From contig CM018606.1 in assembly GCA_009192285.1 (NCBI GenBank), forward strand, positions 796,081 through 860,080: a stretch of 64,000 nt of DNA, given 5' to 3'. Numbering within the stretch: the first letter of the stretch is position 1; the number at the start of each line of letters is the position of its first letter. A program made the translations under genes and the position numbers. Below the pieces are notes generated by a model that made no database searches, was not told the origin of the DNA, and saw only the letters and a program-made list of their open reading frames with translations. Positions 1 through 64,000 of this stretch are shown here, in pieces. The stretch is from Morchella semilibera (taxonomy: Eukaryota; Ascomycota; Pezizomycetes; Pezizales; Morchellaceae).

Positions 1-1782
1 CCATTGTCAGGCATTTCGAGAGTCCGTTGTTATTAGCGGTGATGTTTGTTATTGCTTTTTCCCTTGCAATCACAAGCGAACTGCAGGAGGTGTCAAGGCA
101 ACGGAGCCAGTTTAAATATAGCAGACAGGCTGACAGCTTCTTTACACCAGGAAGACTTGCTTTGAAACTTTATCGTTCCGTGTTGAGCAATAGAGATCTT
201 TGGGATGTTACTCAAGCCGTTGCTGTGCTGTGCTGTGCTGTGCTGGTGGTACCTTAAAAGGTGTCCACTCGAGCCCCTCCAAGCAACTGAATTCCAAAAT
301 CTTCAGTCCGAGATAATTGAGTAGAAAGTAAGTGAGGGCGATATATGACGGCCAGCCGGTAGAAGTGAGATTAAATTAAGTCACACTGAGCTGGGAACTA
401 TTTGAGGTGTGAAGAAAAGTGGAGCAAAGTAAAGTACTCTCGTCAATTTATTTCGGGGCATGCTCAGCTATATATTCTGACTACATTTGGCTGGGGACTC
501 GGTGAGACAAGAAACGCGCGGTGGAAGGGCCAGGAAGGGCAGAGCAGGGGCAGGATGGGGTTTAGTCATGATAACCGCTGCAGGTCGGGTCCGGGAAAGG
601 GATGCGAGCCAAAACCATGCCGCTGGCGGCTTTACCGTAGCCATGGTCGGATTGGCCAATGAAACGGCTGCAGGAGAAGAGTAGACAGAAGTAGGAAAAG
701 AAGGCACCTTGATAAGAGCTGGCGTGATCGAGCTGGTACGTCCTTTACATGGATATATGTAAGCAGCGTGTACCCAAGGTCAATCAATATGATACAGCAG
801 CACAATTATTTGGGTACAGTGGAGCTTTGAAAGTATGAATTGAATGGCGTGTGAAATTCTGGAAATGGACCTCCCACGTTCACCATATTTCTTCTGGTAT
901 TTCTAGAACCTCAACAGTTCGGTGATCAAAGCTTAAGCGGCTAGATACAAGGGACTTTCCGTATTGAGATGCAGACGGAAGTACATGCTATAGTTGTATG
1001 GACTATACATACAGCATTGTATTTATGTGCTAACTCTGCACGGACAGTTTATGTACCCGGGCATCGTGTGCATGTGAGTATTATTGAAGAGGTTGGGGAT
1101 GTTGTTGGCCAGCAAAAGTGAGTGGATGACAATTGACATAAGGCTACTGCTACCTAACTGTTAGCTCAAGGGTTCGCGGTTGCCTGAATCATCACCCTAG
1201 TTACCCTACGCATAGCAACTATGCTCAATCCTCCACTGCTGCTTCCCCTCCATCTATCTCCAATCAACACATCCCCCCCGCTCACCCCGCCCTCATCCGA
1301 CTTCGTTTTGAAAGGATAGCCCAGCAACGTAGAGACTGCACTCTCTCTCTGTTCTATTCTCTCATCAGATAACAGCCATCTTCTTCTCCTCAACCCATCC
1401 TCTCATTGTTCTCACTGTCTCCAAATCTATTTTCTTATCTCGTGACGAATTTGTACTCACTACTAATCTGCCACAGCCAGACGAGCAGTTTATATATTCT
1501 CTGTTGTACTGTCCTAAATTTTCGTTACCCACAGAAGCTCGCGGAACATCTAGTGTGTTGCTGCTGGCACAGGGCCGACGTGACGTCGTGACGCAAGCGA
1601 GCGCAACAAACTTCCCCAGTCTCGTCATCTCTATCCCCACCACAGTCCGTTATCCATCACCACAAGTTTTCTACCATCATACAATCCTTTAAACAACTAT
1701 TTTACTTCTCCCTCCTCTCACTCTCGATATTGTAAAGAATCAATAGCTTGTCCCTTGTGTTCTTGATACCACAAACTTCGCT
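1..1782. other. Gene-free stretch upstream of the HECT ligase gene
   Basis: No convincing coding region is visible; the open frames here are short, have no recognisable motif and several lack an ATG. The last 400 bases are pyrimidine-rich, typical of a fungal promoter and 5' leader, and run into the ATG at 1783. A short TGCTG run lies near 222-245. Confidence 0.6.
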
Positions 1783-4700
1783 ATGCGGATAAAAAAGACC
1801 GCTACAGCCAAACATGAGGCAACTCTCGTAAGTCATCTACGCAATTTGAAGCTTTGAACCAAACATACCCCAGTATTCCTTCCTTTGAAAGCACTCCCAG
1901 CTCTCGAGCTAGTCGAATGTGACTTGCTTACACCATGACCTCCAGTCCCCCTTCCTGCGAAACTTCATCGCCACAGCAACCTCTATTCCAGTAAACGAGC
2001 TTCTTCCTTACCTCTCATTATTCCCTGTACATTGGCCGTTTCCTCGTGGTGATCTTTACCATTGGATCACGCTCTTGAACCGTTTCGATACCATTCTTGA
2101 GGAGCAAGTTCAGAAGTACAAACTTAAAGAGGGTCCACAGACAATACCATGGGAAAAAAGCGACGAGGAACTTGTGGTGGGGGTGTTGACATTTAGTAGA
2201 ATATTGGTAGAAAACTGTGGAAATAGGAGTCTCTACGGTAGTAGCGGGGTATGATTTCTTGGCCAAATTACTCTAGATTTTCTGTCCTCATCACTGACCT
2301 GTAACTCCCAATAGCACATTAACGACATATTGCACACAACGTCGTTAGATGTAGTTGAGGCTTCGTTGCGGCTGGGCTGCCGTCTTGCACAGCGGTATCA
2401 TACATCAAGGACTCGTGGTGCTAGCCAGTCGACGAATGCTGCTTTGTTGGCTTCCCACTACAATATCAACCTCGAGAGAGTATCAAAACTGGCAACCCCT
2501 TTTTTGAAAAGCGTTTCTATTCCCAGCACTCCGTCAGGGAAAAATATCACCACAAAAGCTGTGGTACCAGTGTATGCAAATGATCTCACTAGGCTGGCTC
2601 GGGATGAGAAACCTCTGGATAGTGTGGAGGCCCTTGGAAGTAGTGGGAAAGGGAAAGGAAAGGCTGCGGATACACGGGAAGCAAACTGGGAAGAATGGGG
2701 AGGGGCATGGGTTAGCTATTATGTCAACCCTACTGCACAAAAGACACCAACAGCCCCTGCAACAGGCGGGGTTTTTATCCCGAGAGAACCCGCTACACCA
2801 ACCCCAATCCGTCGGTCCTCCTTGCACCACTCCCATACCCCTCACCAGCAACAAGCCCCTTCGTCTCACCCTAGAAGACGCTCAAACGATGACCCTCTGG
2901 TTGATCCATCTGATCAAGCTTCTGTAGGCGGCATGCAGACTCTTGAAATTCCCTATAGTAAAATACAGTCAGCGCCAAATCTTGAAGAGATACTCAAAAC
3001 AACACTCCCTGATCTTCCCGCAGATACCCATTACGATTTTCTCCACCGGCTTCGTGTCGCTGCAGCTTTTGCTGGATCAACAAAAACTCGAAGACAAATT
3101 CTAGGGATCCGAATCCTTGCTTTGACAAATTTGGCTTATGTGTATTCTGAAACCCAATTTTCTTCAAAGATTTTGGCACCTGACCAGGATGAACCGCGAA
3201 GATTTCAACTGGTATATCAGCTTGCGGAGCTAGTACACACTGGAGATGGGAAGAGTGGGACTGGCAAAGGAAAAGAAATTCCCAGGTGGTTGCAAACACT
3301 CGCACTTGGTGGTCTTGAAGCTCTAGCGAGGCACAAGAGTAAGACTGCTGATGTTTGCGCTGCTTTAAGTATTAATGTCAATCACGGCGTCCTTTTGTAT
3401 GTCGTTAGGAAAGCCGTGGCAGACTTGTCAGTCGAAAAAGGTGACGGGGAATATGACAAAGAGGCAGAGGAGTGGCGAGAGGCTCTATTTTCATTAGTGG
3501 GCTACTTGCCAACCACTGCTCATGCAGGTTCATTGCTTGTCTCAGCTGGACTTATTCCTATTTTGGTAGAGCTCCTCCAACTCCGAACCAAGAAAGCTCT
3601 TAGGAGCATTCCTAAGGCTATCAGTTTCCTGGACCAACTAATCTATAGCGTCCAACACGCATTTCAGACCCTAGCTAATGCTAAGGGATTGGATGTTGTT
3701 GTGGATCTTGTTTCTGATGAAGTCAAAGCTGGAATTGAAGAAGCAAATGCCAACAAAGGGATTCCGGATGAGTACAGGACCACTCAGACCGATTTCAAGA
3801 TTGGATACTATCGCCAACAGACACTAAAGATGGTATTCAAGTTTATGCAACATATGATGGCCCAATCCGGAGGCAATGCCGATAGGTTACTCAGAAATCT
3901 AATTGATAGCCCTAAACTCCTCACCGCATTGAAGATTGTTATTGAGAAGGGCGACATTTGGGGAAGCCATGTTTGGAGCACAGTGGTAGGTATGGTTAGT
4001 GCGTTTATACACAATGAGCCAACCAGCTACGCGGTTATCCACGAGGCCGGACTAAGTCATGCTCTTCTAGAGTCAGTAACTGGTAAATCAGGGTTGGCTG
4101 AGAAGGAAGTAAGACTAAAGAAGGAGGAGGAGGAACGAGTAGCCAATGCGGCATCCGCAGCTGAGAGTTCATCGGCTGGTGCGACTGCCGGGGGTGAGGA
4201 AGATGAGAGAATGGAGGAAGAGTCGACCGAGGGGGAATCTAATAAAGGAAAAACTAAGGAGGCTGAGGTGAAAAAGAAAGACCTTCTCCCAAGGATCACA
4301 CCCCCAGCAGCTGGAATCATGACCTCCCCAGATGCTATTGGGTCTATCCCCACAGCATTCGGTGCTATATGTCTCAATGCTTCTGGCTTAGCACTGTTCC
4401 AGGCTTCAGGTGCTTTGGAAACCTTTTTCGAGGTGTTTGAGAGTGCGGAGCATGTCAAGAACATGACGGACAACGAACTTGGGAGCTTGCTGGGAAGTCA
4501 ATTTGATGAACTTATTCGACATCATCCTGTCCTTCGGGAAAGCGTTATGAAGGTTACAATTGAAATGTTACAGAGGATTGAGGCACTGGGCAGGCGATTT
4601 GCTGAAGAGAAGGGAATGGGTGCAAAGGTCTGGATGGAGGATGGATACGGTGGTATGGTCGTTGCAGGGGGCAGAAGAGCATTAATTGGAGGAGGAGAGG

Positions 4701-7700
4701 CGGTCAAGCCTGCAGGAAGCCCGGCGGTCAATATTGCCGAAGGTTCAAACAAATCACAGGGTAATGATGGAGACGACGTCGAGATGAGCGATGCTGATGC
4801 CATTGCGCCTACAGTTATTCTCGGCAAGACAGAGCCTGACGGTGCGCCAAAAGGCGAAGTGGTCTCCTTGGCTGATATCTTCGACGAGGAAGCCGAGGAC
4901 GCGGACAAGAACCAACTCTCTATTGCAAACTTCATCGATGTTGCAGCTAGGTTTTTGGAAGGCTTTTTGGCGAATACAAGCCAGACAAAGGATTTTATCA
5001 AGCGTGGTGGTTTGGACCTCATGCTTGATTTCTATACTGTCCCTAGTTTGCCCAGCGACTTTGCAACCAGCCAAGCAAATCTTATGATTGCCCGTGTCAT
5101 GCAAATTTGCAGCGAGAACACCCCTACCACTACGATCGCTGCTACACTTAAGCATGCCCAGAAAGCCATAAAGGAATTGGAACCGTTGCTAAAACATAAC
5201 AAAAAGGAAGGCTTCTTTGCGCCGCTCACAAATCAAAAAGTCTTGCTGCTCCCCCCACGCTTACAAGCTGGCACCCCAGCCAATGATGATCATGGAACAG
5301 CAGAGACAGTAACCGCATCTGTTGATGAGCTTGACCACGTAACCGTTCAAAACATCAGATCTAGCGGCACAAAGCTGGTGAAAGACCTTGTAACTATCCA
5401 TTCACTTTGCTACCTCTTACATGAATTATTCGGCACACCAGTATTCAATACACGCCTTACACTATCACTATTTCAATCAACCGAGAATGAAACCTTGGTT
5501 CCTCAATTAGGCGCTTTGCACAGAATGTGTGTTTGGGAAGAAATCCTTCTTCAAAAGACTATTCCTGACACCTGGAATGAAGCCACGAGAGTCAAGACTG
5601 CTGCCGGTATTGCTGCGGCTGCCGAAGAGGAAGCCGCTCTTCCAGCTGCTGTTGCATCTGCCTCCACCGAAATCGCAGGACAGGGCCCAAAATCACAGGA
5701 TGAGCAAAAAGAAGCTGAAAAGGCTGTTGTCGAGAAAGATGGCAAAACCCCCTGGTTCCGGAACGTAAAAACAATTCGATTCTTGATCAGCCAGATCCCA
5801 TCAAGCATTACTCCATTCCTTCAAGGTAAAGTTCATCAATTAGCCCTCTTTAGCTAATTATCACTAACAAGATATATTACAGGTCTTGCGAGAGGTTTAG
5901 TTGCAAGGCGTAACCCAGATTTAATGCACAAGCAGCATGCTTTTAAGATTTCAGAGAGCATTTCAGAAGCCATGTATGATCATTTGACATGGAAGAGACT
6001 AGGTATAACATCTCCCTCCGGCCATTATACGTACACACAAGAGTACTAATTATATTGGTAGATACATGTGACTCGGTTACTGATAAATATGGCTACTGGA
6101 TCGTTATGTTGTCTTCCATTACATCGCTGTTGCTTGAAGGTACATAATCCTGCTTATCTATAGGTTTATAGTTCCTAACTTATCAACATTTTATCTAACA
6201 ATCTGGTAGAGAAAGGGACCGGACAAGTAATCACAACAACATTAATTGCCTTTAAACAGAACGACGGGATTAGGGCGGTTACCGAAATACTGGAGACCTT
6301 CTGGAATGAGGTCCAACTTTTACCCTCACTGAGTGATGCTGAACACATGGGTAAAGATGGTCAACAGCGGATGGCACATGCATACGGCGGCATTAAGATC
6401 ATCCTGTCATTATTTACCCACCTCGTTTCTAACAAATCAGTCCTCGAATCGGCGCAAACCCAAGCGCTTCAAACTCGCGACCGCCCGCCTGAGTCCAACC
6501 GACCAGATTCTTGGAACGCTTACCAATTTCTTGTGGAGCTTAGGGCCAGTATTCTTCCCGTTGTCAGAACTATGTGGGACTCGGGTTCTATTGAAAAAGC
6601 GTCCGGTTCAATTGTTAAGTCCGCTATCGAGATTCTCGGGATCGTGCTTAAAGCAGAGGGCGAGAGCAATGCATTTACAAAGAGTGATGTCGAGGTCAAG
6701 AAAATGTCAAACACGATCTCTTGGAGAACCATGGAGCCCAATGAAGAGCGCATTAGACAGCTAGTTGAAATGGGGTTCGCACGCGATCTTGTTACGTCGG
6801 CATTAATGAGATGCAATTGGAATGTGACCCACGCCTCTGAATGGCTCACATCCTTGGGGATTCAACCGCCTCAGCGAGGAAGTCAGATCTCAGCATCAAG
6901 TTCTAGGCCTCACACAGCTGAATCAAACTCTAGTGACGACGAGGAGGAGACAGATATTGATGCAAGGGATGAGTCGGTCTCTGAGGCGCCTGCTACAGCT
7001 GTGGAGGGTGAACAGTCTTCTGAAGTCCATATGCCTCCACCTCCACCTCCACCCACTGCACCAGTTGACGATGCCACTGCTCATGATGCTGTAATGGCGA
7101 TGAGTATTGAAGACTTGATTACCCCTAACGTAGTGCCACCACCTCCTCCTGCAATGTCTGGGTCGCAACCAATCTCACCTCCAACTGCAGAGGCTTCAAC
7201 TACCGCCGCCGAAAAGGGCAAAGGAAAGGAGGGTCAAATTTTGGAGCCGGCAACTATCACAGTTGAGGATTTAGACGTCCTCAGATCTACGATCCGAGAG
7301 AACCTTATCAATCGCTCGCTTGACATTCTTCAAGTTCACCCCAACGTCACATTCGAACTTTCGGCTTTGATCACAAACGGGTTTGGAAAGACGGCAGAGT
7401 CTGCTGAGACTCGCAAAGAGGTCGCAACAACCATTCTTCAATCCCTTATGTCACTCGAAACGAACGATGATTTCCGTCCTCAGGGAAAGACTATTGCTTC
7501 AACTGCACATCTTCTTGGCCTTGTACTTCAAAGCCAGGACTTTTTTGAGGCATGCTTGGAGGATCTCAAGGACAATATCCTAACTCTTGTGGGATTTATT
7601 AAAATCTACCCTGGAGAGCCTGCACCTTGGGTCGCCAATATTCTGCTTGTAGTTGAGAAGGTACTATCTGAGTCCGCACAGCCACGTAGGGTGAACTTTA

Positions 7701-10700
7701 CCCCGCCTGGTGAGCCAGAGACCGAAAACATCGCTGAACTGGACCCTTGTAATATCTCGGACAAACACCAATCTTCACTCTTTGAGGCGATCATGTCAAT
7801 CATTCCTGAGGTTTCCAAGGACGAGGTTTTGCCTTTGGCCATTGTTCGTGTTCTTGTTCTTCTCACTAGGCGTAGGGATTTGGCTATCCGCATGACAGAG
7901 AACGGTTATTTGCAGCGATTATTCCATATGTTCCGCCGGCAGTCTGGGTTAAGTACAGAGCGTATTCAATCATCAATCATGTTAGTTCTTCGCCATATCA
8001 TCGAAGATGAGGAAACCCTTAAATCGATCATGAAGGCCGAGATTCGTTCCTGGTTCAACAGCAGAGGGACTCGTCAAATAGATACACAGTCTTTTATTCG
8101 ACACAACCATTACCTTGTTCTGAGGGACCCAGACGCTTTCGTAGAGGTCGTCAACGAGCTCTGTAAATTGACCAGGTACGATCCACTCTTGAGGAGTCAG
8201 ACTATTGCAATCAAGGATTCTTGGCGCTTGAACCCCCCCCAGCCTCCAACAGAAATCCCCAAAGCTACCGAAGGCGAATCCAAGGAGGGTGAGTTGAGCA
8301 AAGATTCCGGAGACAAGGAGACGGCCGATAAGCCGAAGCCTGCACCTGAGACCAAGCCTCCTGGGCTAAAGAAGCCCGATGGGGTTATCCACTTTTTACT
8401 CTCAGAGCTTTTGGCATGCAAAGACATTGAGGATTCTATTCCGGTTACCCCCCCTCCTGCTAAGGAAGAGGCCTCATCAGCACAAGTGGATGTTCAAATG
8501 GACAATACAGAATCCACATCTGGAATTGCTACGGGACAACCGAGTTCACCAGCGGAACCAAAGAAACCAGAGAAGCCCGAGTTCAAGGCAGAGCAACATT
8601 CAACTTTCATCTATCGCTGTTTCATATTGCAGGCCTTGACAGAGTTACTATCTTGTTACAATCGCAGCAAGATTGAGTTTATCAATTTCTCCCGCAAGGC
8701 AGCACCAAGAGATCCTATAACTCCTTCGAAGCCGAGATCGGCCATCCTTAACTACCTGCTGAACGACGTAATCCCTCTGGGAACTCTCCTTCACACCGAG
8801 GATATTGCTTACAAGAAGAGAGCCACAACCTCTCAATGGGCTATTCTAGCAATTGTATCCTTGTCTGCACAAACTGGCGAAATCACAAATGCCGAAGACG
8901 AACCTAACCTACTTTTTGTTAGGAAGTTTATTCTCGAGAGTGCCCTCAAAGCGTTCAAGGATGCATCTTCATCAACAGAGCTACTGGACACAAAATATTC
9001 CAGAATGATGAGTCTCACAGATCTCTTTTTTAGAATGTTATCCGCAAGGCCGAACCATAACCACGCTCCAGGTGCAATTTCTTCCGAAAAATCTTCCCAG
9101 CAGATTGCCAAAATCATGTTTGACAAAAATTTCATTGCTGCATTGACAAGCTCCCTTGCCGATATCGACCTTAATTTCCCGTCTGCGAGGCGAGTTATCA
9201 AATATATCCTGAGACCACTCAAGCTTCTTTCCAAGACTGCCACAGACCTTAACGAAACTTCTAGTATCTCTTCCTTGGGTGCAACTGATGAGGACGAGAT
9301 CTCAACGGCAACCTCGGTTTCTGATATTGATGATATGAGGGAGGAGACTCCTGACCTCTACAGAAATTCTACTCTTGGCATGTTTGAGGGAGGTGAAATG
9401 GCAGATGATGACCCCGATTCATATGACGAAGATGAGGAAGAGGATGATGACATGTACGATGAAGAGATGGAAATGGAGGAGGATATGGAGGATGAGGGCG
9501 AAAGCGAAGTTAGCGACGAAGATGAAGATCATCAGGAAGACATGGATGTGAGTGGTATTAATCACTCAAGTGTTTTTCAATTAGTTAACAGTGTATAGGT
9601 TGAAATTGTTGTGCAGGAAGAACATCATGACGATAGCGAGGATGAGGATGACGACGACCTCTCCGAAGATATGGATGAAGGAGAAGGCGTAGAAATTATT
9701 GATGAACTGGCTGAGGAGCACCAGGGAACCTTTGGAAGTGGTGGTGAGGATGACTGGCAGTCGGAAGTCAGTGAAGATGACGATGGGGACGATGAGGAGA
9801 TTATCACTGACAATCCCTTGGAGACAATTGTTCGTGCCCTCGGTGGAGCAGAAGAGGCCCCCGAGCCAGGTGATGAGGACCGGGACGATGGATTTATTGA
9901 TGACGAGGTCGAGGAAGAGGATGAAGACGAGGATGACGATGATTTAGATGAGGAGGAAGCCATGATTCGAGAAGACTACGAAGACGATGAAGGTGCGTTC
10001 TCTGCTGTTCCGTGGGGTTGGGCGGAGGAAGCGGGTGAAGCTCCCATGATGGCTCGCGCACACCCGCGTGGCCACGGTGGATGGTATACTCTTGGTGGGC
10101 CTCCTCGCGACCCCCCGGTATTCAGTAAGCTCATCTTCTATTCTACGTCGTGGGAAATTTACACTAATTATAGGTTTAGTGTCCAACGCTCGTACACATC
10201 GCTACATCGGCGCCGCCCACGCCCGTGCTGCCGATACCACAGACCAGAACCCTCTTTTGCAGCAAAACTCCAATGAGCAAGGTGGTACTCGCCCCGCTCC
10301 TCACCGTAATCAAGAGTTCATGACAGATTGGGTTCAAGCTATCGATGGAATGCATGCGAACGCCGGAGGGCCTGGCGGTGCAGTTTCAATGATTAGCACA
10401 CTGATGAGTCTTATGACACGTGCCGGACAACCTGTCCCAATTATGGCCAATGGCGCAATCCAGTTCCAGGCACCTCTTGCTCATTTGCCCGGACATGGCC
10501 ACCACCATCATTTCGTACCACGTGAAATTCGATCCATGTTTACTGGTGGCAGACCTCAGCCTGAGATTTCGCGTCACCATCGTGAAGATCCTCAAACTGC
10601 AGTCAATAGCTTCATTCCTACATTGACTACTGGACGCTGGACCGAAGAGTCAAAGCTTTTATTCGGCACGAGTGCCCCAGAGAGGGCTCAGAAAGTTGTT

Positions 10701-13700
10701 AATGCTATCCTCGTCCTTCTTGTCCCACCTGCCATTGAGGAAGAACGAGTTCGGAAGGAGAAGGAGGAGAAAGAGCGTCAAGAGGCTTTGAGACTGGCCG
10801 AGGAGCAGAAAAAGAAAGAGGAGGAGGAGAGAATCGCTAAGGAGAAGGCAGAAGCAGAGGAAAGGATCAAGAAAGAAGCCGAAGAGCGTGAAGCGGCTGA
10901 GAGAGCGGCTGCCGAGGCTGCCGCCGCTGCTGCTAACCAAGTAGAAACTGCTCGAGCTGAAGAAGTGCCAAAAGTAGGAGATGCTATGGAAGGGGTCGAG
11001 ACTGCAGAGAGTACATCTGCTCCTGTTGTTGAAGGCGAAGCGGGCCCTTCGAACCCTCCAGCGCCCCGTGCCACGGTGATGATTCGTGGGAGAGAAATGG
11101 ATATCACTGGCATGGATATTGATCCCGGTTTCTTAGAAGCCTTGCCGGACGAGCTCAGGGAAGAGGTTCTCACTCAACACATTCGTGAGAGACGTGCCGC
11201 AGCAGCCACTAGCGATCAGCCCAGCGAAATCAGCCGAGAGTTCCTCGAGGCATTGCCTGACGAGATTAGAGAAGAACTTCTCCAGCAAGAATTGGCTGAC
11301 CGTCGACGCCGCGAGCGAGAACAAGCCCGAGCTAACAGGCCTGGTGGTGCCTCCGGTGGTGCCGCCGGCGGCGGGGGGCCTGTAGATCTTGATCTCGCTA
11401 GTTTTCTCGCCACTCTCGAGCCTGGACTCCGCCAAACAGTTTTGTTGGAACAAGACGATGAATCTTTGGCTCAGCTTCCACAAGCAATTGCTGCCGAAGC
11501 CAATGCTCTTCGTGGTGACCGCAGGTTCAACCAATTCGTCGAAATGCCTAGGCCTGCAGGTGGTAGAGGAGTTGGTGGTATCCGCCACGAAGAGCCGAAG
11601 CCTGCTAAGAAACCTGTTCGCAAGAGTGTTGTTCAATTACTTGACAGAGCTGGTGTTGCCACATTACTACGCCTCATGTTTATCCCTCAAGTTGGGAGTA
11701 CCCGTATGACTCTTCATGAGATTCTATTAAATATCTGTGAAAACCGACAGAATAGGGCGGAAGTTCTCAGCGTACTACTTTCAATTCTTGCGGATGGAAG
11801 TGCTGACATGGCCGCTGTGGAACGAAGCTTTGCTCAACTGTCTCTCAAGGCAAAACAAGCTGCAGTCACGAAGGCTCCTCTTACACCCGCCCCCAAGCGA
11901 AATGGCACAGGGCCACTTGCTCAGACTAGTAGTGAGGTTTCGCCGCTCATGGTTGCCCAACAGTGCTTGGCCGCGTTGTTATTTTTGGTCAGCTATAACG
12001 AACACATCCCCTCATACTTCCTTAACGAGCACGAAAATTCCAGTGGATTAAAGAGGTCAACTAGTCGGAAAGGAAAAGGCAAGGAAGTCCTGCCATCAAA
12101 GGCTAGCAAATACGCTCTCAATATCCTTCTGAATCTATTGGATCGACCCCTCATTACAGAGAGTTCAAGCGTGATGGATCAGTTGTCAGTGCTGTTATCA
12201 GAAATTACCAGGCCTCTCACCATTCTTCTCAAGAAAGACAAGAAGAAGCCCGAAGAACCAAAGGCTGTTGAAGGTGAATCTGGTGCAGCTGCTCCCACAA
12301 CAGACTCTGCTACAGCACTAGCTACGGAAGGCGAAGGGCCAGTGGACCAATCAAAAGAGGAACGGGATAAAAAAGAGGAGTCAAAGGAAGATGACAAGCC
12401 CAAGAAGCAACGTACCTTGGTCCCTCCTGTTGTACCAGAAATTTATCTCCGATTTGTTGTCAATATCTTAACGGCCCGTGAATGCTCAAGCAAGACCTTC
12501 AGAGAGACACTTGCAACCATGCAAAATCTTTCAGCAATTCCAGATGCGAAGGATGTTTTTGGAAAAGAGCTAATTCGACAAGCGCAAGGACTCGGTGTCA
12601 CAATCCTATCTCATCTTGACGTCCTAGTAAACCAAATCAAAAACGCAGAAAACGGCACGGAGATTCAAGGGTTAGCTCTATCCAACTTTTCACCGGCCAG
12701 CTCTGAACAAGCTAAGCTCCTGCGAGTCCTCACTGCTCTTGATTATCTCTTTGACCCCAAAAGATCTACCAAAGACAAAGAGGAAAAGAAAGAGGGTGAA
12801 TCCAAGGATGATGAAAACAAAGTTGAAAAAGATATTCTTGCCAACCTTTATGAAAGTCTTTCTTTTGGACCTCTGTGGACCAAGCTCAGCGATTGTCTCT
12901 TGGCCATTCATGCACGGGAAGATATGCTACACGTCGCCACTATCCTATTGCCGTTGATCGAGGCTTTGATGGTTGTTTGCAAAAACAGTGGACTGAAAGA
13001 AACTGTCCCAAGGCACCACCGCGGCCAGACCCCAGTGAGCCCTCAAGCCGAAACCGGAATGGAGAATTTGTTCTTCAAATTCACCGAGGACCATCGCAAA
13101 ATTCTCAACCAGATGGTTCGCAACAACCCCAAGCTGATGAGCGGATCATTCTCACTTCTGGTTCATAATCCCAAGGTCCTTGAGTTTGACAACAAGCGGA
13201 ACTACTTCAACCGCCGCCTTCACTCCCGTAGCGGTGCTCGTGATCCTCATCCTACATTGCAACTAAGTGTCAGGCGTGATCAAGTTTTCTTGGACTCGTA
13301 CAAGTCCATGTATTACAAGACTGGCGATGAGATCAAATACGCCAAATTGAGCATCCGATTCCATGGAGAAGAGGGGGTCGACGCCGGTGGTGTCACAAGA
13401 GAGTGGTTTCAGGTCATGGCAAGGCAAATGTTCAACCCAGACTACGCTCTTTTTATTCCCGTTGCCTCTGACAGGACAACATTCCACCCAAGCCGTATGA
13501 GTGGGGTCAATCCGGAGCATCTTAGTTTCTTCAAATTCATCGGAAGAATTATTGGGAAGGCCTTGTATGAAGGACGTGTTCTCGATTGTCATTTCAGCAG
13601 GGCTGTCTATAAGGTATGTCCGACAACTGATTACCCTTAATATCTCATTACTAACTATAAGAATTAGCGCATCCTTGGAAAAACTGTATCTTTGAAGGAC

Positions 13701-14502
13701 ATGGAAACTCTTGACCTCGATTACTATAAATCTTTGGTCTGGATGCTTGATCATGATATTACCGACATCATCGTTGAAACCTTCTCAGTTGAGACTGATG
13801 ATTTTGGTGACAAGAAGATTGTTGATTTAGTTCCGGATGGGAGAAATGTCCCTGTGACAGAGGAAAATAAGCATGAATATGTGAAGTTGATTGTCGAGTA
13901 CAAACTTCTGACAAGCGTCAAGGAACAGATGGAGCATTTCTTGATTGGTAAGCATCTACTCGTAAAACTGATGAATCAACTAATCTAATGCGAGCTTAGG
14001 TTTCCATGATATCGTCCCTGCTGAGTTGGTCTCTATCTTCAATGAACAGGAACTTGAGCTTTTGATTTCCGGTTTACCTGAGATCGATGTCGACGATTGG
14101 CGGAATAACACTGAGTATCACAACTACTCGGCCTCTTCCCCTCAAATTCAATGGTTCTGGCGCGCAGTACGATCCTTCGACAAGGAAGAACGTGCCAAAC
14201 TACTCCAGTTCGTTACGGGTACCAGTAAAGTACCTCTCAATGGGTTCAAAGAACTTGAGGGTATGAACGGGTTTTCAAAGTTCAACATTCATAGGGATTA
14301 TGGAAGCAAAGACCGTCTACCTAGCTCGCACACTTGCTTCAACCAAATTGATCTTCCAGAGTACGAGAGTTATGAGAATTTGCGGCAGAATATGTTGACT
14401 GCAATCACGCAGGGCGCAGAGTATGTATCACCGTTTTTCACCAAAAAAAAAAGAGCCAAGGTTTTTTGCTAACATTATCCCAGGTACTTCGGTTTCGCGT
14501 AA
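1783..14502 (+). CDS. TOM1: HECT-type E3 ubiquitin ligase, Tom1/HUWE1 family
   Basis: Giant E3 that takes ubiquitin from an E2 onto a catalytic Cys and passes it to substrates; yeast Tom1 acts in nuclear protein quality control, excess-histone turnover and mRNA export. Exons read by frame and splice sites: 1783-1827, 1946-2248, 2315-5825, 5883-6002, 6062-6139, 6210-9547, 9599-10124, 10174-13613, 13668-13947, 14000-14420, 14484-14502, giving about 4,026 aa. The N-terminus [15 protein letters not shown] is the family start. Order: armadillo-like DUF908/DUF913 regions (to about residue 900), UBA near 1530-1570 (LVEMGFARD), acidic tract about 2410-2596, Lys/Glu-rich coiled coil about 2850-2920, two ubiquitin-binding motifs with the core LPDE(L/I)REE near 2950-3020, and HECT from about 3660. 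The catalytic Cys is C3993 in [12 protein letters not shown]; the protein ends in EYFGFA, as HECT enzymes do. The internal acceptor at 10173 could instead be 10181 (same frame). Function is by family; exon ends are inferred. Confidence 0.95.
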
Positions 14503-16089
14503 AGATTGGCTTTTTCTACAAATAACTTTTTTTTTTTCGTCGGAGAGGAATGTTTGTACAGAAGTTTCCGGAAAAGTGTATTTTTTTTTCTTTTGTTTTA
14601 TGTAATTCCTTCTGTGTTCTTTTTGTCCGGGAAATGGTGTTTTACAGATTCTGAGGCTTTCCTTGTTTCTCTTCTTTCTATGCTGTATGCAAAGGTTTGG
14701 GTGGCTTTGTTTTAGTCCTGTTTTATTCTCTTCTAGTGGTGAGATGGCCTAAGCAGATAGCGACAGGTACCTGGGGTCGAAGTGCAGATCGGTCCTCTTT
14801 GTTACTTAGTTGTTGATTTCTGAATTGATGATATTACAGAAGTAGAAACTCATGTCCATTTATTGGTATAATTTCCGATCGCAAGTACATACTCTGCACA
14901 AAACGCAGCTACATGTACTCTACGTTGAGCAGGAGTGGGCAGGCGCATAGTGTGCTTACCTAGAGCAGAGTAGAATACAGTACATGCGTACATACAGTGG
15001 CTTTCCAACCCACGAAGCCACATGACCCCCCCAAAACACGCAGGCATGCGGGAAGAGGCCGCCTCCTAGACACACATGCAGGCAACGATGTGTAAGGAGA
15101 CCGTTTAGGTGCATCGATACGGTCGTTACGGGATTCACGCGAGATATTGCGTCGATTGCATGACGCAACACGCAACGCACGGAAAGCGCCAGGGGTTCTA
15201 TTTTCACCCAATGTTGGGTACAAGCAATCTGATTTTCCCTAGACATTGGTTGACTGACATACAAGGTCAAGCAAGTTGAGAAGAGGGGGAGGGGGGAGGG
15301 GGGGAGGGGGAGAGGGGAGGATACTTGGAGGCACAGAAGAGGATTCTCACAGGGTGATCCATGGTCGTTCCTGGGGTACAGGCACAAAATGTCAAAGGAG
15401 GTTGTGGCGGCTGCATACACGTCCCACTCCGATACTTTTTCGCCGCTGGACAAAAGATAGGTTGTGGAGTAATTGGACCTCATCCCGAGGTCATTCTGCG
15501 GAGCAAAGTTGCTCAAGGGAGGGGATTCCGGAGAATACAGAGGAACCATATACTATCACCAGTATGATGGAGTAGATAGCACTTTATTCTAGGTAGAGCA
15601 ACTACATACCAGCACTTCTCTACTTGCCATTGTCTCTGTGACAAAAGCAAGGACAACGTTACTCTACTCTCTGGCAAGTAAGTGAGACTCCCGGTTGTAG
15701 ATCACTTGTCATCTATCAGTAGGGCCATCCGGTGTGGGTCTTACCAGTATGCTTATGTACATACTTAGGTACCCCTACCTACTCTAGGTATTTACCTCTC
15801 TTGTCTTGACCCTTGATTATTATTTTTTTTTATTATTTTTTTTTCCTTCTTCTCTCTCTATTTTTTGCCTTCAACTCCTAAGTGTGCCAGACTACAAGAA
15901 GTTAATGGCTAACAACAGAAGCTGGACTATCATTATTCGATAAAACGACTTTCGCATTTCTCTCCCAACCCCCGTCGATAGTTTCTCTCACCCATCTATA
16001 CGTTTCTCACCACCTTCGTTGACGTCTGAGGTGGCCAACCAGGTTCTCAACCACTGAAACACAAAGGCCCTTGGGTGTGAGGAAACGAA
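14503..16089. other. Intergenic: HECT ligase 3' region and PRS promoter
   Basis: No gene is supported. It holds T-rich 3' sequence to about 14715, a G-rich run at 15281-15320 on the plus strand, and a long T/CT-rich tract at 15825-15870 that is probably the core promoter and leader of the downstream PRS gene. A minus-strand open frame at 14956-15549 was rejected. Confidence 0.55.
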
Positions 16090-17689
16090 ATGTCGGTCAA
16101 TTCAATAAAACTGCTGTCGGGGAACAGCCACCCTGAGCTCGCAAAAAAGGTTGCAGACAGGTACGTTAAATAATCTCATTGCTGTGTCATAAGCGGTGGA
16201 GAAAAGCTCCTCCACCCCTTGGTGGTGGAACAAAAAAAAAAAAGAACAACGACGACGACAAGATTGGACGAAATTGTCTAACCCAGCTGGGCTGGTAACC
16301 AAACAATTTTCTCGAGTGTGACCACTCGCTGACTTTCTGGCTTCCGTGTAAACCCCTAAGGCTCGGGATAGAACTCACAAAGATCCTCGTACTCCAGTAT
16401 TCAAACCAGGAGACATCCGTGACAATCGGCGAGTCGGTGCGCGACGAGGATGTGTTCATCCTGCAGTCGACGGCACCGGGCGACATCAATGACGGACTCA
16501 TGGAACTGCTCATCATGATCAACGCGTGCAAGACGGCCAGCGCCCGGCGCATCACGGCTGTCATACCGAACTTCCCGTATGCACGGCAGGACAAGAAGGA
16601 TAAGTCGCGGGCGCCAATTTCAGCGAAGTTGATTGCGAATATGTTGCAGACGGCCGGGTGTAATCATGTCATCACGATGGACTTGCATGCTAGCCAGATC
16701 CAGGGCTTTTTTAATGTGCCGGTTGATAAGTGAGCCTCCTCATCCCCTCCTCTTCCTGCTCCGAATGCCATGTTCTAGAATTTTTTGGGATGCAGGGGAA
16801 CCCGCTGTTTGGCGGTGGTGGGGCTGCGGGCTGTCAGATAAGATAAGACGGCGGTGTGAGAAAGCTTGGTATTTTGGTGATAAGTGGGGAACACATAGTG
16901 CGGCTGCTACTAAAGATTGCGCAAACGCAAAATGGGTGCCTGTCGGGTCACCGGCATGCGCTGTGAATGGCTGTGTTTTTGTGGGCGTACAGTTGCTGAC
17001 AGTCGGAAACAGCCTGTACGCTGAGCCTTCAATGCTCAGGCACATCTACGAGAACTTCGACTACAAGAATGCAGTTATCGTCTCCCCCGACGCCGGCGGT
17101 GCCAAACGGTTCGACTCCCTCCCTTCCTAAAAATATACTCCTCCCACTCCCGCTCCCACTCCCAAAGCTAACACTCATTTCACAGTGCCACTGCTATCGC
17201 CGATCGCCTAGACCTCCCCTTCGCGCTTATCCACAAGGAACGATCGCGCCCGAATGAAGTCAGCAGGATGGTTCTCGTCGGCGATGTCGCAGACCGCATT
17301 GCGATCCTTGTGGACGACATGGCCGACACCTGTGGGACCCTTGTCAAGGCCGCACAAACGCTCAAGGCCAACGGCGCCAAAGAGGTGGTCGCAATTGTCA
17401 CCCATGGCATCCTCTCAGGAAATGCCATCGAGTCTATCAACAAGAGCGAACTGACCAAGGTGGTGGTCACAAATACTGTCCCACACGCGGAGAAGAAGAG
17501 GAGGTGTCCGAGGCTTGAGACTATAGACATTGCGCCGACGGTAAGTACATAGTAGCACCGGGTCCGCCTTTGCCCTTCTGATGCGCGGAAACTGATGGAA
17601 TACTTCGATATACATAGCTTGCGGAGGCTTGCAGGAGAACACACAATGGCGAGAGTGTCTCCTTCCTCTTCAGCCATGCTCCTAGCTGA
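16090..17689 (+). CDS. Ribose-phosphate pyrophosphokinase (PRPP synthetase), Prs2/Prs4-like
   Basis: Makes PRPP from ribose-5-phosphate and ATP, feeding purine, pyrimidine, His, Trp and NAD synthesis in the cytosol. Exons 16090-16160, 16361-16729, 17013-17108, 17186-17540, 17618-17689 give 320 aa, the usual length for the family. The start [18 protein letters not shown] matches the N-terminal catalytic domain. The ATP/ribose loop [17 protein letters not shown], the segment [12 protein letters not shown], the flexible loop [12 protein letters not shown] and the PRPP loop [12 protein letters not shown] (about 219-230) are all intact. There is no non-homologous insertion of the Prs1/Prs5 kind, so it belongs with Prs2/3/4-type subunits. 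Intron 2 is long (283 nt). Intron 3 uses an odd donor, GTTCGA at 17109, the only one that keeps the conserved [13 protein letters not shown]. In yeast, PRS subunits work as hetero-oligomers; whether that holds here is unknown. Confidence 0.96.
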
Positions 17690-18470
17690 GCTACCTCCAG
17701 TTACGTAAAAATGTGTTCTTCCTTTTGTTAATTTTCCTTTTTGGGTTATTACCGGTTTTCCTTTTTTTGGGGGAAAAAAAAATTATATATATATATACAG
17801 TATCCCAGTCCTGCCAGTTGATGGTTGGAGCTGGGACTGTCCTGGGTGGGTACGCTGATTTGTTAAATATTGCATGTATAAGTTTCTAAGCCCTAGTGCA
17901 TTGTCATGGGTAAATCATGTACTTCTACTTTCTCTTTGCACCAAAGTAGGTACAAAAACAAACAAAAAAATATAGACTTTTTCATGGGGATATCAATACT
18001 CACACGGGACAAGACGTAGGGAGTATCAGCAAATTACATGTTGGGGACGAAATGGGATACCCCCATGAAGTACCTTCGTTCCGCAAGGGCCGAGATCCCG
18101 TATTCCCACAAAGAAAAGAAAGAGGGAAAAAAAGAAAAAAAGCGCATCTACATACATGCATGTACTTCTACATACTACTCTACATATGTAGCCGTAGAAG
18201 CTCAGTGGAGTGGCAAGACGACCAGACATCCTCTCAGAAGTTGGCCATTACAAACACCCTGAATATGCACCGTATTCTGGAAACCTGCATGTTCAGGCAA
18301 AATCGGGCTTTTTTCGTTGACCAATCACCCACGTGAGGGATATAATACAGCAACTAAAAGACGACTACCCGCCAAGGCCCCGTTGAGATCATACGACAGC
18401 ACTCGCACACTTGGGCATATCCGGGGATAAGCGCAACCACTCACTCTGCATACCCAGATTTCTCTACAGG

Positions 18471-18518
18471 TGATCTGACATGGTGTTTGTTTTGTGATCT
18501 GACATGGTGTTTGTTTTG
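18471..18518. repeat. Perfect tandem duplication, 2 x 24 bp
   Basis: The 24-bp unit beginning TGATCTGACATGG occupies 18471-18494 and is repeated exactly at 18495-18518 with no spacer. It is non-coding and looks like a recent slippage or duplication event. Confidence 0.9.
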
Positions 18519-18962
18519 TAGGTGCTTGCGCCACTTCATTTCTGTTACCAGGGAAAGTATTTATTGGGGCGAGTTTATGCGGGGGTGGGGTGGTGGGGTG
18601 GTGGGGAGGGCATTATGCGGGGAAGGGTAATTGGGGAGGTCACGTTTTGTGGTGAGCAGTGGTTCTTTCCTTTTCCTTTTTCTTTTTTTTTTTACGGTTG
18701 GGAATCATTTTTCGGATTATTATTCATAGCTAGGCAACTACGAGCACCTATAAGCTCTAGAGCTAATCTGTGTTACTTGCTATCGGGAGAGTCATTCCCG
18801 GAGAGATAAACATGATGCTCGTACCCCAAGGCATAGTGTGGTAATTTATTCTATTACTATCCTGTAATTCTGTAGCAAATAATAAGTAACTTTCTCCATA
18901 GGGTTGATGAAGGGAATGGTGTAATGAAGAGGGGATTCTCAAAAATATCAGATAACAGTAAG

Positions 18963-19490
18963 GTTTCTCAACACAAAGGATTCAGAACAGGTCTGTGTGT
19001 GAATATTGTTTTCATCATTATGGGAGTCCCCTTGGGGAGAGAGGGTGGAGGAAGGTGCAAATAATAAAAAGAGAGAAAGCTTACCTGAGTTTAAAATCCT
19101 AATTATTCTATATAGTTTATGGTTATCTCTGATGGTTAGCCTGAAGTGATAGTGATTATTAAAAACATTTTATTCTAGTTCGAGTAGAAGATGAAATCTA
19201 TTGAGGTGCCGCCTGCGACAGTTATTTGTCCCAAATCAAGGAAAACAGAGTTTAGTTGATCCGTAGAGTAAAGAAATAAAAAATAGTCGGTAGAGCATAA
19301 AACTGGAAAAAGGGTCCGCTAGAAAAACAACTTGAAGTTAGTTAGCAATTTGCGTTCAAACTTCGGCCCTGATTGAGGATTATGATTAAAATGGAGGTAA
19401 GAGATTTAGGTCAGACAGCAGTTGGTACAATAGTGTTTCTCAACACAGAAATTCAGATCAGGTCTGTGTGAATATTGTTCTTCATCATGA
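18963..19490 (+). repeat. Dispersed direct repeat pair, about 60 bp each
   Basis: Copy 1 at about 18963-19024 and copy 2 at about 19433-19490 share TTTCTCAACACA, then TTCAGA, CAGGTCTGTGTG and GAATATTGTT followed by TTCATCAT. They lie in the same orientation about 470 bp apart and differ by small substitutions and indels. No open frame lies between them. They could be the ends of a decayed short element or an old local duplication. Confidence 0.6.
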
Positions 19491-19568
19491 AAAATCTCTT
19501 CCCTAGAAAAAGGAGGGGGTGTTGAAAAACTAAAAAAAAACTGTACATACTATTTTTGAGAACTGCGG

Positions 19569-20476
19569 CTACTTTGCAACGAAAAATTCGTTGATCTGTC
19601 TTTGCTTATCATCGGCCTTTGCACTCCCCACACCGCCGCCGGTCCTCTCAAGGCCCTGCAGATGTGTCTTTATATTCATGCCTTCGATGAGGCACATGCA
19701 GCCTTTCAGCCCTTCTTCCATTTCACCGGGAAGGATGTCAAGGAGTATGTATCCGGTGTTGCTCCAGTGCGGCTTTCTCCCAGAACATTCGGCTACGGCT
19801 GCAACATTAGATCTGCGGAAGCGGGTCACTATACGCATCCAGAGCATTCCAAGGAATATCCCGTGCGATGCCACCGCGATTGCATGGTCCTTTGTGTTCA
19901 CGGCGCCCTCATTGAAGTGCACTTCCATCAACGCAGGTAACAGATAGTCGTCGATAAAGCGGTCTGCACGGGCAGCCATAGATTCATTGCTTTCTCGGCT
20001 CTGATAATCCGGGCCTCGAACTACCTGGGGGGTAGGACCATGGGAGTGGGAAGACCTGTAAGAAGTTCCTTCCCTACTCCCAAAATCTACTTCTCGCAAT
20101 TCAAACAGTTGCGTTACAGTAGTCGCTGAAGGGGAAGGGACATCAGCTCCGTTGTTCCGCACAAGCTGGGCATCTAGTATAGCCTGTCCAGTCTTGCGCG
20201 CTCGCTGCAGATCCGACGAGAATATGTGCGTGAAGGTGAGCCCAATTCCCCCAGAAGACTTGGGAGTTGTCAGATGTTCCCCTAGACGGAGAGTCTGAAG
20301 GACACCGTGGTTTGTTAGATGAGAATCGGTTACGCCTGCGCTGTTCCAAGGGGCTTGTCATTAACGTTTTCCAGAGTTTTTCTAATAAGGACGGAAAGAG
20401 TCATTAGAGTCGAGACTTACTACTTATGAGCTACATTATCGACGGTTTCGCCATGACGAATAAGGAGGAGTTTCAT
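19569..20476 (-). CDS. Histidine phosphatase superfamily protein (phosphoglycerate mutase-like)
   Basis: Cytosolic-type phosphatase/mutase with a phospho-His intermediate; the substrate cannot be told from sequence. Two exons, 20476-20421 and 20340-19569, joined across an 80-nt intron with a GTAAGT donor, give 275 aa. The N-terminus MKLLLIRHGETVDNVAHKYA carries the RHG catalytic motif (H8). It is followed by the typical stretch LTNHGVLQTLRLGEHL. A conserved Arg lies in SSDLQRARKTGQAIL, the acid residue in LREVDFGSREG and the second catalytic His in VASHGIFLG. No signal peptide is seen. Fungal genomes carry several such paralogues with unknown substrates, so a glycolytic role should not be assumed: the length and motifs are unlike cofactor-dependent glycolytic mutase. 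It faces the PRS gene tail to tail. Confidence 0.93.
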
Positions 20477-21634
20477 GACTTCTAGTCACAACCTGAAGGA
20501 AGGAACCAAACTGAAAGAGAGGGAAAAAAAAAAGAAAAGAAAAGAAAGAAAGAAAGAAAAAGGTGGTGAAAAGTGAAGAGCGAAAAGCGGGACAGAAGGG
20601 GAACAAGGGAGGGGAATAAGTTTGTGCCCTGGACCCTGAAAGAACTTGTTATTTTGGTATTGACTAAGCGAGTGAACCCTGAATACTTGAGCACGCCCCA
20701 ATTATAAGCCTTTTCAACCTTTTTGGAAATATAAGTGTTATAACAAACCCATTTATAATAATTAGGCAATAATATAATATCACCCTATATCAAACCAAAC
20801 CCCACGAAGTAGTCCGAGGACCCTATTATACGACTAGGTAGTTGAATCTTTGTAAAGTAAATGTATGTATATACGACGAATTTAACCATCCTATGTACTT
20901 CGACTGTCGGTCCTTAGCCACGTTGCCTTTCTGTTGTATCTACAGGTTGTACTTACATCTTACTTGTATCCTCTAGCTCTAACCTCAAGTAAGGGGTCGT
21001 GAGCGCTTTATTAGAGCTCCATAGGCCAATAATGACTGCATGAATATCCCTTCGGCTGGAAAAATGCTGCCCACCTAGATCTGGTGGTGCTTTGTCATCA
21101 ATTACTTAAATTAATTGAGACTATGGCGCGAGAAGGCATAGGGGGTGGGTGTGTAAACCTCAGAGGAATTTTTTTTGTATGGGAATTAGACCGTTAGGCT
21201 AGGCACTAGTACAATTATGGGAGTAGATCTCCCAATTTCTATATAGACTGATTGGCTGCAAACGCTGAAGTTTACACACCTACCCTCCATAGCTTCTCGA
21301 GCCATACATGGAAAGAACTGATTAGATGGATCTGATAAAATTCGACGCCTGTTTCGTCTGTAACAACCTAAAACCAGGGGATATGTTTTGGTAGGACCAC
21401 TGAGGTAGCTCGTGCACCAATCTCAGCCTTGCCTACACATCTATAGTACCACGTTAGTGAACTCAGTGTGATATTTGCTGGCAGATGGTACCTGCATGTT
21501 TCGCTTGATACATCTCCTCGTGTCAGCTCCGGAAGAGTGTAGAAGGGCCGTTTTCCATAGGTAAACATACATGTACTTAATATGCTCTTATGCTCTTTGA
21601 TCATCAAAAAATATCTATAATTCAACATTTCGCC
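20477..21634. other. Divergent intergenic region
   Basis: Shared upstream space between the minus-strand histidine phosphatase and the plus-strand secreted protein. It includes a purine-rich plus-strand tract at 20515-20560 (CT-rich on the coding strand of the phosphatase gene) and a TACATGTA palindrome at 21568. No gene was found. Confidence 0.5.
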
Positions 21635-22687
21635 ATGACTTCAAGACTGATCGCATTCTTCTTATTACTTGCGGTTGCTTTAGGCGTATTGGCGCAAGAT
21701 ACATGTATTGTCTGTCCTCAGGGTTCATCTCTTCAGACGGATGCAACAGTATTCACAATCTCTGCTCCCCCGAAATCACTGGAGTCAACGTTGGGTGACT
21801 TCTATTCGGATAGCTGTAAGTTCTCGTGCACAATGATATTTTCCCACCTTCCATGGATAGCTCCATGTCCTCTAACACCCTTATTAGTAGGGCGGCTTCT
21901 CCTCCAAACGCCCATAACCTTCACTCCCACCCTTCTCTCCAGAACCCTCCACCTCGCCCCCAACTCACTCGATATCACCGAAACTCTCGTGTCCTCAAAT
22001 CCATTGCTACTTCAATGGGAGTTGTCTTCAGGTCCATTCGTGCTTCCTTCGAATGGTGGAAATGTAAAGGTGCTCTCATACAACCAATCCATTTCCATCC
22101 TTCCAGTGTGTTTCAGTGATTCCTATACGACTGTAACATGGAGTACCCATGCCTGTATCTCCCCACCATCAGGGCGACAAGAGGAAGGGGAAGAGCCAAT
22201 AAACTGGTTTAAGCTTCAACACCGCAGGGCTGCCAGTAATATGTTTGATACTGTCTCCCGTGGTTGGTTCGGCCCTGCTTCAACCGATAACGAGGGTACT
22301 GCATGCCCCGCCGACATCAGGGATCCAGAGGTTCCTTCAACTAGTGATTCCCATCAGGTTTTAAAGGAGCGGGCAGCGGCACCTACGCCCGCTGCTACTG
22401 CCACAGCGGGGGTATCGAGTTCAATATCAGTACCGCCCGAGGCTGGTCACCCAGTACCGACGACTACTTACTCGACATCCTACCCAATACTTCCATTGCC
22501 CGTGACGGTATCGATGCCTTCCGCGAACGCTACATGGAGTACGGTTGGAGTGAAGGATATGAAGATATCGGCGTCTACAAGTACTATATCAATGGCAACC
22601 TATATCCCAGGAAATGGAGTAACAGGGAGATGTGGTATAGAATTCATGGTTGTTATGGCAGCCATCGGAGGATGGCTACTTGTATAA
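21635..22687 (+). CDS. Hypothetical secreted, probably GPI-anchored protein
   Basis: Not a family I recognise. The ATG at 21635 is chosen because it starts a clear signal peptide: a hydrophobic core (about residues 4-18) and likely cleavage after GVLA, before QDTC. A 72-nt intron, 21816-21887 (GTAAGT donor, CTAAC branch, TAG acceptor), divides it; the unspliced frame is also open because the intron length is a multiple of three, so retention would add 24 residues. Spliced length is about 326 aa. The N-terminal part contains a CxxC (CIVC) and many Ser/Thr. A Ser/Thr/Pro-rich stretch near 240-300 suggests O-glycosylation, and the tail ending in a hydrophobic segment (EFMVVMAAIGGWLLV) after a small-residue region looks like a GPI-attachment signal. 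Likely a cell-wall or plasma-membrane surface protein; this is inference from architecture only. Confidence 0.75.
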   Translation: MTSRLIAFFLLLAVALGVLAQDTCIVCPQGSSLQTDATVFTISAPPKSLESTLGDFYSDSCKFSCTMIFSHLPWIAPCPLTPLLVGRLLLQTPITFTPTLLSRTLHLAPNSLDITETLVSSNPLLLQWELSSGPFVLPSNGGNVKVLSYNQSISILPVCFSDSYTTVTWSTHACISPPSGRQEEGEEPINWFKLQHRRAASNMFDTVSRGWFGPASTDNEGTACPADIRDPEVPSTSDSHQVLKERAAAPTPAATATAGVSSSISVPPEAGHPVPTTTYSTSYPILPLPVTVSMPSANATWSTVGVKDMKISASTSTISMATYIPGNGVTGRCGIEFMVVMAAIGGWLLV

Positions 22688-25410
22688 AGTGAAGGATAGG
22701 CTATGTATGACGACCTTACGGATCATGAGATTTCTTTGGTAAATATTTAGAATAGAACGCAATAATAATTTATGGAAGACTTTGAGAAGATGTCTCGTGC
22801 TCACTTCCCCCTTCATGCAGTGGCGTGATTGCTAACCTTGTTTTAGGATTCTGCAACGATGTCTATCGGCACATGTCATTCATTTCTCTGGGGTTTGTAA
22901 ATGATCTCCGATACGTATCAAAAGAAACAAATCTCTTGTGGGTTGAGATTTTTTCTGCCCGATTTGGATTGCAACCAATTTTCCGGCCCAATTCAGAACC
23001 CTTGGATCTGTACCCCCACACTGTGATGTTTTTTTAGATCAAGGTAATGTGACGCGATTACTCAATCGACACAACAGACATTTGTGCCTCATGGAAAATC
23101 ACTCGTACGTGTTTCGCTCCATGCTGAAAGCCCTTGTTTGACCTATGACTGATATCCTTTTGGTTTGACGTACAGTGTACAGCCTGAAAAAACTCAGGCC
23201 TTTACAGCAGCTTATGCTAAAACTCAAACCTAAGGCCCGGTTTTGGAATGTACTGCGTTTCGTACTCTTGGTAAACCACTAAGTTAATTCTTGAGAGCCG
23301 TATTTGCTTTTTAGGGCATCATGGGATGGGAAATTCCGTGACACCAAGGGTCTTTTTTTCTCTTTTGACACAGATATTGATATATATCTATTGATGCCTT
23401 TGGTTTGGCTCTTGTTTAACAGATGCTGGCCATGTTTCGGAGCTCCTTCTCTCCAACAAGGTTCGCTTTCTTGTTGAACGATAACAGTTGGGAAAATAAC
23501 CACCATCGTATCGTTAATATTAAGACTCGGTCTTCTTCGACATTTCAACTCCTGAGATATATGATTAGGGCCTCCCTTGATTCGTTACGTCGTTTCGTTT
23601 GTTGTCCCGACTATCAGTCGTTTACTCATAAGTACATGTAGCTATCCCCGTCGTACTTGTGTATGAGAAATCGATCAACGCTGTGCTGGCCTTAAGGCGG
23701 CTTATCTTGCGCGCATACTGCACGTAGGCAGGATCTGCTGCGAGGCACATTTCCTGAAGTTTGGAGCTCTATCGTTATCTATGGAATCACGTGAATAGAG
23801 GGGCAACAACCTGTTGGCTTCCAGAATGGAGGCACGCGTCCGATAGATTTGGCCCGTTTGCGTAAGAGGCTCAAAAGTTAGGTTCCTAAACCCCAAAGTG
23901 AAAAAGAAAGATACGGGACCTAGAGACGTAGAGCGGGACGGCATGGGAGATAATCCTCTAGCTGTCTGTTGACGTCGGCCCTTCCGTCTTCACCTCTCCC
24001 TCTTTACCCCCACGACTTGTTTATCACCCATCAATCAATCTCTTTCTCCCTTTCATCCCCATCGTTCTCCGCTCTTCGGCCATCCGTCAGACCTTCGCCG
24101 AACATTTCCCGTCCAGTTTTCATTTCATATCTTTCTGAATATTTCCCTTCGGCCTTTCGGTACCGACCAATAACTCTGTCCCACTCGCCGCTATTATCTA
24201 AAACCGCTGACCGTGAGGTTTTGTTAATTCAACTCAAGAACACATCCCCACCCCCCGCTCGAACCCCTCAACCATTGAAGAGCCCCCAAAATCAGACACA
24301 ACCGCAAGCAATAACGGAGATTTGCCACAATGCATACCTTCCCTCGCTCGGTGTATAGTATGTCCAATGTAAGCTCTTACTTTTCCTTTCTCTGAAGACG
24401 CTTGTTTTTATTTGTTTCTTTTTCATGTTCCTACAAGGTTATGAACTTCCAATCCTGCTCATGTGACGCATATTGCTGGTTCCTCATTTCTCCGCTGTAT
24501 GTGTCTTTCTTTTGTATCCCCGCAGCTCTAGCCAGCCAGGATGCTTCGAGATTTGCGGCCCAAGCTTCCCGAGATTCGGCGATTTCGGCAAACAGCTCTT
24601 GCCTTGCACACACACCCCCGTGCCCCTCCGGATGCATCTACCCCCCCCGGACTTTGGACCACGCGAGCATAGGGAAATCTCTTCATTGTCTCAAATGGAG
24701 AGAAGAAGGAAAAAAAAGTTCAGTAAAAAAAAAAAAAGGAAATCTGGCTGTATTGGCAGAGTCACCAAATTTACCAACTGTGTACCTTTATGCCGCCATT
24801 CCCGTTCCTGAACACTCTCCTCGATTCGAAAGAGCTTGACAGTCACACGGGAAGCCAATTAGCAGTGTGTGGTGATCAATCGTCCCTGCGTCAACAGCCC
24901 ACGCGGCGCGTCTTTTTGATAGAATGGGAGCTCTCACGATACCTCCTCCAACGCGGCCTACAAATGACCGTCTGACCAGTTCCTGCACATATCATACCAA
25001 CCAAATTCACTCTTCTCCGCAAGAAACCCAAACCGGGTTAGTTTATTAGAGGCGAGCCTTTGGTACCCACTCTTTTTCTGAAAAGTCAGTTTGGGCTGTT
25101 ACTACTGGTCACCCCACAACTCGAGCGATACCCCCCGTCAGTCGCGCCAAACTATCCCTACCTGCCTCTCCCACCACCCCACTCCCCTTTATCCGGCCGT
25201 TCCATAGCTCTTCTGGTAACCCAACTAAGACAACGGGAAGATCTGCCTGCGCAAAACCAACAGCCCTTCGAGCTACTTTTCATTAACCTACCTCCCCAAC
25301 TTTGACCCTTCCAGACTTCAATTTCTTCTGGAGCTTCACGATCTCACGATCTTTTTTTTTTTTTTTTCACATTCTCTTCATCTATCCAACAATTCCTTTT
25401 GAGCCTCAAG
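22688..25410. other. Long gene-free stretch and Fbp26 leader
   Basis: No coding gene is supported between 22688 and about 23960. From 23960 to 25410 the sequence is strongly C/T-rich on the plus strand, as in fungal promoters and leaders, and probably includes transcribed 5' untranslated sequence of the Fbp26-type gene (see the uORF/intron entry). Poly-T at about 25353 lies close to the start codon. Confidence 0.5.
24330..24525 (+). promoter_or_regulatory. Candidate upstream ORF and 5'-UTR intron of the Fbp26-type gene
   Basis: An ATG at 24330 opens a 21-codon frame ending at 24395. A donor GTAAGC at 24369 and a strong pyrimidine-tract acceptor ending CCCCGCAG at 24525 would remove 157 nt; after splicing the frame stops at once (14 codons). 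Either form would leave a short uORF about 1 kb before the main start. Whether the transcript begins this far upstream cannot be seen here. Confidence 0.35.
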
Positions 25411-27261
25411 ATGTCGATACCTGTTGTTTGTGTTCACATGAATTACTTGGGAGATGGCCAGGGAGAAAATGGAGGGGATTTTCAACAAGTGGAGTGCATG
25501 ATGGCCACTAACATTCCCGAAAACGATTTGCAGGTGGAGGATTCGCACATATGTGTCGTTATGGTGGGGCTCCCTGCGAGGGGAAAGAGCTTGATTGCAC
25601 AAAAAAGTAAGTTGAACCATCGATTTATGATCTCTATTTACTATCATCTTTCCTTTGAGCTTCCGCCGGTACTCAATGCTTGGTCTACAATATTCTGCTG
25701 GATTCGAGATGAAGGGGTATTTTTAGATTGATAAATGTTTGCTAATCCTAAATCTACAGTTGTTCGCTACCTCAAGTGGCTTTCAGTCAATGCTAAATCT
25801 TTCAATGTTGGGTCTTACCGTCGCGCGGATACTCCAAGGCCAACGGCCGAATTTTTCGATACCAGTAACCCCGAGGGCGAGCGGCTCCGCCGTGCAGCTG
25901 CTGAGGCTGCAGTTACTGACATGCTCCGCTGGTTTGAGCATGAGGGTGGCCATGTTGGCATTCTTGACGCTACTAATTCCACTAAAACTAGGAGGAACTG
26001 GATTAAGGAACGCTGTGAAGCTAAGGGATACGACGTTCTTTTCGTTGAGAGCAAGTGCGATGATGAGGACTTGATCATGAGCAACATTCTTGAAGTCAAG
26101 ACAACATCTCCAGACTACGTTGGCCAGGATCCTGAATTGGCTGCTAGGGACTTTAGAGATCGCATCAGGAACTACGAGAAGGTTTACGAGACAGTCGACG
26201 AGCCTGACTCCACTTACGTAAAACTTATCAACGTTGGATCTCAGGTGATCATCAACCAAGTTTCTAACTACCTTCAAACAAGAATTATTTATTTCACCAT
26301 GAATCTCCACATTACCCCGAGAAGCATCTGGCTATCCAGGGTAAGTACCTTTTTATTTCTTTTTATTTAAAGCATTCAACTTGCCGTACTAACTCTTTTT
26401 CTAGCACGGAGAATCGGAATATAATGTGCAGGGAAAGATCGGAGGTGATGCTAGCCTTTCCCCACGTGGGTTGGCATATGCCGATGCGCTCCCAGAATTG
26501 GTTAAGCATTCCATCGGAGATAAGAATGTGACTCTGTGGACCTCTACAATGAAGCGGACTATCCAGACCGCTAGGCATCTCAATTATCCTAAGAAGCAAT
26601 GGAAAGCTCTGGATGAGCTTGATGCTGGAGTTTGTGATGGCCTCACTTACGAAGAGATTGAGAGCAAATACCCAGAGGACTTCCGTGCTCGTGATGATGA
26701 CAAGTAAAGCTCCCGGAATTGTATTTTCGATGAAATCGTCGCTAATGCAGAGTTTCTAGGTACAACTACCGTTACCAAGGCGGTGAATCTTACCGTGATG
26801 TCGTTATCCGCCTCGAGCCTATTATCATGGAAATGGAGCGTGGGGAGAATATCATGGTGGTTACTCATCAGGCTATTTTGCGCTGCATTTATGCATATTT
26901 TATGAATATCCCACAGGACCAGTCCCCTTGGATGGAAATTCCGCTGCATACAGTTATTAAGCTTACTCCAAGAGCCTATGGCACACAGGAAGAGAGGTAA
27001 TAGCACCAAGATCACCTTTAGATTTACTAAAAAAGCATTTACTTATAAGGTTATAAATGCAGATTCAAGGCGAATATCCCAGCTGTTTCGACATTCCGTG
27101 CCAAGTACACCTCAGCCAACATGGGTGGTGAGGAAGGCTTGGTCGACGAGGCGAAAGTCATGTCCCCACCCCCAATCGGCGCTCAGGTTAATGGAGTAGT
27201 TCACCCTGATGAGGTCGAATCGGTTGTCCCGCCTCACCACACAGCTAGCATTTCTGCTTAA
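25411..27261 (+). CDS. FBP26: 6-phosphofructo-2-kinase/fructose-2,6-bisphosphatase, Fbp26 type
   Basis: Bifunctional regulator that makes and breaks fructose-2,6-bisphosphate, the switch between glycolysis and gluconeogenesis. Exons 25411-25606, 25760-26340, 26405-26703, 26760-26996, 27063-27261 give about 503 aa. The kinase domain has the Walker A motif GLPARGKS (53-60), then VRYLKWLSVNAKSFNVG, and LDATNSTKTRR. The phosphatase domain has RHGE (R259, H260, E262; the codon pair spans an intron), LDELDAGVCDGLTYEE and the second catalytic His in VVTHQAILRC (H395). IPLHTVIKLTPRAYGT closely follows yeast Fbp26. Yeast Fbp26 acts mainly as the phosphatase; the balance here is unknown. An in-frame ATG pair at 25498/25501, in good context, would remove 29-30 poorly conserved residues and may be the real start. 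Confidence 0.95.
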
Positions 27262-28644
27262 CTTGAAAGGGCAGATGGACTAAAAAAGACTAAAAACGAT
27301 ACGGCATGTACTCTACTCATCTCTTATCTCCTTTTTCTTTTTCACTTTTTTTCCACTTCCTTTTTTTCCACTTCCTTTCTTTCCAATTTTTCGGCAAAGA
27401 GGGGTTGTTTTAGCGCTCTAGTTTCTTTCTCCAGAGCAGATGTAAGACCATGCGTCTTGTTTCGAGTGGTTACGAGTTGGAAGAGAAACGTGTGCGGGTG
27501 TCTTTGTCGGATTGAATCGGGCTGGTAACGAAATCACTTGGGCGTTTACTCGGATGGGTTGGGGCGTCAATCGCAAAACTCAAACTACTACTTTGTTTCG
27601 GCATGTAACGGCTTTATATCACTTTTCAATTCTTTTTCCCCCCCCTTTTTTTTTTACTTTTGCGTTTTTCTCTTACTACTTCGACCCTTGCTTGAGATAT
27701 CTTTCGGCAATTTGCCTTTCTTTCTCTTTGTGTTTTCTAGCATTTCCTGGTTTCCGTGACTGAGGGGGTTTCTCGGTCATTATGGGTTCATACGTAACTA
27801 GCGCCATGGGGTTGGTTTTTTCTTCACAACATGTCTTCAATGTCGTCGGGGTTCTACATACAGCCTGGGCGATGCAGTCTGGATCTACGCTGTATTTAAA
27901 CAGATAGTTAGAGATCTAAAGAATAGTGGCAACATCTTGCTGCTAATCACCTCATATCTAGCGGGGATAAGCAAGAGACGGTGAAGTACGCGAAATAGAC
28001 GATAGTCAGTCCGAATAGGATAGGAGGGGAGAGGCTACGTTGTTGTATCGAGAGCTCAACGAACATCCTTTAGTTAAGTACATGTGGTCGTATATAAGTA
28101 ACTGCACCTCCCCGAGCGCAAGACTGAACAAAATTAACAACAACAACTGTTTGTTTGTTGAGCAAGTCAAGAGCGAGTGAGAACTCATGACGTTGCACAT
28201 GTCCCTCTCCTTTCGTGAGTCGTGACGTCTTTGCCCTCGGTAGCAACGATGGCTTGGCGAGTCACATGTCTGTAATATCCAACCAACCGCTAAACTTCTC
28301 TTACCCCGGATTTTCACTCACGTAGAGTACCCTGAGATTCATTAAACTTCACTCCCCCTCGAGGCCTTTCCACCCCCCCCCCCTCCCCTCCATCCCTTGT
28401 GCTATCACCCATCATCATTCCAGCCGTTAACATCTCACAGACATCATCATTCTCATTCAATCACTCACTTACCTTCTCACCGTTGGCTCTCTCTCACGAA
28501 TCACGACTCGCTCACTACTACTAGTACTACTACTACCTACCATACACAGCTCACAGCTCCCACAGTTCACAGCCTTTCCTAACAGAACAGTAAATAACAC
28601 ACAACAGCTAGCTCTACACCTATACCCCGGGGCGCTCACCCACC
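27262..28644. other. Intergenic: Fbp26 3' region and ABCD promoter
   Basis: T/CT-rich 3' sequence follows the Fbp26 stop (27300-27430 and 27625-27680). From about 28350 to 28600 the plus strand is C/T/A-rich with a C-run at 28371-28384 and ACT repeats near 28517, the likely leader of the peroxisomal transporter gene. No coding gene was found. Confidence 0.5.
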
Positions 28645-31087
28645 ATGGCCGCCCAATCCAAGCTCCTTCCCTCCGACCGTTCCCTCACCAAACTTCTCTC
28701 CCATGCCACCACCGTCTACTCCAAGCACCGCACCTCCATCTCGCGCGCAGTCTACCTCACGCTCTTCATCGCACTTGTCAATCGTATCCGTGCAGCTATT
28801 AGCGAGCAAAAGGCTGCCGCCACACCCCTCCCCGATGCCAACGCTCCCGGGAAGAGGAAGAAGGTGGAGCTGAACAAGGAGTTCTTTCGGAACCTGTTGA
28901 GACTGCTGAGGATCGTGGTGCCCGGGGTTAGGAGTAAGGAGATGAGGCTGTTGGTTAGCCATACCGTGTTTTTGGTCGTGAGGACGCTCATTAGTTTGTA
29001 TGTCGCCGAGCTGGATGGACGCTTGGTGAGTGCCCTGGTGAGGGGGAAGGGGAGGGACTTTTTGATGGGGATACTGTGGTGGATGGTGGTTGCTGTGCCA
29101 GCGACGTTTACGAATTCGATGGTAGGTTTTTGTTTGTTTGTTTGTTTGGTGGTCCCCGGGGATGCGGGGATGGTGGTGGTTGAATGTTAATAGGTGTGGT
29201 GGGGGAGTAGCTGTCATATCACCAGAGCAAGCTCGCGCTGCAGTACCGGAAGCGCCTCACGACGTATATCCACGAAAAGTACCTGTCGGATATGACCTTC
29301 TACACGCTGGGAAATCTTGACGACCGTATCAAGAACGCCGACCAGCTGATCACCGTCGACGTCGCAAAGTTCTCAAACTCGCTCGCAGAACTCTACTCGA
29401 ACCTTGCCAAGCCCGTGCTCGACATGATCATCTACAACTACCAGCTCTCGCGCAATGTCGGTGGTGAAGGGCTCTTTGCTATGGCGCTGCTGGTCCAGGT
29501 CTCGGCGAACGTCATGCGCGTGTTGACACCGCCGTTTGGGAGGTTTGTGGCGGACGAGGCGCGCCTGGAGGGAGAGTTTAGGTTCAGCCATAGCAGGCTC
29601 ATTGAGAATGCGGAGGAGGTCGCACTGTATGCGGGACACGAGAGCGAGAAGACGACGCTGGATAAGGGATATTTTACTCTTATCAAGCATGTCAACCACA
29701 TACTGAGGAGGCGTCTCTACCATGGCATGATGGAGGACTTTGTGATAAAGTACTTTTGGGGAGCTCTGGGGCTGTGCTTGTGCTCGGTACCGGTGTTCTT
29801 TAAGATACCTGGTGCCGGGACGTCGCTGGGCGATCGCACGGAGAGTAGGTTTCCTATACCCTCACAATTTCTGGCGGGGTCTCTGCGTGGGTGGGCCATC
29901 TCCAGTACTCAGTACCTTGACTGGCGCCGCCATTCAGGTTACCGGGCATTGGAACTGGCCCCTTCTCCGCCCGCACACCCCATATGAAGCACCCAACTAA
30001 CACACTCAACCACCTACACAGGCTTCGTCACCAACCGCCGCCTCCTCCTCAGCTCCTCCGATGCCTTCGGCCGCGTCATGTTCTCCTACAAGGAAATCAC
30101 CGAGCTCGCAGGCTACACATCCCGCGTCTCCTCCCTCCTCTCCGTCATCGGCGACATCCACAACGGCAACTTCCAAAAGAACCTCGTCTCCTCCGCCTCC
30201 ACCACCGAGAATGCCGCCGTCCTCCGCGGCCGCGGAACTGTAACGCAGGGCGACTCAATCGAGTTCACCGGCGTCCCAATCGTGTCACCCAACGGCGACG
30301 TACTGGTGAAATCGCTCACTTTCCACGTAAGACCGAACGAGCACCTCCTGATCGTCGGCCCGAACGGATGCGGCAAGTCATCCCTGTTCAGGATCATGGG
30401 CGGGCTGTGGCCCGTCTACGGTGGCGTCGTCACGAAGCCACCCACGGAGGACATCTTCTACATCCCGCAGCGGCCGTACCTGTCCCGCGGGACGCTGCGG
30501 CAGCAGATCATCTACCCGGACAGCCACAGCGACCAGATCCGGCGCGGCGTCTCCGACAGCGAGCTCTTTGCGATCCTAGAGATTGTCGAGATCGAGGGAC
30601 TCGTTGAGAAGGAGGGCGGGTGGGAGGCGGAGCGCGAGTGGCGCGAGGTGTGGAGCGGTGGCATCCAGCAGCGCGTGGCCATGGCCAGGCTCTTCTACCA
30701 CGCACCCAGGTACGCAATCCTGGACGAGTGCACGAGCAGCCAGGACGCCGAGACGGAGAGGATCATGTATGAGACGGCAAAGATGCTGGGCATCACCCTC
30801 ATCACGGTCAGTCATCGCAGGAGCCTGTGGAGGTATCATTCCAATATCTTGCAGTTTGATGGGCAGGGGGGGTATGTGTTTACGGAGCTGGACGCGGAGG
30901 CGAGGTTGAAGTTGGAGGAGTAAGTGTGACCCTTTCCTGTTTTTTCTCCCGTTTGTAGGTGGGAGGACTAGAATGGTGCTGACAGCAAAACAGTGAGAAG
31001 GAGGAAATCGAGCTGCAACTGAGGGCCGTGCCGGAGATTGAGAGGCGGATCGAGGAGCTGGAGGCCGTCATGGCCGAGAGAGCATAG
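28645..31087 (+). CDS. Peroxisomal ABCD (ALD) half-transporter, Pxa2-like
   Basis: ABC subfamily D half-transporters import long-chain acyl-CoA into peroxisomes for beta-oxidation, as dimers (yeast Pxa1-Pxa2). Exons 28645-29121, 29211-29844, 30022-30919, 30994-31087 give about 700 aa: one membrane domain then one nucleotide-binding domain. The membrane part holds the subfamily stretch [19 protein letters not shown] (NPDQ-type EAA-like region). Walker A is GPNGCGKSS (about 483), the Q-loop FYIPQRPYL, Walker B YAILDE (about 600) and the H-loop VSHRRSLW. The C-terminus is a charged helix ending [11 protein letters not shown]. The ABC signature reads WSGGIQQR instead of the usual LSGGE/DKQR, with the following [11 protein letters not shown] intact. 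The last intron's first exon could be read through to a stop (30921-30923), giving a protein about 31 aa shorter. Partner and substrate are inferred from family. Confidence 0.93.
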
Positions 31088-34060
31088 TGTAGTTTAGCGT
31101 TAATGGGTCTGTCTGTCTGTATGTTTTCTCTTTGGAGGTAGGTAGGTAGGTTAGTTTTTTTATATAGTGCTTATTTGGGACATTTAGGGGCTTTTTATAT
31201 TTATTTTTGCACGAGGGGTGTAGATTGGGCCTTTTTTTTTTTTTTTTGCAAATATACTCTTCTTTGCGGTTGGATTTGTTTACTCTACATACCATACTGG
31301 CATACGATACATTTACATAGCTGCATTGATAGCAGTCCCTTTAAAAAAAAAAAAAAAAGCTAAGTAGCTTAGTAGCTAGAGCTTTGCGTTATCTACATCT
31401 ACATCATTGATGATTGCAATTGATTCCCTCCATTCCATCACCACAGGCCTACATACTTACATGTAAGCTTATGCTTGTCGTCCTGCTACGAAATGAAGGC
31501 CCAGTGTTTCGTGCACTTTGCGCAGCAGATTATGATTATCGTACTCGTGAGACCCGCAGATGTGTGTGTGTGTATTTTTTTCCCTTTTTTTTTTTTTACT
31601 CGGGGCTGGCTGGAGTCGTATATTACGGCGGTGGTGATGGTGGTGGTGGTGGTGGTGGTGGTGGTGGTGGGGAGTACTGATTTCTGGGCTGGTCGTGTTT
31701 GGTTCCCAGCGGCGCAGATAACTGCATAATATAATTCTACATATGTCTATGTATGTACAAACAAATATTCAGAGGATAATTTAAAAGATATTACGGATTT
31801 CGGCGTTGATAGAGCATGTGGCTCTTTGCTGCTTGACAGCGTCCATGACGTTGACTGTAGGATTAGAGTAGAGATACATGTGCCCATGGTACGTATGGTA
31901 TATTACATATATAATAAGGGCGGAGCTCCGTCGTCCCTTGCCCAGCTCTCTCAATGAGGAGCTATATACATAAAGTATACATGTAACTACATGTATGTAT
32001 AAACTCGCCCCAGCCTCTACTCTAATATAGGGTTCTATAGTAGTTCTGAATACAAACCGCTGATGATGACCTCTCTCTCCCAAAGCTCTCGCGAGAACTT
32101 ACCCAGTTGTCTCTCTTGCTGTCAACATGACTGGGTTTCTTATATTTGCCCAAGGCTCGCTCTCGAACTTCTGCAGCCACAGAGCTCCCCGGATTCTTTG
32201 CTCCCCCCCACACCAATCCTTGAACGCCCAGCTTTCCTATTGGGCGCCTATCGAAACACACATCCGGAGCGGAAAAACAATAATCCGCCCGCCATACATT
32301 AACCACGGGAACGGGAATCTCGACGCTTCCCAGAAACCTGGTAATGAGGGCACGGGAGGCGGGCAGGCAGCTCATCACCTAGTTAGGTCTCAGATATACC
32401 TGCAACCTGGGATTTGATCGAAGCCGACGATGATTTCCATGGTTCATGGGTATGAGACACCGCCACATATTACACACACAAGCCACATATTTGGTCCCGA
32501 GACACTGGACAGTTCAAACTGCCGCTGGGAGGGAGGGGGGGCTGGCTGGCTCTTGGATGGCTTGGTGACCCAGTGACGACTACATACCGCGTGCTGTGCT
32601 TGCTTCCTGCTAGCTGTATGTACACCGCATCTTGCATCGTTTCCTTTCTTTCTGGTTTTTTTTCCCTTTCCCTTTCCCTTTTCCTCCTTCTCTATCTCAC
32701 TCTCTCGAATCAGAGACGACCACGAAAACGTTCACTACCGCACGCTTGCATAGCGTGCACTCGGCTACTTGCTTGTTTATTCGTTCCTTTGACTCTCCTC
32801 CGGAAGACCGTTGTTTTTTTTCCTTTTTTTTCCTTCTCTGCTCTGCGTCTGCATCTAGTTTGTTTCTCCCCACTTTTTGCACTTTCCAGAGGATTAGGTT
32901 TAATCTTTCTTATCCCCTTCCCCTGCTGCATACGTGACGTGGGAACCTGCGGGAACGCTGGTTTGTTTAGGGGCGTTTTTTTTTCTGGAACGAGGAAGGT
33001 AGAGGAGGCGCATATCCCATTCGGAGTTGTTTGAAAACCGATAGAAGAAGGTACGGCCACGACTTTTCTCGCGCCCTGCTTCCATCCGTCTTTCAAAGCT
33101 GTATCTTAATAGAAATCAAGCTGATCAAGAGCGCGGTTTGCCAACTAGCTAGCTAGTTAGTTAGCCAGTTTTAGTATTAGTAGTCGTAGTTACTAGTAGT
33201 AGTAGTTTAATAGTTAGCACCACTGCCCAGCCCCCCGACACCACCCCCAGGAAACGCTGACGCCCATCACTTGGTCCGTAGCACCCCCCAGCATCATTAG
33301 CATCATCACCACCTACCTACATACTCTCCATACCCTCACAATCTTCGGCTCCTCCATCAATTGCCTCTTCTCTGCCAGCGCATTCACTGCCTTTCGACCC
33401 CGCGCATATCCAAAGCTCTCTGACCCGACCTGACCTCCCCCCCCCTCTTCGGGTTTGTGCACTGCTCAAGGAAAGGAAGGAAGGAGGGGCACACACCTAC
33501 ATCTCCCCCCCTCCCCCCCCTTCAGTGTTTATGCTGTGCTGGCGTCCTCTGTTTGGTCCGGCAGCAGAGAATAATCATCGCTGAGCTCTGGGCTCCCTCA
33601 CGAGAGAGCTGGGTTTGCGGTTTGTGTGTGCGTGCGTGCGTGTGGGTGGGAGGAAATAGTAATTTTTTTTTCTTTCTTTGCCTGTCTTGTAGAGAAAAGA
33701 GAATTCTGGGCTGTGAGGGTGAGAAGGAGGGAGGGTGAAAAAAAAACAAAAAAAACAAGAAGGGGTTTGGATTTTTGAAGTATTTATAGAGGACCGGTGT
33801 TCCCGCTGAGATTCTGTGTTCTGTTCTCTAGCTTGCTACACTAGAACACTCTGCTCCTACTGCGTACTTTTACCTTGCCAGCTAGCCTTCTTGGTATACA
33901 TACATACATCATAACTTCTTGTCTAGCGTGCTTCCCCCCAATTAAGCACTGCTGCATACCATACGTACACCTCTCTAGAGCATCTCTAGATCCACGATCG
34001 AACCTACATATCCACTACTACCACTACTGCACAGCATCAAGCAGAAGCAAATACCCACCA
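31088..34060. other. Long gene-free stretch with microsatellites
   Basis: No gene is supported. It contains GT-rich and poly-T tracts after the transporter gene, a GGT/GTG trinucleotide run at about 31630-31671, three TACATGTA palindromes (31458, 31978, 31988), poly-A/T runs, a CT-rich tract at 32640-32710, GTAGTAG repeats near 33180-33205, C-runs near 33436 and 33505, and a purine tract near 33720. The last 300 bases are the likely BLOC-1 gene promoter. Confidence 0.5.
31630..31671. repeat. (GGT)n trinucleotide microsatellite
   Basis: An almost pure GGT/GTG run of roughly 40 bases directly follows GGCGGTGGTGAT. It is intergenic, about 550 bases after the transporter stop codon. Confidence 0.85.
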
Positions 34061-34570
34061 ATGGCCGCCAGACTCATCAAGGAAGACCATCTCCTCCGCA
34101 AAGACCGTCTCAAGCGCGCTGGTACCTCCCCCCCCCCCCCCAGTCATATTCAGAAACTGACTAACTGTGTGAACAGAGGACGCCCGCCAGACGCTCACGG
34201 CTGAGTTCCACAGCCTCGGTGCGTCGGTGGATATTGAGCTAAGGGAACGCATCACCAACATCCACTCGAATGCGGCGGCGCTCGAGGGCCAGAGCAAGAC
34301 GTTGAGGAACCGGACGAATGCGTTGGGGAAGACGACGAGGCAGTGGGGGGCGCTGGCGGATGGTGCGAGGACGAAGTTGAAGGTTTGTATATACTCTATC
34401 TGCTCTTAGTTTGGGGTGTAGTGAGAGTGGTGCTGATGTTGGTCTGGTGTTTCTAGGAGATTGGAGATATACAGAACTGGGCGGAGATGATTGAGCATGA
34501 TCTGCTGCTGATTGAGGAGACGCTGAGGATCGTGCATGAGGATGATTCAGACGATAATCAGATGCAGTAG
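34061..34570 (+). CDS. BLOC-1 subunit 1-like protein (BLOC1S1/GCN5L1 family)
   Basis: Small coiled-coil subunit of biogenesis of lysosome-related organelles complex 1, which in fungi acts on endosomal sorting and Rab cycling. Exons 34061-34121, 34177-34382 and 34457-34570 give 126 aa, the normal size. The start MAARLIKEDHLLRKDRLKRA resembles the N-terminus of human BLOC1S1 (MLSRLLKEH-type), and the conserved tail pattern TRQWGALADGARTKLKEIGD followed by NWAEMIEHDLLLIEETL matches the family signature (KQTGQW, LKEIGDVENWA). The whole protein is predicted helical and has no signal peptide or membrane segment. Intron 1 carries a C-run. GC-biased third positions resemble the neighbouring transporter gene. 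Membership is judged from motif spacing by eye. Confidence 0.88.
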
Positions 34571-35240
34571 TAGTATGCTAGGAGCGGTTTGCTTCTGTTT
34601 TTTTGTCTCTCTTCCTCTTTTTTTTTTTTTTTTTTCTCTTTCTGCTATGCTGTTGTTTGTCTAGTTGGGTGGTCTTTTTATTGCTGTAACCTTTTTTTTT
34701 TCCCTGCTTTGATATGCTGTTTGTTTCCATGTACCTCCTCTTTAATCCGCAACGACGTAGATGAAACCTCTGTATGTACATGCCACAATCGCCCCCCCTC
34801 CTGTTTGAGTACCTGCCCATCTATCCAGTGTCAGTATTCAGAAGGAAAAATATACGTTTGTTTGCCCAACCCCGCCATCACCCGACGTTGAAAACTTCCC
34901 CATCTGGCCAGGGCCGCCATTGGCTCGCTTGTCCTGCTTGTCTTGCTTGACCACATATAACCTGGTCCCTGCGTGAGATGTGCGTTGTTTGTGCATGCTG
35001 GCTAGCTGACTGGCTGGCTGGCTGGTCTGTGCGGTGTTTCACTGGTTCCTTTTTTTTTATTGTTTTTGTTTAGTGCCCGTAAGTAAGTGGGGGATGGATG
35101 GATGGATGGATGCCTGCGGGCTGCGGACTCCCGGGTGGGTTTTTTTGGGGGGGAGGGGATGGAGATGGAGATGGGGATGGGGATGGAGAGCTGCAGGCGT
35201 GATTGGATATAGAGGGAAAGTGAAGAAGAGGGCAGGCGGC

Positions 35241-35275
35241 GTGGGGGTGGGGGTGGGGTGGGGTGGGGTGGGGTG
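35241..35275 (+). repeat. GGGGT tandem tract (potential G-quadruplex)
   Basis: Plus-strand run of seven G-blocks of 4-5 G separated by single T residues (GGGGGT units, then GGGGT units). The pattern fits an intramolecular G-quadruplex and resembles a telomere-like repeat, though it is not the TTAGGG unit. Confidence 0.8.
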
Positions 35276-37208
35276 TGCTTGTAGGTTAGGTACATGTAGA
35301 TTAATTGCATATAAGTAAGTATGTAGCTAGAGATGCGTATACGAGTAGTAAGTAGTGGATTGGGAAACCTTGTGCAGGCTGCTCTGCTGTCCTTGGGGGG
35401 TTGTCTTGTCGTTGAAGCGGTGTGATTGCGGGTTAGGGCTTGGAATAGGGTTTGGGGGGGGGGGTTAAACTTGATATCTATGGGAGCTTAATCCTCCACC
35501 TAAAAGACGCGAAGTTTCAGCTGGTGCTGGACAAGGTTTAACACTATTACTGCATGTACTCATGTACCCACCCAGCACCCCCCAACAAACCCCGAGCGCA
35601 AACCACACCCCAAACAAACCCCCATCATCCGTGTGTATGCCACGAAACGGGGAAACAACCCCCATACGTTCCTACTTATATATATAATGTACCTATTATT
35701 AAACGCACACATCCCCATCTCATTACATGTATGCATGTATACTCCCCACCCCCTCATCGCACGGATAGGATAGGGTAGGATACATGTACCTACCGGTGGC
35801 CGACCCGACACACAGCCGGATAGCCGCGCGCACAGGCACCTACCCGCCAGACCAGGCCGGATCGAGATGCGGTGTGGTGTACCGGGTTTGTCGAGTGATG
35901 GGGCGTGATGGTGGTCATGGGTGGTCACTCGGGTGCACGTGGTGTGGTGTGGGGGGAGGGGTTGGGTGGCTCTACGGTCCAGGAGCCGGCCGGGTAGGTA
36001 GCCCTGCCCACATATACTTACATGTACTTACTTAAAGCCCTCGACCCCCTACCCCCAATTTCTGTGTATATGTATATGCAGAGAACAGCTAGCATAAAGG
36101 CCAACGCGTTCCTCCCTCCCCCTCCCCCACCAAAAAAAAAACTTTTTTTCCGCGTGGGCCACAACCGTATAAAATACCACGGCGCCAGATCATTTATCAG
36201 CACTCTTGATGCGAGTCCGTGAGTGAGTGAATACGTTAGCTATATTATATGTCCCCGTGGCCGGTCGGGCTGTACTGATAATTGCGCACACGCTTCCTGG
36301 CGTGGGTGGTTTGGGGTTGTATGTAGCACCGCTAGGTACAAGTACTTGACCCACCATCTGAAAGTGCCGCTTATAGGGTGGATCGAGTGTATATGAATTA
36401 CTAGAGGGACGTCCTTCGAAGGCGTGAGCGAGAGAAGAGAAGGACGGCTCAAACGGTACATAAGTATTAGCAAATACACCCCCTGCGTAGAGTACTGCCA
36501 CCCCGGCGGTGACATGGTAACTACGGCGGCATCTAGCGCCATAAGCCGAGCCCCCGCTTAAGCTAGAAACGAAATAAACGCTGCGAGTGTATACACCCGC
36601 CCAAGGTAGAAGTTTGTTCCCCCCCCCCACCCCCACCCCTACCTGAGGCTGTCTGTCTTGCCTCTGCTTAGAGGGGGCATTCTCTTCTCCTTCTACAACA
36701 GCTGTGGCTAATATACACCTGTGTCCGCGGAAACAACACCGGATCCTGCCATGGGGTGCGGTACAGTAGTATACAGCGCCTCAACCCCAAGTCACAGAAC
36801 TAACCACCGGCACCCACAACACAACTACTCCAAACCTTAAAACCGGTATATACGTACGTCTTGGATCCGAGGGCCGGTATGTGTCCCCCCCAGCCCCCTC
36901 CCCGCTCAGGGTTGCGCGGGGACTAGATGTCTGCGGCATGTACAAGCAGCAGCGCGCGCCAACCACCAAGAAGCTAGCCTCACCAGCCTGCCCGACACTC
37001 TCCATCCGCGCGCGGGTGCGCTACCATAACAAATATATTTGCAGCTACAGTCCCGAACGCTACCATAAAAGCTTCCTCCCTCTAATACCCGTAAGCTACA
37101 CTTTCCAGGGAGCCTTAGGAAGCATCCCCAGTGTCCCGCACGCCGAGTGACAGCACATGACCCGATCACGCACTATCACTCGGTTATTATTCCATCACCG
37201 ATCGCCCC

Positions 37209-37222
37209 AGGGTTAGGGTTAG
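37209..37222 (+). repeat. Short interstitial telomere-like motif
   Basis: Two consecutive TTAGGG-type units (GGGTTAGGGTTAGG) stand in intergenic DNA. The array is far too short to be a telomere; it equals a telobox, a motif recognised in many fungi by Tbf1/Teb1-type Myb proteins. Confidence 0.7.
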
Positions 37223-38061
37223 GTGTGTAGTAGTTGTTACCGGGGAACGTTTCTGGGGGGGGGGGGGGACGCGTACTGATCGACTGCTGACCTGCGCGCG
37301 GGTCTAGAACCCTGGGGATCGGAGTTTTATCACACGACCAGGACGCCGTGTTTCGCTCTTCTGATCTTTCGATGTTTGTTTCAGTTTTTTTTGCACCTGG
37401 GCGACTGACTGACTGCCAGTGGGGTCTAGGCATGATATGATTTAAAATCTGCCTGCCCCGCGCCCCCCATCTCACACATCGCCGGGATTTTAAGTGAGAG
37501 TAACTACCGACAGGCATAAGACCCCGGTTTTAATGCCACAAGATTTACGCTTCAACTCTCCGGCACATATGTAGCTTAAACTTCTAGTTTTAATTTTTTA
37601 TTTCAACTCTAGTAACTTCAGCAAAGGAGGGAATTTGTTATAACCTCCGCTCCTTATAAACCATAGTAAGGATAACCGGAGCACGAAGCAATAACTAACC
37701 TACCCGACAGATGGATAGAGTGGGTAGAGATCCGGATCTACAACTTACGATGGACACTAGATCATCATATTGTGCATACAGCCAGCCAACTAAGAATCCC
37801 CAAATTCACAGCCCCGGACAAAAGAAAAGGGGAAAAGGAAAACCGAGAACGCAGCACGAGCAGAACCGAAAAAAAAAAAAAAACCGGAGAAGGACGATAA
37901 CAAAGAAAAAGGAGTATAGAGAGAGGGTGGGATTGAAAATCAATACCTAAACGTAAAAAACCTGAGAAGCCCATGACAAAAGAGCAGGGAATATCTCCCG
38001 CCATAATATATCACATGAGTCGGCGTAGACAGGAGAGTGGAGAAAAAATACAAGTACCGTC

Positions 38062-39110
38062 CTAAAAATTCAGAATTTTTTTGACGGCCTCCCTGCCTTT
38101 CTTCCCTGGCTGTGTGCCCACGGTGCCTGCATTCGCCGTCACTGCCGCCTCCGTGCTCTTCTTTTTGCGGGTGAAGCTTGGTTCCGGCCTGCTTGGCTTG
38201 GGCGGCCACTGGTCGTCACGCTTCCAGCCCTCAACAAGTGCATTGCAGAGGTGCTTCAAATTAATGGGAATTGGGGGCTGGGCGCCACCTAGACAGACCT
38301 TGGTGTAGATCTGGTCATATTCTGAGGGGCCAATGAGGGCGTAGAGTGGGTTCTAAATGCTGGTTAGAAGGGTACCAGCTAGCGGGGTACGAATTGGGGT
38401 GGTACATTTTTGAAGCGACTCTCACAGACCTGAACCTCACCGTCCTCAGTGGCCTGAGTCCAGGCATCGCGGCGGTGAGTCCAGAGCTTCAGCCCCTCGT
38501 TCCATTGCATATCTGCCTCCACTGCCTGGCGATGACGCTCCCTGATCTTGTCGGGCGTTGGGACATCATCGGGGCTCTCCCACATGTACCCATCCTCTTT
38601 CTCCCCCGACGTCATATCGACCTCGAAGTCGCTATCATCCTCACGGGGAACCCAGATCCCCTCCCGCGGCTGACTCTTCTTGGGCTTACGCCTCTTCACC
38701 GCTGGTGGTGGGGTAGTCGCACGGCGGTAGCTACTACTGCGGCCGACACCTCCAAGGGAGACTCCTCCGCCGTTGGCACCAGTAGGGCGAGAGTAATGGT
38801 GTGGGTCGTCGTCCTCATCGTCCTCATCATCGTCGTCCTCATCCAGGTCCATGTCCACGTCTAGGTCATCTTCCTCATCTGTAACCTCCTGCGCAGAGAG
38901 TCCACTAGGTCGCCAGGAGCCCAAGCTCCCCTCCCGTCGGCCATCGAGGAGCTTTGTCTTCTTTGGGGGTAGGGTGTATTCCCAGCCGACGGCGACGCCG
39001 TCAAGGATGGTCTTTGCAGAGTTGATTGCTTGGCTGCGTTGTTCCTTTGTGAGCGTTTCACCAACGGAGCCGGCTCCGAGACGGCGCCGAGTTGTGGGCA
39101 TGGCGGGCAT
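38062..39110 (-). CDS. Gag1-like clamp domain (DUF4050) protein
   Basis: Fungal protein of unsettled function carrying what I take to be the Gag1-like clamp/DUF4050 domain. Two exons, 39110-38430 and 38352-38062, joined across a 77-nt intron with a GTCTGT donor, give 323 aa. The N-terminal part has a conserved-looking segment around TKEQRSQAINSAKTILDG, then an acidic stretch of Asp/Glu near residues 80-105, a Ser/Pro-rich linker and a basic patch VKRRKPKKSQPREG that could be a nuclear-localisation signal. The domain proper spans about 195-295: WNEGLKLWTHRRDAWTQA, then NPLYALIGPSEYDQIYTKV, then IPINLKHLCNALVEGWKRD with QWPPKPS. The C-terminus is Lys-rich. The ATG at 39110 is followed by a second ATG three codons on. 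The family name is from memory of Pfam and should be checked. Confidence 0.82.
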
Positions 39111-40861
39111 CTCGTCGCTCGAGAAACAGGAGCGTGGGAGAAACGTGGTGGAGGGTTTTGGGGGGGCCGTTGTGGGAGATGTTTCAGATGACTGGCCGTT
39201 GGGTTTTATTTAGTCGGAATGAAGAAAAAAAAATGGAGCTAATGAACTAGTGACGAATGGTGATGGGAGGAGAAAGGAAAACGACGACAACGAAGAGGAG
39301 GGGAAATTCGGGAGTAGAAGTGGCAGGTGATGAGCACAAGAGAGAGAGAGGAAGAGAGGAAGAGAAAGAGAAAAGAGAGAGAGAGGAAAAGAGAGAGAGA
39401 GTGGATTACGATCGATAGAGAGCTCTATATTAATCTGAAACGTGGTATTCCCATGTCGCTGCGAATGCAAGAGCGGATTTACCCCACATTTCAGCCGTCT
39501 GGCTTTTTCTTTTACTCTGCTGTGTCTTCTCTAACTTTTTTCTGACCCCTGAGTGAAGGGTGCATTTACTTGCTCACCTCACCTCACCCTCTCACCACCC
39601 CCTCCCAAGCCAAATTAACTGCTGCGACCCAGCATTGCGTTCTTTGAGAGATGGCGGATCTTGTTTTTTTTTTTTTTTTCCCGCATTGCTTCTCCAGCCC
39701 AGCCACCCCCCCACCCCCTTCCCCACCCACCCCAATCTTGCGCCCCGGTTATGCATCGCGATTGATACCCGCTCCCGAGAGAAAGAGAAAGAAGACTCCA
39801 AGCCTCGGCCTGCTAGTCTCGACCGTGGCAAAAGCTACGTTTTTTTCCTTCCCCGATACCCCTCGATATATAAGATCCTCGCCTGACGTTAAAGCTGTCG
39901 CAATCCAGGGCCCTTCTCGGCAAAATAAACTGGTCTGTGCACGTGACAGCGGATAAGGCTGAGACCCCGTGGGCCGTGACGAGCGAGGGGGAGGAAAGCT
40001 TAAGTGCTTTTAACTTGCCCGCCAATATAAAAATGGAGATTTTGCAGAGTTTATCTTCACTTCCGTCATATATGTATACTTATCCAGGCAATTAGGGGCG
40101 GAGGTTTCTCTAACTACAAGTAGATCCCAACTCCTGTTAAGTGTGCAATGAAAAGAACTATTGCATCAGAAGCAGGGATGGGCTGCGGAGTGGGACCAAG
40201 TGCAATGCAGGCCACCTGAGCTCATGATCTAATTACAAGCCTCCGATTCAACGTGACAAGCATCCGAGTTGAATTCGCGAGGCTCTGCTGTTCCACCGAT
40301 GCTGATGAGAATGCGGGTGGATCAAGTACTCTAGAAATCTTACTACATTAGGCACAAAAATCCCCCCGGTCCCAGTGTGGTGGGGATCGCAGCATTCACC
40401 TTGCCTAAGTGGTTGTATAATTTACTAATGAGGTCTCCTAAGTGGGTTCACGGTGTATATTACATGCACAAACAAGTCCACTCGGAGAACCTGCCTTCAT
40501 ACATAGAAATTGCACCCTCGTAGCCAACCTGGGGCGGTGGGCTGAGATGACACTCTATTGCAAGAGAATCATCTCTGGCCCGACCCTGTAAGCCTACGAG
40601 TGATGGGTGACAAGCAGTGACAGGCGGTTACAAGCTTATATGCAATGTATTAGTCTTATTTATCATCTGGTATCAGATACCTGACATGGTATTCGCAGGT
40701 GCATTCGCAACTTGCAACAATCTCGTACTAGATGCAACTGGATCCTCCTACTAGCATTCTTGCAACGAAATTTTAAAAGCACTTGTACAACCAAGTCACT
40801 CTCCACCGCCAGCCACCAATACTAAAAGTATTGACATCCTGTCCGCACCAAAACCGGAATT
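39111..40861. other. Intergenic between clamp-domain and CBM48-kinase genes
   Basis: The first 300 bases are purine-rich on the plus strand (GAGAGA tract 39340-39402), i.e. CT-rich on the coding strand of the minus-strand clamp gene, as expected for its promoter. The remainder, about 40000-40860, is AT-richer with no open frame of note and forms the 3' side of the CBM48-kinase gene. Confidence 0.5.
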
Positions 40862-43008
40862 CTAAGACGATTTAGATGCCGGCTTACCCTCTACCCATTC
40901 TTGTAAAACGAACTTCAAGACCCCTTTATTCATTGAGGCCTCCTTGACCGACGCCCATTCATACCCCCTCACGAGTTTAAAGACCATCGGAAGGCTTTTG
41001 AGAGCGGCCCTTCCAATGAAGGCCGGATGATGCTTACAAATCTCCTCAAGGAGAACCATTGGTAATAGCAGGTTTTCTTCTAAAACCAGCGATAGAAATG
41101 TTTCTTTTGTACAAGAAGGCACACGTCCTGTAAGATCGGTCCGATCATCGTTTGCATGGGTCACACATAGAAGCCCCATGATACTAGGACATTCAGCCTT
41201 GTATCTCGAGAGAGCTTTAGCGGGCCCAGACTCATACCAGTCAGGAAGCAAGCACATCCTGGGTGGACAAACAGCAGCCTGGATCGGTACAGATCTTGTA
41301 TTTTGCCAATCGAAAAGGTGTCCCGCGATTATAATATTATGTCGAGATAGGTCGGGATATTGGAGAATAAATGGGCCGTATTCATAGCGTGAACTAAATA
41401 GTTCATACAGCATAGCTCTCATCTGCCAAAGAGCCACAAACTCATCCATTTCAAACACCAAACCGTGGCTGAGAAGGTGACGATAGTACGCGGTGATAGA
41501 GTCAAGAGATCTAAAATGGTTGGCTGGTGGAAAATGCCTATCTCTTGGTGGGACATGAAAGGCTGCCACGATATAGTCTGTGAATGGTTTGCACCTATCG
41601 TAGATGCAAGGGCGGATGCCAAATTCTGCTTTGCTTGTCCTGATTTTGCGAGAATTGGGTCCCTTCTTAACCTGCCAAAAGAGTGTATTAAGGGTCAGAT
41701 ACCCGCATGCAGATAATGGATGTTCAGCTAGCTCCATCCGGTACATCATAATCTGTTTCAAGGTCTTCACAGATCAGTAAAGTGGTCCCGCCGGTTATTT
41801 AACTAGCTAGTAATAAAAATCTACGAGTGGATGAAATACCATGGATCTTGAATCGTCCAAGTCATTTGGAAACAGGGGCTCCTTCCAGGAATTGTCTAAT
41901 TGCAACCAAGAGGAGGTATTTCCAAGGTCCCCCAATAGGATGAATGGCCATCCAACTCTATTCTCAGCAATAGATTCCCAACTATTTCTGCCTAGGCCTG
42001 GCGATTCAATTTTTACTTCGGTTTCATCCCCTGTTGTTGGCTTTACAAAGCGTACATCATAGGCATATATTTGAGGTGCCGGAACTCTTGTATATTGATT
42101 GAGAAAACGCAATGTAGCGCATTCACTTTCCATCAGCAATTCTCTTTCAGAATTACTATAGGCTTTGGGGGGTTTATAAGGGAGCATCTTGTGATCAAAG
42201 TCTGTCGGAAACTTGGCTACCCAGACTTCTTTGGCTTTCTCTTCCTTCTCGTCATCGTAGACCCTATCCAGGATCCCACCAGTTATGTCACAGGCAGGAC
42301 AGTTCATATTGCTCTCTTGAATCTCCTCCAAGGGTTTATCTTCCGGTGATGAAAAACCGGACTGACCCTCCACTAGTTGAAAGCGTAAGAACACGATTTC
42401 GCTCCACGAGCTCGACATGGAGAAGGCTGATCGAGTAACATTAGGGCCGCTCTCATCAAATACACATTCAATCTGGCGTCCGTAGCCATCAATGCTTCCA
42501 TGGATAGAAAGAGCAAATTTGCAAAGAGCCTCCCGGTTGACGTTAGTAAGAGTAAGCATTCTACGGAGACGCCGCTCGCAGGAGTCATGGTAATCGGTGG
42601 CCTCCTCGAGTGTCCAGTAGTTGTTATCGGTACCAGATTCATCGGTGACCACAGGGAATTCGGGGTTCACCTTCCATACTGTGCCATCGATGATGAACTT
42701 TTCCATCTAAATTAACATCGTGACATAGCTAGAAGAGGAGGAGGAATCTAGACTTACTTTAAAGAAAATCTCGCCAAGATGCTTGTTTTCGCCCAGGAAA
42801 AGCAAGAACTCCCCATCCGGTTGACGCTCAAGTTCAAACCCAGGCTGGCTCCAACCTGATGAATCAAAGGTTACATGTACTGTCTTTGCATCACAAGCAG
42901 GCCTAAACGATAGTTTAGGTTACTCAACTTCTCACTTTCTTGGGTTCAGTGTATATACCAGCTAAAAGCTAAACGAGGACGATTCCCCCATTGAGGTGGA
43001 GATTCCAT
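40862..43008 (-). CDS. CBM48 (AMPK-type glycogen-binding) module fused to an APH-like kinase fold
   Basis: Four exons, 43008-42959, 42902-42758, 42697-41825 and 41764-40862, give about 656 aa. Residues about 10-92 fit a CBM48/AMPK-beta glycogen-binding module: RPRLAFSWPACDAKTVHVTF, SSGWSQ, IFFKFIIDGTVW, then PVVTDESGTDNN. The Trp residues expected to stack on glucan (W34, W73) are kept. From about 200 the protein resembles fungal aminoglycoside-phosphotransferase-like proteins: VWVAKFP (K227), ERELLMESECATLRFLNQ (Glu), VPAPQIYAYD, WPFILLGDLG, QYPDLSRHN (D494, N499) and FDWQ (D508). The usual His before the catalytic Asp is replaced by YP, and only eight residues separate N499 from D508, fewer than usual. 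Exon 3 could begin at 42706 instead, adding three residues inside the conserved FKFIIDG. Substrate unknown; possibly a glucan-targeted kinase or pseudokinase. Both domain calls are by eye. Confidence 0.8.
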
Positions 43009-44329
43009 ATCGCTGATTGAATGAAACTTGCTGTGTTATATTACCGTATGGTGAGAGAATATCAGTAATAGTTTAATGTTAAGTACAGAGGTGCTCTCGA
43101 GCAGATGACAGTTAAACATAGATACTAGGCAACTCCTTAGTTCTGATGGCTTCTCCACTATCATATAATCTATCACTAGAAAACTTAAAAAGAAAGCATA
43201 CGTACACTCGGGAGACAGTTGACACTACAAAAAGCGTGTATACGACGCTGCACTCTTGGCTGTTCGAGACCAATATCTCGTTCTTGTGGGTACTTCCCAA
43301 AGGCACTCAGGAGAAATCTCAAATTCGAAAAAAGGTGAGGGTACGTTCTCAAGAATCGGCTATTGTAATTATTAATGTTTCTGTGTTAATAAATGCAATT
43401 CTTGCTTATGATTACACACGCATTCAGTAACTGATAGCAGTACGTATCGGTCTCAGATTCCTTCATATTACTTATTATGTATGTGTACATGTATGTTACT
43501 ACATGTAGCCTCGGATATTAAACAGGACGACTCTCGGGGACTCGAAGGTGGACGGGTGATGACAGTAGTACATGCAGTCAAGCGGTTTTACGGGAATTAA
43601 GAGTGTTATGTCTACATGCAGTATTAACTTACCGTGTCACAATATAAACTGGGTGAAATATCACCAACCAGAAGCGCTCGAGAGATCCAAAATTAAGACA
43701 TTCTAGAGTCCTACATTACGTACGCAATCTCAAATCGTGGTTGTTTCACAGAGTCATTGATGATTCACATCCGAAACTAAACCATTTTGCATGTGACTAA
43801 AGTGGGCATGTATCCATCCATTAGACTACCCTACTAATCTAAAAGTCACAGATTGCGGATATGTGCGGGAATGAAGGTTTCGGCTAGGAATATCCGAGTG
43901 ATAGCTCGTGAAGGAATCACTCAAGTCCAAACATGTTACACAAAAGTATCTCTGAATTTATGTCTATTGATAGTAACGCATAAATTTGCAGATCTGCCGT
44001 GAAGATCCACGTGAATGGATGAACCCTAGTAAAGATTCTAGAAATCAAGAACCTGTTAGGGTTAGTGGCCGCCGCATTAGGAGTCAAATTACTTTTTATA
44101 CCCTCCTGACCCCTCGCGCCAAGACGTCTTCAGGTGAGGATAAAGACCTTCTGTTGTGATTATTAGAATTAGTGAGGTGTAGTAATGTAAGTGTGGACAG
44201 CTACATGCAGTAACTAAAGTATATGTATGATAATTTCTGAATCTAAGAAGGTACACTTCGATACAGAAGTATTTCTCCCTCTATCAATAAAGAGTCCTCT
44301 CCCAAAGCACACTAAACTGCCTAATACAT
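43009..44329. other. Intergenic, AT-richer spacer
   Basis: No gene is supported. It has two TACATGTA palindromes 14 bases apart (43486 and 43500), a telobox-like TTAGGGTTAG at about 44056-44065, and scattered ATG/TGA-rich sequence. It is upstream of the minus-strand CBM48-kinase gene and downstream of the minus-strand Btn1 gene. Confidence 0.5.
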
Positions 44330-45985
44330 TTAAGTTAACGTGCAATAATCTCTCCCTCTTGCATATTGGTATGAACAGAGGTAATGCTCTAATACTATGC
44401 TAATGAATCCAGCCACACAAATCCCACCTGAATCACTAACAGTAACAGCGCCGAGAGAAAACTCCCTCTCATCAGCTGGTACCTCATCAGTTATCTCTGC
44501 AAAAGTATTCACATACACCATTCCGCCCAACAACCCCTCCCAAAATATAACAAGAAAAATCAGCCATATGTTAGGGATGAAGTTGTACATTGCATGAAAC
44601 ACCAGGAATATTAGGTTCACACATTGCAGAAGTGCGGGCGGGTAGAGCTGGCGGAAGCGGATAAATGGAGTCGATGATCGGGAAATAAAAACGCCTGTTT
44701 GATAAATTGTGTTGTACATTGGGTAGGCATCACGGTACGCATTGAAAGGCATTTCAGCAAGTGGAAAAAGTAGCGTAGGCGCGACACCTAGGTTGATGGT
44801 GTACTCCGCAATGTAAACAAGAAGAAGGGGTAGCATGCTGTTTTAGAAGTTAGATTTGATTTTAAGCCACTCATACGCCACACTTTGGATTAGCTCAGAG
44901 GATGGGTAAGACCTACTAGGGAAAGAATAAATGTTTCGTTTTCTTGAAATTGGCTCTAAAGCCTTGCCATGCTGCCGTTGCATGTCTTAATAGGCCTTTC
45001 TCTTCGTGGGGGCTATTAACGGCAGGAAAAACAAGCCCACTAGCAGAATGAACCGATGTTGCCAATAGCGCAGCATCAGCATCATCTGCCTCTTGGATCT
45101 CTTCGCTGTTTACAGCGCCCTCGACAATTGGTTCATATCCGTCCCATTTCTGGCCTTTGATCATGTCTAGTGGCAGGATCATGAAGAACGCCAGAAGCAT
45201 GACAATTGGCAAGAACCCAAATGCCATCAAGCTCTCCCTTATGCCCCATCCAACCCAGCTTGTCGCGAAAACATACAACCCTGCGCCCAACAATCCAGCA
45301 GCGCCTGTTCCAGAAGACCAGAAAGGCACAGCAAACCGACCGTAGAAGTGCGTAAGGCCTAGAAATGATAGTTCCCCTCCACCAGACGAGATCGATGCCA
45401 ACACAACGCCAAAAAGCCTGGCAGGGAGTGATTCACCCCATGCAACTATTTGCATACCCACGAAGGCCAACATGACGAGTATCGGGATCCGAATACGGTA
45501 AGGGATTAAGTGGATGTAGTAGGGAGCTGTTAACTTGGTGATAAAAGAGGGTCCGACATCCGCGAGGAGAACGATAGCCTTTGGTAGACTAGGACCAACG
45601 AGATCAAGAGCTGCCGAGAGAATAATGACGTACAGGACATTGTTGATGCAACCTGAGCGCAACAGGGAGTTTAGTTGGGACGGATTCTAAAGCTGCTGAA
45701 ATCAGGAAGAGCCTCGTGAGAGATGACGTCATTGTTTACAGGAAGTTACAAGCAGCGAGGACGCGGTACTAATATGAAAAGAAGGAGAAAGGGGGGGGGG
45801 GGGGACTGACCAAATAACCAAAAGGCTACACAGACTCGAGGGTTGGCACCAATAAAGGCGGCTTTGATTCGAGATTTGTATGCTGCAAGACTTGATGAAG
45901 GGGCGCCAGGCACAGGTAACGAGAAGGATGACATCTGCGAGGCTCTAGCTGTTGTTACTCCTCGGGTCGGAGGTGTATCTTCCAT
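44330..45985 (-). CDS. BTN1: Battenin/CLN3 homologue, vacuolar membrane protein Btn1
   Basis: Polytopic vacuolar/lysosomal membrane protein; yeast Btn1 affects vacuolar pH and arginine handling, and human CLN3 is the juvenile Batten disease protein. Exons 45985-45811, 45652-44917 and 44837-44330 give 472 aa, close to the family's usual 400-480. Conserved stretches are intact: [10 protein letters not shown] joined to [19 protein letters not shown], then [62 protein letters not shown] and [12 protein letters not shown]. Around ten hydrophobic segments can be seen. A charged loop with an acidic stretch (about 260-300) sits mid-protein. Intron 1 contains a 14-base G-run right after its GTCAGT donor. 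The usual NQG of the YTINQG motif is NLG here. The first 45 residues are a Ser/Pro-rich cytosolic tail. Confidence 0.95.
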
Positions 45986-47908
45986 CGAGGAGGTAAGTCT
46001 CTGGGTAAAAGAACGGTAGGAAGATAAAGCTCACTCACAAGAGCAGCTTAAGCTTAAGGATGAGGAGTTAATGAAAGGGAAGAAATGTAGACTCGTCTCT
46101 CAAACGTGCAGAAAGCTTTGAAAGGGGTGGGGGGGTGTGAGGGGACGCGAAGACAATGCTCCTGCCCTTGCACAAGACCCACCGATAACCGCACACACAC
46201 TCTGCAGTGAGTCTGCACGGTGCTGTCATCCATGATCCCTTCCTCCCTTCCCCTCCCCTGTCTCACCCCAGAGGTCAGCAGTCGCGCCCTTGTAAAAAAA
46301 TAATAATAAGTAAAAAAAACCGCGCGATGGATGTCGGTCTGCCGAAAAGGTTTCACGATAGGTGCGAAATGTCACAGCCAATTAATTCTTGTTATTTACA
46401 TAAATACTCTATCTAGCCACCACCACCAATACAGTGCCATAAATACCAATCCGCTCAATCAGCTAGCCAACCAGCCTGTCGAAGACTGTCGGTCAGTAGC
46501 CAGACATCCATCCCGGCTCTCCAAGCTCTTCTTGCTCTTCGTGATATCCCGTGCAGCACCAAGCAGCAGTCACCGCTTGGCACACTCTACGTAATCTGCA
46601 CGATACGATAAGTAAAGCAATAAGAAAGTGATGGCTGCAGAGGCTGCAGGCGGAGATCGGCACTCGACTGGATGATGGAGAGGGAGGGACAGCGAAGAGA
46701 AACCAGCGCCAGGGCCACAACCGTGTTAGAGATGCTCGTTCGGGAAGGGCCTGAGAAGGTGTGGGGTCGCCCTAAAAGCCGTTTGCTGCGAATGCACTAT
46801 ATCCTTGGCAAAAACAGGGCCCCCCCCCCCAGCAAGCGACAGCTCCCTCTTCGGGGGTATTGGGGCCTGCCAGGGTTCGTGTTGCGGGCGCCGGGCGTGG
46901 AAAAAAGTCCATGGGCGATATGACATGGTTCATGGGCAAAAGTGTGCCATGATTATTTTATTATACTGAATTTAGCGCATACACATACTACAGAATCTGC
47001 TAAGGGACGGCGCAGACAAATCGCATGAAAACAGCGCGACAAATAATCTCTACGGAAGAGTTTCCTAGGGCCCGTAAATGTAAATGTATATATATGTGAA
47101 TGTGGTTTAGTGTTATTCATCACACGCCAGTGGTACAGAAGAGGAAGAAGAAGAGCGGCGGCAGTAGAAGTTATCGTGAGGGAGAGAGGAGAGAGAGGGA
47201 AGGAAGAAAGGAAGGAAGGAAGGAAGGAAGGAAGGAAGGAAGGAAGGAAGGAAGGAAGGAAGGAAGGAAGGAGGAGTGGAGGAGGGAGGGAGAGGGGGAG
47301 AGAGGGAGAAGGGAGGGAGGAAGAGTGAGAAACAGCAGTATCTATGTAATACTCTCTATCTAGTAGAGTAGTAGGGAAGGGCCGTCCACGGCAGAGTCCG
47401 TCGCCCTTGCTCGTAATCCCTCCATCAATCAATCGCTTGATCTCTCCGAGAGCCAGCTCACCACCGCATTCTGCCTTCTGCCTTCTCCCTCCTCCTTGGT
47501 GAGTGCATCTGTCTCGTGCGTGTGTAGTCGGCAGCTGTTGGTCTCCCACCCCCCCAATTCATCATTCTCCCTCACCCACCCTCACACGCTCCTCCTCCTC
47601 CTGCTCAGCAGAGAATCGAGATCTTCGACCATCTCTCTTGCTGCCGTCTGCCTACTTTCTTCCACTGCAAGTTCTCTGCATCTCGGTCACCATCGGGGAG
47701 TTTTTTTTCCCTCCCTTCTCCACCTTCTCCCCCTTCCATCTTTCTATTTTCCTTCTCCCTGGGGTTTCGTTTGAGTTTTTTTCTTTTGGATTTTCTTTTA
47801 TTCCTTTTTTACGAACCCCCTTCCTTCACGGTTTCCACGGCCTCCTGATCGCCCCGTATATTTGCCCATCCGTTTTTGCTACCGCGGATCGCGTTTTCGT
47901 CACCCCCA
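45986..47908. other. Divergent intergenic: Btn1 and Rxt3 promoters
   Basis: Upstream space for the minus-strand Btn1 gene and the plus-strand Rxt3 gene. It contains a GGAA microsatellite at 47202-47271 flanked by more purine-rich sequence to 47325, then a long CT-rich plus-strand leader (47555-47830) ahead of the Rxt3 start. No gene was found. Confidence 0.5.
47202..47271 (+). repeat. (GGAA)n tetranucleotide microsatellite
   Basis: About 17 nearly perfect GGAA units, embedded in a longer purine-only plus-strand tract (about 47178-47325). It lies some 640 bases upstream of the Rxt3 start codon. Confidence 0.9.
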
Positions 47909-50900
47909 ATGGATCACCGCCATCACCACTCGCTCGGTGGCCCTCCTGGGCCCCCAACAAGCCTTCCCCCTCGCGCCCCCCAGGGCCACCATGACGACCG
48001 TGATCGCTCTATTCCACCAGGCCCTCCAAAACGATCTAGAATGGATACACGGACACCTCCAAATGGCGACATTTACCATTCCCACCTTCAACAGCAACAA
48101 CACATGCACGCTGGTATTCCGAGGCAGTACAAGGAGGTTTCAAGGTCGCCAGAGATTGAGAGAATGAGCGGGCCCGGGGGATACAGAAATGCTCCTCCTC
48201 CTCCTCCTCCTCCCCCACCAGGTCACCCATCTCATTCGTCTCAGCAGCAGCAACGCCACGGTTAGTATAATTCCTTTATACGATTATTTTCTCTAATACC
48301 TTCTCCTCAATCCTTTTCCATCCCCACCCTTTTTTATTATTTACTTTTTCTATTTTCATTTGGGTGTGTGGCGTTACACGACGAAGACTTGTTCGCCATT
48401 ATCATGCTCGGGATTTCGCGCTTCCAGTAACTTTACACATTGGTGGTGTCTTCTCTAGGAAAGATAAGCCGTGTGCTGTGTGCCTGTCGCTTCGGGACCT
48501 GAGTGGCTGACCCGTCACTATCTGAACAGAATCGGTACCTCAAACCAACGCAATTCATGTTGCAAGCCGCAGCTCACCGTTCATGCCACCTCCTAGAACA
48601 TCAACACCAGAAACGCATCAGCGAGTATCTTCTCACAGCTCGCCGCATCTTTTCCGAGGTTCGTAATTGTGATCCTTCCCCCCGCTTGAACCCGGACTAG
48701 TTCCTTAGCATGCCAGGGCGCGCTAAACCATAAATGACGATCGCGCTAAGAACTAACCGATCCCGCATTTTAAACTTTTAGCACCCCCTCCTCCTCCTCC
48801 ACCTCCTCCACAAGACCCGATGATGCAACAATCGTTACAACAGCAACACGTTCAGCAGCACCACCGCGGTATGCCGCCCCCGAGTTCACCTCATCACGTC
48901 CTGGCGCCTCCACCGCAACAGCCTCAACAGCGACCGCCTCCCCCTAGTCATCACCACCCTTCAGGTCCGCCGCCGTTCGGTCAGGGACCGTCTGGCGGCC
49001 CTGGGCGAGACCTGCCGTCACTATCCAGTCTATCAAGCAGCCGGCCGAGCATGTCTATCTCTTCAATGCTCGGTTCGAGTGACCCTCCAGCGCCCCCTTC
49101 ACATGCCCCTCACCCTCACCCTTCACCGATCACCACCCATTCACTCCCGCCATCATCCTCTTCAAGGCCCTCAGATTTCTCACCATTAAAGAGATCTTAC
49201 ACTCCAGATTTAAATGGAGTCTCGGGTAGTGACAGAGACAAACAGGTCAATAGCAGTTCTGCAAGCCCGAGCACGGGGACCGCCTCCTTGCCCAGTTTCG
49301 CAGGTCCCAAGTCGAATCGCACTACACCACATGACCATGTTTACCGAGCACACCAACAATTGCAATACATCGGTCGGGAACACCAGCAGGTTGAAATAAT
49401 GGGCTCCCAGGGACCACCACCACAGCGGCAAATGTCTCAACCAGTTATAAATAGTCAGAGCATATCAAGCGTGCTTCAAGATGAACCACCACCACAAAGA
49501 CCACAATTAACGAGCTCCGACTCTTATCAAGATAGGGCTAGAAAATATGACTGGCAAAAAATGGGGGAGCACCAGAGGGAAGAGGATATGAGGATACGGG
49601 AGCACAGAGAGCGCGAGCAGAGGGAGAGGGAGAGGGAAAGGGAAAGAGAGAGAGAAAGGGAAAGGGAAAGGGAACGCGAGCATAGAGAAAGGGAGAGGGA
49701 GCACAGAGAAAGAGAAGCCAAAGAAAATAGAGAAAGGACAAGAATAAGGGAAAGAGCAGAACGAGTTCCAATTGGCCAACAGCAGCAACAGCAACAGTTT
49801 GGCCGAGAGCATAGGCATGAACACCAACACCAGCACCAACCACCTCAAACTTCCAGCTCACATTTATCGTACCCCATAACAACTACATCAAGAATGATGG
49901 GTCAAGATACTATGCCTGGCCCCCCACCGGTTTCAGCAATTTCTACCTCCTCAACAATGGCAATGCCACAGACTTCAACGTCTGGAACAGGTGGACTAGG
50001 GGCAACCCCCGCCCCATTACCTACGGCTACAACAACAGGGCGAGAAGGATTTCAGCCATTTACGGCATACACAACCCCAATGCCCCCAAGTCCATTTGCC
50101 ATCACAAACCTTCCAGTCTTACCTCCTGTGGTAGAAGCAGGCCGAGATAGCAGACGACAAGGGTTTCCTGTGGGAGGCCCACCTTTTGGGAGGGATGAGC
50201 CAGCAAGAGCAGAAGACGCTTTGAGAGGAGGTCTGAGCAGGCAGTCGAGTGGTCTAGCAGATGAAGACAGAAGGCGGAGAGAGAAAGGTGGGGATGGTTT
50301 AATGAGGGAGCGAGATGGACCTCAAAGGATGAATGGACCTAGTCTTGGTGACCAGACCCAACAAAAGAGGGTGGGAATGGGAATCCAGAATATGGAAATG
50401 GTCAGCATGACACAAAAATGGAGTGAGGATTTTCACAAGGGATTAATGGAGAACAGAGAAAGGGAGAGGGAGGAAGCTGGGAAGATCAGCCTAGGGCTTG
50501 GCAAGCGAGAGAGAGAGAGAGATGAAGAGGAGGCTGCCAAAGAGAAGAAGAAAAAGCACCATCATCACCATAATCATAATCACCATTCTCACGTGCAGTA
50601 TGCTTCCTCCTTCTTTATATTTAACAGTCTAATATTCGTTTCAATAAGGCTAACGAAGTAATACTAGTACTAGCATGGTTCATCATCACCATAAAGCAGA
50701 GGAAGAAGTAGGTACTCCTAGTCTTGAAGTACCGGTTTCAAGGGCTGGTGCTCGCTCGAAATCACCTAATAGCCTCGCGCACATGCACCACCCTCATATG
50801 CATCACCCGCACGCACCAATAGTCCACCACCACCATAACCAATCTGCCCCTACGGCTGTTGCGCCCCCGCCAAAAGTAAAGACCAGCCTTCTCATAGATT

Positions 50901-51709
50901 CAACCAAGGTTATGGCCTCATTGTCAAAGCCTCGCAATTTCCTTGGCTCGGTGATATACCACCCAACTGCAACCCCCAAGCAGGGCTACTCTGTCACACA
51001 CACGTTGTTGCCAAGGTTCGAAGGGAAAGAGAATAGTATCTTCCAAGTCCGGATTCCAAGGCGGTATCTGAGCGAACAGCAGAGAAAGGAGGTGCATCGA
51101 CGTAGATGTGTTTGGGGGACAGAGGTTTATACCGATGACTCGGATGTGATGGCTGTGTTGGTCCATCTTGGAAAAATTCCGGGTGTTATGCCACCGGATG
51201 TCGACCCAGCGCTAGTGGCGGAATATGGCGCTAGAAAGATTACTACAAACGGTCAAACTAGCGCATCTCCCCGGTCTCCTCTCGTACCCTCCCCAACGAA
51301 GAAGAAGGTCAATGGAGCTGGTAGTAAAGCTGAAAAGCAACAAGTGCAAGAAATCCCAGTGATTCCGGCGGGAAAGGATCTCATTGTCAATCTCTTAATC
51401 CTTCCTACACTAGAAAAATACACAGGTTCTACATGTAACGGACTTAAGTCCCGTAGCTGGGGTACCATTCATGACGGCATGAGTTACTCCGTATGGGATA
51501 TAGAATGGGTTGAGGCAGGCGAGGCTGAATCTCGAGGAGGTGGGAGTAAGAAGAGGCGACTTGACGAACGAGATTTCGTTCGAAAATGGGGTGAACTGCC
51601 ACTAAGTCGCGGTGGTATGGGGAACAACGGGTGGAGTAAGAATCGATGGACTGTAGGTGGTGACGGTAGAGCAGGCAGTAAAGGCAAGGTTGCAGAAGTC
51701 GGAGCTTAA
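47909..51709 (+). CDS. RXT3: Rxt3-domain protein, Rpd3L histone deacetylase complex subunit
   Basis: Nuclear subunit of the large Rpd3 deacetylase complex, repressing transcription. Exons 47909-48260, 48782-50597 and 50674-51709 give about 1,067 aa. The N-terminal two thirds are low complexity: Gly/Pro/His at the start, Pro-runs, Gln-runs, and an Arg-Glu dipeptide helix at nucleotides 49600-49745. The Rxt3 domain is in exon 3: SKPRNFLGSVIYHP, then FQVRIPRRYLSEQQRKEVHR, then RRCVWGTEVYTDDSDVMAVL, and later NLLILPTLEKYTGSTCNGL and SRSWGTIHDGMSYSVWDIEW. His-rich runs end exon 2 and begin exon 3. Intron 1 is long (521 nt) and is placed because exon 1 ends and exon 2 begins in matching phase, both Pro-rich; a different first exon is possible. 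The fungal protein is much longer than yeast Rxt3 because of the disordered N-terminus. Confidence 0.9.
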
Positions 51710-53560
51710 CGATGTTTATTATTCTAGGGACACCATATCCTCACGAAGGAATAGCGAGAAATGTAATGGAGTGGGATGAAACTCACAGAAAGATTATCCT
51801 TTTTTCTCTTTCACTTTCTTTGCGTTTCAACTGTTGGCTTTTTATTTTGTTTTATTTCTCACTGTCTGGGAGGCATGCGCTCGGGGTTGGTCGGCTGTTT
51901 GTCTATCTTTTATTATTATTATTTTTTTCTCTAAAGAAAGAAGAACAGGAAGCACAAGCACTATTTATTTATTATCCATTCCTCTTCTTTCTATTAGCAT
52001 ATCCACTTTGCCTTTGACGATATATCTTTTTATCTAGCGAGCGGGCGGAAAAAATTGGGCAGGTTTTTTTTTTTGATTGCTATTTCACCTTTCACCCTTA
52101 CTTTACTTGTTTTTATTGTAACGAACTTCTCATTTCATTTCGTTTCAAGCAAGAAAAAAAAAGCCCTGTGATAGTTTTTGTTATGCGTATGTGTGTGATT
52201 CTTTCTTTTCTTTCTTTTTTTTTCTCTTCTGCCTTCGATTGATGGGAATTTGGAGTGTGACGATTTAGTACTTTATCGACGACCTTTCAAAAAACAAAAA
52301 AAATTAGTTTCTCCTCTCCCCACGTCCAAACAGAATCGAACCAGACAGCCGAGGCTATTTCAAAGCTTTGATCATGTCTTGCCCATCCCATCATCTCACC
52401 CACCCCCCCTCTTCAGAGTAGAGTACGAGTCCAGTCACCATGCAGTAATCCTAACTGTCCACTGTCTGGCCGAGCACCGCAGCGTTCGGGCCCACCCATT
52501 GGGGGGGGGATGGATGCATGGTGTTTCAGAGCTCCGATGGCGCAATCTCGCGCCCCCGAGAGGCTGGTTGTCGGCCAGACATGCATGGAAACTACATACA
52601 TACATAGGCCCTACCTACATACATGGGGAGTGCCCCTAGAGTAGAGTAGGTAGGTAGGTAGGTATGTATGTGGGTAGGGCATCGGAAAACTACCTGCATG
52701 GTCGGGGGGCGTAAGCGAGTGGTCTGGGCACCTGGGTGGGGTGCCTGGGATGTGATGTCTCTGTTTCGACACTGAGTGGGTGGGTGGGAGGAGGCAGAGG
52801 GGGGGAGATATATGCGTGTCACCAGGTATCACTCGCTCGTGCGCAGGCCCGGTTTGCTTAGGGCGGCGTGTTTCAACGTCGCGGGTAAAAGAAACAGTAG
52901 TACATAAGACAGACCACTTTTCTGTGTAATGTACCTGGCTGGTGTGGCTGGACCTCTTCCGCCGGAGGCATTGACCAACACCGTTTTACCCCCCCCCCGC
53001 CCCCCCTCTCCCCCTCGGGCCTGATATGGAAAAGAGGATTGTGAGATAAAAAAATCGTTGTTGACGGCGGCGGTGGATAGCTTTAGTTTACAAGTGTGGT
53101 GCGAGCATTGTATATATGCAGAGTAAAAAGAAAAAAAAAGATTTACAAAAGAATATAAGGGCCCTAGGAGGTACGTGGAGGCTAGGGGTACTAATGTACC
53201 CTCCATCGATCCTACCCCCCCACGGGGAAGAGCTGTTTGTCGTGACAAAGGAGAGAGTAAAGAAAGAAAGAAGGAAAGAAGAATTTTTTTATTGTTTTTT
53301 TAAAAAGGTAACGCCAGCCATCGAGGGAGTCTAGGAAGGGGCTACAACAAGTAGAACTAGAGGGCGGGAAAAAAAGGTTGTTAGCTACTTAGCTTTCCAC
53401 AACTTTGGTAATGATTAGGGGTACCGGAATATATATATATATCACAACATACCTTGTCCCAATCCTGACATCCCCACCAACAAGTCCTCTATCAATTCGT
53501 CACAGCGGTCATTTCAGGTGCACAGGGGGGGAGATGTACATTAGTAGTGGTCAGCCCCAT
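51710..53560. other. Convergent intergenic: Rxt3 and zinc-finger 3' regions
   Basis: T-rich 3' sequence follows Rxt3 (51800-52220). A GT-rich and TAGG-repeat zone with an imperfect inverted repeat lies at 52608-52680, G- and C-runs near 52502 and 52990, and an AT dinucleotide run at 53431-53441. No gene is supported. Confidence 0.5.
52608..52680. repeat. Imperfect inverted repeat, 17-nt arms
   Basis: The left arm 52608-52624 (GCCCTACCTACATACAT) pairs with the right arm 52664-52680 with one mismatch, around a 39-nt spacer that contains TAGG repeats. It may be a cruciform or hairpin, possibly part of 3' end formation of a neighbouring gene. Confidence 0.6.
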
Positions 53561-54239
53561 TTAGTTTCTAGGTAGACATTTCGCCACATGCTTCCTATGG
53601 TTCTTATCCCCCTTACACACCTTCCCGCATCCCGAGCACTCCCGATCATTCTTGCCATGCCCCGTCTGCAGTACCAAGAAAAAAGAAAAAAGAAACAAGC
53701 AATTAACCAAACCATCCCGCCCCAGGGGAATAAAGAGAGAGAAAAAAACAATAGTAGTAACAACATACCTCATTATGATATTTGAGCGCCTGCTTCGACT
53801 TGAACCTTTTCGTGCACCCCTCTACCGGGCATCTCCACCTCTGCCTCACCGCCTGTGCCTGCACCGCCACCGCCTGCACCGTCGGTACCTCCTGCCCGAA
53901 ATACGCCCCCGAGAAGTACCCACCACCCCCGGCACCCATCAATGCCGCGGTATCGTAGTGCCCCATGCCCACGCCCGGGACCATCATGATATCCTCGTAG
54001 CACCGGCCACCCTCGGGGGAGAGGTGGCCCGGCACCGGTACGCCGGCCTTCAGTGCAGCAAGGGCGAACTTGCGCCGGAACCTCTCGCGGTCGTCGTGGT
54101 TGTCGGCGGCGGCGGGGGGCGGCGGCGGTGGTGGTGTGGGTGGGAGGGGTGGAGGCGGCCATTTCCATGTCGGGGTGGGGGGATGCAGTTGCTGGACGTG
54201 CATGTTCCACATGTCGGCGGAAATCACCGTGGGATTCAT
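53561..54239 (-). CDS. Small C2H2 zinc-finger protein
   Basis: Probable nuclear DNA- or RNA-binding protein; no target can be named. Exons 54239-53769 and 53665-53561, joined across a 103-nt intron with a GTATGT donor, give 191 aa. A Pro-rich N-terminus (about 20-45) is followed by a charged helix ERFRRKFALAALKAGVPVPG and a Gly/Ala-rich middle. The canonical finger is C137-x4-C142-x12-H155-x4-H160 (RCPVEGCTKRFKSKQALKYH); the intron falls inside it. A second finger-like motif follows: C167-x2-C170-x9-H180-x2-H183-x3-C187, with Cys in place of a final His and a shortened core, near the very C-terminus. The ATG at 54239 is the first in frame, but an upstream exon cannot be excluded. I do not recognise an orthologue. 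Confidence 0.82.
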
Positions 54240-54833
54240 GGGGTTACGGGGGGGGGTTACCGCGGAGAGCGTGGGGGGGTTGGAAACTGGCCGGGGTGGG
54301 CGGGCGGGAAGGGGGGGGGGGGAGAGACTACAGTTGGTTCTGATACTGGGGGTGGGTACCGAGTAAGGCTAGCTGGGAGGCCGATTAATGGGATATACGA
54401 TGGATGGGGAAGATTTAGCTGATTGATAGTAATATAATTGGAATAGATGAGAAGATTTTGATCTTTGTACCGCCTTTTCCGGGACAACGCTGGCAGTGGG
54501 AAGCTATCACCACAAACTGACTGGTTCTCAAGCTCAAGAAACAGTCTCCGTTGATGGGCCAAGGATAGCTCGTGATGGAGAAGGAAAGGGGGGGGGAGGG
54601 CTAGTTAGGCTGAGGGGGGGTAGATAGATAGGCAGGTAGGATGGTATGGTACGTATTGTAGGTCTATAGCAATTTTTTTGTAACAGTGTGAGCCATTCAT
54701 CATCCCATCATGTGTTTTGTTTTTTCACCCCCCACCCAAAGCGATGATGCGATACTGCATTACTGGGGGTGATTATAATAATTACCGAAGAAGCTTAGAT
54801 AGAGATGAATGGATGGATTGATTGATATTATAC

Positions 54834-54885
54834 TGATGATGATAATGGTGACGATGATGATAATGGTGATGATGATGGTGATGGG
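54834..54885. repeat. GAT-rich trinucleotide microsatellite
   Basis: Degenerate tandem run of GAT with interspersed AATGGT, about 50 bases, in intergenic DNA upstream of the zinc-finger gene. Confidence 0.75.
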
Positions 54886-55394
54886 AAGGGGGGGGAGGGG
54901 GTGGGAAAGTAATTGGACGGATGTCTTGTGGTTGTGCTCGAGAGGTGGTGGTGAGGTGAGGTGAGGTGAGGTTGAGGAGAGCTTGTTAGGGCAGGTTAGG
55001 TTAGGTTGTTAGCGGAACAGGACAGAGCAGATCAGAGCAGACTGTAGTAGAAGCAGCAGCAGCAGCAGTAGTAGTAAGGGCAGTTTGAGGTCTAGAACCT
55101 TCTGAGCAACGCAACCGCACACTCGACCGACCAGCTTCAAGGGTTGTCCACAAAAGAAAAGAAAAGAAAAAAAAACTTAATTGTTTATACCTGACCTACC
55201 TACATTACCTACCGCCGCCGCCGCCTAAAAGAGAGAGAGAGTGGGAAAACAGACAGGAAAACAACCGCCAGACCCGTACATTGAGGAAACATCATCTCTG
55301 TACGTTTTTGTTTGGCTGGTTGGTTGGGGCCAGAAAAAATAAATAAAAAAAAAGATCATTACCCCCCCGGATGCCTCGGAGGGGAGGTGTTGTA

Positions 55395-55419
55395 GTTAGG
55401 GTTTGGTAAGAACCCTAAC
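55395..55419. promoter_or_regulatory. Perfect inverted telobox
   Basis: GTTAGGGTT at 55395-55403 and its exact reverse complement AACCCTAAC at 55111-55119 offset by 300, i.e. 55411-55419, with a 7-nt loop (55404-55410). Such motifs are bound by Tbf1/Teb1-type Myb proteins in several fungi. It lies about 1.2 kb upstream of the zinc-finger start. Confidence 0.6.
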
Positions 55420-57105
55420 CCATCGACCACCACCACCGCGCATAAAACATAAAAAGTCAAACTTTATTACTGGGTGCACTACGCCGGTGATAGTCACTCG
55501 GTATATATAGGCAAAAAATGGAAAATGGGTTCATTAATATAGAGGGTCTGTATTGACGTGGCCCCCTCCCCCACCCCCGGTTTTATCCGTGTGTGCAATG
55601 CTCATTCATTCAGCGAGCGGCGGAGATGGGAAGGGGGGGGGAAGTGAAAGTGTAGATAGAGAGGTACGAAAGGAATGAGTTGGTGGTGTTGTTTCGAAAT
55701 AGGCATTGTATCATCCTGGAGGGTGTGCTATGACGGCGACGATGACGATGATGGTACGAAAATTAGAAAAATTCAATAGCAGCGCGGGGTATATTGCAGA
55801 AGAGAGGGTGCATGTGACTCTTTAATTTCGAGTAGACAGTACCTACTCTAGACAGTTTCCCCTTTCCCCTACCTATCTACATCATATCATCAACAATTTG
55901 AGCTCTCCCTCTCCCCCCCTCTCTCTACCAATTGGCTATCATTTGAGCGAAGAGGAGGGGGGGGGCGGTTGCGGGTTTAAATAACGATAGACGGTACCGG
56001 CTATGATACGCAAAGCAAATCATGCACCGCTACTGATAGCTAACTCCATACAAATCCCTAACAAATCATTTAAACCCAACACTTCAGATGACTCTTCCCG
56101 GTGGTTGTGTCACACAAGACAAAGAAAAATAAAAATAAATAAAAAACAAAAAAACAGAAACAAAACACAAAAAAAACAAAAAAAAACACCAACAGATCTG
56201 TGCGCTAATATAAATCCTGTGCAGCTATGATATAGAAGGACCCCTTATCTTATCTATGTTATGTAGGTACGCATAAGCTATCGATAGTTCCCCAAGGTGA
56301 AACTTTTATCCTTGCACATGCCAGACCGGAGCGAGCCATGGGGGCTCTAGAAACGGAAGATAGAGATTCTCATGTTACATCACTCGGCTAGCGGCGGCAA
56401 TGGAGAGCGGTAGTTGGTTGTGGTGATGATGGTTGTCGAGTGATGTCGTGTGAGGGAATTCTTCTAACGGGGCATCGATCGAGCTCGTAGGTACAAGTGG
56501 AAACCCCCTGAAGTTTAAGGAGTAGCATAGCCTAGATATGTGGCAGTATCTACTTGATTTTGCAACAGAAAACTACTACACAAGGAGCTTGTTTTGTGAA
56601 TTGTGATTCCGAGCCCTGCGACATTGGTGGGCATCGGGAGTGATCTCGAAGAGTTCCAGTGCTGTTTGATATCTAGCTGCAGCATCATAGGCTCGATCCC
56701 GGCTTCTGTGTATTATGGCGTGATAGCACATGCATTTAAGCTATCTACCAAGATACATAGCCGTAGCTATGTAGAAGGGGCGTATCAGTAACCTTTACTA
56801 ATCCTATGGGGTGTAGCAGTAGGTACTGTATTTGGAGGACATAGGTTATTTTTCTGGGAAATACCTAACAAGTTGGGTTTGGATCTGTACCAAAACCTCC
56901 ACCCGTAAGAATATGAATATGAATTCAGCTAATACACGTGGGGAATTCTTTCCAATCACCTAAGTAAAAAAAGCCATCACTAAACACAAATTCATTCGAG
57001 ATTCGTACCTTTAATTTCTAGCCCAGAGAAAAGAAAAAAAAAAATCAATACCTGACCGCCCATAGAGGCGGCAGCCATATCAATTCCCTCCCCCAAGCCA
57101 GCCCC

Positions 57106-57600
57106 TCACTCCGACACCGGCTCCGGCCTGCTCGAAAACAGCAATTTCCACTCCACTATATCCACGACCTCCAGTTCCTCCCCCGCCCAGTCCCCGCCCG
57201 TCTCCTTCCCCTTCGCCTGCGGGTCCCTTCTCCTAATGACGCCCAACGGCTTCGGCAGCTTCTTCAGCGTCCCCGTGAGCCGCTGATGCTTCCCGACATA
57301 CAGATACGCGCGCCGGGCCTTTGTGCTATCCTTCTTGTCATCATCGGTCTGGATGTCTGGGAAGACGAGGCGGCCGATGGGTGTCGATGTCTCGTGGTGG
57401 TGCTGTTGGTCGAGGTCCATGGCGTCTGCGTCTGCTTCTGCTCCTTCTTCTGCGGGGGCGGGCGGCGCGGGCATGTTAATTGTGCCTTGGATCTCGAGGA
57501 GGGCCAGTCCAGACGGGGTGTGGAGGAGTTGGGGGAGGGGGTTTTGGGAGGGGGTTTTGTGAGGGGTGGAGGGGGCGGAGTGGAGAGGTATCGAGGGCAT
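57106..57600 (-). CDS. CTF8: Ctf8, subunit of the alternative clamp loader Ctf18-RFC
   Basis: Ctf8 with Dcc1 binds the C-terminus of Ctf18 and helps the alternative clamp loader act on PCNA at replication forks, promoting sister-chromatid cohesion and checkpoint signalling. Single exon, 164 aa, slightly longer than yeast Ctf8. Family blocks are clear: TPSGLALLEIQGTINMP (about 28-44), IGRLVFPDI (76-84), AYLYVGKHQRLTGTLKKLPK with PLGVIRRR, and the closing VVDIVEWKLLFSSRPEPV. An acidic Ala/Glu/Asp insert with a His-run (about 48-70) and a Lys/Gly insert separate the blocks. The ATG at 57600 is the first in frame. Its promoter must fit in the 287 bases between it and the end of the Mms22 gene upstream on the same strand. 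Confidence 0.94.
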   Translation of the reverse strand: MPSIPLHSAPSTPHKTPSQNPLPQLLHTPSGLALLEIQGTINMPAPPAPAEEGAEADADAMDLDQQHHHETSTPIGRLVFPDIQTDDDKKDSTKARRAYLYVGKHQRLTGTLKKLPKPLGVIRRRDPQAKGKETGGDWAGEELEVVDIVEWKLLFSSRPEPVSE

Positions 57601-57887
57601 TTTAGATGATAGGTTAAGGCGTCAGGTGTTTGTGAATGTTGCGTCGAGTGAGAAGTAGGCTGGTCTATTGATATTGATGGATGTCAGCTTCATACGTAGG
57701 TAGCCTGGAGACTCCAGCGCGTTCAAGGTAGTGCCAAGACATCACCGGCCTGGTTAAAGGTTTGTAAATTAATAATTGATATTTACTTCTACGTAAAATT
57801 AAGTATGTACATGTACTGATCACTGCTGTAGCAATACCGGTGGCCAATAATCACATCTAACCCGAAACATTTTAATCCCAAAAACTC

Positions 57888-60800
57888 CTAAAAGAAGAGA
57901 TTCTGTAATGTCCGCAATGCCCTTGAACGATTCCTCCCACGAACGCCACCACTATATGGCAATCCCCTTCCTTCATATTCCCAGATGCTTGGGTCGACAG
58001 TAAAGCCAACCTTTTCAAACACCTCCGTTCGACAGGCCACCTTCAGTAGATTCTCAACTGTCCTTGTATACTCTGTCTTCTGTATCTCTCCAATAGTTGG
58101 AGGAATAACTTCTGATCTTTTGGCACCGCGCACCACAAACCAGGATTCCCCATAACCGTGCCACTCATTTGAAAATGAGTTTTTCACTAGGGCAATGTAC
58201 TTGTTACGAGCGGTCTCGTACCGTCCCCCGAATCTTTGGTTCACCCGTACATCGATGGGAGTCTGGGTCTCACGGTTCTCAACCAGGTCTCTTACATATC
58301 CAGAGTATTTAATCAGGAAGGACGCACAGTCGCATGCAACTTCGGAAAGATCGTGTAAGGATTCTTCAGGAGTCGAAAGCCAGTCGATAATTGGGATGAT
58401 TCTGGTAAGAGCGTCAAACATAATTGTGAGTGAGCCTAAAACTGAAGGCGATGAAACTTCTGAAGGCTGTGCCATGTTAGCTTAGAAACTCATCTGGCTA
58501 TTTTTTCGGGGGCCAGATGAGTGTTTTACCTTAATAAATTCGATCCCTAATCTCATCGATTCAAGAATAGATGTCAACATTGAGAGCACCGATGTTACGC
58601 AAGGGTGAAATGTTGAGTCGAGGTCTCCTCGCATCATGGTAACCACTTTTTCCAAGGCCTTCAAGACCGGAATTCCTAGAATCCACCCACATGGTTTGCA
58701 AAAAGTACATTCCACGTAAGCGGGGAAAATGACTTCGAGAAAAAATGCCTTTAGTGTGGGCTTGTTCTGGTCTCCGTCCTCAAAGGTTCCTGAAAGTGCA
58801 GTCGTAAGTTGACCCACCAGATATTTCTGATCACCATCAATAGCTGCTCGTTCAAAGACCGACTGAACGAAAGAAGTAAGCTGCCTTTGCCCTCTTTGGT
58901 TATGAAGTTTTAGCCCGTAGTTTTTAAGTTTACCAACGACATAAGTGGGGTCTGTTGTGGGAAGGGGGAAGGATTCAGGGTTCGTGAAAAACACATCAAC
59001 GCTGACGAGATCAACTGTATGTTGTTGCAAATATTCTACAACTATTTGCACAAATTTGACATAACCACTAGATGTTGTCTTTGTTTGTAACTCCTAGGAA
59101 AAGTTAGGAACTGTCACAACGATACAGAACGAGACAAAAGATTACCTGATAGTTATTTTTCATCGATTTCATCAGACATTGGAGCATTCGTGAGTATTCC
59201 TGCTTGAGCGACTCCCCATTTCTTGGCGACTTATCACGAGTAACCTCATGAGACTTTCTCATATTCGCCAATACAGCTGAAAAAAATTAGTTTAAACTCG
59301 CAGGATCTTTGTAGAATACTCTTACATGATATGAGAGATAGTCTGCGGAAGCGGAAATCACTTTGAGAAATGCCGAACTGCCCGCTAGATTCATCACGCA
59401 CGAAGGGGAGGTTTTCAAACATCGGGTTTTGGGGGTCGCAATTGAGAAGTGTTGCAGTATATACGTTCTGAAATTTGAGCATGGATTCTCGTTCAACCAG
59501 TGTTTTAAACCAGAAAGAAATGAATGCTTCCTTATTTAGTTCGTATATACCGGGTCCAGCTTGGATAATCTTTGTCATAAAATAAGCTGTAAATTTTCGA
59601 GTTTGTTCAGTATCGCGGAGGTCCGCCCATGATTCATGACCGTAAGTATTGAGATAAACATCCCACTCCTAAAGTATTATTAGTGTGGCTCATGAATAAA
59701 AAGGGTATTCTAGAAAGTGACCTTAAACCTAGTTCGTACAAGAAACTCAATTACAAGTACCCAGGTATCAACGACCTCTATAAGTAAGGTTTCTTCTGGC
59801 TGTTTATCTGCGCCAAAACAATTTGAAAGCATCTGCCAAAGAGAGTCATAGATGGTGTCCAAAAGATGCTACACAAGTTAGCGCAGGGAACTATAGCCAA
59901 CCATCCTCTATAAATTTACCTTTCCGGCATCATTTCCTGCATCCTGAACAACCAGATCATCAAAACCTGACCAATCTCCATAGTCTTGGCTATCATCATC
60001 TGCCTGAGACATAGAGGGCGGCAGATAATCCTTTTTCTTGCAGGAATACACATACTGTTTCACAACATGGAGAACTTCTATGATTAATTTATGTGATAAA
60101 CGATTGTGTGAATTTAGTATATTCGATATCGGTGCTTTAGAAATTAGCTTTGCCCGGTCCGGGGGAGATGCTTGCTTACACATACCTTTGCTTAGAATCC
60201 TGATAGCACTCTCGACATTACCAGCAATTCCAGCCAGTGCAGTGTTCAGGCACTTAAATGCATTGACTAAAATGTCTTCTAACTGTTTTTGGTTGCGTCG
60301 AATATTTACTTCAAGTAAATCTTCAGATATGTCGTTTCCTTTCTCATTAGCAGCTTTAAAAATCTTTTCAGCTTCGCACCGCGCTGCGTTATGTTGATTA
60401 AGTATTTGGCCGACAATTCTATCAAACCACTCAACGAAAGGCACCAACCCCTCAATGCTCTCCCCACTATGTAATTTGAAACGGAGCAAATTTGACCAAG
60501 TCCGGATGCTAACATTACAGGCTTGTAAATGATACGTTTCCGGATCAACAAGGTTGATAATTGCGTCCAAAGGAGGCCTACAATCCGGTGGAGCTGCCCA
60601 ATAAAGCGTTGCAAGAAGATCGTGGTGATTTCTCAAAGCATTGAGGTGCTCTATGCGAAGCTCCTCTTCTTTCGGATATTTGCGCCTATGATTTGGCATG
60701 AGTCTATTGACCATATTATGAATCCTTCTTGTGGTGGGTGCCGATTGTGATGTAGACTTCATTGTATTAATGCCCAGCGCAATCGTTTTTAATAGAATAT

Positions 60801-63800
60801 GGAAACACCGATCGGAGTTTTGAATGGCTAATGATGGGATTTTTTCAAGGTCTTGGAGGAACTCCACAGATCCATACCCTGTTTCGTTTTTGAGGTTGGA
60901 TAACTTGCTACTCGCGAAGAATTGATAAAGGGTAGGAATTATGATGTCTGGATTCGCCCAGCCCCATAAACTGATTAAATGATAACATCTCGAATATAAA
61001 ACACGACAATAATCAATAATGGTTCCAGAATGGCCTTCGGGGTTTTCGTGGTAGATTTTGAGGGGCTGCGTGACTAATGTCCTGATTAAAGACCAATTCT
61101 CTGGAGGGTGACTATTATTTTGCGGCTGTTGGATGAATCCCAAGTGGTCGAACTGGTGTAGCGGGAGGATAGTGAAAACAAGGCGCCAGATCTTTTCGAA
61201 CAATCGGATGTCCGATGCCTTTTCAATTTCAGCTTGTCGTGATGCGTGGTTGAATAACTGCCAAAATCTAATATCCAACGCTTCTGCCCGTGCCAAAATT
61301 TGAATGGAAATAACCCACGCCTCTACGACATAACATTCTGGCCCAATGCCTCCCTCATACTTATTTCGCTGTCTCTGATCCTCATAGCACGGTCTGACAC
61401 CATCTACCTCGCATTTTAAAAGTTGTCCAAGAAGATACTGGCCCGTTCTTCGTATTGACTTATCGATTTCAAGTTCAGCCCTAACCTCTTCATCTGCTGA
61501 TGCAAGCTGATATATCTGGAATTTAAATACCAACCCGAATACTAATAACTGGATCCCCAGACAAGTTGGAGTATTTTTTATATTGGAGTAAGGACCCCCC
61601 CAAATGTCAAGAGACGATCACAGCAAATATCGAGGGATTGTAGGATCCTTTGCCCAAACGATATTAAGTCGATCGAATCCGAGAAATTGATAATATTAGC
61701 AAGGTAATTCGAGAAAAAGCGCAAGAACTGATACACCTGTGAGCCGGGGAGGCTAGCTTCATCCCCGTCTAGATCATTGGCGCCTTGAGCTTTCTCGGCG
61801 GAATCCGCGATCTGACTCATTATTGTCTCAAATTCTGCTGAAATAGAGTCTTGATAAACTCCCCAATGTAGTGTCTTGCCCCCGAATGTAAAGCTAATAG
61901 TTTGGTTATTCTGGCCTTCTGCAACGGGGGCGGTGTTCAAGGCTCTTAACAATCCTCCATCCCCGATAAAAGTGTGATTATTGAAAAATGTTCCTGGCTT
62001 CAAAGGGGCTGTATCGAAATTGAGTGAGTATTTATTCCCATAGGGTAACAAGCCTAAAAGCGCAGGCTTAGTGGGTAATTCTTCCGGAATATGATCGTCT
62101 ATATCCTCGATGATGATGTCTTGGGGTGGAGGTTGCCGATGCTCAATTGTGTCAACATCAATTCTTTTTGGCATCTGTTTTCGACGAGCTCTAGGAGCTG
62201 ATCTAGATGGTATAGTTGTCCCCGAGGGGAGTTCTGCTGCCGAGTCTTCGCGCATTAATGGTATTTTATGTAGCGTCCTCCCATTGGGATAATTGCCCGC
62301 CATGGGATTAGCAATATCAAGATTTCTTTGCATTGAATTCCGTAGTAGCAGGGCTAGATCAGGAGTAGCAGCTCTTTGAGGGGCCTGATGAAGCCTCCTG
62401 AGTGTATGATTCATAGGCCTCACAATCTCAAACTGGGCTGCCTGAGGTGTAAATTTCGGGTTATGAGTAGTAAACCTGCTCCGGCTTGGGATAGTCGTGA
62501 TAGGATTGACCTGGGATTTTTGCCGGGGCCGTGTAGTAGAGGCGGGAATGTTAGATACTGGCCCTCCCCGCACAACATCCGATAGTGTACTTTGCCGGCC
62601 TCCCTGTTTTCTCGGCTGTAAACGATTAAAGGTCTGTGTTGGAAATTTTGTTAGCCCTTTTGGTGAGTGTACTTGTTGTTCACCAAGGTCTTGGGGAGAT
62701 GCTAATCTTAGCTGGCGACTAGATGCTTGGTTTTCATGAATCCTTCCCCGATGCTCATAACGGCCAGCCTGCACAACACAATCTAAAGTTCCTTCTCTCC
62801 AGTCACGTAGAATAGACTGGACATCTCTCGTATGGGTTTCTGTCTCCAAGAAGAATATCTTCCTCGATGGGCTCTGTCGACCCTGGTCCCTTCTCTTTCT
62901 AGCCCTCCTTTCTGCAATCTTGATGAATAGAGGGACTGGAACAGAACTTGTAGCCCGATAGTGTTGGGCTGCATCCAAGATACCTATCCTTGGAGCCTTT
63001 GGACCTCTGGCCCCTGCAGATCTCCTACCCTTCGACGAAACATGGTCCGTTATCTTTGGTTGCCGAAGGCGGGCGGAATCGCTTCCCCGTTTTGAGGTCA
63101 AAATTCTGTCCCTGCTATGGCTCGTTCTAGTAGCTTTGTGCAGGGCACTGCTACTTCTTCGGGGCTTCCGTTGTTTTATCTGCGTAGTACCCCCTCTGGG
63201 AATTCCAGGAAGCATTCGATCGATCCTGTCATCCTCAATGACATCATCAAAGCCAACCCAGTCGTTTCTCGGTGCATTTCTTTCCGCTCTGAGTCTATTT
63301 GTGGGGATTGAGGCCAATATCACTGGCTCGTCACTGGAGATGTCTGAATCACCATGGTCCACAAAGGCTTTGGCTTCTGGGGACCGTGTTCTGGAAGATA
63401 TTTTGGCTCTTGCGATTCCAGGCCTTGGTATGTCGCCTAAACCCGAAGATAAAGCACTTCTTGCGTTACGCTTGACACCGGATCCACCCATTTGCTGGTC
63501 TTTGTTAAGCTTCCACCATGAAGCTGGAAGCACACCAGTGGTTTTCCGTTGAAATTTCCGAATCGACTGGGAATCGTCCTCCTCAAGTTGATCCTCCTCC
63601 TCCCCCTCCTCCTCCCCTCCTCCTCCCCTCCCCCTCCTCTTCCCCCTCCCCTCCTCCCCCTCCCCCTCCCCCTCCTCCTCCTCCTCTTCCCCCGCCGCCA
63701 CCGATTCTTTCCCAGAAGGTGATTGCAGAGGAGAGGAAAGGAGGTTGATAGGTGAGGTGACCGAGTTAGCCCATTTAATTGACCACTACTTTGACTAAGG

Positions 63801-64000
63801 TCAGATTCAGGTTCAGAATCAGAATCCATTCCAGCAAATAGCCCCTGTAATTTCTTTTTGGACCCTAAACCAGCGGTCCGACCATCTAAACCTCGAGCAG
63901 AATGGTTAGATAATTCCTGCCCCAAATGATTTCTAGGAGTTCTTTGGGGAGATGGGCCTATGGGAATATCATAGATATCGGCATCTCTAGAAATCTCACC
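57888..64000 (-). CDS. MMS22: Mms22/Mus7 family replication-fork protein (5' end outside window)
   Basis: Mms22 is the substrate adaptor of the Rtt101-Mms1 cullin ligase and works in repair of stalled or damaged forks. About 1,893 aa are visible, in exons 64000-63790 (partial), 63706-61596, 61515-59920, 59868-59722, 59668-59326, 59276-59146, 59093-58530 and 58466-57888. The frame is open at the window edge (DIYDIPIGPSPQRTPR), so the start is missing. Family-like blocks: KKKLQGLFAGMDSDSE, IRKFQRKTTGVLPASWW, PLKPGTFFNNHTFIGDGGLL (PPGTFF-type), ISFTFGGKTLHWG, and the C-terminal VVGKLKNYGLKL and CGWILGIPVLKALEKV. A Glu/Gly/Arg run (nucleotides 63585-63700) lies near the N-terminus. The first intron, 63789-63707 or 63786-63707, is placed because the frame changes there; its donor is weak and its acceptor reads GAAAG, so a sequence error is an alternative. 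Confidence 0.88.
63585..63700. repeat. Purine/pyrimidine-skewed GAG-rich minisatellite inside MMS22
   Basis: The plus strand is almost only C and T (CTCCTC/CCCCTC units) for about 115 bases; the coding minus strand gives Glu, Gly and Arg codons. Such mirror-like tracts are prone to slippage, so length differences between strains, or assembly errors, are likely here. Confidence 0.8.

Follow-up and report, generated by a model that had tools for sequence, protein, structure and literature searches.

A Morchella semilibera gene that appears to join an AMPK-beta-type CBM48 module to an APH-like kinase fold, and its likely pseudokinase paralog

The stretch of DNA analyzed here, which we call the window, is 64,000 nucleotides long (C4:796081-860080 of a 56.8-Mb, 23-contig assembly of Morchella semilibera) and holds genes for CLN3, Rxt3, Mus7/MMS22, a Tom1-like HECT region, and an ABC half transporter. 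On its minus strand, at 43008-40862, lies a gene that in the model used here has four exons encoding 656 amino acids (Table 1), in which a CBM48 module of the AMPK-beta type precedes a region resembling aminoglycoside phosphotransferases (APH). An in-frame stop stands 10 codons upstream of its ATG, and the reading frame is without disruption. Directly upstream on the same strand is a CLN3 (battenin) exon (44919-45686, minus, 237.6 bits), and downstream an acidic frame (38382-39209, minus) matches the Gag1-like clamp domain (PF13259, 40.1 bits). Searches of the same genome returned one further gene of this architecture, at C12:420040-422272, which encodes 686 amino acids and is referred to as the paralog.

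Table 1. Exons and introns of the fusion gene, in window positions
Feature	Position	Strand	Length	Description
Exon 1	42959..43008	-	50 nt	start codon and first CBM strand (LAFSW)
Intron 1	42903..42958	-	56 nt	GTATAT..TTTAG
Exon 2	42758..42902	-	145 nt	ends in phase 0; middle of CBM, up to GEIFFK
Intron 2	42698..42757	-	60 nt	GTAAGT..AAAAG
Exon 3	41825..42697	-		end of CBM (FIIDG..GTDNN, to residue 98), linker, kinase N-lobe
Intron 3	41765..41824	-	60 nt	75 nt with donor at 41839
Exon 4	40862..41764	-		kinase C-lobe (YPDLSRHN and FDW motifs), C-terminal tail, stop

An earlier note on this DNA, made from the letters alone, had joined two small upstream exons in phase to a third, and the joined sequence does read in frame. 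Exon 1 breaks off within a Trp codon, in phase 2, and exon 1 of the paralog is identical in length and phase; exon 2 of the paralog is likewise 145 nt. For exon 3, a start at 42697 is more likely than the 42706 that had been given. An acceptor at 42707 would shorten intron 2 to 51 nt but is the less likely choice, because it would add MEK between the FK and the F, with a drop in the CBM module's score from 33.0 to 27.4 bits, and because the paralog reads FK|F. Toward the 3' end, the earlier exon model lacked the third intron, which runs from 41824 (or 41839, if exon 3 ends at 41840) to 41765. An acceptor at 41672 was considered for this intron and given up in favor of 41765 once the paralog had been aligned, exon 4 being taken to start at 41764 because TLKQIMMYRMELAEHPLSACGYLTLN aligns with exon 4 of the paralog.

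The N-terminal module was assigned to the AMPK-beta family on two kinds of evidence. Residues 14-98 of the 656-residue model match Pfam AMPK1_CBM (PF16561) at 28.7 bits (E 1.5e-6; cut-off 26.8), and the first 106 residues taken alone reach 33.0 bits (E 6.9e-8). When those 106 residues were searched against the PDB with phmmer, AMPK-beta1 CBM chains ranked first (1z0m, E 2.8e-4). The earlier note's proposal of an N-terminal CBM48/AMPK-beta module is thereby borne out, including the significant profile match that it had asked for in residues 1-95. Because exons 1-2 encode one part of the CBM and exon 3 the rest, exon 3 by itself scores 20.8 bits to positions 50-82 of PF16561. The CBM of the genome's AMPK-beta-like gene scores 104.7 bits against the same profile, which marks the fused module as divergent within the family. 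In a Pfam scan of the whole window protein to E 10, AMPK1_CBM was the only match, with no AMPK beta-subunit C-terminal domain; over the same range, neither the window protein nor the paralog matched Pkinase.

Many of the residues expected to touch a glucan are present. One account (PMC9788615) gives the AMPK-beta1 contacts of beta-cyclodextrin as W100, Q124, K126, W133, Q145, L146, T148, and N150. At these eight sites the alignment places W, F, K, W, E, S, T, and N in the window CBM, where five are identical (W100, K126, W133, T148, and N150) and Q124, Q145, and L146 differ, the last having become Ser. The paralog reads W, H, K, W, E, L, N, and N, again five of eight, keeping W100, K126, W133, L146, and N150. 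Counted in the same way, the AMPK-beta-like gene of this genome keeps two of the eight and two other CBM48 genes, L001 and L004, keep five and four, so that five of eight contacts is no distinguishing mark of the fusions. In mutational data reported in PMC6274970, the isolated beta1 module no longer binds glycogen when it carries W100G or K126Q and binds it more weakly with W133L or G147R; all four of these positions are kept in both fusion proteins. Phosphorylation at T148 is described in PMC4416872 as blocking binding, and this site is Thr in the window copy and Asn in the paralog. Judged from these residues, the CBM would probably hold the fusion protein on glycogen or a similar alpha-glucan.

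Recognition of the second region required more sensitive comparisons. The window protein had no match to Pfam APH (PF01636) up to E 10, so the label APH-like that the earlier note had given it stands by way of a same-genome profile and the paralog rather than by a Pfam match of its own. The paralog does exceed the PF01636 cut-off (28.4 bits against 23.2). The profile was built from an alignment of four APH-like sequences of this genome, some of them fragments (L050, L055, L026, and L054), three of which (L050, L055, and L026) pass the PF01636 cut-off, with L054 below it. It scored 26.7 bits against the kinase region of the window protein and 54.0 bits against that of the paralog, where the best of 1000 shuffled sequences (500 per kinase region) reached 6.1 bits. 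An hhalign comparison of the kinase region with the APH-like set gave a probability of 96.7% and an E of 3.3e-10, yet over 83 columns only, which lie on the N-lobe side and leave the catalytic loop outside the alignment. A PDB search with both kinase regions returned nothing significant (PEX3 only, at E 0.36 and 0.40). In NCBIfam the window protein had no match and the paralog matched homoserine kinase at E 0.17. AlphaFold run on the window protein alone gave a mean pLDDT of 33.3 and a pTM of 0.22. The order of domains that had been proposed, CBM48 followed by an APH-like region, is supported both by these profile matches and by a paralog of the same exon structure.

Motifs of the kinase region were compared in a joint alignment. 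The window protein reads VWVAKFP, ESECATLRFL, YPDLSRHN, and LFDWQ, and the paralog VWVAAFP, ESECATLRFL, HANLFPQN, and IIDWD. We take the catalytic roles to fall on the N-lobe Lys or Arg (VWVAK), on the Asp and Asn of YPDLSRHN, and on a second Asp, that of FDW. By this assignment the window copy keeps the Lys, the catalytic Asp and Asn, and the second Asp, with Tyr replacing the usual His of HxD, and the paralog has Ala for the Lys and Asn for the catalytic Asp. L050, L055, and L026 carry HPD, HAD, and HSD, followed by IDW or VDW; in bacterial maltokinase the corresponding motifs are named HGD and DFE, according to a figure legend of PMC4306142. The spacing from the catalytic Asn to the Asp of DW is 8 residues in the window copy, 17 in the paralog, 13 in L050, and 14 in L055 and L026, and 13 residues separate the Asn position of L054 from the Gly of the GW that replaces DW. 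The loop of the window copy is therefore 5-6 residues shorter than in the three canonical APH-like proteins here, and a shorter beta-hairpin could keep the register. With both the Lys and the catalytic Asp lost, the paralog is likely catalytically dead. The earlier choice of "kinase or pseudokinase" is thus answered in part: the paralog has lost both residues, and the window copy, which keeps them but has a shortened loop, could be either. L054 itself (G000:C2:888546-889376, plus), an APH-like sequence whose 945-aa frame begins with a long acidic extension and has a hydrophobic C-terminus, carries LPE and GW in place of HPD and DW and so looks like another pseudokinase.

The two fusion proteins share 251 of 601 aligned residues (42%). 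Scanned whole, the paralog matches AMPK1_CBM at 25.5 bits, a little under the cut-off of 26.8, and its module alone reaches 30.6 bits. Further matches to the paralog in the genome were weak (E 0.043, 0.14, and 0.19, at a threshold of E 1), and no relative was confirmed among viral contigs and prokaryote genomes, collections that are not meant to hold fungi. Contig C13 carries an identical copy (5501 of 5501 bases equal to C12), and the C12 and C13 copies were counted as one gene. These contigs (L046 and L047; 1,576,628 and 1,575,470 bases) are near-duplicates in which the paralog and its flanks are identical, C9 and C10 hold a comparable pair of APH matches, and the assembly seems to hold duplicated contigs.

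Codon comparisons between the window gene and the paralog, made on regions cut by hand and with a simple correction (Nei-Gojobori style with Jukes-Cantor), found synonymous differences saturated across regions (pS 0.78-0.85). By the same approach, dN was 0.40 for the CBM (88 codons), 0.42 for the N-lobe part (97), and 0.41 for the C-lobe part (168), with 0.69 both in the linker region (95 codons) and in the tail (120). The CBM has therefore been held as tightly as the kinase lobes, and nothing else here argues as strongly that the CBM exons are part of the gene. Because an anciently duplicated second copy has the same layout, the CBM48-APH-like fusion looks real, and by the searches made here the family has two genes in this genome.

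Introns offer a hint about where the module came from. In L004 (G000:C23, about 1,375,500, minus), intron 1 interrupts the Trp codon of FKW (phase 2) and intron 2 separates K from F in YK|FVVDG (phase 0), so that both of its CBM introns share codon and phase with those of both fusion genes, including the FK|F splice at intron 2. L001 (C3) is uninterrupted at both positions, and the intron of the AMPK-beta-like gene lies at another site. Most simply, the fused module may derive from the 5' exons of a gene of the L004 type, or these introns may be ancient ones that other genes have lost.

Each half of the fusion resembles systems already described. The module belongs to the same family as the CBM of AMPK/SNF1 beta (PF16561 above cut-off) and keeps most of the AMPK-beta1 contacts listed above, but here it covalently precedes an APH-like fold and lacks the beta-subunit C-terminal domain; the genome's own AMPK-beta-like gene is separate from the fusion genes, with another intron and only two of those contacts. 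Fungal APH-like proteins (PF01636) are linked to the fusion by the same-genome profile, which recognizes the kinase region, and by the paralog, which passes the cut-off. They differ in that none of the four comparison sequences has PF16561 (judged on fragments for L055, L026, and L054, and for L050 on the whole protein as well). L001 and L004 share PF16561 matches with the fusions, and L004 their CBM introns, but the frames of both run on as low-complexity sequence rich in Ala, Glu, and Pro, with no kinase fold; we presume them to be comparable to yeast Crp1/Mdg1. Bacterial maltokinase (Mak/Pep2) is, according to PMC4306142, often annotated as an aminoglycoside phosphotransferase, and its N-terminal domain has been proposed to keep it anchored where glycogen is made. 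To that extent it is a functional precedent for a glycogen-anchored APH-type kinase, an analogy of function only, since its cystatin-like N-terminal cap is unrelated to the CBM48 of the fusion. Plant SEX4 and animal laforin also combine a catalytic domain with a glucan-binding CBM, but they are phosphatases, and the fusion has a kinase fold. Both modules are thus known, and what may be new is their pairing: in searches of open-access papers aimed at it we recognized no description, although it may already stand in UniProt, InterPro, or fungal genomes.

We give about an even chance to a model in which the window gene encodes an APH-like kinase tethered to an alpha-glucan, with a pseudokinase sister. 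The N-terminal AMPK-beta-type CBM48 would serve as the tether to glycogen or another alpha-glucan; the window copy, with the residues that phosphotransfer would require still in place, may have as its substrate a sugar or small molecule at the surface of the glucan; and the paralog, having lost two key residues, could be a pseudokinase partner or decoy that competes or senses. What the sequences show is the fusion, its duplication, and constraint on both modules; glucan binding, the catalytic activity of the window copy, any partnership of the two proteins, and the substrate are things that we infer. Another possibility, to which we give some weight while considering it unlikely, is that both copies are glucan-binding pseudokinases whose kinase fold is a scaffold or allosteric platform on glycogen, without phosphotransfer. 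The paralog's VWVAA for VWVAK and HAN for HxD would be expected from such a pair, as would the YPD for HPD and shortened loop of the window copy and its being missed by Pfam APH. However, the window copy retains the Lys, Asp, Asn, and second Asp, and its lobes have been constrained as much as its CBM.

Doubt could also fall on the module. It is improbable, in our estimate, that the CBM-like domain no longer binds glucan and instead plays a structural or regulatory part as a beta-sandwich packed against the kinase N-lobe, in the way that the AMPK-beta CBM packs on the kinase domain of AMPK-alpha. Two substitutions, Ser for L146 in the window copy and Asn for T148 in the paralog, are consistent with such a role, as is the closeness with which the kinase N-lobe follows the CBM, but W100, K126, W133, and N150 have been kept in both copies despite saturated synonymous sites. 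That the gene is a pseudogene, or that neighboring genes were mis-joined so that the CBM exons are foreign to the kinase gene, is hardly credible. Introns 2 and 3 do each allow two choices of splice site, but the paralog is joined alike, with exons 1 and 2 equal in length and phase, the CBM spans exons 1-2 and exon 3 (20.8 bits for exon 3 alone), the frame is intact, and the CBM is under constraint; mis-joining and chance splicing were rejected on the paralog's matching exon structure and on codon constraint. A more ambitious form of the tethered-kinase model, which we hold to be clearly unlikely as a whole, is that an AMPK-type sensor was transplanted, introns included, from a CBM48 gene, giving a glucan-regulated phosphotransferase, with a malto-oligosaccharide or other glucan-associated metabolite as a conceivable substrate, together with a dead sister that senses glycogen or competes for it.

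To our knowledge, no substrate is known for most fungal APH-like proteins, and a glucan-binding module on one of them is a testable lead to its site and target of action. If the window copy is active, glycogen would be linked directly to a kinase other than AMPK, and if it is inactive, a pseudokinase would be placed on glycogen. The intron match with L004 offers a concrete case of a binding module moving between genes, and, were the transplant reading true, this fungus would possess an AMPK-independent phosphorylation system at glycogen.
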